DNA of 56,391 nucleotides. Source: Roseateles sp. GTDB lineage: Bacteria > Pseudomonadota > Gammaproteobacteria > Burkholderiales > Burkholderiaceae_C. The notes beneath the pieces were generated by a model. The model was not told the origin of the DNA. It did no database searches and was given only the letters and a program-made list of their open reading frames with translations. Shown here in pieces: positions 1 through 56,391 of this stretch; the first letter of the stretch is position 1; each line of letters opens with the position of its first letter. A program made the translations under genes and the position numbers. Location: assembly GCF_019237615.1 (NCBI RefSeq), contig NZ_JAFAGT010000032.1, positions 1 through 56,391 on the forward strand, written 5' to 3'.

Positions 1-314
1 CCCTGGCGGCGTTGTTCATCGCGCCTGCGGCATCAGCGTCTCGCCTTCCTCAAGGCGCGAGTGCTTCCCGATTCGTCGTGGGACACCGCCCTCGGTTCGC
101 CCTCAAATAGTCTGGGACCGGGCGTCGAAATTTACGCGGGACGTAACAATCGGAGTGTCCGAAAAGACTCGACCACGACACTGAGAGCTTCCTTGATTGA
201 TGGCTGCAGCATTGAGAGTCGGGCCTGTGCGTTCGCGATTTCAAGCCGCAGCGATGCCGGCTTGCGCTTGCTCCTGTCGCTGCGGCGCTTCATGCCCACG
301 ACGAAGGCTGGTCT
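1..314. other. No gene recognised at left edge
   Basis: No reading frame here shows a recognisable family or convincing start. A short alanine-rich frame enters from the left edge on the plus strand and stops at about position 110. It could be the tail of a gene outside the window, but nothing supports a call. The stretch is less GC-rich than the neighbouring genes, and it lies downstream of the hydrolase gene that ends at 315. I see no clear hairpin terminator. Confidence 0.3.
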
Positions 315-1538
315 TCAGTTGAGCCACTGCCGCAGCAGGCCGTGCACCTCGGGGCTCGACAGCAAATCGAGGTGGCCCGTGTCGTACACCACCGCCCGGC
401 GCTCCGGTGCGAATCCAAGGCTGAGTCCGGGATCGTTGTGCTGGCCCAGCGCGCTCGCCACAGGTACCAGGCCATCGCCTAGCAGCCTTGCCTTCATGCT
501 TCCGGATGCCGGGCCGAGGCTGGCGGCAACGGCAAAGCAGCGGGCGCTGTCCGGCAGGTTGACCCGGTCGGCGCGATGCGGTCCATCGTCGCCTGCCGGG
601 CCTTTCAGAATGTTGCCCAGCCGCAGGTCATTGATGCCCGCGCTGCGTACCTTGCCCAGCCGCACCAGCGGGGCTGCGTACGGTGTGGCGCCGAGCAGCA
701 GGTCAACGCCATGGCCTGCGCGTTCAAGCGGTGCGCCCTGGTGGGGTGTGCCCAGGCAGATGAGGTCATTGACGCGCCCTGGCCAACGCAAGCCGCCGCG
801 CTGCATCTGAACGCCATGATGGATGGCGCTGCGTGCCACCAGGCCGCCCATGCTGTGGCCGAGCATCACCAAGCGTTCGACTGGCACGGGCCATGCGCTG
901 TAAAGCCCTTCCATCAGCGATGCCAGGATGCGGCCATTGGTCGACACGCTCAGGCCGCTGTTGTAGTGGAGGTAGACCGGCGTATAGCCCAACTCCCGGG
1001 CCAGGGCCTCGCCATGGTCATGTCCCGCGCGACACCACTGCAGGTCGTTCATGCACAGCCCGTGCAGCAGCACCAGCAGCTTCGGCCTGGCACCGCCGAG
1101 GCGGGTGCGCAGCGCGTGACGTTCCAACGGGAGGGGCCGACCCGAATGGCGGAACTGCATCGTGATCGCCAGCGGGTTGTCGGTCGTGGCAAGGTGGTCG
1201 CCCAGCACGCCGTTGAGGGCCGCCAGGACGGCCTCACGCTCCGCCCGTGGCGGCTGATGCGGATCGGCAGCGGCCAAGGCAGGCGCCAGCCAGCCTAACA
1301 GGGCCTCGACGGTGCCACCTGCCAAGTGCGTGACGCCGCGCACGGTCTCGTACACCAGACCAGTGACACCGCCCGTGCGCTCGTCCGCCGCGACTGTCCC
1401 GCCCAGGCCAGGTATGCGGGGAAGCGTGACGATGCGCGCGTGCATGGCCTCTACCAGGCTGGCCAGGCCAGCCACGGCATCGGTAGTGAGGCGCGCGGCG
1501 CCGCGAAGGTCGGCGGCCTGTAGTAGGGGTTGGGTCAT
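315..1538 (-). CDS. Alpha/beta hydrolase (lipase/PGAP1-like)
   Basis: Predicted cytoplasmic serine hydrolase of about 407 residues. The nucleophile elbow is GHSMGG (Ser near residue 229), preceded by an oxyanion-type segment (LLVLLHGLCMND) and followed by a late DTGHLDLL that supplies the likely catalytic His. This layout is typical of lipase-class-3/PGAP1-like esterases; the substrate cannot be read from sequence. I chose the ATG at 1538 because it overlaps the stop of the upstream protease gene as ATGA, which suggests translational coupling. An ATG 15 bases further upstream is in frame but would overlap more. No signal peptide is evident. The hydrolase and the protease probably form one transcript. 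Confidence 0.8.
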   Translation of the reverse strand: MTQPLLQAADLRGAARLTTDAVAGLASLVEAMHARIVTLPRIPGLGGTVAADERTGGVTGLVYETVRGVTHLAGGTVEALLGWLAPALAAADPHQPPRAEREAVLAALNGVLGDHLATTDNPLAITMQFRHSGRPLPLERHALRTRLGGARPKLLVLLHGLCMNDLQWCRAGHDHGEALARELGYTPVYLHYNSGLSVSTNGRILASLMEGLYSAWPVPVERLVMLGHSMGGLVARSAIHHGVQMQRGGLRWPGRVNDLICLGTPHQGAPLERAGHGVDLLLGATPYAAPLVRLGKVRSAGINDLRLGNILKGPAGDDGPHRADRVNLPDSARCFAVAASLGPASGSMKARLLGDGLVPVASALGQHNDPGLSLGFAPERRAVVYDTGHLDLLSSPEVHGLLRQWLN

Positions 1539-2596
1539 GGCATTGCGCGGCATGGGCCGGTGGTCAGTGTCATGAGCACATCGGCATACCAGGCACAGTT
1601 CAATCCCAGCGATTCATCCAGAACCGTGTCCCGCGTGGCCATATCCATGCGGCTGGAGTGAACGCCGAGAAGGCACCAGCGTGGTCGGCCTTCAGCGGCG
1701 GGTTCGACTCGCGCGAGCACCGGCGAGCCGCTGCACCCGCGGTGCATGCGTGCGTCGGTGAGGAAGTAGCCTTGCCCCTGGAAACGGACGCCATAGCAGG
1801 ACGCCACGCTGGCTTGCCGCACCACGGGCAGGTGATGGACGGTGTCGAAGAAGCCGAGTGGGAAGCCCGGAATGGCGAGCCGGTCGCCAACTTCAAACAA
1901 GTCGAACCCGACTGGCAGATGCAGCTGCCCGAAGGGATGCACAACGCAGCCAGCCGGCATCGCGGATCGGTCTATCTCGATGGCAGCCACGTCAACCTCT
2001 CCGGCGCTGTCGCATGCCTGGCTCCACGCGGTCAGGCCGTCGCGGTGCAGCAGGATCGACAGCGTGGCCAACTGCGTCAGGTCGCGCGAATTGGTATGCA
2101 GTTCGATTTCGATGCGGTCGGGAGCATGCCCCGTCGCGGCATCAAACAGGACGTGGCGACTGGTGACCAGGAAGAGACGTTGGTCTCGCTCGAAAAAGAA
2201 GCCGCTTGCAGATGTCAGGCCCTTGGGGCCTGCAAAGGTGAGCACTCGGGTGACGCCGAAGAGCGCCTCGTCGTGGACTTGCTCGTTGGCTGCGATGCCC
2301 CCAGCGGGACGTGCCGGCGAGATGGTCAGTTGTTGCTGCGAATCGTGGCCACGATCCCACGCGTCGCGTCGATCCAACCAGACCTGTTCGCTCTCACCAG
2401 TGGCGCCGGGTTGGTTGATGGTGTCAAGCATCGGGTTCGATGCTTGCGCCTCGCCGCGGGCGGCCGCCTTGGCCCCCTGACGCTGCAGTTCAGCGTGCTC
2501 AGCAGAAACGGGCGCAGAAAGCGCTCCGCTGGGTGGCGCGCCCTCGACAACGGGTGCCGCCTCTTGCGGGGCGGGGGGATCGGATCGGGAAGACAT
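1535..2596 (-). CDS. Trypsin-like serine protease
   Basis: About 353 residues. The first 130 or so are Pro/Ala/Gln-rich and look disordered, followed by a chymotrypsin-fold domain. All three catalytic elements are visible: His in TSRHVLFDA, Asp in DVAAIEID, Ser in HRGCSGSPV. The reading frame is open further upstream to a GTG at 2683, but the ATG at 2596 has a GGAG ribosome site 7 bases away and is preferred. No signal peptide is obvious, so it may be cytoplasmic or exported by another route. It is coupled by ATGA to the hydrolase that follows. Substrate unknown. Confidence 0.78.
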   Translation of the reverse strand: MSSRSDPPAPQEAAPVVEGAPPSGALSAPVSAEHAELQRQGAKAAARGEAQASNPMLDTINQPGATGESEQVWLDRRDAWDRGHDSQQQLTISPARPAGGIAANEQVHDEALFGVTRVLTFAGPKGLTSASGFFFERDQRLFLVTSRHVLFDAATGHAPDRIEIELHTNSRDLTQLATLSILLHRDGLTAWSQACDSAGEVDVAAIEIDRSAMPAGCVVHPFGQLHLPVGFDLFEVGDRLAIPGFPLGFFDTVHHLPVVRQASVASCYGVRFQGQGYFLTDARMHRGCSGSPVLARVEPAAEGRPRWCLLGVHSSRMDMATRDTVLDESLGLNCAWYADVLMTLTTGPCRAMP

Positions 2597-2716
2597 GGGA
2601 CAACTCCGCTCAAGGACTTGTCCCGTCAAGGGCGACGCTTCCGCCGGTGGCGCTTCAAGCAAGCCAGTTTGGGGCAATGTCACTTGCAGCGTGCCCCGAA
2701 GGAAATCAATGTACCT

Positions 2717-2737
2717 GAAAGGCCTGCGGAACAGGCC
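2717..2737 (-). terminator. Weak intrinsic terminator after the 74-aa gene
   Basis: On the minus strand a GGCCTG stem, 5-base loop and CAGGCC arm is followed by a short T run (TTTC). It starts about 15 bases after the stop of the small gene at 2753. The stem is only 6 bp and the T tract is short, so termination is probably partial. It would separate the cold-shock unit from the protease gene. Confidence 0.35.
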
Positions 2738-2752
2738 AGAACCCTCGCCGTT

Positions 2753-2977
2753 TCAATGGCAGCGGGCCCACGTCAAACCTTGTTCCCGGGCATAGTGAAG
2801 CGCCGCTTGAGAGCTGCTGAATTTCGGAGAAAAGCTCATGACGCGGTCGACGCTGGCCATGCCTTGGCCGGAACGGATGGAGACGACGGCATCGAAACCG
2901 CCATCACCTCGTGCTCGAGACATCGGCGAAATCATGAACCGCCCGAGTTCAATGTTGTTGTTCTTGTTGTCGTACAT
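2753..2977 (-). CDS. Small conserved hypothetical protein (74 aa)
   Basis: A short basic protein starting MYDNKNNNIELGRFM and containing VVSIRSGQG and DRVMSFSP. I have the impression that similar proteins sit beside cold-shock genes in other Burkholderiales, but could not check this. No catalytic motif, signal peptide or membrane helix is visible. The ATG at 2977 has no Shine-Dalgarno sequence. It lies inside an A/C-rich stretch (as read on the minus strand) repeated on both sides of the start. The gene follows the cold-shock gene by 72 bases and is probably co-transcribed with it. Function unknown. Confidence 0.65.
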   Translation of the reverse strand: MYDNKNNNIELGRFMISPMSRARGDGGFDAVVSIRSGQGMASVDRVMSFSPKFSSSQAALHYAREQGLTWARCH

Positions 2978-2991
2978 GTTGTTCTTGTTGT
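2956..2991 (-). repeat. 15-bp direct repeat flanking a start codon
   Basis: The same 15 bases occur at 2956-2970 and 2977-2991. On the minus strand the repeat reads as an unstructured ACAAC/AAGAAC-rich sequence, once in the leader and once as early Asn/Lys codons. The ATG of the 74-aa gene falls at the edge of the upstream copy. CA-rich unstructured leaders are known translation enhancers, so the repeat may replace a ribosome-binding site; that role is inference. Confidence 0.6.
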
Positions 2992-3049
2992 GTGGGATGA
3001 GCCGGTGGATGCCGGCCCATGGCGCCGCAACCGGCGCCGGATCGCATGC

Positions 3050-3262
3050 TCAGAGCGTGCGAATGTTGGACGCCTGCGGGCCCTTGGCGCCTTGCGTCGC
3101 CTCGAACTGCACCTTGGCGCCTTCTGCCAGCGAGCGGAAGCCTCCGCCGTTCTTGACTTCGCTGTGGTGAGCGAACAGGTCCTTGCCGCCGTTGTCCGGC
3201 GTGATGAAGCCGAAGCCCTTGCCGTCGTCGAACCACTTCACGGTGCCGGTTTGCGTAGTCAT
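3050..3262 (-). CDS. Cold-shock protein (CspA family)
   Basis: A 70-residue single-domain nucleic-acid-binding protein that melts RNA structure, typically during cold shock or growth resumption. Both RNA-binding motifs are intact: RNP1 as KGFGFI and RNP2 as DLFAHH, preceded by GTVKWF. The length is standard for the family. I chose the ATG at 3262 because an AAAGGA ribosome site precedes it and family members begin at this point; the frame is open further upstream. The gene has a promoter-like element about 200 bases upstream, which gives it a long leader as expected for cold-regulated csp genes. The 74-aa gene follows. Confidence 0.95.
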
Positions 3263-3411
3263 GATGTTTCCTTTGGAAAAGTAGAGATGGAGATAACCCT
3301 CCGCAGGCGAAAGCCGGGCGGAGACAGAAACACTCAAGAACACTCACCGGGGAGTTGCTGAAGCGAGCCGCTCGCAAGAAAGGCCAGGGGGTGGCCTGCG
3401 GGGCTGCAGTA

Positions 3412-3433
3412 AAGACCTTAAGAAAACGGTCTT
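3412..3433 (-). promoter_or_regulatory. Leader hairpin of the csp mRNA
   Basis: AAGACC and GGTCTT form a 6-bp inverted repeat with a 10-base loop just after the predicted transcription start on the minus strand. Structured long leaders control stability and translation of cspA-type mRNAs; whether this hairpin does so is inferred from position. Confidence 0.35.
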
Positions 3434-3438
3434 GCGCG

Positions 3439-3471
3439 AATCTATGTGGGACAGAGTAGCACGTCTGTCAA
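3439..3471 (-). promoter_or_regulatory. Sigma-70-type promoter of the csp gene
   Basis: A consensus TTGACA -35 box lies at 3466-3471 on the minus strand, with a weak -10 candidate around 3439-3447 (CATAGA/TAGATT, spacing 19-21, longer than ideal). Transcription from here gives a leader of about 170 bases before the csp ATG, close to the length typical of cspA messages. Confidence 0.45.
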
Positions 3472-3532
3472 GGCCTCTACCAGCACGGGGCGATGGGCCC
3501 ACGGCCGCGCGATCCCTTGGGTTCCTGAGCGG

Positions 3533-3721
3533 TCAACTTCCCAGGCGCAGGCTGCGATCCCGGATCGAGATGTTCAGACCATGCAGCGAGCCGTACAGCA
3601 TCAGGATGCGTGGTCGATGCTGCGACGGAGCCGCCACGACCAGGGGCTCGGGCGTAGGAATGTCCAACAGCGCAGGGTTCAGCGCAGGAAACGTCGCGTC
3701 GGGAAACAGGCGTTCAGTCAT
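3533..3721 (-). pseudogene. arsH: Truncated arsH (N-terminal fragment)
   Basis: The first 45 or so residues match the start of ArsH, the NADPH-dependent flavoprotein that oxidises trivalent organoarsenicals, up to PRILMLYGSL in the first flavodoxin strand. After that the frame runs into unrelated residues and stops at 62, whereas ArsH is normally about 230-240 residues. The flavin-binding core is missing, so it cannot be functional. It starts with an 8-base overlap with the stop of the aquaporin gene, the arrangement of an intact ars operon. The breakpoint lies near 3590-3610, and the csp promoter region follows, so a deletion or recombination removed the rest. Confidence 0.72.
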
Positions 3722-4400
3722 GGCGGGCCAAGGTGGATTCGGTGGAAGGGACGGACGTGCGCGGCAACAGCAGGCGGTGCACGCCCACCGCGAGGGCTGC
3801 GCCCAGCAGCTCGGCGACGATGAAGCCCGGCGCGCTGGCCGGCGCGATGCCAGCGAAGCTGTCGCTGAACATGCGGCCGAACACGGCGGCGGGATTGGCG
3901 AACGATGTGGACGCGGTGAACCAGTAGGCCGCGCCGATGTAGGCCGCCACCATCGCGGATACGCGGCCTGCCGGCGCTCGCAGGATCACCAGCAGCAGGC
4001 CGAAGGTGGCGACGCCTTCCGCGATCCACTGCCCGGTGCCGCTACGCAGCTTGGTGGAGAACTGCAGAAGGCTCATGTCGAACATCGCATGGGCAAGCCA
4101 AGCGCCCAGCAGCGCCCCGAGCAGTTGGGCCGCGATGTAAGGGGGCAGCGCAGCCACCGGTAGCTCGCCGCGCCAGGCCATCACGGCGCTGACGGCCGGA
4201 TTGAAGTGCGCGCCACTGACGGGGCCGAACACCTCAATCAGGATGTACAGGCCACCCACCGTGGCCAGCGTGTTGGCCAGCAGCGCGAGGGCCACATTCC
4301 CACCGGACAGCCGCTCGGCCATGACGCCGGAGCCAATGACGACGGCCAGCAGCAGCATCGTGCCCAGCGCCTCGGCCAGGAGCTTGCGGGTCAGGTTCAT
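3714..4400 (-). CDS. aqpS: Aquaglyceroporin of the ars operon (AqpS-like)
   Basis: A 228-residue major intrinsic protein with the six-helix MIP pattern and both pore motifs, FNPAVSAV near residue 67 and ANPAAVFGR in the second half. It sits between arsC and arsH, the place held by aqpS in Sinorhizobium meliloti, where the channel lets internally produced arsenite leak out down its gradient instead of being pumped by ArsB. I infer the same role from context. The start lies 2 bases from the arsC stop, and its end overlaps arsH. No arsB or acr3 pump is visible in the window. Confidence 0.85.
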   Translation of the reverse strand: MNLTRKLLAEALGTMLLLAVVIGSGVMAERLSGGNVALALLANTLATVGGLYILIEVFGPVSGAHFNPAVSAVMAWRGELPVAALPPYIAAQLLGALLGAWLAHAMFDMSLLQFSTKLRSGTGQWIAEGVATFGLLLVILRAPAGRVSAMVAAYIGAAYWFTASTSFANPAAVFGRMFSDSFAGIAPASAPGFIVAELLGAALAVGVHRLLLPRTSVPSTESTLARHD

Positions 4401-4402
4401 GG

Positions 4403-4906
4403 TCAGGCTCTCGCAATCTGGGCGAGGGCCTGCTGCCGCTCCGCTTTGCTCATGGTGGCGAGCGGCAGTTGCAGCAACTGCAACATGCGGTAGCCGAGGG
4501 CCTGGCGCGTCAGCTCGAAGGCGCGGCGCTTGCCGTCGTCATCGCCCTCGGCGTTGGACGGATCGGGGTAGCCCCAGTGCACCTTGATGGGTTGCCCGCT
4601 GCCGCCAAAGAAGACCGGGCATTGCTCGGCCGCTGCGCTGTCGCAGACGGTGATGACGATAGACAGGGGCGGTGCATCCGGCGTCGTGAACTCGTCCCAG
4701 CTCTTGCTGCGGTAGCCGGCAGTTTCGACACCAGCGTTTTGCAGCGCTTCCAGCGCGAACGGATTGATGCGCCCGCTGGGTGCGCTGCCGGCGCTGTAGG
4801 CCTGCACGTCCTGGCCGAGCTTGCGGGCCCAGTGGTTGAGCATGGCTTCGCCCAGAACGCTGCGGGCGGAGTTGTGGGTGCAGAGGATGAGGACGTTGGT
4901 GGCCAT
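4403..4906 (-). CDS. arsC: Arsenate reductase, LMW-phosphatase type
   Basis: 167 residues. The N-terminal P-loop is CTHNSARS, the CX5RS signature of low-molecular-weight tyrosine phosphatases and thioredoxin- or glutaredoxin-linked ArsC. Further Cys residues occur in TVCDSAAAEQC, and the DPSN/HWGYPDP region carries the acid Asp. It reduces arsenate to arsenite in the cytoplasm. It is the second gene of the arsR-arsC-aqpS-arsH transcript, 10 bases from arsR. The C-terminal 40 residues beyond the core are helical and Gln-rich. Confidence 0.9.
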   Translation of the reverse strand: MATNVLILCTHNSARSVLGEAMLNHWARKLGQDVQAYSAGSAPSGRINPFALEALQNAGVETAGYRSKSWDEFTTPDAPPLSIVITVCDSAAAEQCPVFFGGSGQPIKVHWGYPDPSNAEGDDDGKRRAFELTRQALGYRMLQLLQLPLATMSKAERQQALAQIARA

Positions 4907-4916
4907 GGCGGCGAGG

Positions 4917-5240
4917 TCAGCAGCATGGAGCGATCTTGCGCTCCACGGCGCAGGCGGCGCCCTGGCAGCAGTTGTTGGTCAGGTAGCCCAGCAGGCCGTT
5001 CATGCGCGCGTAGTTCGCGCGGTAGATCAGGTTGCGACTGGCGCGCTCCTGGGTCACGAGGCCGGCGTTGACCAGCTCCTTGAGGTGGAAGGACAGCGTG
5101 GCCGGTGGCGTGCCAAGGCCCTCTTGAATCGCGCCGGGGGTGAGGCCGGACTCGCCCACGACGACCAGAGCGCGGAACACCTGCAGGCGCAGGGGCTGCG
5201 CCAAAGCAGCAAGGCCTTTGATGACGTCATTCTCTTCCAT
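4917..5240 (-). CDS. arsR: ArsR-family arsenite-responsive repressor
   Basis: 107 residues: a winged helix-turn-helix (recognition part PATLSFHLKELVNAGLV) followed by a cysteine-rich tail with NCCQGAAC and a final CC. Clustered C-terminal cysteines resemble the As(III) site of Acidithiobacillus ferrooxidans ArsR rather than the CxC in the DNA-binding helix of plasmid R773 ArsR. I chose the ATG at 5240 (MEENDVIKGL) because the family fold starts here and a perfect palindrome abuts it. The frame is open further upstream but unlike the family. First gene of the ars operon; arsenite binding should release it from DNA. Confidence 0.9.
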   Translation of the reverse strand: MEENDVIKGLAALAQPLRLQVFRALVVVGESGLTPGAIQEGLGTPPATLSFHLKELVNAGLVTQERASRNLIYRANYARMNGLLGYLTNNCCQGAACAVERKIAPCC

Positions 5241-5241
5241 G

Positions 5242-5259
5242 ATTCCATTTTTATGGAAT
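5242..5259 (-). promoter_or_regulatory. ArsR operator palindrome
   Basis: ATTCCAT, four T and ATGGAAT form a perfect 7-bp inverted repeat ending 2 bases before the arsR ATG. A TTGCAA -35-like box and an A/T-rich -10-like segment overlap it on the minus strand, so a bound repressor would block RNA polymerase. If that promoter is right, the arsR message has almost no leader. The repressor is inferred to be ArsR from adjacency. Confidence 0.6.
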
Positions 5260-5491
5260 TGATGAATCATTGCAAGCAGGGTGGAGGCGATGTGCAACGT
5301 CGAACCTTCAAGTCGGGTGCTCATCAGGTCAATCCACCGCTCGCTGGGTCGAGCACTGCACGGGAACCGCGGCACCTCATCGCAAAGGGCGCTGAGGGCC
5401 TGGTCCGCATGGGTTCGACACCGGCATCTGCAAGCCTTCGCGGCGGGTACCTGTTCGCCCTCGCCCTCGCGCTCGCGAGTCCGGATCCGGC

Positions 5492-6523
5492 CTAGGCGTC
5501 GCTGCGCGGCTGCAGGGGCCTGGGATCAAGATCGAGGTCGACGCGCTGCCGCCCCAACTCGAACCCATCCGTGCGTTCCCTCACCTCGTACAGCTTCCCC
5601 CGCGCATTCTTGAACGGTCGATGCACCACCAGCATCCAGCCGTCGTCCAGCGTGCGGAACAGCATGCCGTGGCCTGAGCCCTTGCTCAGCCACACGGGCA
5701 GCTGCTTCCACGGGCCGAACAAATTCCCGGACTCGGAGCGGGCCAGCGTCTGGAAGTAGCCGTCCTCGCCCCAGCTCGACCACAGCATATGCAGGCTGCC
5801 GTCGGCCGTGCGATAGAGCTGCGGGCCGTCCGTGACGATGATGCCCAGGCCTTGCTGCGGCCGGGCGACGGGGGAGGCGTCGCCACGGAACAGTTCGCGG
5901 GGTGGCCCGATGGCGTGAAGTTCTTCGTCCAGCGGCACGGCGGCGAACGCGCCTACGCGGAGTTGCAGCCATTCGTGGGCGAACACCATCCAGGGCTTGC
6001 CGGCGGGGTCGACGTAGAGCGTGCCGTCCAGCGTCATCAAGTCCTTGGACACGACGGGCTCGCCATCGCGAACCAGCGTGAACGGCCCGCCGAGCTGGTC
6101 GGCCACGGCCAACACCGTGCTGCGGCGGTAGGTGCGCTGGCCAAAGACGGGGCCGGGCTCGGCCAGTGGCAGGCCTTCGTTGTGGACGGTGACGAACAAA
6201 TACCACCGGCCGCGCCAGCGGTGCACCTCCGGCGCCCAGCAGCCGTCATTGGCCCATATGCCGGCGGGCAGCTGGAACACCAGCTCGGGCCGGGTCCAGT
6301 GCTTGAGGTCGCTGCTGCGGTAGGCCATCACGCCTATCGCCTGCTTGCCGCTGACCGAAGGGGTGTTCTTCGTGAACAGCCAGTAGGTCATGCTGGCCTT
6401 GTCGGTCACGATGAAGGGGTCGTGCAGGTCCATCTCGGGCAGCGTCATCGGGCCGGCGGCCAGCGTCCAGGCGGGCAGGCCGCCGGCCAGGGCCGCGCTC
6501 GCCAGCAGCTCGCGACGCTTCAT
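5492..6523 (-). CDS. Glycoside hydrolase family 43 protein
   Basis: 343 residues with a Tat-like or Sec signal (MKRRELLASAALAGG), so periplasmic or secreted. Five-bladed beta-propeller features of GH43 are visible: HDPFIV near the N terminus with the base Asp, WAPEVHRW, LDGTLYVD and VTDGPQLY. Most GH43 enzymes have Glu in the last motif as general acid; here it is Asp, as I recall for some subfamilies with TDGP. Likely substrates are arabinose- or xylose-containing side chains. The gene is coupled by ATGA to the upstream esterase, consistent with joint hemicellulose trimming. Confidence 0.82.
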   Translation of the reverse strand: MKRRELLASAALAGGLPAWTLAAGPMTLPEMDLHDPFIVTDKASMTYWLFTKNTPSVSGKQAIGVMAYRSSDLKHWTRPELVFQLPAGIWANDGCWAPEVHRWRGRWYLFVTVHNEGLPLAEPGPVFGQRTYRRSTVLAVADQLGGPFTLVRDGEPVVSKDLMTLDGTLYVDPAGKPWMVFAHEWLQLRVGAFAAVPLDEELHAIGPPRELFRGDASPVARPQQGLGIIVTDGPQLYRTADGSLHMLWSSWGEDGYFQTLARSESGNLFGPWKQLPVWLSKGSGHGMLFRTLDDGWMLVVHRPFKNARGKLYEVRERTDGFELGRQRVDLDLDPRPLQPRSDA

Positions 6524-7479
6524 CGCGCGGCCTCCTGGGTCAGCAGGCCGCGCTGGCGCAGCCATTCCTCCATGCGCCGCGGCCAGGCAGACGCGTTGCC
6601 AAGGCCGTCGCGCATGGCTATGCCGTGGCCACCCTGCTCGAAGACGTACAGCTCGGCCGGCACGCCGGCGCGGGTGAGGGCGTCGAAATAGAGGAGGCTG
6701 TTCTGCACCGGCACGGCCTTGTCGCCCTGGGTGTGCAGCAGCAACGTGGGCGGCGTGGCGGCCGTGACCTGCTGCTCGATGGACATCTGAGCCAGCAGCG
6801 CCGGGCTGTGCGAGGTGCCCAGCAGCGCGCGGCGCGAGCCGGCGTGGGCGGCGGGACCGGTCATCGTGATGACGGGGTAGACGAGGACGGCGAAGTCGGG
6901 GCGGGCACTGGTGCTGTCCAGCGCGGCGCCGGTGCGGCCGTCGGCGTGGTCGAACAGCGTGCTGGCGCTGGCCGCAAGGTGGCCGCCGGCGGAGCTGCCC
7001 ATGACGCCTATGCGCCTCGGGTCGACACCGAACTCTGCCGCGCGTGAGCGCACGAGGCGGACGGCGCGCAGCAAGTCCTGCAGCGGTGCGGGGTGGCCCC
7101 ACTCCTGCAGGCGGCTCTTCAGGATGAAGGTGGTGACGCCCAGCGTGCTCAGCAAGGCGGCGTACTGCGTGCCTTCGCGGTGGGCCGACAGGTGGCTGTA
7201 GCCGCCACCCGGGCACAGGATGACGGCGGTGCCGTTGGGGCGGTCGACGGCGGGCGGCACGACGGTGAGTGTCGGCACCGACACGTTGCCGATGCTGCCG
7301 CTCGCATCCACGCGCTCGGGGCCGAGGTCGCCGCGCGCGGCTGGCGCATCGGCGCGCCGGGCGGGGGGCACGCCTTCGGGCCAGAGCGGCAGCAAGGTCG
7401 GCGTGGCCGCCTCAAGGGCGAGTGCGGGTAGCGGTCCGGCCAGCGGCAACAGGGTCAACAAGCGGCGCGTCAGGTTCAT
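6520..7479 (-). CDS. Secreted alpha/beta hydrolase, acetyl-xylan esterase-like
   Basis: 319 residues with an N-terminal signal peptide ending around LPALALEA. The fold shows the oxyanion region CPGGGYSHLS, nucleophile motif GSSAGG, Asp in TQGDKAVPV and His in QGGHGIAM, in the order of BD-FAE/acetylxylan-type esterases. It probably removes acyl groups from plant polysaccharide before the downstream GH43 enzyme acts. The stop overlaps the GH43 start by ATGA. First gene of the pair; 214 bases separate it from the divergent mechanosensitive channel gene. Confidence 0.82.
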   Translation of the reverse strand: MNLTRRLLTLLPLAGPLPALALEAATPTLLPLWPEGVPPARRADAPAARGDLGPERVDASGSIGNVSVPTLTVVPPAVDRPNGTAVILCPGGGYSHLSAHREGTQYAALLSTLGVTTFILKSRLQEWGHPAPLQDLLRAVRLVRSRAAEFGVDPRRIGVMGSSAGGHLAASASTLFDHADGRTGAALDSTSARPDFAVLVYPVITMTGPAAHAGSRRALLGTSHSPALLAQMSIEQQVTAATPPTLLLHTQGDKAVPVQNSLLYFDALTRAGVPAELYVFEQGGHGIAMRDGLGNASAWPRRMEEWLRQRGLLTQEAAR

Positions 7480-7693
7480 GACGGCGCAGTGTGCCGGCCT
7501 GATGGCTTGGCCGCAGGCTGCAGCGCCAACTGATCAGCAGATTGATCCGCACGCCCGCCAGTCGGCGTGCGGTATGGTTCCGCCGGCCACCAATCCACTG
7601 GTCGGCATGATCGCGTCTCGCGCGTGCCGTGAGTTTCCCTGCCAGGGCGGTGCTCCGTCTTCTGCGGACCGAATCACCACCCCATCGACCTTC

Positions 7694-8293
7694 ATGAAAA
7701 AGCTCATCCAATCCCTGCGCGACCGCATGCCGGCCTGGGCCGACTGGCTCGACGTCCTGGTGCCCTTGATCGAGGTCACGCTCATCGGCCTGGCCGCCTG
7801 GCTGGTGATGCGGGTGGTCCGCCTGTTGATCCGCCGCGTCACGCGCACCTACGGGCTGCCGGTCAATGTCGCCGCGCTGTTCCTGCGCCTGGTGGCCGTG
7901 CTCGTGTATGGCGGCGCGCTGCTGTGGGCGCTGGAGCGGCTGGGCGTGTCGGGCGCGGTCCTCTGGACGGCGTTCACCGGGTTTGCGACGGTGGGGGCGG
8001 TCGCGTTCTTCGCCGCGTGGAGCGTGCTGTCCAACCTGTTCTGCACGCTGCTGATCTATGTCACCCGCGCCTTTCGCGTCGGCGACGTGGTGGAGTTGCT
8101 CGAAGCCGGCGACAAACCCGGGATGAAGGGCCGTGTGATGGACATCAATCTGGTCTACACCACGCTGCTCGAAAGCGGCGACGCGCAGAGCGGCACCAGC
8201 CTGCAGCTGCCCAACAGCCTGTTCTTCCAGCGCGTGCTGCGGCGCTGGCATGGCGGCGCGGCGCCGACGGAGGCCGAGCGGCCGCGCCCCTGA
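7694..8293 (+). CDS. Small MscS-type mechanosensitive channel
   Basis: 199 residues. Two N-terminal hydrophobic segments (about residues 20-45 and 55-80) are followed by a third, pore-type helix rich in Gly/Ala and the MscS beta domain (RAFRVGDVVEL, then GRVMDINLVYTTL). The family core is near 280 residues, so this version lacks most of the C-terminal vestibule domain and ends soon after PNSLFFQRV. It likely opens on hypo-osmotic tension. The ATG at 7694 is chosen because the membrane domain begins here; the frame is open further upstream over sequence unlike the family. Confidence 0.85.
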   Translation: MKKLIQSLRDRMPAWADWLDVLVPLIEVTLIGLAAWLVMRVVRLLIRRVTRTYGLPVNVAALFLRLVAVLVYGGALLWALERLGVSGAVLWTAFTGFATVGAVAFFAAWSVLSNLFCTLLIYVTRAFRVGDVVELLEAGDKPGMKGRVMDINLVYTTLLESGDAQSGTSLQLPNSLFFQRVLRRWHGGAAPTEAERPRP

Positions 8294-8394
8294 CGGGCGC
8301 CGGCCCCGGGCCGGACATGACTTTGCGCTCACGGGTGCGGCATGCCCAGAATGGGCTTGCCGTGACGGACCTTGGCTCCGTCACGCCGCTGCCC

Positions 8395-9759
8395 ATGCCC
8401 GCATCCCTGCTTACCGCCACCGACCAGATCGCTCCCGAGGCACTGCATGCCGCCTTCGGCCGGGCCTTCGCCGACTACGTCGCCGGCCCCTTCCAGCTGC
8501 CGCTGGCGCAATGGCCCGGCTTCCTGCGGCGCCAGGGCATAGACCTGGCATTGGGCCGGGCCGTGCTGGACGCGCCGGGCGGTGCGGTGCAGGCCTTCGC
8601 GCTGGTGGCGCCGCGGCCGGGCCTGGCGCGCTGGCGCCTCGCCACCATGGGGGCGCTGCCCGAGGCGCGCGGCAGCGGGGCGGCGGCGCAGCTGCTGCAG
8701 GACTTCGTGGTGCGCGGCCGCGCGGCCGGTCTCGCTGCGATGGAGCTTGAGGTTTTCGCGCAGAACGAGCGCGCCGTGCGGCTGTACCGGCGCCATGGCT
8801 TCGTCGAGCGCCATGTGTTGCAGGGCTGGCAGCGCGTGGCCGAGGCCGGCGGGGCGCAGGCGCCCGCCGCGGCGTTGGCCGTAGGCGCGGACGCCGCGCT
8901 GGCCTGGCTGCGCGAGGCCGAGGCGTGCATCACGGACCTGCCGCTGCAGTTCGGCGCCGACCTCGTCGCCGCGCTGCCGGCGGGCTGGACGGCCTGGCGC
9001 CAGGGCCGCGCGCAACTGGTGTTCAGCGGCGATGCGGAGGCCGGCCTGGTCGTGCGCTCGCTGATCGACCTGGACCCGGCGCAGCACGACGCCGAGGCCT
9101 TGCTGCGCGGGTTGCTGGCGGCCCATCCGGGCGTGCGCGTCAGCGCGCCGGCGCTGCAGCGGCCCGACCTCGGTGGCGCCGCGCTGCGCCGTTGCGGCTT
9201 CGCGCCAGAGGCGCTGCACCAGTTCATCATGCGGCGCGACCTGGCCGGGCCGCTGGTCCGCGACGAGGCGCCGGCCGACCGGCCCGCCGTCGCGGCGCTG
9301 ATCACTGCGGCCTTCCGCGACCACCCTTTCAGCCGGCACGACGAGGCGCGGATCCTGCAGCGGCTGGACGAGCACGGCGCGCTGACGCTGTCGCTCGTGG
9401 CGTGCGATCCGGCCAGCGGCGAACCCATCGCCCACCTGGCGTTCTCGCCGGTGCGCATCGCCGGGCAGGACCTCGGCTGGCTGGGCCTGGGCCCGCTGGC
9501 CGTGCGGCCCGACCGACAGCGCCAGGGCGTGGGTCGGACGCTGGTGGAGGCCGGCCTGGCGCGCCTGCGCGTGGTGGGGGCGGCGGGCTGCGTGCTGCTG
9601 GGCGACCCGGCCTACTATGCGCGCTTCGGCTTCCGCGCCGGGTCCGGCCTGGTGCTGCCCGGCGTGCCGGCCTCGCATTTCCAGGCGCTGCGGCTGGACG
9701 AGGCGCGCGCGCTGCCGGCCGGCACGGTGAGCTACGACGAGGCCTTCGGCGCGGGCTGA
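8395..9759 (+). CDS. Double GNAT acetyltransferase fusion
   Basis: About 454 residues holding two GCN5-related N-acetyltransferase domains. The N-terminal one has ARGSGAAAQLL (acetyl-CoA loop) and ELEVFAQNERAVRLYRRHGF. The C-terminal one has VRPDRQRQGVGRTLV and DPAYYARFGF, very like YhbS. A less conserved region of about 150 residues with ITDLPLQFGADLV lies between them. Substrates are unknown. The start is uncertain: ATG at 8317, GTG at 8362 and ATG at 8395 are all in frame without a good ribosome site; I took 8395 because the domain begins just after. It ends 29 bases from a convergent regulator gene. Confidence 0.75.
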   Translation: MPASLLTATDQIAPEALHAAFGRAFADYVAGPFQLPLAQWPGFLRRQGIDLALGRAVLDAPGGAVQAFALVAPRPGLARWRLATMGALPEARGSGAAAQLLQDFVVRGRAAGLAAMELEVFAQNERAVRLYRRHGFVERHVLQGWQRVAEAGGAQAPAAALAVGADAALAWLREAEACITDLPLQFGADLVAALPAGWTAWRQGRAQLVFSGDAEAGLVVRSLIDLDPAQHDAEALLRGLLAAHPGVRVSAPALQRPDLGGAALRRCGFAPEALHQFIMRRDLAGPLVRDEAPADRPAVAALITAAFRDHPFSRHDEARILQRLDEHGALTLSLVACDPASGEPIAHLAFSPVRIAGQDLGWLGLGPLAVRPDRQRQGVGRTLVEAGLARLRVVGAAGCVLLGDPAYYARFGFRAGSGLVLPGVPASHFQALRLDEARALPAGTVSYDEAFGAG

Positions 9760-9788
9760 GGACGGCGCGATCGCAAGCTGCGGCCGGG

Positions 9789-10427
9789 TCAGTGCTCGTC
9801 GAGGCTGATCATCCCTTCGCGGAGGGCCCATTTCACGAGGCCCGCGATGTCGTTCAGGCCTAGCTTCTTCATCAGCCGGCTGCGGTAGGTGTCCACGGAT
9901 TTGGGGCTGAGGTGCAAGGCCTCGCCGATGGCGCTGCTGGTGGCGCCCTGGGCCACCAGCAGCAGGATCTGGCGCTCGCGCGGCGACAGCGCCTCCCCAT
10001 CCGTGCCGCCGCCCTCGGTCAGCGCGGAGGCGGCGAACTCGGCCGCCTGCGGGCTGAGGAAGCGCCCGCCTGCGGCTACCGTCTCCACCGCCTGCAACAG
10101 CTCGGAGCTGGCCGAACCCTTGAGCAGATAGCCACGGGCACCCAGGCGCAGCGCCTCCGTGACGTGGCGGGGCTGGTCTGACATGGTCAGCACGATGACG
10201 CGCAGCGCCATGCCGCGCTTGTTCAACTCGGCCAGCAGCTCCAGGCCCGAGCGCTGGCCCAGGCGCAGGTCCAGCAGCACGACGTCGGGGTCGAGCCGGC
10301 CGAGGTCGGCCAGCGCCGGCGTGGGGCCGGCGGCCTCGCCGATGACCTCGTGGCCAGCCACTTCCAGCACGACGCGCAGGCCGTCGCGCATGATGGCGTG
10401 GTCATCGATCAGGTAGATGCGGCTCAT
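9789..10427 (-). CDS. NarL/LuxR-type response regulator (orphan)
   Basis: 212 residues: a receiver domain with DD near residue 8-9, phospho-acceptor Asp in VVLLDLRLG, Thr in LTMSDQ and Lys in YLLKG, then a LuxR helix-turn-helix (LSPRERQILLLVAQG, SPKSVDTYRSRLMKKL). It should bind DNA after phosphorylation by a histidine kinase, but no intact kinase is adjacent. Its start overlaps, by ATGA, a short frame that may be the remains of one. The PAS chemoreceptor lies upstream on the same strand, so the two may share signals or transcript. Confidence 0.9.
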   Translation of the reverse strand: MSRIYLIDDHAIMRDGLRVVLEVAGHEVIGEAAGPTPALADLGRLDPDVVLLDLRLGQRSGLELLAELNKRGMALRVIVLTMSDQPRHVTEALRLGARGYLLKGSASSELLQAVETVAAGGRFLSPQAAEFAASALTEGGGTDGEALSPRERQILLLVAQGATSSAIGEALHLSPKSVDTYRSRLMKKLGLNDIAGLVKWALREGMISLDEH

Positions 10428-10639
10428 CGTTGCGGTGGTCCTCCCAGGTCAGGGCCGCGATGGTGCCATGGCCCGGCAAGGCGGCGACGGGCAGGCGCGG
10501 GCATCAGGCGCGCGCGGCCCATGCCGTCCGCCGTCAGCTGCTGCACCTGTATGACGGCGCCGCGCAGCGACGGCTGCAGCCGTGGCGTCAGGTCAGCCGG
10601 GCGGCGGGGGGAGGTAGGTGCACCCTTCGCGCCGCACAC
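10424..10639 (-). pseudogene. Short frame coupled to the regulator; possible kinase remnant
   Basis: A 71-codon frame whose stop overlaps the response-regulator start as ATGA, the usual junction between a sensor kinase and a NarL regulator. The product is not recognisable. In a neighbouring frame the last 25 codons read ALPGHGTIAALTWED, reminiscent of the final strands of a kinase ATPase domain. A frameshifted and deleted kinase tail would explain both. The kinase boxes (H, N, G) are absent. Weak evidence. Confidence 0.25.
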
Positions 10640-10685
10640 CGTCCCGCCAGGCGGGAAGGAGCTCCTGCGGGCGGGCGGGCCGGGC

Positions 10686-12290
10686 TCATGCGGTCACGGC
10701 GGCGCCGCTGTTCAGCCGGAACACCCGCACCGACTGCGTCACCAGCTCGGCGCGGTGGGCCAGCGAGATGGCCGACGCCGACAGCTGCTCGACCAGGGCC
10801 GAGTTCTGCTGCGTGAAGCCGTCGATGCTGGACACGTTGCCGTTGAGCTCGCCGATGCCGCCGCTCTGCTGCTGCACGGCGACGCTGATGCGGCCGATGA
10901 GCTCGTTCATGCGGTCCACCGCGGTCTCGGCCTCCTTGGCCGAGCGCCCGGTGTCGGCCACGATGCGCACGCCCTCCTCGACGCGTGCGCGCGAGTCCTC
11001 GGCCAGCTTCTTGATCTCCTGCGCGGCCTCGCGGGTGCGGCCTGCCAGCATGCGCACCTCGGACGCCACCACCGCGAAGCCGCGGCCCGTCTCGCCCGCC
11101 CGCGCCGCCTCGACGGCCGCGTTCAGCGCCAGGATGTTGGTCTGGAACGAGATGCCGTCGATGACGGCGACGATCTCGTTGATGCGCATCGTCGCCTCGC
11201 GCACGGCGTCCATGCGCTGGCTGGCGGCCACGCTGGTGCTGCCAGTGTGGCGCGCGGCGGCGGCCGTGTCGCGGGCCAGGCTGCTGGCCTGCGAGGCGCC
11301 GTCGGCCGTGTGCTTGACGGTGGCGGCCACCTGTTCCAGCGCCGTGGCGGCCTGCTGCAGGCTGCCGGCCTGCTGCTCGGTGCGCCGGCCCAGGTCTTCG
11401 CCGCCCGCGGCGATCTCGGAGCAGGCCAGGTTGACGCCGTCCACCTCGCGGCGCACGTCGCCGATGACGGCCTGCAGGTTGACCTTGAGCTGGGCCAGCG
11501 CCCGCAACAGTCGGCCCTGGGTGCCGCCGCTGCGGGCCTGCAGGTCTTGCGTCAGGTCGCCCGAGGCCAGGCGTTCGGCGGCCAGCGTCGCCTCGACGAG
11601 GGCGCGGTCGCCGCGCGTGCGCAGCCAGGCCAGCAGCGGCAGCATGGTGAGCGCGGCGCCGCCAAGGGCGGCGACGTCAGGGCGCAGGCCCAGCGCGCCC
11701 ACCGCCGCCATGGCCACGGCGCCAGCCGCCGTGCCTGCGGCCAGCATGGCACCACCCTCCTGCAGCAGCGAGGCGTGGCGGACCAGGCGGCTGCCGATGC
11801 CCGGCCAGCCGGCGCGCTGCAGCGCGCCCTTGTGCAGGCGCGTCGCCAGCCTGGGGGACTTGCCGCCGCCGGCGGCGCGGTATTCCTCGCGCATCCGCGC
11901 GTACAGCGCCTCGGCGCCGCGTACCTCCTCGCGGCCGGGCTTGGTGCGCACCGACATGTAGCCGCAGATGCCGCGGCCGTCGCGCACCGGCGTGACATTG
12001 GCCCGCACCCAGTAGAAATCACCGTTCTTGCGGCGGTTCTTGACCAGGGCCGTCCACGGCTCGCCGTCCTTCAGCGTGGCCCACATGTCGCGGAAGGCCT
12101 CGGCCGGCATGTCCGGGTGGCGGATCAGGTTGTGCGGCTGGCCCAGCAGCTCGTCACGGTCGAAGCCGCTGGCGGCGATGAAGGCCGGGTTGCAGTAGGT
12201 GATACGGCTTTGCAGGTCGGTCGTCGACACCAGGGGCGCGTCGGCACTGATCTCGTACTCCTGCTGGGTCACCGGTCCGTTGTCGCGCAT
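10686..12290 (-). CDS. PAS-domain methyl-accepting chemotaxis protein (Aer-like)
   Basis: 534 residues. An N-terminal PAS domain (about 10-125, with ITYCNPAFIAASGF and KNRRKNGDFYWVRANV) resembles the Aer redox/energy sensor, so the signal may be sensed in the cytoplasm through a cofactor. Two hydrophobic segments near 185-225 anchor it with almost no periplasmic loop. A HAMP-like linker and a long coiled-coil signalling domain follow, with the conserved hairpin tip around EIVAVIDGISFQTNILALN and GRGFAVVASEVR. It would control CheA/CheW. The ATG at 12290 is preceded by a purine-rich GAGGAAAAG. No che genes are in the window. Confidence 0.92.
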   Translation of the reverse strand: MRDNGPVTQQEYEISADAPLVSTTDLQSRITYCNPAFIAASGFDRDELLGQPHNLIRHPDMPAEAFRDMWATLKDGEPWTALVKNRRKNGDFYWVRANVTPVRDGRGICGYMSVRTKPGREEVRGAEALYARMREEYRAAGGGKSPRLATRLHKGALQRAGWPGIGSRLVRHASLLQEGGAMLAAGTAAGAVAMAAVGALGLRPDVAALGGAALTMLPLLAWLRTRGDRALVEATLAAERLASGDLTQDLQARSGGTQGRLLRALAQLKVNLQAVIGDVRREVDGVNLACSEIAAGGEDLGRRTEQQAGSLQQAATALEQVAATVKHTADGASQASSLARDTAAAARHTGSTSVAASQRMDAVREATMRINEIVAVIDGISFQTNILALNAAVEAARAGETGRGFAVVASEVRMLAGRTREAAQEIKKLAEDSRARVEEGVRIVADTGRSAKEAETAVDRMNELIGRISVAVQQQSGGIGELNGNVSSIDGFTQQNSALVEQLSASAISLAHRAELVTQSVRVFRLNSGAAVTA

Positions 12291-12710
12291 GCTTGTCTTT
12301 CTTTTCCTCGGGGCATTGCGGCAATGTCGGGCAAGACCTGTCGCGGCGGTGTAGGGGATTCTTGTGCGCTGCTGTCGGGGATGCGGGAAACCCCGGATGA
12401 CTCCCTCGCGCTGGCGCCCCCTGGGGCTTGCTGGCGGGCGATGCATCAGCGGGCGCCGCCGCGCTTCCTTGTCTACATCACAGGGGCGCTGGGGCCATCA
12501 GATTTCAACGCTGCCCCGTCCGGACCGGTACGCTTGGCTTGACCGCGGCTGCTTCGTGTTCCGACGGGTTGAGAGGGAGCTCTCCTTCTGCCATGCCTGG
12601 CCGTAGCGCAGGGAAACGCCCTTTTCCGGCGGCGACCAGCTGCAGGACACCTACGCATCGCGGTGCGACCGGATCAGCGAGGTGCTAGGGGTAGAGCGTG
12701 TCGCCGCGCA
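12291..12710. other. Intergenic region without a recognised gene
   Basis: 420 bases between the chemoreceptor start and the stop of the HTH gene. No frame resembles a protein family, and no HipA-type toxin gene is present despite the antitoxin-like neighbour. It contains GC-rich patches (for example GCGCCCCCTGGGGC near 12416) that look like the short interspersed repeats common in this group. The chemoreceptor promoter is presumably here, but no clear sigma-70 or sigma-28 box stands out. Confidence 0.35.
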
Positions 12711-13079
12711 TCAGGTTGGCTTGCTCTGCCGGCGGAGTCGAGCTTCAGCGGATGCTTGAGCACGGGCCCGTCCCAAGTCGACCGCCGCCCGGACCTCCAT
12801 CTCGATCGCGCCTCGATCGAACTCCGGCGCTGCGAGCTTCCCGAGTTCGTCGTCGCGCTGGAGCAGCCAGAGCGCCGATGCAACGATGCCGAGGCTGACG
12901 GTCGGGTCACCGGACTCGAGGCGCAGCAGCGTTGGCACCGTCACGCCCATGCGCTTGGCCCAGGTCTTCAGCGACTCTTTGCGACGCAGTCGGGCCACAG
13001 CCAGGTCCGCACCGAGCTTGTCTAGCGCGGCGATAGTGGATGGCGGCAGCTGTTGGATGGCGCGAGCAGGCTTCGGCAT
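12711..13079 (-). CDS. XRE-family regulator, orphan HipB-like antitoxin
   Basis: 122 residues. A helix-turn-helix (about 25-75: ARLRRKESLKTWAKRMGV, then TLLRLESGDPTVSLGI) is followed by an acidic-basic tail. The layout resembles the antitoxin partner of HipA-type kinases in Burkholderiales. No hipA lies beside it on either strand, so it is either a solitary regulator or a toxin-antitoxin remnant. The ATG at 13079 is chosen over one 9 codons upstream because the conserved part starts there. Its start codon sits inside one arm of a 12-bp inverted repeat, suggesting autorepression. Surrounding sequence is poorer in GC than the neighbours. Confidence 0.75.
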   Translation of the reverse strand: MPKPARAIQQLPPSTIAALDKLGADLAVARLRRKESLKTWAKRMGVTVPTLLRLESGDPTVSLGIVASALWLLQRDDELGKLAAPEFDRGAIEMEVRAAVDLGRARAQASAEARLRRQSKPT

Positions 13080-13129
13080 GCAAATAGAATTTATCGAAAA
13101 TGCCATAACAGGGCAACTCTATTTGCATG
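13077..13129. repeat. 12-bp perfect inverted repeat over the start of the HTH gene
   Basis: CATGCAAATAGA at 13077-13088 is exactly repeated in inverted orientation at 13118-13129, with a 29-base spacer. The left arm contains the start codon of the XRE gene on the minus strand. The AT-rich spacer could hold its promoter. Paired half-sites separated by about four helical turns (41 bp centre to centre) suit a dimeric repressor binding twice on one face of the DNA; the repressor identity is inferred. Confidence 0.65.
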
Positions 13130-13355
13130 TTCGGCGAGCGCAACTGGTCGACTTGGGAATGGGCGGTCCGATGGGAACGCGCAGGGCTTGAGAGGTGCAG
13201 TCGCAAAGTATCTGGCGCGCTACGCCAATTGCCGCTCGGAGCTATCGGTAGCGTTGGCCATATCTGCCACGCGACGGAGATCATCCACTGCGCAGCACCA
13301 CTTGGGTGTCGCCCCCGGCGACGCTCAGACCCAGCAAGGGAAACGCGTAGACAAG

Positions 13356-13388
13356 CAAAAAGGCCCGCAGCCATTGGGCTGCGGGCCT
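13356..13388 (-). terminator. Intrinsic terminator of ssb
   Basis: On the minus strand a perfect 12-bp stem (AGGCCCGCAGCC and its complement, 4-base loop) runs into five T. It lies 26 bases past the ssb stop codon. Strong rho-independent terminator. Confidence 0.88.
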
Positions 13389-13413
13389 GATGTTGACAGA
13401 CGACCTGTAGGTT

Positions 13414-13959
13414 CTAGAACGGGATGTCGTCGTCCATGTCATCGAAGCCGGTCGAGGCTTTGGGCGCCGGAGCCGGGGCGCGCTGCGGGGCCGGGCGGGG
13501 CGCTGCAGGACGCGCTGCCGGGCGACCGCCGCCTTCCATGTCGTCGCCGCCGCGGCTGTATCCACCACCACCACCAGCGCCACGGCTGTAACCGCCACCA
13601 CCGCCTTCGTCACCGCCGCCGCCATCACGGCCGCCCAGCAGCTGCATCTCCTGGGCAATGATTTCGGTCGTGTACGTGTCGCGGCCTTCCTTGTCCTGCC
13701 ACTTGCGGGTCTTCAGGCGGCCTTCGACGTACAGCGGGCGACCCTTCTTGACGTACTCGCCGACGATCTCGGCCAGGCGGTCGTTGAACACGACGCGGTG
13801 CCATTCGGTCTCTTCCTGGCGCTCGCCGGTCTCGCGGTTCTTCCAGTTGCGGGTCGTCGCCAGGCTGAGGGTGACCCAGGCGCCGCCACTGGGGTTGTAG
13901 CGGACCTCGGGGTCTTTGCCGACGTTGCCGATGATGATGACTTTGTTGACGCTGGCCAT
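13414..13959 (-). CDS. ssb: Single-stranded DNA-binding protein
   Basis: 181 residues. The OB-fold occupies about 1-110 ([18 protein letters not shown], then [14 protein letters not shown]). A Gly-rich disordered linker with two copies of a GGGGYSRG-type unit and a Pro/Ala/Arg-rich segment follows, ending in the acidic tip DDDIPF that docks replication and repair partners. It coats single-stranded DNA as a tetramer. The ATG at 13959 begins the canonical N terminus. It is transcribed divergently from the sensor kinase gene 157 bases away and has its own terminator. Confidence 0.97.
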
Positions 13960-14116
13960 GACGCTCGTCCGAATTCGATGGGGAAGGGGATGAATTATGC
14001 CGGCCGACCCCGCCTGGGCGGTCAGCAGCACCTCGCAGACCGCATCCTGCACCCAGGAGCCCGCACTTCGTCTCCCCGTCTGTCGCCCGGGCGGCCAGTC
14101 TCCCTAAGATGAAGCC

Positions 14117-15208
14117 ATGAACACTCTGGCCCCTCGCACCCGCAACGCCCGCCTCTGGCTGGCCTACGCCGGCTGCTGCGCACTGGCCTGGTGCCTGTTC
14201 GTGCTGGCCGGCAGCGAGTTCGACCGCGGCCTGGACCCGTTCTGGCTGGCCGTCTACCAGGCCACCACCATGCTCTGGGCGCCCATGCTGCTGGGCATCG
14301 CCGTCTGGCCGCTGGCGCGCCGCCTGCATGCGGGCGATGCCGGCCCGGCCGCGACGGCGCTGGCCCATGTGCTGGCGGCGCTGGCCTTTGCGGCGCTGTG
14401 GCAGGCGGGCGAGTTCGCCGTCAACACCTGGCTGTTCGGCACCGACCATGCGGGCGCGGTGCTGCTGGCCGGGCTGCTGTGGCGCTCGGTCTGGGGCGTC
14501 GTCGTCTACGCCACCATCGCCACCGCATTCACGGCCGTGCTGCAGGCGCGGGCGGCGCGCGCCGCGGCCGTGGCCACGGCCCAGGCCGAGAGCGCGCTGG
14601 CCAAGGCCGAGCTGTCGGCCATCAGCGGCAAGCTCAACCCGCATTTCCTGTTCAACACGCTGAACTCGCTGATCGCGCTGACCCGCAAGGACCCCGCCGC
14701 CGCGGAGGCCGCGCTGCTGAAGTTCGCGTCCATGCTGCGCTATGTGCTGGACACCAAGCGCGGTGCCGAGGACCGCGTGATGCTGTCCGACGAGATCGAC
14801 TTCCTGCGTGACTACCTGGCGCTGGAGGCGCTGCGCCTGGGCCCGCGGCTGCGCGTGGACTGGGAACTGGAGGAACGCGTGCTGGCCGACGAACTGCCGC
14901 CGCTGACGCTGCAGCCGCTGGTCGAGAACTCCATCCTGCACGCCGTCGCGCCGCGCAAGGGCGGCGGCCGCGTGACCATCACCGCGCGCCGCAACGCGCT
15001 CAACCATGGCCTGGACCTGGCCGTCGCCGACGACGGCCCGGGCTGTGAGCCCGAGGCGCTGGAGCCCAGGCCCGGCCAGCGCCGAGGCGTAGGCCTTGCG
15101 GCGCTGAAGAAGCGCTTCGCGCTGGACTACGACGGCCAGGCGCGCCTGCGCATCCACACGGCCCCCGGCGCGGGCTTCCGCGTCGACCTCTTCATTCCAC
15201 AGACATGA
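14117..15208 (+). CDS. LytS/YehU-type sensor histidine kinase
   Basis: 363 residues. Four hydrophobic segments in the first 150 residues form a membrane sensor with little extracytoplasmic sequence. The kinase core has the His box of the His_kinase (LytS) family, SGKLNPHFLFNTLNSL, the N box LQPLVENSILHA and the G box VADDGPG. Its stop overlaps the start of the LytTR regulator by ATGA, so the two form a cognate pair. Signal unknown; the third gene of the unit encodes an exported beta-helix-like protein, which points to an envelope role. Confidence 0.92.
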   Translation: MNTLAPRTRNARLWLAYAGCCALAWCLFVLAGSEFDRGLDPFWLAVYQATTMLWAPMLLGIAVWPLARRLHAGDAGPAATALAHVLAALAFAALWQAGEFAVNTWLFGTDHAGAVLLAGLLWRSVWGVVVYATIATAFTAVLQARAARAAAVATAQAESALAKAELSAISGKLNPHFLFNTLNSLIALTRKDPAAAEAALLKFASMLRYVLDTKRGAEDRVMLSDEIDFLRDYLALEALRLGPRLRVDWELEERVLADELPPLTLQPLVENSILHAVAPRKGGGRVTITARRNALNHGLDLAVADDGPGCEPEALEPRPGQRRGVGLAALKKRFALDYDGQARLRIHTAPGAGFRVDLFIPQT

Positions 15209-15948
15209 GCAACACCACCGTTCTGATCGCCGAGGACGAGCACCTGGCCGCCGAGGCGCTGGCCGACTGGGTCAGGGCCACGCCGGGCCTACAACTGGTG
15301 GCCGTCTGCGAGGACGGCGAGGATGCGCTGGCACAGATCCGCGCCCTCAAGCCCGCCCTGGTGCTGACCGACATCCAGATGCCCGGCCTGACCGGCCTGC
15401 AGGTGGTGCAAGCGCTGCAGGGCGATGCCCACCAGCCGCGCATCATCTTCACGACGGCCTACGACCAGCATGCGCTGACGGCCTTCGAGCTGCATGCGGT
15501 GGACTACCTGCTCAAGCCCTTCTCGCGCGAGCGCTTCGACGAGGCGGTGGCCCATGCGCTGCGCGACGCCGCGCCCAGCGCCGCCGATGTGGCGCAGGCG
15601 CTGGGGGCGCCGGCAGACGCGCCGCTGACCCGGCTGCTGGTGCGCGACCAGGGCAAGATCTTCCCGCTGCAGGTGGACGCCATCGAGTGCCTGCGCTCGG
15701 ACAACAAGTACACCGCCATCACCAGCAAGGGCCGCAGCTTCCTGGTGCGCCTGCCCATCGCCGACTTCGAGACGCGGCTGGACCCGACCCGCTTCCTGCG
15801 CGTACAGCGCGGCTGCATCGTCAACCTGGACTTCGTCGAAAGCATGACGCCCGACGAGAACTCGCAGCTTGTCGTGCAGCTGCGCGATGGCACGCGCATC
15901 ACCGCCAACCGCGAGGTGTCCAAGATGTTGAGGGAGCAGTCGCTATGA
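15205..15948 (+). CDS. LytTR-family response regulator
   Basis: 247 residues. The receiver domain (about 1-125) has EDE near the N terminus, Asp in LVLTDIQMPG and Lys in YLLKPFSRERF. The C-terminal LytTR DNA-binding domain has IECLRSDNKYTAI and FLRVQRGCIVNLDFV, ending with the ANREVSKML helix. LytTR regulators bind direct repeats near -35 boxes. The gene is ATGA-coupled to both the kinase before it and the head-GIN gene after it, so the three make one translational unit. Confidence 0.93.
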   Translation: MSNTTVLIAEDEHLAAEALADWVRATPGLQLVAVCEDGEDALAQIRALKPALVLTDIQMPGLTGLQVVQALQGDAHQPRIIFTTAYDQHALTAFELHAVDYLLKPFSRERFDEAVAHALRDAAPSAADVAQALGAPADAPLTRLLVRDQGKIFPLQVDAIECLRSDNKYTAITSKGRSFLVRLPIADFETRLDPTRFLRVQRGCIVNLDFVESMTPDENSQLVVQLRDGTRITANREVSKMLREQSL

Positions 15949-16727
15949 AGAGCCTCGCCCTGTCCCTGCTGGCGGCCACCGGCCTGGCCGCGGCCCAGCC
16001 CGCGCCGCCGGCGGCGCCGGCCAGCCCGGCCCCCATCGCCCATCCCGCGCCAGCGGCGCGCCCCGCGCCCATGGCGCTGCCCGCCGGGCCGGGCAAGGTC
16101 TACGCACCCGGCAGCTTCGACCGCCTCGAACTGGCCGGCTCCGCCCGCGTCGTCGTCGTGCAGGGTGACCGCGACCAGGCTTTCATCGCCGGCGACGACG
16201 AGGCGCAGAAGGGCGTCGAGGTCGAGCTGGCCGACCGCCAGCTGGTCATCCGCCCCACCGGCGGCTGGAAGATCTGGCGCAACGGCAAGCTCTTCGTTCA
16301 GGTGGAGATGCGCGAGCTGCGCCAGCTGTCGGTCTCCGGCGCCAGCGACGTGCAGGCGCCCGGCCCGCTGCGCGCCGACCAGCTCAAGCTCAGCATCAGC
16401 GGTGCCGGCAACGTGAGGCTGGACCAGCTGGAGGCGCGCCAGCTCGTCTTCACCATCTCCGGCGCCGGCGACGGCCAGTTGGGCGGCCGGGTGGACGACC
16501 TGGCGCTGCAGATCTCCGGCAAGGGCAAGGTCATCGCCGAGCGCCTGCAGGCGCAGCGCGCCCGCGTCAACGTCAGCGGCCTGGGCAATGTGGTGCTGTG
16601 GGTCACGGACGACCTGTCCGCCCACATCTCCGGCATCGGCTCGGTGGACTACTTCGGCAACCCGTCGGTGCAGCGCTCGGTGTCGGGCATGGGCTCGGTC
16701 AACGCCCGAGGTGAAAAGAAACCTTAG
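15945..16727 (+). CDS. Head-GIN domain (DUF2807-like) exported protein
   Basis: 260 residues. A signal peptide (MKSLALSLLAATGLAAA) precedes an Ala/Pro-rich spacer of about 35 residues and a repetitive beta-solenoid-like domain with recurring SVSGAS, SISGAG, TISGAG, NVSGLG and SVSGMG turns typical of the head-GIN/DUF2807 family. These proteins are thought to be auto-adhesive envelope components of unknown function. The start overlaps the regulator stop by ATGA, so it may be both output and part of the sensory loop of this two-component system. Confidence 0.85.
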   Translation: MKSLALSLLAATGLAAAQPAPPAAPASPAPIAHPAPAARPAPMALPAGPGKVYAPGSFDRLELAGSARVVVVQGDRDQAFIAGDDEAQKGVEVELADRQLVIRPTGGWKIWRNGKLFVQVEMRELRQLSVSGASDVQAPGPLRADQLKLSISGAGNVRLDQLEARQLVFTISGAGDGQLGGRVDDLALQISGKGKVIAERLQAQRARVNVSGLGNVVLWVTDDLSAHISGIGSVDYFGNPSVQRSVSGMGSVNARGEKKP

Positions 16728-16792
16728 CGCGCCATGTCGTGACAGCCCCGCCGCATGCCTAAACTCGCCGCCACATAGCGGGGAGGATCTCC

Positions 16793-19700
16793 ATGGTGGC
16801 GTGGCAGAAGGCCGTCCTGGGCCTGGTCGGTGCGGGCGTGGTGGCGGGCGCGGGCTGGTGGGCCTGGCAGAGGAGTGCCGGCCCGGGCCTGCCCAGCAGC
16901 GCCGAGGTCGGCGAACAGACGGCCTTCGCGCTGATGGACTGCAAGCCGCGCCTGCTGGACGGCTCGCCGGCCATCGCGGTCAGCTTCACGCAGCCGCTGG
17001 ACTCGCGCCAGGACTTCGGCGCCCTCGTCACCGCGCAGGAAGGCGCCGCGCCCGCCGGGGCGGGCGATAGGAAGACTCCGCCACCTGACGCCAGCTTCAA
17101 GCCGCTGGCCGCCCGCTGGGTGCTGGGCGACAACCCGCGCGTGCTCTACCTGCCGTTCGCGACGCCGGACCGCAGCTTCCGCATCGCGCTCAAGCCCGAT
17201 CTGGCCGCCCGCTCGGGTGCCAAGCTGGCCACGGCGCAGAACTGCGAGGCCGTCAGCGAGGCCATGCCCGACAGCTACTACTTCGCCAGCCGCGGCCTGG
17301 TGCTGCCGGCCGGCGAGAACGGCGGCCTGCCGGTCGTGACGGTCAACACGCCCGAGGTGGACGTGCAGTTCTTGCGCATCAAGCCCGAGTCGCTGCCCGC
17401 CTTCCTGGAGCAGGTGGGGGGCCGCCGCGAGCGCAAGGCCAATGCCGGCGAGGAGGACGGCGAGGGCGGTTACTACTACGACGGCTACAGCGACAACCAG
17501 CGCCGCCTCAAGGGCACCGTGGGCGGCTGGCTGCTGGACGAGCTGCGCGCGATGAGCGACAGCGTCTACATCGGCCGCTTCACGACCGATGCGCGGCCCA
17601 ACCGCCGCAACGTCAGCTTCCTGCCGGTGGAGCGCATCAAGGAGCTGCAGGAGCCCGGCATCTACGTGGCCGTCATGAACCAGCCAGGCCGCTTCGGCTG
17701 GGACTACCAGGTCACGCATTACTACGTCACCGACATCGGCCTGCACCTGCGCCGCCACGCCGCGCAGATCGACGTGTTCACCACGTCGCTGAAGAGCGGC
17801 GGCGCGCTGTCGGGCATCGAACTCAGCCTCGTCGACGAGGCGGGCAAGGCACTCGCCCAGGTGCAGACCGACAGCGACGGCCATGCGGTCTTCACCGGTG
17901 CCGACGGCAGGATCGGCGACAAGGCCCGCGCCGTCATCGCGCGCCGAGGCGGCAAGGAGATGTCCGTGCTGTCGCTGCGCGACGCGGCGCTGGACCTCAG
18001 CGAGTTCGATGCCACCGGCCACCCGTCGCGCAGCAACAAGCTCTTCGTCTACGCGGGCCGCGACCTGTACCGGCCCGGCGAGACCTTCCAGATCTCTGTG
18101 CTGGCGCGCGATGCCGACGGCAAGCCGCTGCCCAAGCCCTTGCCCCTCACGCTGACGGTCAAGAAGCCGGACGGCAGCAAGCTCGTCGAGCAACTGGTGC
18201 AGCCGGGCAAGCTGGGCACCGGCTACTACCAGCAGGCCATCGCGCTGCCGGCCGATGCACCCACCGGTGGCTGGACGCTGCAGGCTCGCGTCGACCCCGG
18301 CGCGCGCCAGCCCGATGCGCAATGGGCCTTCAAGGTCGAGGAGTTCCTGCCCGAGCGCATGAAGCTTTCGCTCAGTGCGCCCGAGGCCACGCTCACGGGA
18401 GACGCCGGCGTCACCGTGCAGGCGCAGGGCGACTACCTCTACGGTGCCCCCGCCGCCGGCAACCGGCTGCAGGCCAGCGCCTACTCCGAGCGGCTGCTGA
18501 TGCCGCTGCCGGCCAAGCTGCCCGGTTTCATCTTCGGCGACCTGGCCGACGACAAGGCCAAGAACCGGCAGGACCTGCCCGAGCAGGAGCTGGACGAGAG
18601 CGGCAAGGCCAGCGTGGCCATCGCCACCGCCTTCGGCGAGCGCAAGTCGCCGATGAAGCTGCGCGCGGCCTTCAGCCTGCTGGAATCCGGCGGCCGGCCG
18701 GTCGTGCGCTCGCTGGAGCGCGCCTGGTGGCCCGCGCCGGTGCTCATCGGCGCGCGGCCGCTGTTCGACCGCAACGTCGCGCCAGAAGGTGGCCTCGCCG
18801 AGTTCGAGCTGGCGCGCGTGGACGCGACCGGCGGCTTCAAGCCGGCCAAGGAAGTGCAGCTCAAGCTCATCTACGAGGAGCGCCAGTGGTACTGGCGTTA
18901 TGACGACGGCCGCGGCTGGAACTCCGGTTTCAACGTCAACGAGGAGCTGGTCGAGGCGCGCAGCCTCGCGCTGACGACGCGCACGAAGATCGCGCTGCCC
19001 GTGCGCTGGGGCCGCTACCGCCTGGAAGTGACCGACCCCGAGACCGGCCTGGCGCTGCGCTACGGCTTCTACGCCGGCTACGGCGCGCAGGACGCCGACG
19101 ACATCGGCAACCGGCCCGATCGCGTGCAGCTCAGGCTGCAGGGCGCGCCCTTCAAGCCAGGTGACGTGGCCAAGCTGTCCATCAAGGCGCCGCATGACGG
19201 CGAGGCCATCGTCACCGTCGAGGGCGACCGCGTGCTGTGGACCAAGCGCATCCCCGTGAAGGCGAGCGGCACCGAGCTGTCCATCCCGGTCTCGGCCGAT
19301 GCGAGCTGGGCGCGGCACGACATCTACGTCACCGTCGCCGCCTTCCGCCCTGGCAGCCAGGGCGATCGCGTGACGCCCGCCCGCGCACTGGGCCTGGTGC
19401 ACCTGCCGCTGAACCGCGAGGACCGCAAGGCCAGGGTGGCGCTGACGGTGCCGGCCAAGGCGCAGCCATCCGTGCCGCTGCCGGTCGTCGTGAAGGCGCC
19501 GCAGCTTGCCGGAAAGCCGGCCATCGTCACCGTCAGCGCCGTGGACGTGGGCATCCTGAACATCACCAGCTTCAAGACGCCCGACCCACAGGACTTCTTC
19601 TTCGGCAAGCATCGCTACGGCGCGGACATGCTGGACCTTTACGGCCGCCTCATCGAGAAGATGGAAGGCAATGTCGCCAAGCAGCGCTTTGGCGGCGACG

Positions 19701-21880
19701 CCGGCAAGCGCGACACGCAGAGCATGCCGCGCAAGGTGCTGCTGGTAGACCTGTTCAGCGGCCCCGTGCAGCTGGACGCCAAGGGCGAGGCGACGATCAA
19801 CCTGAAGCTGCCGGACTTCAACGGCACGCTGCGCGTGATGGCCGTCGCGTCCGGCGCCGACAGCTACGGCTCGGCGCAGGCGGACACCGTGGTCGCCGCG
19901 CCCCTGGTGGCCGAGCTGAACATGCCGCGCTTCGTATCGCCCGGCGACAAGGCCACGATCGCGCTGGACGTGACCAACCTCAGCGGAAGCGCGCAGGACG
20001 TGAGGGTGGCCGTCACGTCCACCGGCCCGGTGAAGATCACCGGCAGCGCCGAGCCGATCCGGCTCAACGACAAGCAGCGCCAGATCCTGCGTTTCCAGGC
20101 CGAGGCGCTGGACGCGTGGGGCCTTGCGCCCGTCACCGTGAAGGTCAGCGCGGGCGCGCTCAACCTGACGCGCGAGGCCGCGTTGCAGGTGCAGCCCGTC
20201 ACGCCGCTGACGCGTGAGAGCCGGCGCGTCCGTCTGGAAGCCGGCGCCACGCAGGCGCTGGACAAGGCACTGCTCGACGCCTACTGGTCGGGCTCGGCCA
20301 GCCTGTCCCTGAGCATCTCCAACACGCCGCCCATCGACATCAAGGACCAGGTGCAGGGTCTCCTGATGTACCCCTACGGCTGCCTCGAGCAGACGACGTC
20401 CAGCGCCTACCCGCTGGTCTTCATCGACGACGATGCGGCGAAGCGCTGGGGCCTGAAGCCGGTGCCGCGAGAGGAGCGTGCGAAGCGGCTGGATGCCGCC
20501 TTCGCACGCCTGGCCGGCATGCAGCAGCCCAGGGGCGGCTACGGTCTGTGGGCCGCGAGCGGGTCGTATGACGGCTGGCTGAGCGCCTACGTGACCGGCT
20601 TCCTGCAGGACGCGCGCGACGCCGGCTTCGCCGTGCCCGAGGCCCAGCTGAAGCGCTCGCTGGACAACCTGCTGGAGCAGTTCCAGCGCGCCCCGGCGCA
20701 GCAGACCACGCCGGCCAAGTCGCCCAGGCGCGACGACAAGGGCCGCATCGCCGACTGGCGCGACGCCGAGACGCTGCGCCTGGCGCACCAGCGCTTCGCC
20801 GAGGCCGCGCATGCCGGCTACATCCTGGCCCGCGAACAGAAGGCACCGCTGGCCACGCTGCGCACGCTGCACGACCAGTACCGCAGCCATGCGCTGTCGC
20901 CGCTGCCGCTGGTGCAGCTCGGCCTGGCACTGAAGCTGATGGGCGACGAGAGCCGCGCCAAGGCGGCGTTGGACGATGCGATGACCCGCGGATACGGCTA
21001 CCAGCCCGACGACCCGAATAGCGGCTGGGGCCAGTGGCTGGGTGACTATGGCTCGCGCGTGCGCGACCGCGCGCTGGCCTATGCGCTGCTGCTGCGCCAC
21101 AAGGTCGCGCACGAGAAGCGCGAGAACCTGCTGTTCGACTTGTCCGATGACTTTGGCCGCCGCAACTACTACTCCACGCAGGAGCGCCTGGCCCTGTTCC
21201 TCGCCGTGCAGGCCGCCACCGACGGTGCCGGCAAGGACGATGCCTGGAAGGCGACGCTGAGCGTCGGCGCCAAGGCCGACGCGTGGGCCGGCCGCGGCGT
21301 CGGCCAGCAGAGCTTCGACCTGGGCCAGCTCAGGAGCGGCATCGCGCTGAAGAACGACGGCGGCGCGCCGCTCTACCTCGACGTCACGGCGCAGGGCTAT
21401 CCAACCAGGCCGCTGGCGCCGACGAGCGACCGCATCTCGGTCGAGCGCGCGATGTTCACGACCGACGGCAAGCCCGTGACGGCACGCCAGTTCACGACCG
21501 GCGAGATGTTCGTCGTGCGCCTGCGCGTGAAGGCCAGCCAGAACATCAGGGACGGCCTCGTCGTGGACCGTATCCCGGCCGGCTTCGAGATCGAGAACCT
21601 CAACCTGAGCCAGGGCCCGCAGGCCGGCGAGTTCACGGTGGACGGGGTCAACGTCGCGCAGGCCAATGCCAACGATCGCATCGTCCACACCGAGTACCGC
21701 GACGACCGATTCGTTGCCGCCGCGCAGCTGGGCCAGCCGCTGGACCTGTTCTACCTGGTGCGCGCCGTGACGCCGGGCCGGTACGTGGTGCCGGCGACGT
21801 TTGCGGAGGATATGTATCGGCCGGAGATCCGCGGCATCGGCAAGGTGGAGGGGGAGATCACGGTGGTGGACAAGCGGTGA
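16793..21880 (+). CDS. yfhM: Bacterial alpha-2-macroglobulin (YfhM-like)
   Basis: 1695 residues, the usual length of large bacterial A2M proteins. One hydrophobic N-terminal segment (about 6-24) without a clear lipobox suggests a membrane anchor or signal sequence. Macroglobulin-like repeats follow, then the thioester motif YGCLEQTTSS with Cys near 1197, so the covalent protease trap is intact. The C-terminal part has the alpha-helical toroid and receptor-binding-like domains. It should trap foreign proteases in the periplasm. A GGGAGG ribosome site precedes the ATG at 16793. pbpC lies two genes downstream; in E. coli the yfhM/pbpC pair is thought to defend and repair breached envelope. Confidence 0.93.
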   Translation: MVAWQKAVLGLVGAGVVAGAGWWAWQRSAGPGLPSSAEVGEQTAFALMDCKPRLLDGSPAIAVSFTQPLDSRQDFGALVTAQEGAAPAGAGDRKTPPPDASFKPLAARWVLGDNPRVLYLPFATPDRSFRIALKPDLAARSGAKLATAQNCEAVSEAMPDSYYFASRGLVLPAGENGGLPVVTVNTPEVDVQFLRIKPESLPAFLEQVGGRRERKANAGEEDGEGGYYYDGYSDNQRRLKGTVGGWLLDELRAMSDSVYIGRFTTDARPNRRNVSFLPVERIKELQEPGIYVAVMNQPGRFGWDYQVTHYYVTDIGLHLRRHAAQIDVFTTSLKSGGALSGIELSLVDEAGKALAQVQTDSDGHAVFTGADGRIGDKARAVIARRGGKEMSVLSLRDAALDLSEFDATGHPSRSNKLFVYAGRDLYRPGETFQISVLARDADGKPLPKPLPLTLTVKKPDGSKLVEQLVQPGKLGTGYYQQAIALPADAPTGGWTLQARVDPGARQPDAQWAFKVEEFLPERMKLSLSAPEATLTGDAGVTVQAQGDYLYGAPAAGNRLQASAYSERLLMPLPAKLPGFIFGDLADDKAKNRQDLPEQELDESGKASVAIATAFGERKSPMKLRAAFSLLESGGRPVVRSLERAWWPAPVLIGARPLFDRNVAPEGGLAEFELARVDATGGFKPAKEVQLKLIYEERQWYWRYDDGRGWNSGFNVNEELVEARSLALTTRTKIALPVRWGRYRLEVTDPETGLALRYGFYAGYGAQDADDIGNRPDRVQLRLQGAPFKPGDVAKLSIKAPHDGEAIVTVEGDRVLWTKRIPVKASGTELSIPVSADASWARHDIYVTVAAFRPGSQGDRVTPARALGLVHLPLNREDRKARVALTVPAKAQPSVPLPVVVKAPQLAGKPAIVTVSAVDVGILNITSFKTPDPQDFFFGKHRYGADMLDLYGRLIEKMEGNVAKQRFGGDAGKRDTQSMPRKVLLVDLFSGPVQLDAKGEATINLKLPDFNGTLRVMAVASGADSYGSAQADTVVAAPLVAELNMPRFVSPGDKATIALDVTNLSGSAQDVRVAVTSTGPVKITGSAEPIRLNDKQRQILRFQAEALDAWGLAPVTVKVSAGALNLTREAALQVQPVTPLTRESRRVRLEAGATQALDKALLDAYWSGSASLSLSISNTPPIDIKDQVQGLLMYPYGCLEQTTSSAYPLVFIDDDAAKRWGLKPVPREERAKRLDAAFARLAGMQQPRGGYGLWAASGSYDGWLSAYVTGFLQDARDAGFAVPEAQLKRSLDNLLEQFQRAPAQQTTPAKSPRRDDKGRIADWRDAETLRLAHQRFAEAAHAGYILAREQKAPLATLRTLHDQYRSHALSPLPLVQLGLALKLMGDESRAKAALDDAMTRGYGYQPDDPNSGWGQWLGDYGSRVRDRALAYALLLRHKVAHEKRENLLFDLSDDFGRRNYYSTQERLALFLAVQAATDGAGKDDAWKATLSVGAKADAWAGRGVGQQSFDLGQLRSGIALKNDGGAPLYLDVTAQGYPTRPLAPTSDRISVERAMFTTDGKPVTARQFTTGEMFVVRLRVKASQNIRDGLVVDRIPAGFEIENLNLSQGPQAGEFTVDGVNVAQANANDRIVHTEYRDDRFVAAAQLGQPLDLFYLVRAVTPGRYVVPATFAEDMYRPEIRGIGKVEGEITVVDKR

Positions 21881-21951
21881 TGGAGGCCCGCTCGCTGGCG
21901 CCCGGCTGCCGCGGCGAGTTGATGGCCATCGCAGCCTCGCCCTGAACTTCC

Positions 21952-22335
21952 ATGCACAAGCCCATTCTTCTACTGCTCCTGGTCGCGGCCACCGTGACGG
22001 CTCACGCCGCTCCGCTGCCGCAGGCCGCCCGCGCGGAGGTCGATGCCTTGCTGGTCAAGCTGCAATCCTCCGGCTGCGAGTTCAACCGCAACGGCAGCTG
22101 GTATGCCGGCGTCGAAGCCAGGGCGCACCTGCTGAAGAAGCTGGACTACCTTGAAGGCAAGGACATGGTGCAGACCGCCGAGCAGTTCATCGAGCGCGGT
22201 GCGTCGTCCAGCAGCATGAGTGGCAAGCCCTACCTCGTGCGTTGCGCAGGCAAGGCACCGGTGGAGAGTGCGCAATGGCTGAAGTCGGAGTTGCAGCAGG
22301 TGCGGGCGGCGAAGGCGGCGTCCAGTCCGCGCTGA
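21952..22335 (+). CDS. Small exported DUF5329-like protein
   Basis: 127 residues with a clear signal peptide (MHKPILLLLLVAATVTAHA). The mature part has CEFNRNGSWY, then AHLLKKLDYL and a late Cys in YLVRCAG, so one disulfide between Cys residues is likely. This matches my memory of the DUF5329 family, which has no known function. It sits between the alpha-2-macroglobulin gene (71 bases away) and pbpC (10 bases), all on the plus strand, so it probably belongs to the same envelope-protection unit. Confidence 0.75.
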   Translation: MHKPILLLLLVAATVTAHAAPLPQAARAEVDALLVKLQSSGCEFNRNGSWYAGVEARAHLLKKLDYLEGKDMVQTAEQFIERGASSSSMSGKPYLVRCAGKAPVESAQWLKSELQQVRAAKAASSPR

Positions 22336-22345
22336 ATCTCCCGCC

Positions 22346-24673
22346 ATGAGCCGACTGCGCCGCTTCGAGCTCGGCCTTGCCGCGCTGCTCCTCGCCATCC
22401 TCGCGCTCGACTTCGCCTTTCCCCTCCCCAGCCCCGCAGCCGACTCCGCCACGCTGACCGTCCTCGCCGCCGACGGCACGCCGCTGCGTGCGTGGCCGGG
22501 CGACGACGGCGCGCAGCGGCACCCGACGACGCCCGAGGCCGTGTCGCCGAACTATGTCGAGGCGCTGCTGCACTACGAGGACCGCTGGTTCCGCTGGCAT
22601 CCGGGCGTGAACCCGGTGGCCCTCGCGCGTGCGGCCTGGCAGTGGGCGCGGCATGGGCGCATCGTGTCGGGCGGGTCCACGCTGACGATGCAGGTCGCGC
22701 GGCTCGTCGATGACAAGGCGGCGGGCCGTAGCATCCCCGCCAAGCTGCGCCAGATCGTGCGCGCGCTGCAGCTCGAGCTGCACCTCGGCAAGCACGAGAT
22801 CCTGTCGCTCTACCTGAACCTCGCGCCCATGGGTGGGCCGCTGGAGGGCGTGGAGACGGCCAGCCGTGCCTACCTCGGCAAGGGGTCGGCAGATCTGTCC
22901 AAGGCCGAGGCCGCGCTGCTCGTCGCGCTACCGCAGTCGCCCACGCGGCTGCGGCCGGACCGCGCCGTGCAGGCCGCGCAGGCCGCGCGCGACAAGGTGC
23001 TGACGCGCATGCAGACGCTCGGCGTCTGGAGCGCCGCCGACGTGGCCGACGCGAAGCTGGAGCGTGTCTTCGCACCGCCGCTGCGTGCGCGCTGGCTGGC
23101 GCCACTGGCGGCCGAGCGCGTGCGGCAGGACGCGAAGCATCAGGGCCGCAAGCCGGCCGTCATCCAGACGACGCTGGACGCCGGCCTGCAGGCGCGGCTG
23201 GAGCAGCTGCTGACGGACCGGCTCAACAGCCTGCCCGACGCGGTGTCGCTGGCCGCGCTGGTCGTCGACAACCGCACGCTGGCCGTGCGCGGCTATGTCG
23301 GTTCGGCCGACTTCACCGATGCGCGCCGCGGCGCCCACGTCGACATGGTGCGCGCGCGGCGCTCGCCGGGCTCCACGCTGAAGCCCTTCCTGTACGGCAT
23401 GGCGCTGGACGAAGGCCTCATTCATTCCGAGAGCCTGCTCATCGACGCGCCGCAGAACTTCGGCGGCTATGCGCCGGGCAATTTCCAGGCCGACTTCTCC
23501 GGCCCGGTCAGCGTGGCCGAGGCGCTGCAGCGCTCGCTGAACGTGCCGGCCGTGGACTTGCTGGACCGCCTCGGCCCCGAGCGCTTCGCCGGCCGGCTGC
23601 GCAACGCGGGCGTGAAGCTGCGCATGCCTGCCAACGCAGCGCCCAACCTCAGCCTCATCCTCGGCGGCGGCAGCACGACGCTGGAGGAGCTGGTGGGCGC
23701 CTACACGGCGCTGGCACGCGGTGGCGTGGCCGCGCGGCCGCGGCTGACGGCCGATGAGCCGCTGAAGGAGTCGCGGCTGATGAGCGAGGGCGCGGCCTTC
23801 ATCGTGCGCGAGATCCTGGAGAACGGTGGCCGGCCCGGCAGCCCGTTCCGCGAGAGTGGCCAGCGCGTCGCGTGGAAGACGGGCACCAGCTTCGGCTTCC
23901 GCGACGCCTGGGCGCTGGGCGTGACGGACCGCTACACCTTGGGCGTGTGGATCGGCCGACCCGACGGCACGCCCAACCCCGGCCACTTCGGCGCCAACTC
24001 CGCGGCGCCGCTGCTGCGCGACCTGGCCGCCGCGCTGGGGCCGGACGAGGCCCGCCAGCAGCTCGCGCCGCGGCGCCGGCCCGCCGGCGTCACGGCGGTG
24101 CCCATCTGCTGGCCGCAAGGCCTGGCCGAAGCCGCCACGCCGCCTGCGCTGTGCCTGCAGCACCGCACCGCCTGGGCGCTGGATGGCGCCGTGCCGCCGA
24201 CGCTGCCCGACCGGCTGCGCCCGGGGGCGCTGCTGGAGCCCGTCTGGGTGGCGTCCGGCCAGCGCGTGCAGCCGGGCTGCGAGCCCTCCGCCGAGCGCGC
24301 CGAGGCCGTGCGCTGGCCGGCGCTGCTGGGCCCCTTCCTCGATGCCGAACAGCGCCATCCGCTGGAGCGCCTGCCCTGGCGTGCCGACTGCGCGCCGCAC
24401 GAGCCGGTCGCGAACCGGCTGCGTGTCGTGGGCCTGGAGCCCGGTACCGTGCTGCGCCCCGCGCCGGGCCGGCAGGACGTCGTGCTGAAGCTGCAGGCCA
24501 TCGGCGCGCAGCAGGGCCTGACCTGGCTGCTGGACGGCCAGTGGATGGCCGCCAGCGCCACGGCCGGCGCCGCGCAGACGCTGCACGTGGCGCGCGCCGG
24601 CGAACACCGCCTCACGGTGATGGACGGCCTGGGCCGCTGGGCGCGCGTCGAATTCCGGCTCGCGGCGCCATAG
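22346..24673 (+). CDS. pbpC: Penicillin-binding protein 1C
   Basis: 775 residues. After one N-terminal membrane segment comes a GT51 glycosyltransferase domain (YEDRWFRWHPGVNP, SGGSTLTMQVARL), then a transpeptidase domain with the SxxK box in SPGSTLKPF and KTGTS near residue 512, and a C-terminal beta-rich PBP1C domain. It polymerises and may crosslink peptidoglycan. The order A2M, small exported protein, pbpC parallels the yfhM-pbpC pairing in E. coli, where PBP1C is a minor, accessory synthase. slyX follows after 14 bases. Confidence 0.95.
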   Translation: MSRLRRFELGLAALLLAILALDFAFPLPSPAADSATLTVLAADGTPLRAWPGDDGAQRHPTTPEAVSPNYVEALLHYEDRWFRWHPGVNPVALARAAWQWARHGRIVSGGSTLTMQVARLVDDKAAGRSIPAKLRQIVRALQLELHLGKHEILSLYLNLAPMGGPLEGVETASRAYLGKGSADLSKAEAALLVALPQSPTRLRPDRAVQAAQAARDKVLTRMQTLGVWSAADVADAKLERVFAPPLRARWLAPLAAERVRQDAKHQGRKPAVIQTTLDAGLQARLEQLLTDRLNSLPDAVSLAALVVDNRTLAVRGYVGSADFTDARRGAHVDMVRARRSPGSTLKPFLYGMALDEGLIHSESLLIDAPQNFGGYAPGNFQADFSGPVSVAEALQRSLNVPAVDLLDRLGPERFAGRLRNAGVKLRMPANAAPNLSLILGGGSTTLEELVGAYTALARGGVAARPRLTADEPLKESRLMSEGAAFIVREILENGGRPGSPFRESGQRVAWKTGTSFGFRDAWALGVTDRYTLGVWIGRPDGTPNPGHFGANSAAPLLRDLAAALGPDEARQQLAPRRRPAGVTAVPICWPQGLAEAATPPALCLQHRTAWALDGAVPPTLPDRLRPGALLEPVWVASGQRVQPGCEPSAERAEAVRWPALLGPFLDAEQRHPLERLPWRADCAPHEPVANRLRVVGLEPGTVLRPAPGRQDVVLKLQAIGAQQGLTWLLDGQWMAASATAGAAQTLHVARAGEHRLTVMDGLGRWARVEFRLAAP

Positions 24674-24687
24674 CGTCCAATACGGGC

Positions 24688-24909
24688 ATGGACAACCTGC
24701 AAACCCTGGAACAGCGCATCACCGACCTGGAGATCAAGGCCAGCTTCGCCGAGGACACGGTGGAGCAGCTCAACCAGGTCGTCGTGCGCCAGCAGGCCCA
24801 GATCGACCGCCTGGTGCGCGAGCTGGTGGAGCTGCGCGACCGTGCCGCCGCCGCGGGAGAGCCGGGCGGCGTGCGCAGCCTGCGCGACGAGCTGCCGCCG
24901 CATTACTGA
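24688..24909 (+). CDS. slyX: SlyX-family protein
   Basis: 73 residues. A heptad-rich coiled coil runs from LEQRITDLEIKASFAE through VVRQQAQIDRLVREL, ending in the family's characteristic PPHY tail. SlyX proteins are small and cytoplasmic, and their role is unknown. It is the last gene of the plus-strand run and ends 12 bases from the convergent cupin gene. Confidence 0.9.
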   Translation: MDNLQTLEQRITDLEIKASFAEDTVEQLNQVVVRQQAQIDRLVRELVELRDRAAAAGEPGGVRSLRDELPPHY

Positions 24910-24921
24910 CGCCTGCCCCTC

Positions 24922-25407
24922 TCAGGGCTCGCCGTCCCAGTAGTCCAGCCCCGCCTCGCGCCGCTGCAGCAGGCGCAGCCCGGGCGCGAAGCTGCCCACC
25001 TTGCCGGAGTCCGGGTAGACGCAGATCTCCGGCTCCTTGTGCGTGCTGATGGACAGGTAATGCAGCGGCGCGTCCGAGGTGTTGATGATGTGGTGCGGGT
25101 AGTCCGGTCCCGCCGGGATGGTGATGACGTCGCCGGCCTTGATGGGCAGCCGCTCGCCCGCCACGCGCAGCGTGCCCTGTCCCTGGATGACGATGAACAT
25201 CTCCTCCTCCGCATGGTGGAAGTGGTAGGGGCAGCTCTGCTGGCCGGGCGCGACGATGTCAAAGCTCGCGCCCATCTGCCGGGCGGCCGTGCCCTTGGTC
25301 ATCGAGGCGGTCTCGCTGTCGTAGCGCGGCGGGCGCAGGAAGCGTTCGCGCGGCGCGTCTTTGAAATTGCGGATCAGGCGCTCGCGCAACTCGGCGGATG
25401 TGGGCAT
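24922..25407 (-). CDS. Cupin-domain protein
   Basis: 161 residues with a single cupin barrel. The first metal motif is visible as YHFHHAEEEMFIVIQGQG (His, His, Glu) and the second as GPDYPHHIINTS. A positively charged N-terminal stretch of about 50 residues precedes the barrel. Such proteins may be dioxygenases, isomerases or sugar-binding regulators; I cannot assign a reaction. AGGAG lies 7 bases from the ATG at 25407, which decides the start. It is transcribed divergently from recQ with only 29 bases between start codons, so the promoters overlap. Confidence 0.85.
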   Translation of the reverse strand: MPTSAELRERLIRNFKDAPRERFLRPPRYDSETASMTKGTAARQMGASFDIVAPGQQSCPYHFHHAEEEMFIVIQGQGTLRVAGERLPIKAGDVITIPAGPDYPHHIINTSDAPLHYLSISTHKEPEICVYPDSGKVGSFAPGLRLLQRREAGLDYWDGEP

Positions 25408-25436
25408 GGGAAGGCTCCTGGGACAATGGCGGCTGA

Positions 25437-27320
25437 ATGAATCCGCCCGCGCATCTTCCAAGCCCGACCGACGACCCGCAATCCGCCGCGCACCAGGTCC
25501 TGTCAGCAGTCTTCGGCTACACCGCCTTCCGTGGCCAGCAGGCCGACATCGTCGAGCAGGTGGCCGCCGGCGGCGACGCACTCGTGCTGATGCCCACGGG
25601 CGGCGGCAAGAGTCTGTGCTACCAGGTGCCCGCCATCCTGCGCCACCAGCGCGGCCAGGGCGTGGCCATCGTCGTGAGCCCCCTGATCGCGTTGATGCAC
25701 GACCAGGTCGGCGCGCTGGAGGAGGCCGGCGTGCACGCGGCCTTCCTGAACTCCAGCCTGACCGGCGAGGAGGCCAGCCGCATCGAGCGCGAGATGATGA
25801 GCGGACGGCTGACGCTGCTCTACGCGGCGCCGGAGCGCATCACGACGCCGCGCTTCCTGGCCCAGCTGAGCTCGCTGCATGAACGCGGCCTGCTGTCGAT
25901 GTTCGCCATCGACGAGGCGCACTGCGTCAGCCAGTGGGGCCATGACTTCCGCTCCGAGTACCTGCAGCTCAGCCTGCTGCACGAGCGCTTCCCCGACGTG
26001 CCGCGCGTCGCGCTGACCGCGACGGCCGACGAGCTGACGCGCGCCGACATCATCGAGCGCCTGCAGCTGCAGGAGGCGCGGGTCTTCATCAGCAGTTTCG
26101 ACCGCCCCAACATCCGCTATCTCATCGTCGAGAAGAACGGCTCGCCGCGCGAGCAGCTGTTGCGCTTCGTGCGTGACGAGCACGAGGGCGAGGCCGGCGT
26201 CGTCTACTGCCAGAGCCGCAAGAAAGTGGAGGAGACGGCCCAGTGGCTGCAGAGCGAGGGCCTGAACGCCCTGCCCTACCACGCCGGCCTGGACGCCGAC
26301 ATGCGCCGTCGCCACCAGGACCGCTTTCTGCGGGAGGATGACCTCATCATGGTGGCCACCATCGCCTTCGGCATGGGCATAGACAAGCCCGACGTGCGCT
26401 TCGTCGCCCACCTGGACCTGCCCAAGAACATCGAGGCCTACTACCAGGAGACGGGCCGCGCCGGCCGCGACGGCGCGCCGGCCGAGGCCTGGATGACTTA
26501 TGGCCTGGCCGACGTCGTCAACCAGCGCCGCATGATCGACGAGAGCCCGGCCGACGAGACCTTCAAGCAGGGCCAGCGCGGCAAGCTGGATGCGCTGCTG
26601 GCGCTGGCCGAGGCGACCGACTGCCGGCGCGTGCGGCTGCTGGCCTATTTCGGCGAGGAATCCAGGCCCTGCGGCAACTGCGACAACTGCCTGAACCCGC
26701 CGCAGACCTGGGACGCGACCGAAGCGGCGCGCAAGCTCTTGAGCTGCATCTACCGCTTCCACCAGCGCGGCGAGCGCTTCGGCGCCGGCCACCTGATCGA
26801 CGTGCTGCGTGGCAAGGCGACCGACAAGACGCGCCAGTACGGCCACGAGTCGCTGTCCACCTGGGGCTGCGGCGCGGACCTGTCGGAGCAGCAGTGGCGG
26901 GCCGTGCTGCGCCAGCTGATCGCGCTGGGCCATGTTGCCACCGAGGGCGAGTTCAACACGCTGGCGCTGCAGGACAGCGCCCGCGCGGTGCTCAAGGGCG
27001 AGGTGGAGGTGAGGCTGCGCGAGGCGGAGGAGAAGAAGTCCCGCGCCAAGTCATCGCGTGGCGGGGCCAGGCCCAGGATCGACCCGGCGCTGGGCCTGGA
27101 TGCCGAGGGGCAGGAGCGCTTCGAGGCGCTGAAGGCCTGGCGCTCCGAAGTGGCCAAGGAGCATGGCCTGCCGGCCTACGTCATCTTCCAGAACACGACG
27201 CTGGCCGAGATGGCGCGCGTCGTGCCGGGCGACCTCGCCGAGCTGGGCGAGATCAGTGGTGTCGGGGCGAAGAAGCTCGAGGCCTATGGCCGCGAGATTC
27301 TTCGGGTGCTCGGCCGCTGA
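25437..27320 (+). CDS. recQ: ATP-dependent DNA helicase RecQ
   Basis: 627 residues. Superfamily 2 helicase motifs are all present: Walker A PTGGGKS, DEAHC, TATAD, and motif [11 protein letters not shown]. The RQC zinc site (CGNCDNC) follows, then a winged helix and a C-terminal HRDC domain ([19 protein letters not shown]). It unwinds DNA 3' to 5' in recombination and fork repair. The length matches E. coli RecQ plus a short basic insert ([11 protein letters not shown]) between RQC and HRDC. It ends immediately next to a convergent small gene. Confidence 0.96.
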
Positions 27321-27321
27321 C

Positions 27322-27597
27322 TCAGCAGACCGCCGGCGCGACGCAGGCGCTGGCGACCTGGGTGCCCGCGTTGCGGCGCCCCTCGATGACGACACGGGGC
27401 AGCTGCGCGACGGCAGGCGCAGGCGTGCGGACGCCTTCGATGACGACGCGATCCAGCTTCACCACCTCGGGCGCCTCGTCCGGGACCGTGAGGGTCATCC
27501 AGGCGGCGCCGGTCAGGGCGGTCAGGGCGACCAGGGCGGTGGCGCTGACGGCATGCAGGCGGGTGGTGCGGGTGGTGGTGGTGCTGATGCGGTTCAT
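27322..27597 (-). CDS. Small membrane-anchored protein with VVIEG repeats
   Basis: 91 residues. A Thr/Arg-rich N terminus is followed by one hydrophobic helix (about 16-34) and a soluble tail containing two similar motifs, LDRVVIEGVR and LPRVVIEGRR, and two Cys near the end. I do not recognise a family. The start is firm: GAGAGGA lies 9 bases before the ATG at 27597. The motif resembles the short VxVxGRR tails of small Burkholderiales proteins of unknown function. It converges on recQ with 1 base between the stops. Confidence 0.72.
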   Translation of the reverse strand: MNRISTTTTRTTRLHAVSATALVALTALTGAAWMTLTVPDEAPEVVKLDRVVIEGVRTPAPAVAQLPRVVIEGRRNAGTQVASACVAPAVC

Positions 27598-27794
27598 GGT
27601 GTTGTCCTCTCTGTGTCTGGGCGCCAGTGTGTGCCGAGGTGGGCGAGAGAACTAAGGGTTTGCGATAGGTTGCTGCTTTTCGCGGATGAAATGCAGCCGG
27701 CGCGGACGAGCATCGTCAAACCTGAGGGTCGTCCCCTGACGCGGCGGTCGGGCGGTGCCGGATACTTTCCCGGTCAAACCAAGGGAGAACAGGC

Positions 27795-30700
27795 ATGGCA
27801 CGTGGCAACGACGTCCAACTCGGCGGCATCACCGACCTGGTGCTGCTGGCAGACATCAAATCAGGCTTCGTCGACGCCCTCGAGGTCGTCACCTATGTGG
27901 ACCGGCTGCGCAAGGTGCTGCGCACGCTCAACGGCCTGCGCCTGGGTTCGCGCGAGTCCAGCTCGCCGGCCTCGCCCTACACCGACATCGTCGCCCGCTG
28001 GCGCATCGTCCATTCCTTCCGCTGGGCCGTCGTCGAGGGCCGGGACGGTACGCCCGACCGCCTGCTGCTGTGCGTCAACTTCGATGGCGGCTGGGAACCC
28101 TATATGCGGGTCATCTGGGACCAGCTCGGTTCCACGCTGGACCTGATGCTGTGCCACACCGAGGGCTACCAGCTCTCGTGCAACTGCAGCTTCGAGACCT
28201 ATTCGCGCTGGGTGCGCGCCCACGAGATCTCGGCTGACTTCCTGTTCATCGAGTCCGGCCGCACGGTGGGCGACGCCGAATACCTGGCGCTGCTGGAGGC
28301 CGCCCAGCGCGGCCATGCCGACGAGCTCAAGGCCGACCGCCTGCGTGCGCCCTCATCGGGCCAGGTCAAGCCCCTGCCTGGCCCGGACCAGCCGGCGGAG
28401 CGCTTCGCGATGGCCGCGCGCGGCCTGGTGCCGCTGGCCGGGCTGTTCACGCTGCAGCGCTTCTTCCGCCCGGGCGCGCCCGACGGCGCCTGCCTGCTGC
28501 GCGCCACGCAGGACGTGCTCTTCGAGCTGACCCAGCTGGGTACGGCCACGCAGTTCCCCAGGCCCGCGCCGGGCACGCCGGCCGTGCAGCTGACGCCCGG
28601 CGAGAGCCTGCGCCTGCGCCACCACGAGATGCTGGCCTGGTTCGAGGCCCAGCTGCCGCCTCCCGCCACGCCGCCCGCCCGGCTGACGCTGGACCGCGGC
28701 CAGCTGCAGGCCGGCATGCTGACCCGGCTGCCCGCCAACCGCGGCGCGCTGCTGCTGCTGCGCATCGAGCAGCCGGCCCGCGCGCTGGCCTGGCTGTCCA
28801 CCGCGCCGGTGCAGGCCGAAGGTGGCAAGGCGGGTACCGACGGCATCTGGCAGCAGCTGGCATTGACAATGGCCGGCCTGAGGGCGCTGGGCGTCCCGGA
28901 GTCGCGCCTGGCGCGCTTCCCGCAGGCCTTCAAGGAGGGCATGGCCACCCGCGCCGGCCTGCTGGGCGACGTGCGCCACAACCACCCCAGCCACTGGGCG
29001 CTGGCGCCGCATGTCAACCAGCGCGATCGCTTCGACCCGGCCGGCGCCCACCTGTTGGTGCAGGTGCGCTTCCACAACCCGAACGGCGGCGAGGCGCTGA
29101 CGGACGACGACCGCGCGCGCATCGCCGCCGCCGGCCGACGGCTGACCGAAGGCACGGGCCTGTCGCTGATGGCCGTCGAACCCATGCGCAGCAACAGCGC
29201 CGACCGCGAGAACTTCGGCTTCAAGGACGGCATCAGCCAGCCCGGCCTGGACCCGGTCGAGCACAGGCACTGGAACGACCAGGTGCCCGAGGGCGAGATC
29301 GTGCAGGGCTTTGCCACTCAGCGCGACAAGGGCTGGCCCGTACCCGAGCAGCCCGACGCGCTGCTGGATTGCGGCAGCTTCCTCGCGGTGCGCAAGCTGC
29401 GCCAGTACACCGGCCGGCTGCACGACTGCATCGAGCATGAGGCCAAGCGCATCAACCTGCCCCGCGAGCTGCTGCTGGCCAAGCTGATGGGCCGCCGCCT
29501 GGATGGCAAGGCGCTGGCCGACGAGAGCACGGACCGCAACGACTTCAACTACGAGCACGACCCGCGCGGCTCGGCCTGCCCCTTCCACGCCCATATCCGC
29601 CGCGCCAACCCGCGCGACCAGGCGCCGGACTCCGCACTCACGGGCCGCATGCCGCGCATCCTGCGCCGCGGCATGAGCTACGGTCCGCCGCCGGACCGCC
29701 TCAACCCCAATGACAAGGACGACCGCGGCCTGGTCTTCATGGCCTACAACGCCCACCTGGCCGAGCAGTTCGAGGTCGTGCAGCGCTGGATGGCCGGCGC
29801 CAACGCCAGTGGCGGCTATTCGGCGCAGAGCGACCCGCTGCTGGGCGTCGTCGACCCCAGCCAGGGCAGGCGCCTCTACCCTTTTGAGCATGCCGGCAAG
29901 CCCTACGAGATCGACCTCGGCAGCCAGCCTTTCGTCACGCTGCAATGGGGTGCCTACTTCTTCGTGCCCTCCATCCCGGCGCTCAAGGCCTTGCCGGCGC
30001 TGGTCGAGCTGCCCCTGCCGTTGCCGGCCCCCACGCCCGTGCCGCTGAGGGCGCCCGCGCCGGACGACTTCGCCGCCTGGCAGCGCTGGCTGGAGGACAC
30101 CAACACCCGCGACCTCGCCTGGGCCTGGGTGCGTGCCCAGCCGGGCGGCGTCGCCCGCACCGCCTACGGCGTGCTGGTGGGCGCGCCGGAGCGGGTCTGC
30201 GACGTGCTGCGCAACCAGTCCGCGCTCTACTCCAACAAGGGCTATGGCGAGCGCATGCGCGACTCCATCGGCGAGGGCTTCCTCGGCATGGACGATGACA
30301 ACGGCCACAAGGAACAGGCGCCCGAGGTCAACAAGGCGCTGGAGCAGGTCAGCGAGGCCGAAGCCTTCCTGGCCGCCTACGCCATCGCCCGCAAGGGGCT
30401 GGCCGACCTGAAGCAGGAGGCCCGCGCGCTGCTGGACGCGTTCCCGGCCGACCAGAAGCCCGACGGCATCCCGACCGACACGCCGCTGGACCTGGAGCGC
30501 CTCAGCGAAGGCGTGCTGGCCGCGCTGTGCCGCCTCTGGTTCGGCATGCCGGACGGCCGGCTGGTCTGGGGCACGGAGCTGCACCCGCCCACACACCCCG
30601 AACCGCCGCGCTGCCCGCGCGCGCTGTTCCAGGTGTCGCGCCATGTCTTCGGTCCGCATCCCAGCGCCTTCGTCAGCGACACCGGCCGCAAGGCCGGCCA

Positions 30701-31325
30701 GGGCTTCCTGGCCGCCACGACGGCCTGGCTGCAGCAGACGCCGCGGGCGCAATGGCCGGCGTTGACCGAGAAGATCGTCAAGGCCGTCGAGGCCGTGCCC
30801 GGCGCGTCGGCGGACCTCCCCGCACGCACGCTGGCCGGCGTCATGCTCGGCTTCCCGCCGACGACGCACGCCAACCTGCTGACCGCGCTGGGCGCCTGGG
30901 TGCAGACGCGCAAGCTGTGGGACCTGCAGCCGGTCTGGCACGAGGTGTCGGAGGCCGTGATCGATGCCCAGCGCTATGTCGAGGCTGTCGCCCGGCTGCG
31001 CCCGACGCTGGTGGCGACGCTGAACCAGCGCCCCACGCCCTTCCAGATCTGGCGCCGTGTGCTGGGCGACCACCGCCTGGGGCTGGTCGACGTGACGGTC
31101 GGCGACACGCTGATCGTCGGCCTGGGCTCGGCCACCCAGCAGGACCCGCTGCGCCACCATGTCGCCTTCGGCGGCGACCGCGCCGACCCGGCCGGCCCGC
31201 CGCCGCATGCCTGTCCGGGCTACGGCATGGGCATGGGCGTCATGCTGGGCGTCGCCGCGGCGGTGCTGGACGCCGGCGTGATGCGCTTCACTGGGGCGCC
31301 GACGGTGGTGGCGCTGGCGCTCTAG
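27795..31325 (+). CDS. DyP-type peroxidase fused to cytochrome P450-like domain
   Basis: 1176 residues, three parts. Residues 1-190 form an alpha/beta region (LLLCVNFDGGWEPYMRVIW) I cannot name. Residues about 210-735 are a dye-decolorising heme peroxidase with GFKDG at 475-479 (catalytic Asp478), HIRRANPR with proximal His600, and ILRRGMSYGP. Residues about 750-1176 look like a cytochrome P450: an I-helix-like LAGVMLGFPPTT near 1013, VGDTLIVGLGSATQQDP before the heme loop, and HACPGYGMG with ligand Cys1140. The helix-K ExxR is altered (Glu1063, Arg1067), and extra residues separate FGG from the Cys loop. No signal peptide. AAGGGAGAA precedes the ATG. It stands alone with no ferredoxin or reductase gene nearby, so the P450 part may run on peroxide; that is inference. 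Confidence 0.82.
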   Translation: MARGNDVQLGGITDLVLLADIKSGFVDALEVVTYVDRLRKVLRTLNGLRLGSRESSSPASPYTDIVARWRIVHSFRWAVVEGRDGTPDRLLLCVNFDGGWEPYMRVIWDQLGSTLDLMLCHTEGYQLSCNCSFETYSRWVRAHEISADFLFIESGRTVGDAEYLALLEAAQRGHADELKADRLRAPSSGQVKPLPGPDQPAERFAMAARGLVPLAGLFTLQRFFRPGAPDGACLLRATQDVLFELTQLGTATQFPRPAPGTPAVQLTPGESLRLRHHEMLAWFEAQLPPPATPPARLTLDRGQLQAGMLTRLPANRGALLLLRIEQPARALAWLSTAPVQAEGGKAGTDGIWQQLALTMAGLRALGVPESRLARFPQAFKEGMATRAGLLGDVRHNHPSHWALAPHVNQRDRFDPAGAHLLVQVRFHNPNGGEALTDDDRARIAAAGRRLTEGTGLSLMAVEPMRSNSADRENFGFKDGISQPGLDPVEHRHWNDQVPEGEIVQGFATQRDKGWPVPEQPDALLDCGSFLAVRKLRQYTGRLHDCIEHEAKRINLPRELLLAKLMGRRLDGKALADESTDRNDFNYEHDPRGSACPFHAHIRRANPRDQAPDSALTGRMPRILRRGMSYGPPPDRLNPNDKDDRGLVFMAYNAHLAEQFEVVQRWMAGANASGGYSAQSDPLLGVVDPSQGRRLYPFEHAGKPYEIDLGSQPFVTLQWGAYFFVPSIPALKALPALVELPLPLPAPTPVPLRAPAPDDFAAWQRWLEDTNTRDLAWAWVRAQPGGVARTAYGVLVGAPERVCDVLRNQSALYSNKGYGERMRDSIGEGFLGMDDDNGHKEQAPEVNKALEQVSEAEAFLAAYAIARKGLADLKQEARALLDAFPADQKPDGIPTDTPLDLERLSEGVLAALCRLWFGMPDGRLVWGTELHPPTHPEPPRCPRALFQVSRHVFGPHPSAFVSDTGRKAGQGFLAATTAWLQQTPRAQWPALTEKIVKAVEAVPGASADLPARTLAGVMLGFPPTTHANLLTALGAWVQTRKLWDLQPVWHEVSEAVIDAQRYVEAVARLRPTLVATLNQRPTPFQIWRRVLGDHRLGLVDVTVGDTLIVGLGSATQQDPLRHHVAFGGDRADPAGPPPHACPGYGMGMGVMLGVAAAVLDAGVMRFTGAPTVVALAL

Positions 31326-31359
31326 CTGTGACGGGTCGAGAGGTTCTTTCGTGACCGCG

Positions 31360-31640
31360 GGATTCGGACATAGGCGGTAGGCAGCCGATGCCATGGTGCG
31401 GCGGGTGCCCGTGTAGAAGCAGTTCCACGCGGGCACGGCCATGCGGGCTCATCCGACGAGGCGCAGGGACGACCGTAGCAAGCCCGCTCACAGCGCGCCG
31501 GCTGGAGTCACGGAACGGCTGTGAATGGAAGGCGGGCCCGTAGTCCGTGATCAGGCGCTGGAGCATCAGGCCCAGCCCGGCACGATCAGGCAAGGGCAGC
31601 GCGCAGGAAGGTCTCGGCACCGTCCTTGCGCTTGCCGGGG
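31360..31640 (-). pseudogene. Decayed transposase (DDE integrase core, IS481-like)
   Basis: Within the 353-base gap after the DyP-P450 gene, scattered minus-strand pieces match an integrase-core transposase: AETFLRAAL near 31610, RLITDYGPAFHS near 31535 (the usual TDNG around the second catalytic Asp, with N changed to Y), and PPHHGIGCLPPMS near 31390, like the C-terminal RPHxxLGxxPP of IS481/IS3 transposases. They lie in different frames with stops between them and no 5' half, so the element is dead. I saw no terminal repeats. Confidence 0.5.
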
Positions 31641-31678
31641 CGCATGGACACCCGCTGCAACCTACCGAAGCTTCATGC

Positions 31679-32548
31679 CTAGTCCCGCGAGGGCCCCGTC
31701 TCCGGCGCCAGCGGGGCGAACACGAAGCGCATGCCGCGCGTGTAGCTCTCGGCCTTGGTGCCCGCATGGCGCTCGCCGTCGATGCCGCGGTACTCGTACA
31801 CCAGTTCCGGATGCTTCAGCTCCGGCAGCAGCGCCTGGTAGCGCTTGATGCCCGCAAGGAAGGCGGGCCATTCGCTCTCCGCACCGGTCACGTAGAGCCT
31901 GGCCTTGATGGGCTTGCCTGTGGCGGCATAGGCCTTGGCCCGGCCGATGATCCAGTCACCGCCGACGACGACCGCCGGGCTGGCGGCGATATAGCCCTTG
32001 AACAGCTCGGGCCTGGCATACATCGCGTGCAGCGCGAACAGGCCGCCCAGCGAGCTGCCGGCCAGGTAACGCTGGGCCGGATCGCCGCGGTAGTCGCGCT
32101 CCACCAGCGGAAAGATGTCCTTCTCCAGCGCGGCGATGAACCTGTCGGCATTGCCGGTGCTGGCGGACAGCGGGTTCATGCGCACCGGCGACAGCTCCCA
32201 GTTGCGCAGTAGGCCGTAGTCCGGGTTGTCGCCGACATAGCCCAGGCCCACGGTGATGAACTCGGGCACGACCTTGTCGTAGGCCAGGTTGTTGTAGGAG
32301 CTGACGACGGTCGGGAAGTCCCAATAGCCGTCGGTCACGTAGAGCACCGGATAGCGGCGCGTGGGCTCCTTGGCGAAGGAGGCCGGCAGGTGGACGTGCA
32401 GCTGGTAGCTGCGGCCGTCGGCGTTCCTGGCCAGGGCGCGCAGCTGGGTGTCGGGGAGGGTGTGCGGCGGAAAGGCCGGTGCTGGGTCGGCGGCATGCGC
32501 CTGGAGCGCGGTGAACAGGAAGGCGAGGGTCAGGGCGAATCGCTTCAT
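31679..32548 (-). CDS. Exported esterase (PF00756/Fes-like fold)
   Basis: 289 residues with a signal peptide (MKRFALTLAFLFTALQAHA). The fold shows YPVLYVTDGYWD, the nucleophile elbow GSSLGG and a late GERHAGTKAESY with the likely catalytic His. Relatives include feruloyl esterases, siderophore esterases (IroE/Fes) and antigen-85-like proteins; the substrate cannot be decided here, and no siderophore genes are nearby. The ATG at 32548 starts the signal peptide. It is transcribed divergently from the methyltransferase gene, with 63 bases between start codons. Confidence 0.83.
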   Translation of the reverse strand: MKRFALTLAFLFTALQAHAADPAPAFPPHTLPDTQLRALARNADGRSYQLHVHLPASFAKEPTRRYPVLYVTDGYWDFPTVVSSYNNLAYDKVVPEFITVGLGYVGDNPDYGLLRNWELSPVRMNPLSASTGNADRFIAALEKDIFPLVERDYRGDPAQRYLAGSSLGGLFALHAMYARPELFKGYIAASPAVVVGGDWIIGRAKAYAATGKPIKARLYVTGAESEWPAFLAGIKRYQALLPELKHPELVYEYRGIDGERHAGTKAESYTRGMRFVFAPLAPETGPSRD

Positions 32549-32611
32549 GGCAGGCGGCACTCGCAGAGGTGATGGCAGCGCTGTCATTGTAGGAGCGGAG
32601 ACAATGCGCCG

Positions 32612-33892
32612 GTGAGCCTGCCCAACAAGTTGAACCTCTTCGTACCCTGCCCCGCCGGCGTCGAGCCGCTGCTGGAGGAGGAGCTGAAACGCTTCCTGCC
32701 GCCCGGTGTGCGCAGCAAAGTGGAAGCCCTGCGCGGTGGCTGCGGCCTGCTCGGCACGGCCGAGGACGTCCTGCGCATCAATCTCGAGAGCCGGCTGGCG
32801 CAGCGCGTGCTGGTCGAGATCATCGAGGGCCCCTACCGCCACGAGGACGACCTCTATTCGCTGGCGCGCCGCGTCGACTGGCGCGACTGGTTGAGCCCCA
32901 GGCACACGCTGCGCATCGACGTGACGGCGCAGCGCTCGCCGCTGAAGAGCCTGAACTTCGCCGCCCTGCGCATCAAGGACGCCATCTGCGACCAGCTGCG
33001 CGAGCACACCGGCGAGCGCCCCAGCGTGGACACGCAGCGGCCCGACCTGCCCGTGGTGCTGCATGTCGGCCCCGAGCGCGCGGCCCTCTATGTCGACACT
33101 TCCGGCGAGCCGCTGTTCAAGCGCGGCTGGCGCATCGACAAGGGCGACGCGCCGCTGAAGGAGACACTGGCCGCCGCGATGCTGGCCGCCGCCGGCTGGC
33201 GCGGCACGAATGAGCAAGGGGGCGCGCTGCACGACCCCTGCTGCGGCTCCGGCACCATCCCCATCGAGGCCGCGCTGATCGCCTGCGACTCGGCGCCGGG
33301 CCTGCAACGCCGCTTCGCCTTCGAGCGCCAGCTGCCCTTCGCCACGCCGGCGATGAAGGCGGCCTGGGGTGAGCTGACGCAGGCCGCGCGCGCGCGCATC
33401 CATGCGCCCGCGGTGCCCATCTACGCCAGCGACGTGGCCTTCCGCATGGTCGACTTCGCGCGCCGCAATGCCGAGCGTGCCGGCGTGGCTCAGTACATCC
33501 AGTTCAACGGCGGCGACGCGCTGGAGCGGCCCGCGCCGCAACTGCCCGAGGGCATGCCGGGAAGCATCGTCATGAACCCGCCCTATGGCGAGCGGATCGA
33601 GGTGCGTGGCAAGGCGGCGATGACGCGCGATGCCGGCGGCTCGGAGGAGCGCGACGCGGGTGACGACTTCTTCCCGCGCCTGGCCGCGCACTGGAAGCGC
33701 CAGTACACCGAGAACCCCGCCGGCTGGACGGCGTGGATGCTCAGCCCCGACATGAAGCTGCCGGGCAAGATGCGGCTGAAGGAGTCGCGTCGCGTGCCGA
33801 TGTGGAACGGCCCCATCGAATGCCGGCTGTTCCGCTTCGACCTCGTCAAGGGCTCGGCGCGCAAGGTCAGCGAGGGTGATGCGCCCGCGTGA
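32612..33892 (+). CDS. THUMP-domain class I RNA methyltransferase (RlmL-type)
   Basis: 426 residues. An N-terminal ferredoxin-like/THUMP part (about 1-165, ending DVTAQRSPLKSLNF, LHVGPERAALYVDTSG) precedes a Rossmann methyltransferase with the SAM loop DPCCGSGTIPIEAAL and catalytic NPPYGER. This is the organisation of 23S rRNA m2G methyltransferase RlmL without the RlmK half, as in many betaproteobacteria. It starts with GTG at 32612. The last codons overlap the start of the next gene. Confidence 0.88.
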   Translation: MSLPNKLNLFVPCPAGVEPLLEEELKRFLPPGVRSKVEALRGGCGLLGTAEDVLRINLESRLAQRVLVEIIEGPYRHEDDLYSLARRVDWRDWLSPRHTLRIDVTAQRSPLKSLNFAALRIKDAICDQLREHTGERPSVDTQRPDLPVVLHVGPERAALYVDTSGEPLFKRGWRIDKGDAPLKETLAAAMLAAAGWRGTNEQGGALHDPCCGSGTIPIEAALIACDSAPGLQRRFAFERQLPFATPAMKAAWGELTQAARARIHAPAVPIYASDVAFRMVDFARRNAERAGVAQYIQFNGGDALERPAPQLPEGMPGSIVMNPPYGERIEVRGKAAMTRDAGGSEERDAGDDFFPRLAAHWKRQYTENPAGWTAWMLSPDMKLPGKMRLKESRRVPMWNGPIECRLFRFDLVKGSARKVSEGDAPA

Positions 33893-34391
33893 GCGGATCG
33901 CCGCGGCACTGCTCGCGCTGGGTGCCGTGGCCGCGCAGGCCCAGCCCTGCACGCTGGTCTTCGGCCAGGGCCGCAACCCGCCGGCGCCGGGCGAGCCGGA
34001 CTGGGATGCGCTGAACCAGCGCTTCAACGCCGCCGTGGCCGGCGCGTTGGACGGCGAGGGGCGTCGCGCCATGCCGATGACGGCGTCCAGCGTGCAGATC
34101 GATCCCGAGGGCGCCGGCCTTGCGCTGCTGCAGCAGGCCGACCGCCTGCGCTGCACCACGCTGGCCGAGACCGCGGTCTTCGCCGACGAGCAGGGCACGC
34201 TGGTGTTGCGCCTGCGTATCTACCCGCTGCTGCCCGCCCTGGGCGAGGGCGGCGCCATCGTGGGCCTGCGCATAGGCGCGCCGCTGTTCGTCACGCAGCG
34301 CGACCTGGACCTGAAGGCGCTGTCACGGCTCAAGCCCGAGGGGATAGGCCGGCAGATGGCCGCTGAATACCTTCAGCACGACCGGCGCTGA
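33879..34391 (+). CDS. Exported hypothetical protein
   Basis: 170 residues with a signal peptide (MRPRERIAAALLALGAVAAQA) and two Cys in the mature part (QPCTLVFG, RLRCTTLAE) that could form a disulfide. No known domain is recognised. The ATG at 33879 overlaps the end of the methyltransferase gene by 14 bases; a GTG one codon earlier is also possible. Its 3' end overlaps the convergent MFS gene by 19 bases. Confidence 0.7.
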   Translation: MRPRERIAAALLALGAVAAQAQPCTLVFGQGRNPPAPGEPDWDALNQRFNAAVAGALDGEGRRAMPMTASSVQIDPEGAGLALLQQADRLRCTTLAETAVFADEQGTLVLRLRIYPLLPALGEGGAIVGLRIGAPLFVTQRDLDLKALSRLKPEGIGRQMAAEYLQHDRR

Positions 34392-35536
34392 CGCAGCGCC
34401 AGCCCGGCCAGGGCGAGCGCGCACAGCGCGATGGGCAGCAGGCTGGCCCAGTTCATCCATTGCCAGCCGCCGGTCGTGACCAGCGCGCCGGAGGAGAACG
34501 AGGTCAGCGTCATCGTCGCGTAGACGCCGGTGTCCAGCAGGCCCTGCGCACGGGTCTTCTCCTCGGGGCGATAGGCCTGGGTGAACAGCGTGGTGCCGCC
34601 GATGTAGAGGAAGTTCCAGCCCACGCCCAGCAGCAGCAGCGCGCCGAGGAAGTGGTCCAGGTCCTGGCCCGACAGCGCGAAGGCAACGCAGCCCAGGTTG
34701 AGCGCCACGCCCACGGACATCACGGGAAGCACGCCCACGCGCTTGATCAGCGGCCCGGTGAAGAAGCTGGGCACGAACATGCCCAGCACATGCCATTGCA
34801 GCACCCGGCCGGCGTCGCCAAAGGGCAGGCTGCATTGACCCATCGCAATGGGCGTGGCCGCCATCAGCAGGTTCATGACACCGTAACCGAGCGCACTCGC
34901 GGCCAGCGCGACCATGAAGACCGGCTGGCGCAGCAGCTCGGCGCTGGAGCGGCCCCCCGCGCCGGGCGCGGGCCGGGCCAGTGGCGGGAAGTCGATCAGC
35001 GACACCAGCAGCAGGCTCCCCACGGCAACGGCTATCAGCAGCAGATAGGTGCCCGCGAACGGCGCCACGAGCAGGTTCTTGCTGGTGCCGGCCAGCCAGG
35101 GCCCGAGCACCGCGCCCAGACACCCGCCGGCCAGCACCCAGGAGATTGCGGCCTCGCGCTTGTCCGGCGGTACCAGCTCCGTCGCCGCGAAGCGGTAGAG
35201 GGCCGCGTTGGCGTTGTAATAGCCGGCGATCAGCGTCGCGATCACGACGCCCCAGAACTGCTGGTGCAGCACGCTCGACAGCGAGACCGCGCAGCTGGCC
35301 ATGGCCACGAGCAGGCCGATCTGGAAGGCCCGTCGCCGCCCGAAGCGCAGCTGGTGACGGCCCACCCAACGTGCCATCAGTGCGCCGCCGGCCACGTAGG
35401 CGCAGATGGGCAGCGTCGCCATCCATGGCCGCGGTGCCAGCGCCAGCCCCACGAGGCCGTTGATGGCCATGAAGCAGATGTTGTTGGTGAGGAAGAGGCC
35501 CTGGGCCAGGACAAGCAGCGCGAGCTTCTTGTTCAT
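34373..35536 (-). CDS. MFS transporter
   Basis: 387 residues with about 12 hydrophobic helices, in the size range of drug/sugar-type major facilitator proteins. The loop after helix 2 has the charged WVGRHQLRFGRRRAF characteristic of MFS, and a long central Pro/Gly linker (PPLARPAPGAGGR) separates the halves. The substrate is unknown. The ATG at 35536 overlaps the rsmE stop as ATGA, so it is translated from the rsmE message. The fadD-hypothetical-rsmE-MFS run is on one strand with short gaps. Confidence 0.87.
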   Translation of the reverse strand: MNKKLALLVLAQGLFLTNNICFMAINGLVGLALAPRPWMATLPICAYVAGGALMARWVGRHQLRFGRRRAFQIGLLVAMASCAVSLSSVLHQQFWGVVIATLIAGYYNANAALYRFAATELVPPDKREAAISWVLAGGCLGAVLGPWLAGTSKNLLVAPFAGTYLLLIAVAVGSLLLVSLIDFPPLARPAPGAGGRSSAELLRQPVFMVALAASALGYGVMNLLMAATPIAMGQCSLPFGDAGRVLQWHVLGMFVPSFFTGPLIKRVGVLPVMSVGVALNLGCVAFALSGQDLDHFLGALLLLGVGWNFLYIGGTTLFTQAYRPEEKTRAQGLLDTGVYATMTLTSFSSGALVTTGGWQWMNWASLLPIALCALALAGLALRQRRSC

Positions 35537-36249
35537 GTCGTCAGCGAGAGCCAGGACAGCACGGCCAGCGGCGCCGTGTCGGCGCGCAGGATGCGCGGGC
35601 CCAGCGTGATCGCCGCGAAGCCGCGCGCGCGGGCCGCGTCTTCCTCGGCGTCGCTCAGGCCGCCCTCGGGGCCGCTGAGGAAGAGCATGCGTCGCTGCGT
35701 CAAGGGCGCGAGCGGCGTGGCCGCGCGCGGGCTCAGCAGGCCGCGCCATTCATCGGCGCCCGCCTCCGGCAGCGCCGAGAGCCAGGCCGCCAGCGACATG
35801 ACGGGCTCGATGCGCGTGGGCACCGTGCGGCCGCTCTGCTCGGCCGCCGCGATGGCAACGCCCTGCCAGTGGGCGCGCTTCTTGTCGGCACGCTCGCCTG
35901 CAAGGCGCAGCACCGAACGCTCGGCCACCAGCGGTTGCAGCGCCACGGCGCCCAGCTCGGTGGCCTTCTCGACGAGGAAGTCCATGCGGTCGTTGGCCGG
36001 CATGACGATGGCCAGCGTCACGGCGCATGCCAGCTCGCGCTGCGGCTGCTCGGCCAGCAGCAGGTTCACGCGCACCTCGCTGCGGCCCATCGCCGTGACC
36101 TCGGCCTGCCATTCCGGGCCGCTGCCATCGAACAGCGTCAGCGTGTCGCCAGGTTGCATGCGCAGCACCTGCACATGGCGGGCGGCACCGGCGGGCAATG
36201 TGATCTCGCCGGCGGCGGTGAGCGGGGTGTCGACGAAGAAGCGGGGCAA
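35533..36249 (-). CDS. rsmE: 16S rRNA m3U1498 methyltransferase
   Basis: 238 residues. An N-terminal PUA-like part (MPRFFVDTPL, then GAARHVQVLRMQPGDTL) is followed by a SPOUT knot domain with ERSVLRLAGERADKKRAHW, LFLSGPEGGLSDAEED and the C-terminal GPRILRADTAPLAVLSWL. It modifies U1498 of 16S rRNA. The start codon is TTG at 36249; family N termini begin exactly here, and no ATG or GTG fits better. The end is coupled by ATGA to the MFS transporter. Confidence 0.93.
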   Translation of the reverse strand: MPRFFVDTPLTAAGEITLPAGAARHVQVLRMQPGDTLTLFDGSGPEWQAEVTAMGRSEVRVNLLLAEQPQRELACAVTLAIVMPANDRMDFLVEKATELGAVALQPLVAERSVLRLAGERADKKRAHWQGVAIAAAEQSGRTVPTRIEPVMSLAAWLSALPEAGADEWRGLLSPRAATPLAPLTQRRMLFLSGPEGGLSDAEEDAARARGFAAITLGPRILRADTAPLAVLSWLSLTT

Positions 36250-36288
36250 GGCGGCGGGCGGTGGCGGACGGGCCGCCAGTGTCCCAGA

Positions 36289-36777
36289 TCAGCGCAGGCC
36301 CAGCGCGCCGCGCACGGCGGCTGCAGCCGCCGCGCCCTTGGCCTTGTGCACGCGCTCGACGAGCTGCAGCGCCAGCGCCTGCAGGGCCGCCAGGCTGTCG
36401 GCGCGCTCGACCTCCAACGCGAAGTTGTAGCCCTTGAACGGCCCCAGCAGCTTGGTCGCCTCGCCGCTCAGATAGATGTAGAGGGCGGCGCGGTCCAGCA
36501 GCCTGGCACCGTCGGCCACGGCCGCCACCGGCGCAGCAGCCACCGGCGCGGGCCGCGGCGTCTGGCCGCCCATGCCCTGGGGTGCGATCAACCCATGCTG
36601 GCGCAGGGTTTCGAGGTCGGTCTCGGTGGCGCCGGCCACCAGCTGCAGCCACTCGCCCGCCGTCTTGCTGGCATCCAGCACGAGCAGCAGATTGCGCGCC
36701 GTGCGCGACAGCGGCAGGGCCCGCGCCCGGATCTCCGCGCGGCCGGCGTCAGTCTTGGAGTGCAACTGGTCGATCAC
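36289..36777 (-). CDS. Conserved hypothetical protein
   Basis: 162 residues from a GTG at 36777, which has a GAGG site upstream. An N-terminal helical region (ALPLSRTARNLLLVLDAS, DLETLRQHGLI) resembles a small winged-helix or FimV-like fold; a Pro/Ala linker and a helical C-terminal part (SGEATKLLGPFKGYNF, ALQLVERVHKAKG) follow. I believe similar proteins are common in Burkholderiales, but the function is unknown. It lies between fadD and rsmE on one strand. Confidence 0.65.
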   Translation of the reverse strand: MIDQLHSKTDAGRAEIRARALPLSRTARNLLLVLDASKTAGEWLQLVAGATETDLETLRQHGLIAPQGMGGQTPRPAPVAAAPVAAVADGARLLDRAALYIYLSGEATKLLGPFKGYNFALEVERADSLAALQALALQLVERVHKAKGAAAAAAVRGALGLR

Positions 36778-36835
36778 GTTGTCGGGCCTCGCCCACGGGC
36801 GGGATCAGCGCTCGCGGGTCATCGGGGGCAGGCGT

Positions 36836-38509
36836 TCAGCTCTTGTCCCGCAACTCCCTGCGCAGGATCTTGCCGACCGGCGTCTTGGGCAGGTCGGTAC
36901 GGAACTCGATGATCTTGGGACGTTTGTAGCCCGTCAGGTTGGCTTCGCAATAGGCCCGCACGTCCGCCTCCGTGATATTCGGGTCTTTCTTCACGATGAC
37001 GACCTTCACCGCCTCGCCGGCCTTGGCGTCGGGCACGCCGACGGCCGCGCATTCCAGCACGCCGGGCATCTGCGTCAGCACGTCCTCGACCTCGTTCGGA
37101 TAGACGTTGAAACCGCTGACCAGGATCATGTCCTTCTTGCGGTCGACGATCTTGAAATAACCCCGTTCGTCGACGGTGCCGATGTCGCCCGTGCGGAAGT
37201 AGCCGTCGGCCGTCATGACCTTGGCCGTCTCGTCGGGGCGCTGCCAGTAGCCGGCCATGACCTGCGGGCCGCGGATGGCGATCTCGCCGGGCTGACCGCC
37301 CACGGGCAGTTCGTTGCCGTCGTCGTCCAGCAGCTGCAGCTCGGTCAGCGGCATGGGCAGGCCTATGGTGCCGCTGTAGGCGGTGCTGTCGGTCGGGTTG
37401 CAGGTGGCCGACGGCGACGTCTCGGACAGGCCATAACCCTCGACGATGGGGCAGCCAGTCTTCTCCAGCCACAGCTTGGCCGTGGCCTGCTGCACGGCCA
37501 TGCCGCCGCCCACCGAGATGACGAGGCGGCTCCAGTCCACCGTGCCGAAGTCGGCGTGGTTGGCCATGGCCATGAACAGCGTGTTGACGGCCGGGAAGCT
37601 GTGGAAACGGTGCTGGGCCAGCTCCTTGAACATGGCCGGCAGGTCGCGCGGATTCGGGATCAGCACGTTGGCGCCGCCCATGTGCATGGAGAGCATCATG
37701 TTCGTGTTGAAGCCGAAGATGTGATACAGCGGCAGCGCGCAGATGGTGACGACCTGCTCGCCCGCGGGGATCTTCTTGAGCGCAGGCTGGTACCAGGCCT
37801 CGCTTTGCAGGATGTTGGCGACCAGGTTGCGGTGCAGCAGCACCGCGCCCTTGGACACGCCGGTGGTGCCGCCGGTGTACTGCAGCACGGCGATGTCGTC
37901 CGGGCCCAGCCTGGGCGGCTGGTAGGTCAGGACGCGGCCCTTGGCCAGCGCGTCGTTGAAGCGCACGGCGCCCGGCAGCTCGAAGGCCGGCACCATCTTC
38001 TTCACCTTGCGCACGACGTAGTTGACGAGCAGGCCCTTGAGGCCAAGCATGTCGCCCATCGCGGCCAGGATGACGTGCTTGGTGGGCACGCTGCGTATGA
38101 CCTGCTGCAGCACCGAGGCGAAGTTCTCGATGATGACGATGGCCTTGGCGCCCGAGTCCTTGAGCTGGTGCTCCAGCTCGCGCGGCGTGTACAGCGGGTT
38201 CACGTTGACGACCACGTAGCCCGCGCGCAGCACGGCGGCCACCACCACCGGGTACTGGAACAGGTTGGGCATCATGATGGCGACGCGGTCGCCCTTCTCA
38301 AGGCCCAGGCTCTGCAGGTAGGCGGCGAAGGCGCGCGAGGCCTCGTCCACCTGCGCGAAGCTGACGCTCTTGCCCATCATCAGATAGGCGGGCTTGGCGG
38401 CGTTCTTCTTGAACGACGTGTCCAGCAGATCGACCAGGCTGGGATAGAGCGACAGATCGATGTCGCGCGGCACGGCGGCCGGGTAATGCTTCAGCCAGAT
38501 CGGCTCCAT
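36836..38509 (-). CDS. fadD: Long-chain fatty acid-CoA ligase
   Basis: 557 residues, close to E. coli FadD (561). Adenylate-forming enzyme motifs are intact: YTGGTTGVSKGAVL (P-loop), EGYGLSETSPSAT, YFRTGDIG and the hinge KIVDRKKDMILVSGFNVYP, with the late catalytic Lys in KTPVGKILRREL. It activates fatty acids with ATP and CoA at the inner membrane. Two ATGs lie 6 bases apart; GGAG is 8 bases from the second, which I chose (38509). First gene of a run with a hypothetical gene, rsmE and an MFS transporter. Confidence 0.95.
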   Translation of the reverse strand: MEPIWLKHYPAAVPRDIDLSLYPSLVDLLDTSFKKNAAKPAYLMMGKSVSFAQVDEASRAFAAYLQSLGLEKGDRVAIMMPNLFQYPVVVAAVLRAGYVVVNVNPLYTPRELEHQLKDSGAKAIVIIENFASVLQQVIRSVPTKHVILAAMGDMLGLKGLLVNYVVRKVKKMVPAFELPGAVRFNDALAKGRVLTYQPPRLGPDDIAVLQYTGGTTGVSKGAVLLHRNLVANILQSEAWYQPALKKIPAGEQVVTICALPLYHIFGFNTNMMLSMHMGGANVLIPNPRDLPAMFKELAQHRFHSFPAVNTLFMAMANHADFGTVDWSRLVISVGGGMAVQQATAKLWLEKTGCPIVEGYGLSETSPSATCNPTDSTAYSGTIGLPMPLTELQLLDDDGNELPVGGQPGEIAIRGPQVMAGYWQRPDETAKVMTADGYFRTGDIGTVDERGYFKIVDRKKDMILVSGFNVYPNEVEDVLTQMPGVLECAAVGVPDAKAGEAVKVVIVKKDPNITEADVRAYCEANLTGYKRPKIIEFRTDLPKTPVGKILRRELRDKS

Positions 38510-38699
38510 GGCCATGTCTCCTTCTTGGTTGGCGCCGATTCTGACCGATGGCTGACAACGCACCGATCAGGGGATTCGATAGCGCACTCTAGAGGTGCCA
38601 GCGCAGGACCGTGCAGGGACGCTTCGCCGGGAGTCCAGGACGGGCGGGGCGCCAGGAAGGCCCTCCTCGACACCTGCAGTGCAGTGGCCGCTGCCCGTG

Positions 38700-38890
38700 G
38701 AGGCCGTGGCCGGCGACCTCCCGCAGCCAGCTGCGCGGCTCGAAGTCGGTCAGCAGTTTCAATGCGGTCGGGAAGCCGCATCGCAGCCACCGCGCAGCGC
38801 GCGGTGCCGAGACGCCGGGCTGCATGAGGAGCTGCTCCAGCAAGGCCCGAACGCAAAGGCGTGGTCGGCCATGCGGCAGCTCAGGAGCCT
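38700..38890 (-). pseudogene. Possible remnant of a Fic-type protein C-terminal domain
   Basis: In the 469-base gap between fadD and pntB, a minus-strand frame contains LLEQLLMQPGVSAPRAARWL, FPTALKLLTDFE and LREVAGH, which resembles the winged helix at the end of Fic/DUF4172-type proteins (VSxPTAxxLLxxLExxGLLREVTG). The Fic catalytic core (HPFxxGNGR) is absent and the match fades after it, so this would be a fragment. The rest of the gap holds no recognised gene. Confidence 0.3.
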
Positions 38891-38923
38891 TGAACAAGCG
38901 GGCCGGATCAGGCCTCATGCCCG

Positions 38924-38954
38924 ATCAGCCAGCTTGACCAGCAGGCTGGCTGAT
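38924..38954 (-). terminator. Hairpin downstream of pntB
   Basis: A perfect 10-bp stem (ATCAGCCAGC and its complement, 11-base loop) begins about 25 bases after the pntB stop. There is no T tract on the minus strand, so it may stabilise the 3' end or aid rho-dependent termination rather than act as a standard intrinsic terminator. Confidence 0.4.
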
Positions 38955-38978
38955 GCTGCCGCCTTGTCAAGGGCCAGG

Positions 38979-40403
38979 CTACTCCACCGCCTTGAGCATG
39001 TCCTCCACGACCTTCTTCGCGTCGCCGAACACCATCATGGTCTTGTCCATGTAGAACAGCTCGTTGTCCAGGCCCGCATAGCCCGCGGCCATGGAGCGCT
39101 TGTTGACGATGACGGTCTTGGCCTTGTGCGCCTCCAGGATGGGCATGCCGAAGATGGGGCTGCCCTTCACATGCGCGGCCGGATTCACGACGTCGTTGGC
39201 GCCCAGGATGATGGCCACGTCGGCCTGCGCGAACTCGGCGTTGATGTCCTCCATCTCGAACACCTGGTCGTAGGGCACCTCGGCCTCGGCCAGCAGCACG
39301 TTCATGTGGCCGGGCATGCGGCCGGCGACGGGATGGATGGCGTATTTCACCGTCACGCCCTTCTCGGTCAGCTTGGCGGCCAGCTCCTTGACCGCATGCT
39401 GGGCGCGCGCCACCGCGAGGCCATAGCCAGGCACGATGATGACGGTCTCGGCATTGCCCATCACGAAGGCCGCGTCGTCGGCGCTGCCGCTCTTCACGTT
39501 GCGCTGCTGCGCAGCCCCTGCCGCCGGGCCGCCGGCTTCGCCGCCGAAGCCGCCCAGGATCACGTTGAAGAACGAGCGGTTCATCGCCTTGCACATGATG
39601 TAGCTCAGGATCGCGCCCGAGCTGCCCACCAGCGAACCGGCGATGATCAGCATCGCGTTGTTCAGCGAGAAGCCTATGCCCGCGGCCGCCCAGCCGGAGT
39701 AGCTGTTCAACATGGACACGACCACGGGCATGTCGGCCCCGCCGATGGGGATGATCAGCGTCACGCCCAGCACGAAGCCCAGCGCCACGACCAGCCAGAA
39801 GTCCATCGCGCTCTGGCTGTGCCAGAAGCCGAAGATGAAGAAGACGGCCGCCAGGCCCAGCGCCAGGTTGACCCAGTGCTGACCGGCGAACTGCACTGGC
39901 GCGCCCTGGAAGAGGCGGAACTTGCTCCTGCCCGACAGCTTGCCCCAGGCGATGACCGAGCCGGTGAACGTGATGGCACCGATGAAGGCACCGAGTGCGA
40001 GCTCGATGCGGTTGCCTGGCGGGATCTGGTGGCCGCCGAACGGCGCGATGCCGAAGGCCGAGGGCTCGGCCGCCGCGGCGATCGCGATGGCGACGGCCGC
40101 CAGGCCGATCATGCTGTGGAAGAAGGCCACCAGCTCGGGCATCTTGGTCATCTCGACCGTCTTGGCCCGCCAGGCGCCGTAGCCGCCGCCGACGACGAGG
40201 CCGACGAGCACCCAGAGCAGGCCTGCCCCCGAGCCGGCCAGCTTGACGATCAGGGCCGCCGTCGTCAGCACGGCGATGGTCATGCCGGCCATGCCGAACA
40301 GATTGCCGCGTATGGACGTCGTGGGATGCGACAGGCCCTTGAGCGCCTGGATGAAGCAGACGCTCGCGACGAGGTAGAGCAGCGTGACGAGATTGAGGCT
40401 CAT
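38979..40403 (-). CDS. pntB: NAD(P) transhydrogenase subunit beta
   Basis: 474 residues. The first 260 or so form about nine membrane helices of the proton channel. The soluble NADPH-binding domain III follows a Gly/Ala linker (GGEAGGPAAGAAQQ) and contains VIIVPGYGLAVARAQ and GANDVVNPAA. With PntA it couples proton entry to hydride transfer from NADH to NADP+. The ATG at 40403 overlaps the stop of a small upstream gene by ATGA. Last gene of the operon. Confidence 0.96.
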   Translation of the reverse strand: MSLNLVTLLYLVASVCFIQALKGLSHPTTSIRGNLFGMAGMTIAVLTTAALIVKLAGSGAGLLWVLVGLVVGGGYGAWRAKTVEMTKMPELVAFFHSMIGLAAVAIAIAAAAEPSAFGIAPFGGHQIPPGNRIELALGAFIGAITFTGSVIAWGKLSGRSKFRLFQGAPVQFAGQHWVNLALGLAAVFFIFGFWHSQSAMDFWLVVALGFVLGVTLIIPIGGADMPVVVSMLNSYSGWAAAGIGFSLNNAMLIIAGSLVGSSGAILSYIMCKAMNRSFFNVILGGFGGEAGGPAAGAAQQRNVKSGSADDAAFVMGNAETVIIVPGYGLAVARAQHAVKELAAKLTEKGVTVKYAIHPVAGRMPGHMNVLLAEAEVPYDQVFEMEDINAEFAQADVAIILGANDVVNPAAHVKGSPIFGMPILEAHKAKTVIVNKRSMAAGYAGLDNELFYMDKTMMVFGDAKKVVEDMLKAVE

Positions 40404-40618
40404 GCTTGCTCCCCGTGCGAGTCCAGGAGCCGCCGCATTGCCCCGCGACGCACCCAGCCGAGCAGCCCCCAGACGCACAGAGCCGCGGCTGCCACGCCGG
40501 CGAGCCAATGCACCTCATGGCCGACGGTGATCCCCGCGAGCGAGGCCAGCACCAGGCCTTCGACTGCGATCCAGACCAACAGCTTGGCCTCCAACCGACG
40601 TGTCCTCAGCTGAGTCAT
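40400..40618 (-). CDS. Two-helix membrane microprotein in the pnt operon
   Basis: 72 residues (73 if a GTG one codon earlier is used). A basic N terminus (TQLRTRRLEAK) precedes two predicted helices, about 14-30 (LLVWIAVEGLVLASLAG) and 38-56 (HWLAGVAAAALCVWGLLGW), then a basic tail WVRRGAMRRL. Both ends are interlocked with the operon: its start overlaps the pntAb stop (TGATG or GTGA) and its stop overlaps the pntB start as ATGA. I do not recognise a family. Position suggests a subunit or assembly factor of the transhydrogenase, or a translation coupler. Function unproven. Confidence 0.7.
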   Translation of the reverse strand: MTQLRTRRLEAKLLVWIAVEGLVLASLAGITVGHEVHWLAGVAAAALCVWGLLGWVRRGAMRRLLDSHGEQA

Positions 40619-40935
40619 CACGCACCCTCCTTCTTCGCCGCGCCCTTGTCCTTCTTCTTGAACATCTCCAGCATGCGCCTCGTCACGAGGAAGCCGCCGA
40701 AGATGTTGACCGCCGCCAGCGCCACGGCCAGCACGCCCATGCCCTTGGCGAACGGCGTCTCGGTCAGCGCCGCGGCCAGCATGGCGCCGACGATGACGAT
40801 GGCCGAGATCGCGTTGGTCACGGCCATCAGCGGCGTGTGCAGCGCTGGCGTCACCGTCCAGACGACGTGGTAGCCCACGTAGATGGCCAGCACGAAGATG
40901 ATCAGGTTGATGATGGTGTGGTCGACGATTTCCAT
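40618..40935 (-). CDS. pntAb: NAD(P) transhydrogenase subunit PntAb
   Basis: 105 residues, mostly three hydrophobic helices: IINLIIFVLAIYVGYHVVW, the ISAIVIVGAMLAAAL stretch and VLAVALAAVNIFGGFLVTRR. This is the membrane part of the alpha subunit encoded separately, as in Rhodospirillum. The ATG at 40935 is preferred over a TTG at 40944 that overlaps the pntAa stop; family proteins begin close to the MEIV sequence. The C terminus is Lys-rich (FKKKDKGAAKKE). Confidence 0.93.
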   Translation of the reverse strand: MEIVDHTIINLIIFVLAIYVGYHVVWTVTPALHTPLMAVTNAISAIVIVGAMLAAALTETPFAKGMGVLAVALAAVNIFGGFLVTRRMLEMFKKKDKGAAKKEGA

Positions 40936-40940
40936 GGTGC

Positions 40941-42056
40941 TCAAGCCCTCGTCACTTGTCCGTCTTGGGTCACGCGGCAGGCCGCGACGATGTCGTCATC
41001 CAGCGGCACGTGAAAGCCGCCCTCCTGGGTGATGACGAGCTTCATGAAGTCCAGCACGTTGCGCGCGTACAGCGCCGACGCATCGGCCGCCACCAGCGCC
41101 GGCAGGTTGGTCTCGCCGACGATGACGACGCCGTGCTTGGTCACGGTCCTGCCGGCCTCCGTCAGCGGGCAGTTGCCGCCCGCCGGCGCCGCGATGTCGA
41201 CGATGACCGAGCCCGGCTTCATGGCCTTGACCATCTCCTCGGTCACCAGCACCGGCGCGGCACGGCCGGGGATCAACGCCGTCGTGATGACGATGTCGGC
41301 GGCGGCGACGCGCTTGGCCACCTCGGCCTTCTGCCGGTCCAGCCAGCTCTGCGGCATGGGCCGCGCATAGCCGCCCACGCCCTCGGCCGCCTCCTTCTCC
41401 TCGGCCGTCTCGTAGGGCACGTCGATGAACTTGGCGCCCAGCGACTCGACCTGCTCCTTCACCGACGGCCGCACGTCGCTGGCCTCGATGACGGCGCCCA
41501 GGCGCTTGGCCGTCGCGATGGCCTGCAGGCCCGCAACGCCCACGCCGAGCACGACGACGCGCGCCGCCTTCACGGTGCCGGCCGCCGTCATCAGCATGGG
41601 GAAGAAGCGCTGGTAGCGGTCGGCCGCGATCATGACGGCCTTGTAGCCGGCGATATTGGCCTGGCTGGACAGCACGTCCATGCTCTGGGCTCGCGTCGTG
41701 CGCGGCGCCGCCTCCAGCGCGAAGCCCGTCAGGCCCGCCGCGGCCATGGCCTGCAGGCCATCGCGGTCGAAGGGGTTGAGCATGCCCACCAGTGCCGTGC
41801 CCCGCTTCATCAGCGGCAGCTCGTCGGCGCCCGGTGCGCGCACCTTCAGCACCATCTCGGCGCCCAGCGCCGCAGCCTGGTCGACGATCTCGCAGCCCAC
41901 GGCCTCGTAGGCAGCATCTGTGGCGCTGGCCGCGACGCCGGCGCCCGACTCGATGCGCAACACATGGCCCTGGGCCTTGAGCTTCTTGGCCGTCTCTGGC
42001 GTGACGGCCACGCGGGTTTCTCCGGCCGCGCGTTCGCGCGGGACGCCGATCTGCAT
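40941..42056 (-). CDS. pntAa: NAD(P) transhydrogenase subunit PntAa
   Basis: 371 residues, soluble NADH-binding domain I related to alanine dehydrogenase. Features include MQIGVPRERAAGETRVA at the N terminus, SSQANIAGYKAV, the Rossmann loop VVVLGVGVAGLQAIATA, VIEASDVRPSVKEQV and the C-terminal IPGRAAPVLV. It passes hydride from NADH to NADP+ held by PntB. AAGGAGA lies 4 bases before the ATG at 42056. First gene of pntAa-pntAb-microprotein-pntB; an 84-base divergent gap separates it from the NUDIX gene. Confidence 0.96.
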   Translation of the reverse strand: MQIGVPRERAAGETRVAVTPETAKKLKAQGHVLRIESGAGVAASATDAAYEAVGCEIVDQAAALGAEMVLKVRAPGADELPLMKRGTALVGMLNPFDRDGLQAMAAAGLTGFALEAAPRTTRAQSMDVLSSQANIAGYKAVMIAADRYQRFFPMLMTAAGTVKAARVVVLGVGVAGLQAIATAKRLGAVIEASDVRPSVKEQVESLGAKFIDVPYETAEEKEAAEGVGGYARPMPQSWLDRQKAEVAKRVAAADIVITTALIPGRAAPVLVTEEMVKAMKPGSVIVDIAAPAGGNCPLTEAGRTVTKHGVVIVGETNLPALVAADASALYARNVLDFMKLVITQEGGFHVPLDDDIVAACRVTQDGQVTRA

Positions 42057-42139
42057 GGAATCTCCTTGCGGTCAGGGGTGCGCGGCAGCTTACACAATGC
42101 CCGTGTCCGCCCGCTTCGGGAATTCGAGAGGAAGTCTTG

Positions 42140-42706
42140 ATGGAGAGATTCCGCCCCAGCGTCACCGTCGCCGCCGTCATCGCGCAGGCCGGGCGCTATC
42201 TGCTGGTCGAGGAGGAGACACCCGAGGGCCTGATGCTGAACAACCCGGCCGGCCATCTGAAGCAGGGCGAAAGCCCCGTCGAGGCCGTCGTGCGCGAGGC
42301 GCTGGAGGAGACGGCACGCCACTTTGTGCCCGAGGCCTTCCTGGGCGTCTACCTGGCCCGCTTCGTGCGGCCGGCACGACCTGCGGGCCCCCAGGCGGCG
42401 AGTACGCCGCCGTCCCCCGAGCGAGATTGCCCCCTTGGGAGCGGCCCGGCGGGGGTGGGCGAGGACGTGACCTATGTGCGCCTTGCCTTCAGCGGTGCCG
42501 TCGGCGAGGCCATCGCCGGCCGGGCGCTGGACCAGGGCATACGCCGCACCCTGTGGATGAGCGAGGCGGAACTGGCCGCCTGCGCCGACCGCCACCGCAG
42601 CCCGCTGGTGTTGCAATGCGTGCGTGACCACGCCGCCGGCCGACGCCTGCCACTGGATACAGTCTCCGCCCATCCCTCGCTGGCCCGGCCCTTGGTCAAG
42701 ACTTGA
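42140..42706 (+). CDS. NUDIX hydrolase (NudJ-like) with internal insertion
   Basis: 188 residues. The Nudix box is seen as GHLKQGESPVEAVVREALEE (Gx5Ex7REUxEExGU type), preceded by MLNNPAGH, as in phosphatase/pyrophosphohydrolase NudJ. After residue 80 an extra Pro/Gly-rich segment of about 26 residues interrupts the beta strands where relatives have a short loop; it is encoded by a GC-rich hairpin-containing sequence. The frame is kept, so the protein may still work. GAGGAAG precedes the ATG at 42140. mnmA lies three genes downstream; nudJ is next to mnmA in many proteobacteria. Confidence 0.85.
   Translation: MERFRPSVTVAAVIAQAGRYLLVEEETPEGLMLNNPAGHLKQGESPVEAVVREALEETARHFVPEAFLGVYLARFVRPARPAGPQAASTPPSPERDCPLGSGPAGVGEDVTYVRLAFSGAVGEAIAGRALDQGIRRTLWMSEAELAACADRHRSPLVLQCVRDHAAGRRLPLDTVSAHPSLARPLVKT
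42385..42462 (+). repeat. GC-rich hairpin repeat inserted in the NUDIX gene
   Basis: About 78 bases that read as low-complexity Pro/Gly/Ala residues inside a conserved protein. It contains a perfect 7-bp hairpin (GGCGGCG, loop AGTA, CGCCGCC at 42394-42411) and opposed C5 and G5 tracts. It resembles short intergenic palindromic repeats of Burkholderiales genomes that usually stay outside genes. The boundaries are approximate, set by where NudJ similarity is lost and regained. Confidence 0.45.
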
Positions 42707-42710
42707 CACC

Positions 42711-43562
42711 ATGCACCTGATTCAACGTTGCCGCGGCGCCATCGCCGCTACCCTGCTGCTCATCCTCGCGCCGCTCGCCTCGGCCGCCGAACTCGGCGCC
42801 CCCCAGCCGCTGGTGATCGGCGACACGCTGACGCTGGCGTCCCGCGCGCTGGCCGAGACGCGCCGCATCAACGTCTACGCACCGCCCGGCTATGCCGAGA
42901 GCCCGACCGCGCGCCTGCCGGTGCTGGTGATGCCCGACGGCGGCATCGCGGAGGATTTCCTGCATGTCGCCGGGCTGCTGCAGGTCGGCTTCGCCAACGG
43001 GACCCTGCGCCCCTTCCTGCTGGTGGGCATAGAGAACACCCAGCGGCGGCGCGACCTGACGGGGCCGACCGAGCAGGACAGCGACCGCAAGATCGCGCCG
43101 CAGGTCGGCGGCTCGGCGGCCTTCCGTGCCTTCATCCGCGACGAGCTGCTGCCGGCCGTCGCCGCGCGCTACCGCGTGACGGATGAGCGCGTGCTGATGG
43201 GCGAATCTCTGGCCGGGCTGTTCGTCGTCGAGACCTGGGCGCTGGAGCCCGGTCTCTTCAGCACCTACATCGCCTTCGACCCCAGCCTGTGGTGGAACAA
43301 CGCCGGGTTGACGCCCACGGCCCAGGCTGCACTGCGCCAGCGCAAGGGCGCGGCGCCGCGGCTCTTCCTGGCCACCAGTTCGGAGCCCAGCCTGGTCGCG
43401 CCGGCCCAGACCTTCGTCGCCATGCTGAAGCGCGAGCTGGCGCCCGGCAGCGCCTGGCAATACCAGCCCATGCCGCAGGAGACCCACGCGACGATCTACC
43501 ACCCGGCCGCGCTGCTGGCGCTGCGCCAGCTCTTCAAACCGGCGGCAGCCGCCCAGCCATGA
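42711..43562 (+). CDS. Exported esterase (PF00756-type)
   Basis: 283 residues with a signal peptide (MHLIQRCRGAIAATLLLILA). Esterase-D-like features: RINVYAPPGYAES, LPVLVMPDGG, the nucleophile elbow GESLAG and a late ETHATIYHPA with the likely His. Distant kin of the esterase at 31679. The substrate is unknown. It begins 4 bases after the NUDIX stop and ends in an ATGA overlap with the oxygenase gene, so NUDIX, esterase and oxygenase are co-expressed. Confidence 0.83.
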   Translation: MHLIQRCRGAIAATLLLILAPLASAAELGAPQPLVIGDTLTLASRALAETRRINVYAPPGYAESPTARLPVLVMPDGGIAEDFLHVAGLLQVGFANGTLRPFLLVGIENTQRRRDLTGPTEQDSDRKIAPQVGGSAAFRAFIRDELLPAVAARYRVTDERVLMGESLAGLFVVETWALEPGLFSTYIAFDPSLWWNNAGLTPTAQAALRQRKGAAPRLFLATSSEPSLVAPAQTFVAMLKRELAPGSAWQYQPMPQETHATIYHPAALLALRQLFKPAAAAQP

Positions 43563-44260
43563 CGGCGCCCGACTTCATCGAGGTCTATGACGGCGCGCTG
43601 AGCCCCGAGGCCTGCCGCGCGCTGGTCGCGCGCTTCCAGGCCAGCCCCCGCGTGCAGCGCGGCGAGACGGGCAGCGGCGTGGACGTCGCGATGAAGGACA
43701 GCTGGGACATCGCCATCAGTCGCCACCCGGAATGGGCCGATGCCTGCGAGCAGCTCAACCAGGTCGTCATCGCCGGCTTCAAGCAGTACCTGCGCCGCTA
43801 CGCCCACCTGGCGCTGGCGCCGCTGAAGCTGCAGATGCAGGGCCCGGACGGCAGGCTGGCCCCGCTCGATGCCGACGGCGTCGCGGGGCTGGGCGATGCG
43901 CAGCTGATGGGGCTGGTCGCCAAGGTCTTCCGCCCCGGTGCGATCAATCTGCAGCGCTACCAGGCCGACCAGGGCGGCTATCCCTACTGGCATTGCGAGC
44001 AGTACCCGCGGCTGGACCAGGGCGAGGCGCTGCACCGCGCGGTGCTGTGGACCATCTATCTGAACGACGACTTTGCTGCCGGCGAGACCGAATTCCTCTA
44101 CCAGGACCGCAAGATCGCGCCGCGCGCGGGCACGCTGCTCATCGCGCCGGGCGGCTTCACGCACACCCACCGTGGCAACCGGCCGCTGGGCGGCGACAAG
44201 TACATCGCCACCAGCTGGGTGCTCTACCAGCGCGCCGAAAGCCTGTTCGGCCCCGGTTGA
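43559..44260 (+). CDS. 2OG-Fe(II) oxygenase (prolyl 4-hydroxylase-like)
   Basis: 233 residues. Iron-binding residues appear as HCE in [12 protein letters not shown] (His-x-Glu in place of the common His-x-Asp) and the distal His in [12 protein letters not shown]; Lys in [10 protein letters not shown] likely binds 2-oxoglutarate. The jelly-roll core is preceded by a helical N terminus. Hydroxylated target unknown. The start overlaps the esterase stop by ATGA; mnmA follows after 25 bases. Confidence 0.85.
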
Positions 44261-44285
44261 AGGGGGCTTTGGGACAATCGGCCCC

Positions 44286-45404
44286 ATGAGTTCCCCCAAG
44301 AAACACCGCGTCGTCGTGGGCCTGTCCGGCGGCGTGGACTCGGCCGTGACCGCCCACCTGCTGAAAGAGCAAGGCCACGAGGTCATCGCCATCTTCATGA
44401 AGAACTGGGAAGACGATGACGACGACGAGTACTGCTCGACGCGCCAGGACTTCCTGGACGCCGCCTCGGTGGCCGACGTGCTGGGCATAGAGATCGAGCA
44501 TGTCAACTTCGCGGCCGAGTACAAGGACCGCGTCTTCGAGAGCTTCCTGAGCGAGTACCAGGCCGGCCGCACGCCCAACCCGGACGTGCTGTGCAACGCC
44601 GAGATCAAGTTCAAGGCCTTCCTGGACCATGCGATGCGGCTGGGCGCCGAGAAGATCGCGACCGGCCACTATGCGCGGGTGCGTGAAGTCGATGGCGAGT
44701 TCCAGCTGCTGAAGGGCCTTGACCCGCTGAAGGACCAGAGCTACTTCCTGCACCGCCTGACGCAGGCGCAGATGAGCAAGGCGATGTTTCCGGTGGGTCA
44801 CCTGCCCAAGACCGAGGTGCGCCGTATCGCCGCCGAGATCGGACTGCCCAACGCGAAGAAGAAGGACTCGACCGGCATCTGCTTCATCGGCGAGCGGCCT
44901 TTCCGCGAGTTCCTGAACAAATACCTGTCGCACCAGCCCGGCCCCATCAAGGACGAGCGTGGCCGCAAGCTGGGCCAGCATGTGGGCCTGTCGTTCTACA
45001 CGCTGGGCCAGCGTCAGGGCCTGGGCATAGGCGGTGTGAAGGACAAGGGTGCACCGCGCGGCGGCGGCGAGCATGAGCCCTGGTTCGTCGCGGCCAAGGA
45101 CATCCCGAGCAACACGCTGATCGTCGTGCAGGGTCACGACCATCCGCTGCTGCAGAGCCCGGCCCTCGTCGCCGACGATCTGAGCTGGATCGCCGGCCAT
45201 GCGCCCGCCACCGGCACGGCCGCGGCCAAGACGCGCTACCGACAGGCGGATGCACCCTGCCGCGTGGGCTTTGACGCGTCGGGCCGGCTGACACTGCGCT
45301 TCCCCGACCCGCAATGGGCCGTCACGCCCGGCCAGAGCGCCGTGGTCTACGACGGCGATGTCTGCCTGGGCGGCGGCGTCATCGCGCAAGCCTTGGCCGA
45401 ATGA
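44286..45404 (+). CDS. mnmA: tRNA-specific 2-thiouridylase MnmA
   Basis: 372 residues. PP-loop ATP site [10 protein letters not shown], tRNA-contacting [13 protein letters not shown], first catalytic Cys in [12 protein letters not shown] and second in [12 protein letters not shown], followed by the C-terminal beta barrel. It places sulfur at C2 of U34 in Lys, Glu and Gln tRNAs. The length is normal. The final codons overlap the sensor kinase start as ATGA, an unusual partner for a tRNA-modification gene. Confidence 0.96.
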
Positions 45405-46612
45405 CCAAGTTCGACCGCCTGCTCGCGCGCCTGGCCGAGCCCGGCGTCGTGCTGCGCCTGGCGGCGCTGGTGTTCTGCGCGATGGAGCTGGTCAGCGCCG
45501 GCTCGGCGCTGCTGGGCGTGCGCACCGAGCCCTACGACGGCCTGGCCGCCTGGGTCTGGCGCCAGCTGGGCGGCAACGTCAGCGACCGCGGCCTGGTGCT
45601 GGTCTGCGTGGGGCTGCTGCTGGCCTTCGTCGCGCTGATCTTCCGGCTCGCGCGCCAGGGCCAGACGGCAGTGCCCGTCAACCAGCGCCTGGGCGGCTTG
45701 CTGCTCGTGGACCTGCTGGCCTTCGGCGTGACGCCGGGCCTGCCCTTCCTCGTCACGGCGCTGGCCGCCGTCGTTCTGCCGGCCCGCCTGGCGCTGGGCT
45801 TCGCGGCGGCCCAGGTGGTGCTGAACACCGGCATCTACGTCTATGCGTCGACGACCGCCTGGCTGGACCAGTTCGGCATGCTCAGCGCCATGCTGGCCCT
45901 GCACGGCCTCGCCTTCGGCCTGGGGCGCATGGCGGCGGCCGAGGCCGAGAAGCGCCGCTGGCTGCAGGCCGTGCTGGCCGAGCAGATGGCCGGCGAGCAA
46001 TTGCTGGCCGAGCAGCTGCGCTACAGCGAGCGCATGCAGATCGCCCGCGAGCTGCACGACCTGATGGGCCACCACCTGACGGCGCTCAACCTGCAGCTGC
46101 AGCTGGGCGGCGCGCTGCTGGCGCGCGCGGACTCGGGCGGTGCCGGCCAGGCCCTGGGGCGCGCGCAGGGCGTGGCGGCGCAGTTGCTGGCGGACGTCCG
46201 CGAAGCCGTGTCGCAGCAGCGCAGCTCGCAGCGCATCGACCTGTCTGCCGCGCTGCAGGCCCTGGCCGAGGGCATCGCCAGCACGCGCATCGAGCTGAAG
46301 CTGGACGAGGCGGCGCGGGACCTCGGCCCTCGCGCGGCGCATGCGCTGCTGCGCTGCGTGCAGGAGGGCGTGACCAACAGCGTGCGCCACGCCGGCGCGC
46401 GTCGCGTTCAGGTTGAACTCAGGGGTGAAGGGGATGAGGTGGCCGTCGGCATCGACGATGATGGGCGGGGCGCGCCGCACTGGCACGCAGGCCGTGCCGG
46501 CAACGGCCTCTCGGGCATGGCCGAGCGCATGGCCGAACTGGGCGGGCAGATGCGCGTGACGCGCACCAGCCCTGGGTTTCGAATCGAGCTGAGATGTCCG
46601 CGATGGGTGTGA
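45401..46612 (+). CDS. NarL-type sensor histidine kinase (DesK-like)
   Basis: 403 residues. About five hydrophobic segments (residues 15-180) form an integral-membrane sensor. A short coiled coil and a HisKA_3 dimerisation box ([20 protein letters not shown]) follow, then a compact HATPase with [16 protein letters not shown] and [11 protein letters not shown]. The layout matches DesK-type kinases that sense membrane state; the actual signal is unknown. It is ATGA-coupled to mnmA and overlaps the regulator gene by 19 bases. Confidence 0.9.
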
Positions 46613-47256
46613 TCAAGATCCTGCTGGTCGAAGACCAGCAACTGGTGCGCGAAGGCCTCAAGGGCCTGCTGGCGCTGCACGACGAGCTGCAGGTCGTCGG
46701 CGAGGCCAGCGACGGTGCCGAGGCGCTGGAATGGCTGTCGGCGGCCGCTGCCGACGACATGCCCGACGTCATCCTCTCCGACATGCGCATGCCGCGCCTG
46801 GACGGCATCGGCCTGATCCGTGCGCTGGCCGCGCGGGCGCTGCGCCTGCCGACCGTCCTGCTGACGACCTTCGACGACACGGCCGCCTTCGACGAGGCCG
46901 TGCGCGCCGGTGCCCGCGGCTTCCTGCTCAAGGCCATCAGCCCCGAGACGCTGGCCCAGGCCCTGCGCGACGTCCACGCCGGCGGCACCGCGCTGCGCCC
47001 CTCGTTGACGACGCGCATGGAGGCCCGTGGCGGCGAGCGCGCCTTCACGGCGGCCGACCATCCGGACCCACTGTCGCCCAAGGAGCTGCAGGTGCTTCGC
47101 CTCGTCGCCAGCGGCCGCAGCAACACCGAGATCGCCGGACTGCTGGGCAACAGCGAGGGCGTCATCAAGAACCACTGCTCGGCCATCTTCTCCAAGATGG
47201 GCGTGCGCGATCGCACGCAGGCCGTGCTGCGCGCCATCGATCTGGGCTGGATTTGA
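46594..47256 (+). CDS. NarL/LuxR-type response regulator
   Basis: 220 residues. Receiver features: ED near the N terminus, Asp in VILSDMRMPRLDG, Thr-Thr in LLTTFDD and Lys in FLLKAISPE. The LuxR helix-turn-helix is LSPKELQVLRLVASG with SEGVIKNHCSAIFSKM. Partner of the kinase that overlaps its start. The ATG at 46594 is used; another ATG lies 3 codons downstream. Targets unknown. Confidence 0.92.
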   Translation: MSAMGVIKILLVEDQQLVREGLKGLLALHDELQVVGEASDGAEALEWLSAAAADDMPDVILSDMRMPRLDGIGLIRALAARALRLPTVLLTTFDDTAAFDEAVRAGARGFLLKAISPETLAQALRDVHAGGTALRPSLTTRMEARGGERAFTAADHPDPLSPKELQVLRLVASGRSNTEIAGLLGNSEGVIKNHCSAIFSKMGVRDRTQAVLRAIDLGWI

Positions 47257-47356
47257 CGCGCCGAGCGCCGGGCCGCCGCAGGCTGGCCCGCCTTGGCGAT
47301 GTGCGAAAGGGGCTTTCCCGCGAGCGCTGCGGGCCCCAGTGGGGCCGGCCCGGGTA

Positions 47357-47863
47357 CTACCGGGACGAGGGCCCCTGTCTTGCGGCGGCAGCCAGGTGCA
47401 GCACCCAGTAGCGCTGGAAGCGCCCCGGCCCGTTCACGCAGGCCAGGCCGAACTCCTGGAAGTCGGCCAGCATCAGGTTCTCGCAATGCGCCGGGCTGGC
47501 CAGCCACTGGGCCAGCGCGTCGTCCAGCGTCTCGGGGCCGCCGGCCAGGTTCTCACCCACCACGCGCACCGCATAGCCGGCCTCGCGCAGCCGCGCGCGT
47601 AGCGAGCCGCTGGCCGCACCCTGGTGGTCGATGCGGTCGCGCGCCGCCAGGTCCATCGCATAGCGATGCGCCGATTCGGCCAGCACCGGGCTGGCGCGCA
47701 GGGCCGCAACGGCCGGCCAGACGCGTTCGCCGCAGGCCTGTGGTTGCGCGCGCAGCGCGTTCAGCGCGGCCAGCACGGTCTCCGCGACCGGCTGGCAGCC
47801 TTCCTGGGCGGCGGCGGGCGCCAGCGCTGCAAGACCGAGCGATAAAGACAGCAGGGCGTGCAT
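47357..47863 (-). CDS. Exported CAP-domain (SCP/PR1-like) protein
   Basis: 168 residues with a signal peptide (MHALLSLSLGLAALAPAAA). The CAP fold is recognised by LNALRAQPQACG, SAHRYAMDLAARDRIDHQG, AGYAVRVVGENLAGG and HCENLMLADFQEFGLA. Bacterial CAP proteins occur in envelope or secreted fractions with poorly known roles. Cys residues could form two disulfides. It is transcribed divergently from the lipoprotein gene (51 bases between starts) and converges on the response regulator; the 100-base gap contains GC-rich palindromes. Confidence 0.85.
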   Translation of the reverse strand: MHALLSLSLGLAALAPAAAQEGCQPVAETVLAALNALRAQPQACGERVWPAVAALRASPVLAESAHRYAMDLAARDRIDHQGAASGSLRARLREAGYAVRVVGENLAGGPETLDDALAQWLASPAHCENLMLADFQEFGLACVNGPGRFQRYWVLHLAAAARQGPSSR

Positions 47864-47914
47864 GGCTGCATCCTAGTTGTTGCCAAGCGTCCCCGCGCGG
47901 CTCACCATGGGGGC

Positions 47915-48310
47915 ATGAAACCGCAACGATTGCTCAGTCCCCTGCTCGCGCTGAGCGCCCTCGCCAGCTGCGCCCAGACGCCTCCCGCGTCCCCTGCCGA
48001 GGCCGAGTCCCAGCGACTGGGGCGGGAGTTGCATGCCCTCATCGGCCCGGCGGCCTGCAGCGCCGACTTGCAATGCCGCACCGTCGCCGTGGGCGCCAAG
48101 GCCTGCGGCGGGCCGGCGGGCTATGTGGCCTGGTCCACGCAAAGCACCGATGCGCCGCGGCTGGCCGAGCTGGCACGGCGTCAGGCCGAGGCACAGCGAC
48201 GCGAGATCGAGGCCAGTGGCATGCTGTCGAACTGCGCCATGGTCGTCGACCCGGGCGCGGCCTGCGTGGCGGGGCGCTGCAAGCTCGCGACGCCGGCTAC
48301 GGCGCGCTGA
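47915..48310 (+). CDS. Small lipoprotein
   Basis: 131 residues. The lipobox LSALASC places the lipidated Cys near residue 18, with Ala at +2, which suggests the outer membrane. The mature part has six further Cys residues (AACSADLQC, KACGG, LSNC, AACVAGRC), likely paired in disulfides in the periplasm. No family recognised. It is followed at once by a hairpin shared with the convergent protease gene. Confidence 0.75.
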   Translation: MKPQRLLSPLLALSALASCAQTPPASPAEAESQRLGRELHALIGPAACSADLQCRTVAVGAKACGGPAGYVAWSTQSTDAPRLAELARRQAEAQRREIEASGMLSNCAMVVDPGAACVAGRCKLATPATAR

Positions 48311-48316
48311 GAGCGT

Positions 48317-48348
48317 AAAAAGGCCGCATGCCTCGCGGCATGCGGCCT
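48317..48348 (-). terminator. Intrinsic terminator of the subtilase gene
   Basis: A perfect 12-bp stem (AGGCCGCATGCC and its complement, loop of 4) is followed on the minus strand by five T. It lies 38 bases past the protease stop. The hairpin also sits just after the convergent lipoprotein gene but lacks a T tract in that direction. Confidence 0.88.
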
Positions 48349-48385
48349 GGGATGCAGCGGCCCGGAGCGGGCCGGTACTTCTCGA

Positions 48386-51300
48386 CTACTCCTCGGTGAC
48401 CTCCGCCAGCTTGCGCGGTGCCGTGTCGAGCGCCTCGCTGAGGACGGCCACGCCCGGTTCGACGCGCAGCACGGTGGCCGACTGCACGGCACCGTTCGGG
48501 TCCACCCACTGGGCGCCACCGACGTAGCGCTTGCCATTGGTCAGGCCCGACCAGCTCATGCCAACCGTCGCGGAGCTGCCGGCGTAGACCTGGCTGGGCA
48601 CCAGCACCGTGAAGTTGCCACCGGTATCGCTCGGCGTGACGACCCAGCTGGACAGCGAGTGCGTCATCTGCGGCTGGCCGCCGTAGGCATGCACGCAGAC
48701 GGTGTAGCTGCCAGCGGCCGGGCTGCTGATCTGCACGGCCTCGTTGCTGCCTTCGGAACCGGAGTAGAGGGTCGTGTTGCTCGGCGTGACGACGAGCATG
48801 TCGTTGTCGTCCATCGGGCCGCTGGTGTCCGCCTGGCGCAGCGCCCAGCGCGCGACGATGGTGTTGGCCGGCACGTCGAACTTGTAGACCTTGACATTGC
48901 TGGTGTCGGTACCGGCGCGGCAGACCGTCGCCAGTTGCGCGGAGCTCAGGCCGACACCCGGCGTCAGCGTCGCGGACGGCGACATCGTCACGTCCTTCAT
49001 GCCGCCCTTGCGCGCCGAGATCCGGCCGGCGATGCCGGTCTTGATCGTGAACGTGCGGGTGCCGGAAGTCGTGAGGCCGCTCATCCCGGTCGGTGCGCTG
49101 ATGGGCACGCCGAGGCGGGCCTGCACGGGGCTGCGCACGACGTGACCGGCGCCATCATTCCAGGTCAGGCTGCCGAAGTACCAGGTGTTGGCGGCGGCAG
49201 CGGCGTTGGGCGTCAGCTTGACCGTGAAGCTCTTGGTCTCGCCAACGGCCAGCGTCAGCGTGCTGGGCGTCACGACGGTCGTGAAGTTCGGAACGCTGGC
49301 GGACGCCACGTAGGTGGCACTGGTGTTGCCAACATTGGTCACGCGGCGCGTCACGGTCACGCCGGTGGTGTAGACCGAGCCGGCGGTGATGGAGGGCAGG
49401 TTGAGGTTGTAGGTCTCGTCCAGCGTGCCAATCGTCGTGCAGTCGCTGGCCGGCGAGACGGCGGCCTTGTTGACCTTGCACTGGTACTTGACCCAGTCGT
49501 TCTTGCCCGCGTCGTAGACCAGGCCCGGATCGGTCGCCTTCTGGGGCGCGACATGGCCGGCACCCTGGGCCCAGGGCAGCAGGCCGTTCTGCGCGCCGCT
49601 CAGGCCGTCGTTCAGCGTCGAGAACGCGGTCGTCATCAGCGCCGACTTGATCGCCGCAGGCGACCAGGTCGGGTGGGCCTGCCTGAGCAGCAGGCCCAGG
49701 CCGGCCACGTGCGGGCTGGCCATGGAGGTGCCCGACAGCGTCGTCCAGGCGGGCGGCGGCACCAGCGTACCGGCAACAACCTGGTCGCGCTCGGCCTGGG
49801 TGATGTCGGGCGTGCCCTGCGCGATCACGTCGACGCCCGGGGCCGTGATGTCGGGCTTGAGCAGGTTGGCATCGCCGGCGTTGGGGCCGCGCGAAGAGAA
49901 ACCGGCCATGACCGGCGCGTTGGTCGTGCTGCCGACGTAGAAGGTGCTGATGGCTGCGGTCCCGGCGCCGCCCGCAGCATAGGCCTTGATGGCCGCGCCG
50001 TCGGCGGCCGTGACGTGCACGGTGGGCACCGAATGCGGTTCGGCGACGAGGCCGCTGCCGTTGTCGGCCATGACCATGCCGACACCACCGGCGTCCGCGA
50101 CGGCCGCGCTCTTGTTGACACGGGCGTTGGTGCCGCGATCGCAGACGACGATCTTGCCGGTCACCTTGGCCGGGTCCAGCACCGGCGTGCCGCCGTTGTC
50201 GCCGGCCGTGTAGCACAGCCGCAGGTTGGTTGCGTTGGCACCGGGCAGGCCGGCATCGCTGGCGTTGATCAAGGCCGTGCCGGCCGGCACGGAGTTCTGG
50301 GACATCGACGCGCCGGTGTACTTGGCGCCGTTGCCAAGCGTCACGTCGCCGTTGAAGACGCGGTCGTGCGTGGACGCGGCGATGGTGCTGAGCCAGGGGC
50401 TCAGGTGGGCCACGGCCTGGCCGGGGCCGCTGTTGCCCGCGGACGCGGCAACGAAGACGTTGGCCAGCGCGGCGCGGTAGAAGGCCTGCTCGACCGGGTC
50501 GTTGACGGTGGTCTGCGAGCCGCTGATGGAGAAGTTGATGACGTTGACGCCATCCTTGACGGCAGCGTCGATGGCCGCGACGGAGTCGGTCGGCCAGCAG
50601 TTGTTCTGGCTGCCGGTGCCGTCGGTGGCGCCGGGGTTCACCCAGGTCCAGCAGACCTTGTAGGCGGCGATACGGGCGCGCGGCGCCATGCCGCTGGCCG
50701 CGCCCAGATTCAGGCCGCTGACGATGGCCGAGGGGCCCGAGTTGCCGGCCGCCGTGGAGGCCGTGTGGTCGCCATGGCTGCCATGGCCCACGGGGCCGGC
50801 GACGGAGTCACGGCCGGACACGAAGTCGGTCCAGTGCAGCGTGTTGCCGGTGGCGTTGAAGCCGGCCTTGAAATACTTGATGCCGACCAGCTTGTTGTTG
50901 CAGTGCGCGGCCGTGATGCCTTCGCCCGGCGTGCAGCCGCCGGTGAAGCTGGCCGGCGGCGCGCCGTAGACCTGCGTGCCGGTGCTGCTCGGGATGCCGT
51001 TGCCGTCCACCTTGTCGAAGAAGGCGGGGTTCTCGGGCCAGATGCCGCCGTCGATGACGCCGATGACGAGGTTCTCGCCCTTGATCGCGCTGCCGTTGAT
51101 GCTCTGCGTCCACAGGCCACCCGGTGCGCTCAGGCCCAGGAACTTGCTGGTGGAGATGGTGTCGAGCTGGCGCGGCGAGTCCTCGAACAGGTCAACGACA
51201 TCGCCGTTGTTGCGCAAGGCCAGCGCCTCGTCCTCGGTCAGGCGGGCCGAGAAGCCGTTGAAGACCGTGTCGTAGGTGGCCAGCACCTGGTTGCGGTCGA

Positions 51301-51556
51301 TCAGCGACAGCACCTCACCCTGCTTCTGGTTCAGATAGCCAAGGTAGGCCTGCACGCGGGCCGAGCTGGCCTGGAAGGCTTCACCGGGTGCCGGCTGCGT
51401 GGCGGCGTAGCCGGAGACCGTGCCTTGATAGGAGGCTGCCGGTTCGTCCTTGAGCTGGACGATATAGGTTTTGCGGCTCTGGGCCAGCGAGCTCGTGGCC
51501 ACGCCAGACAGCAGAACCAGCGCCGCCAGTGCGGCGGGCTTGAGAATCATCTTCAT
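48386..51556 (-). CDS. Secreted subtilase (S8A, plant-type, with PA domain)
   Basis: 1056 residues. Signal peptide (to about 25), an I9 inhibitor propeptide (YIVQLKDEPA to about 130), then a subtilisin domain with Asp169 (VIGVIDGG), His261 (GSHGDHTAS, with Asp where Thr is usual) and Ser611 (SGTSMASPHVAG). A protease-associated domain is inserted before the Ser (KIVVCDRGTNA), and an Fn3-like region plus a beta-rich tail follow, the order seen in plant cucumisins. AAAGGA lies 7 bases from the ATG. It starts 29 bases after the PEP-CTERM gene and is probably co-transcribed with it. Confidence 0.93.
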   Translation of the reverse strand: MKMILKPAALAALVLLSGVATSSLAQSRKTYIVQLKDEPAASYQGTVSGYAATQPAPGEAFQASSARVQAYLGYLNQKQGEVLSLIDRNQVLATYDTVFNGFSARLTEDEALALRNNGDVVDLFEDSPRQLDTISTSKFLGLSAPGGLWTQSINGSAIKGENLVIGVIDGGIWPENPAFFDKVDGNGIPSSTGTQVYGAPPASFTGGCTPGEGITAAHCNNKLVGIKYFKAGFNATGNTLHWTDFVSGRDSVAGPVGHGSHGDHTASTAAGNSGPSAIVSGLNLGAASGMAPRARIAAYKVCWTWVNPGATDGTGSQNNCWPTDSVAAIDAAVKDGVNVINFSISGSQTTVNDPVEQAFYRAALANVFVAASAGNSGPGQAVAHLSPWLSTIAASTHDRVFNGDVTLGNGAKYTGASMSQNSVPAGTALINASDAGLPGANATNLRLCYTAGDNGGTPVLDPAKVTGKIVVCDRGTNARVNKSAAVADAGGVGMVMADNGSGLVAEPHSVPTVHVTAADGAAIKAYAAGGAGTAAISTFYVGSTTNAPVMAGFSSRGPNAGDANLLKPDITAPGVDVIAQGTPDITQAERDQVVAGTLVPPPAWTTLSGTSMASPHVAGLGLLLRQAHPTWSPAAIKSALMTTAFSTLNDGLSGAQNGLLPWAQGAGHVAPQKATDPGLVYDAGKNDWVKYQCKVNKAAVSPASDCTTIGTLDETYNLNLPSITAGSVYTTGVTVTRRVTNVGNTSATYVASASVPNFTTVVTPSTLTLAVGETKSFTVKLTPNAAAAANTWYFGSLTWNDGAGHVVRSPVQARLGVPISAPTGMSGLTTSGTRTFTIKTGIAGRISARKGGMKDVTMSPSATLTPGVGLSSAQLATVCRAGTDTSNVKVYKFDVPANTIVARWALRQADTSGPMDDNDMLVVTPSNTTLYSGSEGSNEAVQISSPAAGSYTVCVHAYGGQPQMTHSLSSWVVTPSDTGGNFTVLVPSQVYAGSSATVGMSWSGLTNGKRYVGGAQWVDPNGAVQSATVLRVEPGVAVLSEALDTAPRKLAEVTEE

Positions 51557-51585
51557 CGAAGGTCCTTTCGAGAGTGCAAGCGGGT

Positions 51586-52344
51586 TCAGACGGTGCGGCG
51601 GCGACGGGCGCCCAGGGCGGCGACGCCGGCGACGCCCAGCAGAGCCAGGCTGGCCGGCTCGGGCACATGCTCGATGACGATGTCGTCAATGGCGAACTGC
51701 GCGCGGTCTGTGGTGAAGGCCGAGCAGCCGCTGCCGCTGCCCGCCGTGCAGAAGAAGCCGTAGGCCAGCACGTAGTCGAACTCCTTGGCGGCGAAGGCGG
51801 CGTCGGTCACAAAGGTCGAGAAGCCCAGGTTGCCATTGGCGTCGGGGCCGCTGAGCCAGGCCATGTAGTCGGTGGTGACACCGTTGAGCACGCCGCGCAG
51901 GCGTACCCCGGCGGGGATGGCGAAGGTCGGGTCGCCATTGCCGATGAAGGCGGCTTTGAAGCTCTTCACCGAGAAGCGGAAGCCGTCGACGCTGCCGATG
52001 GCCGCCACGGCGTCGTCGTAGACGTTGAGGAAGGTGGAGTTGTTGTTGGTCGGGCAGGCGATGCCGGCGCAGGAGCCGGAGTTCGCGCCGGTGATGAGTT
52101 CGCCGACCAGGTCGCCGGCCTGGGCGAACGCGGAGTTGGAGAAGATGTTGACGAAGACGTCATGCCCGGCGAGGCCCGGCTGCGTGAAGATGTCGTCGTG
52201 CGTCACATAGGGCAAGAAGGGTGCGCCGGCCGTATCGACGGGCGACTCGAAGTTGATGGTCGTGCGGAGCACGCCGGCCTGGGCCCCCACTGAGGCGGCC
52301 AGGGCCACCGCAGCAAGGGCGATCGACGTCAAAGTCTTCTTCAT
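51586..52344 (-). CDS. PEP-CTERM sorting-domain protein
   Basis: 252 residues. A signal peptide (MKKTLTSIALAAVALAASVGA), a beta-rich extracellular domain with two Cys pairs (SCAGIAC, FFCTAGSGSGC), and a C-terminal tripartite tag VPEPASLALLGVAGVAALG followed by RRRR. The tag is the recognition signal for exosortase, which links such proteins to exopolysaccharide. The exosortase gene is not in this window. Its downstream neighbour on the same transcript is the large subtilase. 233 bases upstream are gene-free and should carry the promoter. Confidence 0.9.
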   Translation of the reverse strand: MKKTLTSIALAAVALAASVGAQAGVLRTTINFESPVDTAGAPFLPYVTHDDIFTQPGLAGHDVFVNIFSNSAFAQAGDLVGELITGANSGSCAGIACPTNNNSTFLNVYDDAVAAIGSVDGFRFSVKSFKAAFIGNGDPTFAIPAGVRLRGVLNGVTTDYMAWLSGPDANGNLGFSTFVTDAAFAAKEFDYVLAYGFFCTAGSGSGCSAFTTDRAQFAIDDIVIEHVPEPASLALLGVAGVAALGARRRRTV

Positions 52345-52577
52345 TGGACTACCCACTTTCTTTGCGATGTTGATCAACTTCGCGCAGGGACGGCCAAGGT
52401 TCAAGTGTCTGGACGTCCTGCGCATAGGCCACCGGGCCAAGCTAGGCGGCCGATTCTGAGTGAGCAGAAATCCGCGGCCATCCCCACTTGCCCGGCATGC
52501 AAGCAAGGGGGGAACGGGTATTCACCGACGCGATGGTCTTGACTAACCCGTACAAATTCGACAGCGCGAGTAACGAA

Positions 52578-53087
52578 TTACCTTGACACCCCGCTGGCCG
52601 CGGATGCGGCCGACGCCGGGTCGGCGGGGGCCTCGACGGTCGCCGCGTTGCGCGACGAGAACAGCAGGTCGCGCGCCGCCCGGACCTGGCCGCCATCAGG
52701 GCCGTATTCGCGCAGCAGCGCATGCGCGGAGCGGCTGCGCACGGCGCCGAACGCGCCCGGCTGGCCCGGTTCGGCCACGAGCTCCCAGTCCGGCTCACCG
52801 GTGAAGGGGTCCGCGTAGGCACGGCGCAGGTGGTGCCGCGGCCGCAGGCCGCGGTGGTCCGAGAGCAGGTCGTCCAGGCTTCTCGGATACTGCTGCGGCG
52901 GGTTGGGCGTGGCCTGCGCGTAGGCCGCGATGGCCCTGGCGATCTCGCCGCCGCGGAACACCAGCTCGCGCTCTCGCTCTCGCTGGGCCGCAGTGCTCCA
53001 GGCCTGGCCCAGCGCCGCCAGGCCGGCGGCCGTCAGCGCGACGAGGAAGAGGACAGCCAGATAGCTGTAGCCGCGCTCGGGGCGCAT
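52578..53087 (-). CDS. Atypical prepilin-like protein
   Basis: 169 residues. A leader (MRPERG) and hydrophobic helix (YSYLAVLFLVALTAAGLAAL) look like a type IV pilin/pseudopilin N terminus, but the residue after the cleavage Gly is Tyr, not Phe, and the conserved Glu at +5 is missing. A helical region and a domain with RRAYADPFTGEPDWEL follow, as in type II secretion GspG-like proteins. Without Glu5 it may be a tip pseudopilin (GspK lacks it too). Last gene of the cluster; 5 bases from the gene before it. Confidence 0.78.
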   Translation of the reverse strand: MRPERGYSYLAVLFLVALTAAGLAALGQAWSTAAQRERERELVFRGGEIARAIAAYAQATPNPPQQYPRSLDDLLSDHRGLRPRHHLRRAYADPFTGEPDWELVAEPGQPGAFGAVRSRSAHALLREYGPDGGQVRAARDLLFSSRNAATVEAPADPASAASAASGVSR

Positions 53088-53092
53088 CTTGC

Positions 53093-53473
53093 TCACCAGT
53101 CCGCGTAGAGGCGGCCGTCGGCGCTGCGGCCGGCTGCGCCGCTGCGCACGTCCCAGACGCGGCCGCTGGCCTGCATCTCGGCCGGCGGCGGCAGCTCGAC
53201 CCAGGTCTCGCGGCTGGCGGTCAGCGGGTCCTCGGGAATGTCGCGGATGTAGCGCGCCGCGGCCAGTTCCCGCAGGGACTCGGGATACCGCCCCTTGTCC
53301 GCGGCGTACTGGTCGATGGCGTCGCGCATGGTGGTGAGCGACTGCAGCAGCGCCGTCTCCTTGCTCTTGTTCAGCGAAGCAAAGTAGCGTGGCGCGGCGA
53401 TGGACGCGAGCAGCGCCACGATGGCCATCACGACGATGAGCTCGATGAGGGTGAAGCCGCGTGGCCTGGTCAT
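53093..53473 (-). CDS. GspG-like pseudopilin
   Basis: 126 residues. Prepilin signature RPRGFTLIELIVVMAIVALL with cleavage after Gly and Glu5 present, then a globular part with AIDQYAADKGRYPESLREL and IPEDPLTAS, similar to the calcium-binding loop region of major pseudopilin GspG. The ATG at 53473 is used; a GTG at 53482 that overlaps the previous stop as GTGA is an alternative. Probable subunit of the periplasmic pseudopilus. Confidence 0.82.
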   Translation of the reverse strand: MTRPRGFTLIELIVVMAIVALLASIAAPRYFASLNKSKETALLQSLTTMRDAIDQYAADKGRYPESLRELAAARYIRDIPEDPLTASRETWVELPPPAEMQASGRVWDVRSGAAGRSADGRLYADW

Positions 53474-53478
53474 CGCCG

Positions 53479-53946
53479 TCACCAGTCCTTGAGCCTGCTG
53501 CCGTCCAGCGCCTTGCGCTCCGACAGCGAATGCACGTCGAACACGTCCTTGCCGGCGCGCGGGTCGTCGGGCGGGCTGTCGTAGGCACGCAGCCCCCAGG
53601 TCTCGGCGGCGCCCAGTTCGCTCGGAGCAAAGGGGTCGCGCGGCAGGCGGCGCAGAAAGTAGATCTTGCGGCCGTTGGGCGACTTCGCATCGGCCACGCC
53701 ATCGACGAGCAGCTGCAGCTTCTGCGGATAGCCGCTGTCGTCGGGGCTCAACGCGATGCTGCCGGCCTCGACCGCGCGCTTGTAGGCGTCCAGCGCGCCG
53801 CGCAGCGTGCGCAGCGCCTGGCGCAGCTCGTGCTCGCGGCCGCGCTGCACCGAGAGTTCGAGCAGCGGCCGTGCCGCCGAGGCAAGCACGCCCAGCATGG
53901 CCAGCACCACCAGCATCTCGATCAGGGTGAAGCCCCGTGCGCGCAT
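53479..53946 (-). CDS. GspG/GspH-like pseudopilin
   Basis: 155 residues. Starts MRARGFTLIEMLVVLAMLGV, a textbook prepilin peptidase site with Glu5. The helix continues through ELRQALRTLRGALDAYK, and the body contains IYFLRRLPRDPFAP and WGLRAYDSPPDDP. It lies 9 bases after the secretin stop and overlaps or abuts the next pseudopilin, so three pseudopilins follow the secretin in a row. No prepilin peptidase gene is in view. Confidence 0.82.
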   Translation of the reverse strand: MRARGFTLIEMLVVLAMLGVLASAARPLLELSVQRGREHELRQALRTLRGALDAYKRAVEAGSIALSPDDSGYPQKLQLLVDGVADAKSPNGRKIYFLRRLPRDPFAPSELGAAETWGLRAYDSPPDDPRAGKDVFDVHSLSERKALDGSRLKDW

Positions 53947-53955
53947 GGCCCCGGC

Positions 53956-56127
53956 CTACTTGACGGCGTCGACGGTGAGCAGCCCGGCACCATCCAAGCG
54001 CACCGGCGCACTCTCGCCGTTCAGGCCTGACGCCGACAGGCCGCTGAGGCTGACGTTCAGCACCTGGCCCGCCGCCGGCGGCAGCGCCCGCAGCGCGACG
54101 ACGCGTTCGCCACGCGGCGGCAACTCGATGGGATAACGCCCGGGTGAAGCGCCCGGAATGGGCTGGGCCGGCGTGAGCTTGCTGGCGTCGTACTCCAGCT
54201 CGCCCTTGATCTGCAGGCCGCTGTCGTTCTTCAGCGCGACGGATACCGTGCCACCGGCCGGCACCTGGGGCGTCACGTCCAGCTTGAGCGTGGCCTCGGC
54301 GGGCGCCGCGACGGGCTGGGCCGGTGCGGCGGCCGGTGCGGCAACACCGCTGGCCGGCGCCACGCCAACCCGGGCCTCGCGTCGCAGCAGGCTGCTGAAG
54401 GCACCGGGGCTGGCGTCGATGCCGCTGGCCAGGCGGGTCAGCGATGCATCGGGAACGGCCAGGTTGCGCACCACGCGCGGCGTGATCAGCAGCACCACCT
54501 CGGTCTTGTTGCGCGTGTCGGTCTGCGTGCCGAACAGCCGGCCCAGCACCGGGATGCGCGACAGGCCCGGCACGCCCACCGCGCTCTTGCGGTCCTCGTC
54601 GTTGATGAGGCCGGCCAGCACCTGCGTCTCGCCGTCGGCCAGGCGCAGCACGGTGGAGGTGTTGCGCGTGCCGATCTCATAGGCCGTCGTGCTGCCGGGG
54701 CCGGTGACCTGGCGAATCAGGTTGCTGACCTCCAGGCCCACCTTGATGACCACGTCGTTGTCGAGCTGGATGGTGGGCTCGACGTCGAGCTTGAGGCCGA
54801 CGTCGAGGTAGCTGACCGAGGCTGCCACGGAGGTCGAGCCGTTGAAGTTGGTCGTCGTCGTGAACACCGGCAGCTTCTGGCCGATGTGGACCTTGGCCTT
54901 GTCGCGGTTGCGTACGCGGATCTTGGGATTGGCCAGGATGTTGGAGTTGCCGGATGTGCCGCGCAGCGTCGCGACGATGGCGGGGTTGGCGATGGTGGCG
55001 CGAAACTGGTCGCGCTGGCCCAGGAAGACCTGGCCAGCGGCCAGGCCGCCGTTGATGCCAGGCAGGCCGTAGGACACCGTGTCGGGCAGCTGCAGCCCCA
55101 GCGCGTCCACCTGGTCGGTGGCCAGTTCCATGACCTCCACTTCCAGCATGACCTCGGGCTCGGGCAGGTCCACCGACGCGATGAGCTTCTCCACCAGGCG
55201 CAGCACCTCCGGCGTGTCGCGCACGACCAGCAGGTTGAGGCGCTCGTCGATGTGGATGTCGCGCACCTTGGCGATGGTGCGCACCATGGCCTGCACCTGC
55301 TTCACGTCGGCGTTGGTGAGGTACAGCGTGCGGGTGATGAGCTCCTGGTGCTCGCGCTGCTTGGCGGCGGTGTTGGGGAAGATCAGCACCGAGGTGTCGT
55401 TGAGCAGCTTGCGGTCCAGCTGCTGGGTGTTGAGGATGACGCGCATGGCCTCGTCCATCGTCACGCCGCGCAGGAACACCGTCACGCGCGTGTCGGCGCG
55501 CACGTCCTTGTCGAAGACGAAGTTGACGCCACTGGAGCGCGCCAGCGCCTCGAAGACCTGGCGCAGCGGCGCCTCGCGGAATTCCAGCGTGACCGGCTTC
55601 TGGAAAGCCGGGCCCAGCTCGCCGACCGCCGACTCCAGCGGCCGCGCCTGGGCGACCTGGCTGGCGAGCAGGCGCGCACCCGGATGCTGGGGCGATTCGG
55701 CGAGGATCTCGCGCGCCACGGCATCGGCACGCTCGATGCGGCCCTCCTTCAGCGCGGCGCGGCCGGTGGTCAACTGGGCGTCCTGGCGGCGGCTGCGCTC
55801 GATCTCGGTCGTCAGCGCGGCCAGGCGCGGATGTCGTGCGTCGGCCATCGCCAGCTGGCTCAGCAGCGCCGAGGCCTCGTCCCAGCGCCCGGCGCCGCGC
55901 AGCGCCTCGATCTGCAGCACGAGGCGGGCCGTGGCCTGCTCGCGGGCACGCACCTGGGCGGCGCGCAACTGTGGGTCGGTCGGGTCCTTGGAGACGGCAT
56001 CGTCCAGCACGCGAAGCGCGGCGGGCCACTGGTTGCTGCGGCCCAGGTCTTCGGCCTGGCGCAACGCCGGGTTGGCGCAGGCCGCCAGCAGCGCGGCGCT
56101 GACGAGAATGAGGAAGTGCTGCTTCAT
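53956..56127 (-). CDS. Lipoprotein secretin (GspD/MshL-like)
   Basis: 723 residues. A lipobox (SAALLAAC, Cys17) targets the outer membrane. Residues 25-160 are TPR-like helices, followed by an STN/N0 domain (TLEFREAPLRQVFEALARSS), an N1-type domain (DTPEVLRLVEKLI) and the secretin barrel (PKIRVRNRDKAKVHIGQKLP, VPGLSRIPVLGRLFG, EVVLLITPRVV). After the barrel comes a 150-residue tail with a cohesin-like beta domain (TLKLDVTPQVPAGGTVSVAL). TPR and cohesin additions are not in standard GspD or PilQ. The start overlaps the PilP-like gene by ATGA. Confidence 0.92.
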   Translation of the reverse strand: MKQHFLILVSAALLAACANPALRQAEDLGRSNQWPAALRVLDDAVSKDPTDPQLRAAQVRAREQATARLVLQIEALRGAGRWDEASALLSQLAMADARHPRLAALTTEIERSRRQDAQLTTGRAALKEGRIERADAVAREILAESPQHPGARLLASQVAQARPLESAVGELGPAFQKPVTLEFREAPLRQVFEALARSSGVNFVFDKDVRADTRVTVFLRGVTMDEAMRVILNTQQLDRKLLNDTSVLIFPNTAAKQREHQELITRTLYLTNADVKQVQAMVRTIAKVRDIHIDERLNLLVVRDTPEVLRLVEKLIASVDLPEPEVMLEVEVMELATDQVDALGLQLPDTVSYGLPGINGGLAAGQVFLGQRDQFRATIANPAIVATLRGTSGNSNILANPKIRVRNRDKAKVHIGQKLPVFTTTTNFNGSTSVAASVSYLDVGLKLDVEPTIQLDNDVVIKVGLEVSNLIRQVTGPGSTTAYEIGTRNTSTVLRLADGETQVLAGLINDEDRKSAVGVPGLSRIPVLGRLFGTQTDTRNKTEVVLLITPRVVRNLAVPDASLTRLASGIDASPGAFSSLLRREARVGVAPASGVAAPAAAPAQPVAAPAEATLKLDVTPQVPAGGTVSVALKNDSGLQIKGELEYDASKLTPAQPIPGASPGRYPIELPPRGERVVALRALPPAAGQVLNVSLSGLSASGLNGESAPVRLDGAGLLTVDAVK

Positions 56128-56391
56128 GGGACAGGCCTGAAGACGATGTTCTGGGGAAGCTGCGCGGGCAGCCAGGTCAGGCGCACGCCACTGTCGGACA
56201 CCTGCTCGACGCGCCATTGGCCGTCGATGACGTCGCCGCGCCTGGCGCTGAGCGACTTGTTCGGGCCCGTCAGCAGCGCGACCTCGACGGCCTTGGCGCC
56301 CTCGCCTTCGACGACGCGGCCGATCATCTGGTAGGGCGCCGGCGGCGCGACGGGCGGTGGCGGCGGTGCCGCAGCCAGGGGCGGCGGCGCG
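56124..56391 (-). CDS. PilP/GspC-like protein, partial at right edge
   Basis: Only the C-terminal 88 codons are in the window; the frame is open through the right edge. A Pro/Ala-rich linker leads into a small beta domain (YQMIGRVVEGEGAKAVEV, ARRGDVIDGQWRVEQV) of the kind found in PilP and GspC homology regions, which bind the N0 domain of a secretin. Its stop overlaps the secretin start by ATGA, as expected for such a pair. An internal ATG at 56327 could be mistaken for the start, but the linker upstream is in frame. Confidence 0.65.
   Translation of the reverse strand, partial: APPPLAAAPPPPPVAPPAPYQMIGRVVEGEGAKAVEVALLTGPNKSLSARRGDVIDGQWRVEQVSDSGVRLTWLPAQLPQNIVFRPVP

Follow-up and report, generated by a model that had tools for sequence, protein, structure and literature searches.

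A bacterial fusion of a DyP peroxidase and a P450-fold domain with a cyclase-ATPase-TPR partner gene

The fusion gene and its DyP and N-terminal domains

In a window of 56,391 nucleotides from Roseateles sp., by which we mean the whole stretch of DNA analysed, one gene (27795..31325, plus strand; 1176 codons from ATG, 1176 aa) encodes a polypeptide that carries both a DyP peroxidase domain, identified by profile matches, and a P450-fold domain, identified by a structure model and Foldseek, behind an additional N-terminal domain (NTD). The function that we tentatively propose for this union of two unrelated types of heme enzyme is to oxidise a lipid-derived substrate with peroxide, in connection with signalling by a cyclase. 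The original prediction of a single uninterrupted frame with both sets of motifs is upheld: GFKDG (residues 475-479), His600 within HIRRANPR and Cys1140 within HACPGYGMG all lie in this frame, and His600 and Cys1140 are 540 residues apart.

The host is a soil and water bacterium. A possible ribosome-binding site, GGGAG (27783..27787, plus strand), was read directly from the sequence 7 bases 5' of the ATG, and the GC content of the gene at codon positions 1, 2 and 3 is 0.74, 0.49 and 0.94. Since the minus strand across the same region also holds an open frame of 1029 codons (28353-31442), frame length by itself is no proof of coding, and the coding status of the fusion frame rests on conservation: all 20 of the 20 genus genomes, its own included, hold it, 17 as a single frame of full length and 3 truncated where contigs end. 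The fusion also recurs more widely, with all three domains within one frame in 66 of 74 named loci, mostly of Burkholderiales. A chance frame or an assembly chimera is ruled out by this conservation over named genomes, and on sequence comparison the DyP/P450-fold protein is confirmed not to be an artefact. No signal peptide was seen by inspection of the N-terminus, from which the enzyme is probably cytoplasmic.

The DyP domain (residues about 300-745; 28692..30029, plus strand) was delimited by Pfam, NCBIfam and PDB profile matches: it scores 26.7 bits against PF20628 (cut-off 20), reaches E 2.6e-27 against TIGR01413 with 96 bits, slightly below the cut-off of 100.5, and matches PDB 8re3 at E 1.1e-40. 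GFKDG (29217..29231) corresponds to the GXXDG motif with the catalytic Asp478, which is Asp in 30 of 31 aligned rows and Glu in the other one. His600 (29592..29594; 31/31 rows) and Arg624-Arg625 (29664..29669; 31/31 and 30/31) are, from knowledge of the DyP family, presumably the proximal heme ligand and the distal Arg region. By its sequence the domain is complete, with conserved catalytic residues and predicted heme binding.

The third, N-terminal domain that had been suspected is present as well. The NTD (residues 1-185; 27795..28349, plus strand) was defined by a structure model and by comparison with other loci, where a gene of its own encodes it and precedes a DyP gene, and it is followed by a connecting region (residues 186-299; 28350..28691) placed by alignment. 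The model (pLDDT 77) is ferredoxin-like, b-a-b-b-a. No match was found in a profile search of the PDB, none above chance in Pfam and none at E≤0.001 by Foldseek (best E 0.11), and the weak top Foldseek matches include dimeric ferredoxin-like and ABM-type folds. The NTD, a ferredoxin-like domain associated with DyP, may serve for dimerisation or for docking of the DyP barrel.

The P450-like domain and its possible chemistry

The C-terminal domain (residues 758-1176; 30066..31322, plus strand), delimited by alignment, structure model and Foldseek, resembles P450s weakly by profile and has a P450 fold in its model. Neither the window protein nor any of the 31 family members scanned matched Pfam p450 (PF00067) at E≤1, and profile matches to P450s of the PDB reached E 0.0015 with 31 rows and 0.035 with 65 rows, the deeper alignment giving the weaker match. 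The AlphaFold model (mean pLDDT 95.3, pTM 0.93) gave 1618 Foldseek matches to the PDB at E≤0.001, and the best 50 of the 1618 were all P450s (top E 4.8e-9, query TM-scores 0.49-0.66, identity 12-18%), assigned by PDB title save for TxtE and RufO, which are known P450s.

The predicted I-helix motif stood only in part: in GFPPTT (1019-1024; 30849..30866) Thr1023 is kept (62/65 rows), but Pro1022 occupies the usual position of the acid (63/65). The position of the K-helix ExxR reads ATLN (1074-1077; 31014..31025) and the motif is lost; a plain pattern flags 9 of 65 rows, which falls to a single row with both Glu and Arg once the pattern is mapped to the K-helix columns. The heme loop, FGG...HAC (1125-1140; 31167..31214), holds Cys1140, the presumed thiolate ligand (65/65), and Gly1142 is invariant in the same alignment, so that the CxG of the P450 heme-ligand loop is present. 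If FGG is the FG of the heme loop, 62 of 65 rows have a Phe-to-Cys spacing of 13-17, where canonical loops have 7, and the loop is 6-10 residues longer than canonical, another alignment being possible. Many residues besides Cys1140 are conserved over deep divergence in this domain. On the evidence of the model it is a domain of P450 fold with aberrant motifs, ExxR and the I-helix acid being lost, and the loss of ExxR is not decisive against P450 membership since CYP157 shows that the motif is not absolute. We infer that the DyP and P450-like domains both bind heme.

The same parts also occur in other arrangements. They are neighbouring genes in locus L148 and in Skermanella (L153, its NTD identified by eye), and a second fusion with the order P450-NTD-DyP is found in L142, L143, L150 and L151 and, by query coverage and alignment, in L154 and L155. 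In the DyP tree one branch (100/100) sets apart the 33 window-type rows, and none of the permuted rows falls within this set. Bacteria seem to have joined DyP and P450 on at least two occasions, with differing domain order, and we argue from this repetition that selection can favour the coupling of a peroxidase heme with that of a P450.

These relatives bear on the possibility that the domain is a normal monooxygenase fed by ferredoxins encoded elsewhere, with the DyP domain clearing H2O2 from uncoupled turnover. ExxR is retained in the nine permuted and unfused P450s compared, and PF00067 does match the three of these types that were scanned (E 3e-10, 5e-8 and 2e-6). In Methylorubrum (L152, pMPPM03), genes for a ferredoxin, an FAD oxidoreductase, a canonical P450, a catalase-family protein, an NTD-type protein and a DyP stand unfused in a row, and redox genes beside a canonical P450 make electron-fed chemistry possible in this setting. 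Against such a role for the window-type fusion are the Pro in place of the I-helix acid in 63 of 65 rows and the ExxR lost in 64 of 65 and, more weakly, that no ferredoxin or reductase was recognised by eye among 22 unannotated neighbour families; a motif scan for ferredoxins, with 47 hits to a lax pattern, was too permissive to discriminate. We regard a reductase-fed monooxygenase as rather unlikely here.

For the P450-like domain, which has lost the I-helix acid and ExxR, reductase-free chemistry is proposed. In the peroxide-driven scheme that we tentatively favour, the DyP domain would take H2O2 or an organic (lipid) hydroperoxide, the P450-like domain would use peroxide or hydroperoxide without O2 or a reductase, in a peroxygenase- or isomerase-like manner, and peroxide or an oxidised intermediate would move between the two hemes. 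The fusion is predicted to be an oxidation catalyst from nature with two hemes, possibly one that needs no reductase.

Partner genes and competing functions

A gene for a cyclase-ATPase-TPR protein, an architecture like that of animal soluble adenylyl cyclase, lies within 300 bp of the fusion in 50 of 74 loci and 1.8-7 kb off in 10 of 67 measured loci; it is absent in three loci with room for it, and the window genome carries it on a different contig from the fusion. Among 299 family genomes the cyclase is found in 26 of 26 with the fusion versus 4 of 273 without it (Fisher p 1.5e-33, kinship ignored). The four cyclase-only genomes gave no P450-like match in a search run without a positive control. 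In one of them (G176) the contig ends there; in the other three the cyclase stands next to a phosphofructokinase, next to a sugar transporter and an amidohydrolase, or next to nothing that was recognised. Cyclase and fusion lie on opposite strands in 65 of 68 loci and do not form an operon.

This association would also fit a sensor, in which the P450-like domain, no longer catalytic, would act as a heme-thiolate unit for sensing or docking and would inform the cyclase of peroxide detected by the DyP domain. Loss of ExxR fits such a role, as does Vineibacter (L112), where a P450-like gene stands alone and still adjoins the cyclase. Conservons have a signalling role. The Streptomyces CYP157, a P450 without ExxR, is genetically linked to conservon genes in the available part of its description (PMC3599690). 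The many conserved residues other than Cys1140 speak against a sensor, and the acyl hydrolase partners described below point to a substrate, which together make it unlikely in our judgement.

An SGNH-like hydrolase, fused or adjoining, is present in 14 of 74 loci and a patatin-type phospholipase gene in 9 of 74, with no overlap between the two sets. The SGNH calls were made with a custom profile and by visual recognition of motifs; of six such proteins scanned, three gave GDSL matches, all below the Pfam cut-off, and three gave none. In the Roseateles-type fusions (L051-L076), two queries returned no patatin and a single distant SGNH match (L058). An esterase adjoining the window fusion has a signal-like N-terminus, was not counted as a part and is probably unrelated.

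Carbohydrate and feruloyl-type esterases are among the enzymes with an SGNH fold, and DyPs are known for the oxidation of lignin and dyes, so that an enzyme of this kind with an accessory P450 was considered; the probably cytoplasmic location and the linkage to a cyclase of cytoplasmic type make this improbable. Still less probable is an anti-phage or cell-death module, Pycsar- or CBASS-like, with a STAND-like cyclase-ATPase sensor and oxidative and phospholipase effectors. CBASS does include patatin-like effectors, and the cyclase resembles PADLOC PycC models (best E 6.4e-16), though such a similarity may be seen with any cyclase of class III. The cyclase, through this generic domain, was alone in matching among the six proteins scanned; neither the fusion nor its permuted counterpart nor the patatin, SGNH-like and NTD proteins (one of each) gave anything at E≤0.01, and CBASS/Pycsar membership was rejected. 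Presence in all 20 genus genomes, unlike patchy defence islands, and the opposite-strand cyclase likewise argue against defence.

DyPs are not known as lipid enzymes, which counts against the peroxide-driven reading. In that reading, the substrate would probably be an acyl or lipid compound that an acyl hydrolase releases, in some family members an SGNH-like enzyme or a patatin, and the product or redox state would feed signalling via the cyclase-ATPase-TPR protein. A bolder extension, which we hold as speculative and quite unlikely, is an oxylipin- or eicosanoid-like signalling system of bacteria in which patatin or SGNH would free the lipid, DyP-P450 would oxidise it with peroxide and the cyclase-ATPase-TPR protein would read product or redox state into a cyclic nucleotide, the union having arisen independently of fungi and probably twice in bacteria. 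If true, it would be an unstudied bacterial pathway from oxidation to cyclic nucleotide in tractable and harmless genera such as Roseateles and Variovorax. Little is known of what DyPs do physiologically, and the P450, acyl hydrolase and cyclase provide a testable partner set for them.

Comparison with known systems

The DyPs of PDB 8re3, 7anv and 4g2c share the fold region and catalytic residues with the window domain (E 1e-40 to 1e-21) but are stand-alone enzymes. No DyP-P450 fusion was reported in the titles and abstract openings listed by searches of non-subscription full-text literature. Unions of a peroxidase with a P450 have been described from fungi and oomycetes, where the peroxidase is of a different type.

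Among bacterial systems, the 10S-DOX/7,10-DS pair of Pseudomonas aeruginosa (FadCcp) also performs two-step fatty acid oxygenation with peroxidase-family enzymes, yet, in the part of the source available, these are di-heme c-type peroxidases in two separate proteins (PMC4496055), whereas the window fusion is a single polypeptide. CYP157 retains the Glu, has Trp in place of the Arg and is described there without a peroxidase fusion (PMC3599690, available part); the window domain has lost ExxR and is fused. P450s of the CYP74 clan (AOS, HPL, DES, EAS) need no O2 or redox partners and, in the accessible text, have a heme-binding domain longer by nine residues and an altered I-helix region (PMC10813956). 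The I-helix region of the window domain is likewise altered, though Thr1023 is kept, unlike in CYP74, and its heme-binding domain may have extra residues, depending on the alignment.

In the oomycete CYP5619, which is eukaryotic, the domain order is opposite to that of the window fusion, and the available portion of its paper contains no DyP or dye-decolorizing terms. The fungal DOX-P450 enzymes (Ppo, linoleate diol synthases, 8/9-AOS; CYP6001-6005) have, as in the window fusion, a peroxidase-type domain on the N-terminal side of a self-sufficient P450, and the analogy drawn at the outset with Ppo-type proteins holds in outline, a heme peroxidase-type domain preceding a P450 in one polypeptide. 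They use hydroperoxides, and the HxC heme motif is HAC in the window fusion and H(Q/A)C in 8-AOS, as given in the available part of PMC13049297. The peroxidase parts differ, that of the fungal enzymes belonging to the peroxidase-cyclooxygenase superfamily and DyP to the peroxidase-chlorite dismutase superfamily (PMC4420034, in part). The window fusion is moreover bacterial, has an additional NTD and SGNH-like and cyclase partners, and has lost ExxR. The best reading of this comparison is that the DyP-P450 fusion is analogous, not homologous, to the fungal dioxygenase-P450 fusions.

The fusion gene and its domains

The fusion gene (window 27795-31325, + strand) is a single open frame of 1176 codons, encoding an N-terminal domain (NTD, residues 1-185), a region connecting it to the DyP peroxidase domain (residues ~300-745) and a P450-like domain (residues 758-1176). 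The length of the frame alone is no proof of a gene, since the antisense strand also has a 1029-codon open frame over most of it (28353-31442, - strand), probably a side effect of the gene's GC content of 94% in third codon positions; the fusion frame is accepted as a real gene because it is conserved across relatives. A scan of named genomes based on two short peptide patterns, which therefore missed any copies without them, recovered 74 loci, some of them near-duplicates (e.g. L105/L107), and all three domains share one frame in 66/74, so that the original prediction of one polypeptide with DyP and P450-like domains holds. Two other frames flank the gene. A 91-aa frame between RecQ and the fusion gene (27322-27597, - strand) contains the motif RVVIEG twice, has a membrane- or signal-like N-terminus and gave nothing above cut-off in a Pfam scan, and a convergent PF00756 esterase (31679-32548, - strand) with a signal-like N-terminus is likely exported and unrelated to the fusion.

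The fusion protein passes the Pfam Dyp_perox_C cut-off (26.7 bits vs 20), lies below that of TIGR01413 (E 2.6e-27, 96 bits vs 100.5) and matches PDB DyPs, with 8re3 at the top (E 1.1e-40). Conservation of Asp478 of the GFKDG motif (30/31 rows), His600 (31/31), Arg624 (31/31) and Arg625 (30/31) leads us to expect a working peroxidase. The NTD has 18 invariant columns among 52 rows, and its model (pLDDT 77.4; beta-alpha-beta-beta-alpha) showed weak likeness to dimeric ferredoxin-like/ABM folds by Foldseek (best E 0.11). Standalone NTD relatives precede DyP genes in four genomes (L144-L147), and a separate gene of this type was recognised by eye in a Methylorubrum locus (L152).

A divergent P450-like domain

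Single sequences of the fusion proteins gave no match to Pfam p450, and profiles matched PDB P450s weakly (E 0.0015 with 31 rows, 0.035 with 65). A confident AlphaFold model built from 65 related rows (mean pLDDT 95.3) returned 1618 PDB matches at E<=0.001 by Foldseek, and the 50 matches listed were all P450s (best E 4.8e-9, query TM 0.49-0.66, identity 12-18%). The predicted P450 similarity of the C-terminal part is thus borne out and, since the TM values are only moderate, the model identifies the domain as a divergent P450.

The 65 aligned rows comprise the window, 63 relatives (fusions or contig-cut pieces) and a lone Vineibacter gene. Cys1140 is conserved in 65/65 and Thr1023 in 62/65, the I-helix acid position is Pro in 63/65, and the E and R of the K-helix ExxR motif occur together in 1/65, while both are kept in the permuted or unfused P450s (9/9). 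The F-to-Cys spacing is 13-17 in 62/65 rows (13, 14, 15, 16 and 17 in 4, 15, 25, 17 and 1 rows), against 7 in canonical loops. In the MAFFT alignment, F1125 of the fusion falls on the Phe that canonical P450s have upstream, in the meander. We favour another reading, in which FGG corresponds to the FG of the heme loop, for two reasons: F-G does not vary among the 65 rows, and in L142, whose P450 has no meander stretch, the end of the SA(T/M) strand is separated from FGTG by almost the same distance. If this reading is right, the heme loop would be 6-10 residues longer than usual.

Distribution and probable recurrent joining

Among 100 relatives, the fusion was found in 20/20 genus genomes and full-length in 5 of the 80 others; it occurs in 26/299 family genomes, in two of them split in two pieces, and the window-type architecture among 299 phylum-wide genomes was limited to the window's own genome and G462. 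The 66 loci with the three domains in one frame include L077, whose P450 end is cut off; of the other eight, contig ends explain five (L053, L061, L096, L122, L124), L095 has a frame break, L099 has its NTD split off and L112 has a lone P450-like gene. In the latter, from Vineibacter terrae, the domain is a 460-aa frame (9734-11113, + strand) adjoining a gene for a cyclase-ATPase-TPR protein (hereafter cyclase), and the 21-kb locus yielded no match to DyP or the NTD. Two MAG records, L053 titled Methylotenera sp. (copy 83% like the window's) and L119 titled Bordetella parapertussis (sister row of the Ideonella alba copy in the DyP tree), are probably binning or naming errors.

A permuted order, P450, middle region, NTD and DyP, occurs in single frames of 1410-1533 aa (L142, L143, L150, L151). 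Alignments covering 88-99% of a permuted-fusion protein were obtained with plasmid-borne genes of Pararhizobium, Novosphingobium and Sulfitobacter, and pipelines annotate permuted relatives as 'cytochrome P450' or 'Dyp-type peroxidase domain-containing protein'. The middle region has, by eye, hydrophobic, membrane-like stretches in L143 and L142, and a possible second NTD-like copy between the P450 and the NTD in L143 and L151 was not significant (E 2.2 and 14). The parts are separate neighbouring genes in L148 (weak NTD matches) and Skermanella L153. In an unrooted tree built from the DyP part alone (55 domains), a branch with 100/100 support sets the 33 window-type rows apart from the 6 permuted ones, which require 2 changes on their own side. 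The parts were thus probably joined on two or more occasions, and this is the strongest indication that they function together.

Gene neighbours, proposed working and known systems

An SGNH-like domain, called by eye from GDSW, GGND and LHP motifs, is fused at the C-terminus in 8/74 loci (L103, L106, L111, L116, L117, L119, L120, L123) and in G462, and is a neighbouring gene in six (L095, L097, L099, L101, L102, L115); a weaker, distant match in L058 was left out. Pfam support is weak, as six scanned proteins gave GDSL below cut-off (L103 E 0.005, L097 E 0.0003, L058 E 0.001) or not at all (L101, L115, L120). Nine other loci have a patatin-like gene directly upstream (L085, L086, L088, L090, L098, L105, L107, L110, L114; Pfam Patatin E 7e-10 to 5e-8 in three scanned). 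Both hydrolases together occur in 0 of 74 loci, and the two queries found neither in the window and its near relatives L051-L076, except L058.

The cyclase (~1000 aa; Guanylate_cyc, AAA_16 and TPR in three proteins scanned with Pfam) is found in 68/74 loci: L122 and 67 with measured distance (50 within 300 bp, 7 at 300-1500 bp, 10 at 1.8-7 kb). It is absent in L060, L068 and L071, each with >=3 kb of room, and the remaining three loci are too short to judge. It lies on the strand opposite to the fusion in 65/68 (same strand in L088, L090, L124), and upstream of it in L099. The Asp residues expected to bind metal do not vary across 12 aligned rows, so the enzyme may be active. With a presence cut of E<1e-200, set after seeing a gap from 6.9e-262 to 5.4e-112, it occurs in 30/299 family genomes, 26/26 with the fusion and 4/273 without (Fisher p 1.5e-33, kinship ignored); both counts were taken as the same 299 genomes since the handles agree, unlisted genomes not being matched singly. 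In the window genome it is on another contig, 92% identical to that beside the nearest relative's fusion, and a cyclase-TPR gene lies directly upstream of the Pararhizobium permuted fusion.

From the observed domain make-up, conserved catalytic residues and co-occurrence, we propose that the fusion protein would bind two hemes, that its P450 unit, given the loss of the acid-alcohol pair and of ExxR, would be driven by peroxide or hydroperoxide, that its substrate would be lipid-derived and that it would be tied to cyclic-nucleotide signalling. Redox partners seem absent near the fusion, an impression from unannotated neighbour families. Against a peroxide-driven P450 unit stands the related unfused cluster L152 (4818-10791), on the mobilizable Methylorubrum populi plasmid pMPPM03. 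There, a row of genes encodes a ferredoxin, an FAD oxidoreductase, a canonical P450, a catalase-family protein, an NTD-type protein and a DyP, so this unfused relative brings redox partners of its own.

Among the open PMC papers listed by searches for such fusions, none was seen to describe a DyP-P450 protein. A P450 is joined to another type of peroxidase in the fungal DOX-P450 fusions and in oomycete CYP5619 (PMC13049297, PMC5919972, PMC4420034), whereas here the partner is a DyP. CYP157, which has no ExxR and is linked to conservons (PMC3599690), shares the loss of this motif with the fusion P450-like domain. If the FGG reading is right, the length of the heme loop recalls the nine extra residues of CYP74 (PMC10813956).
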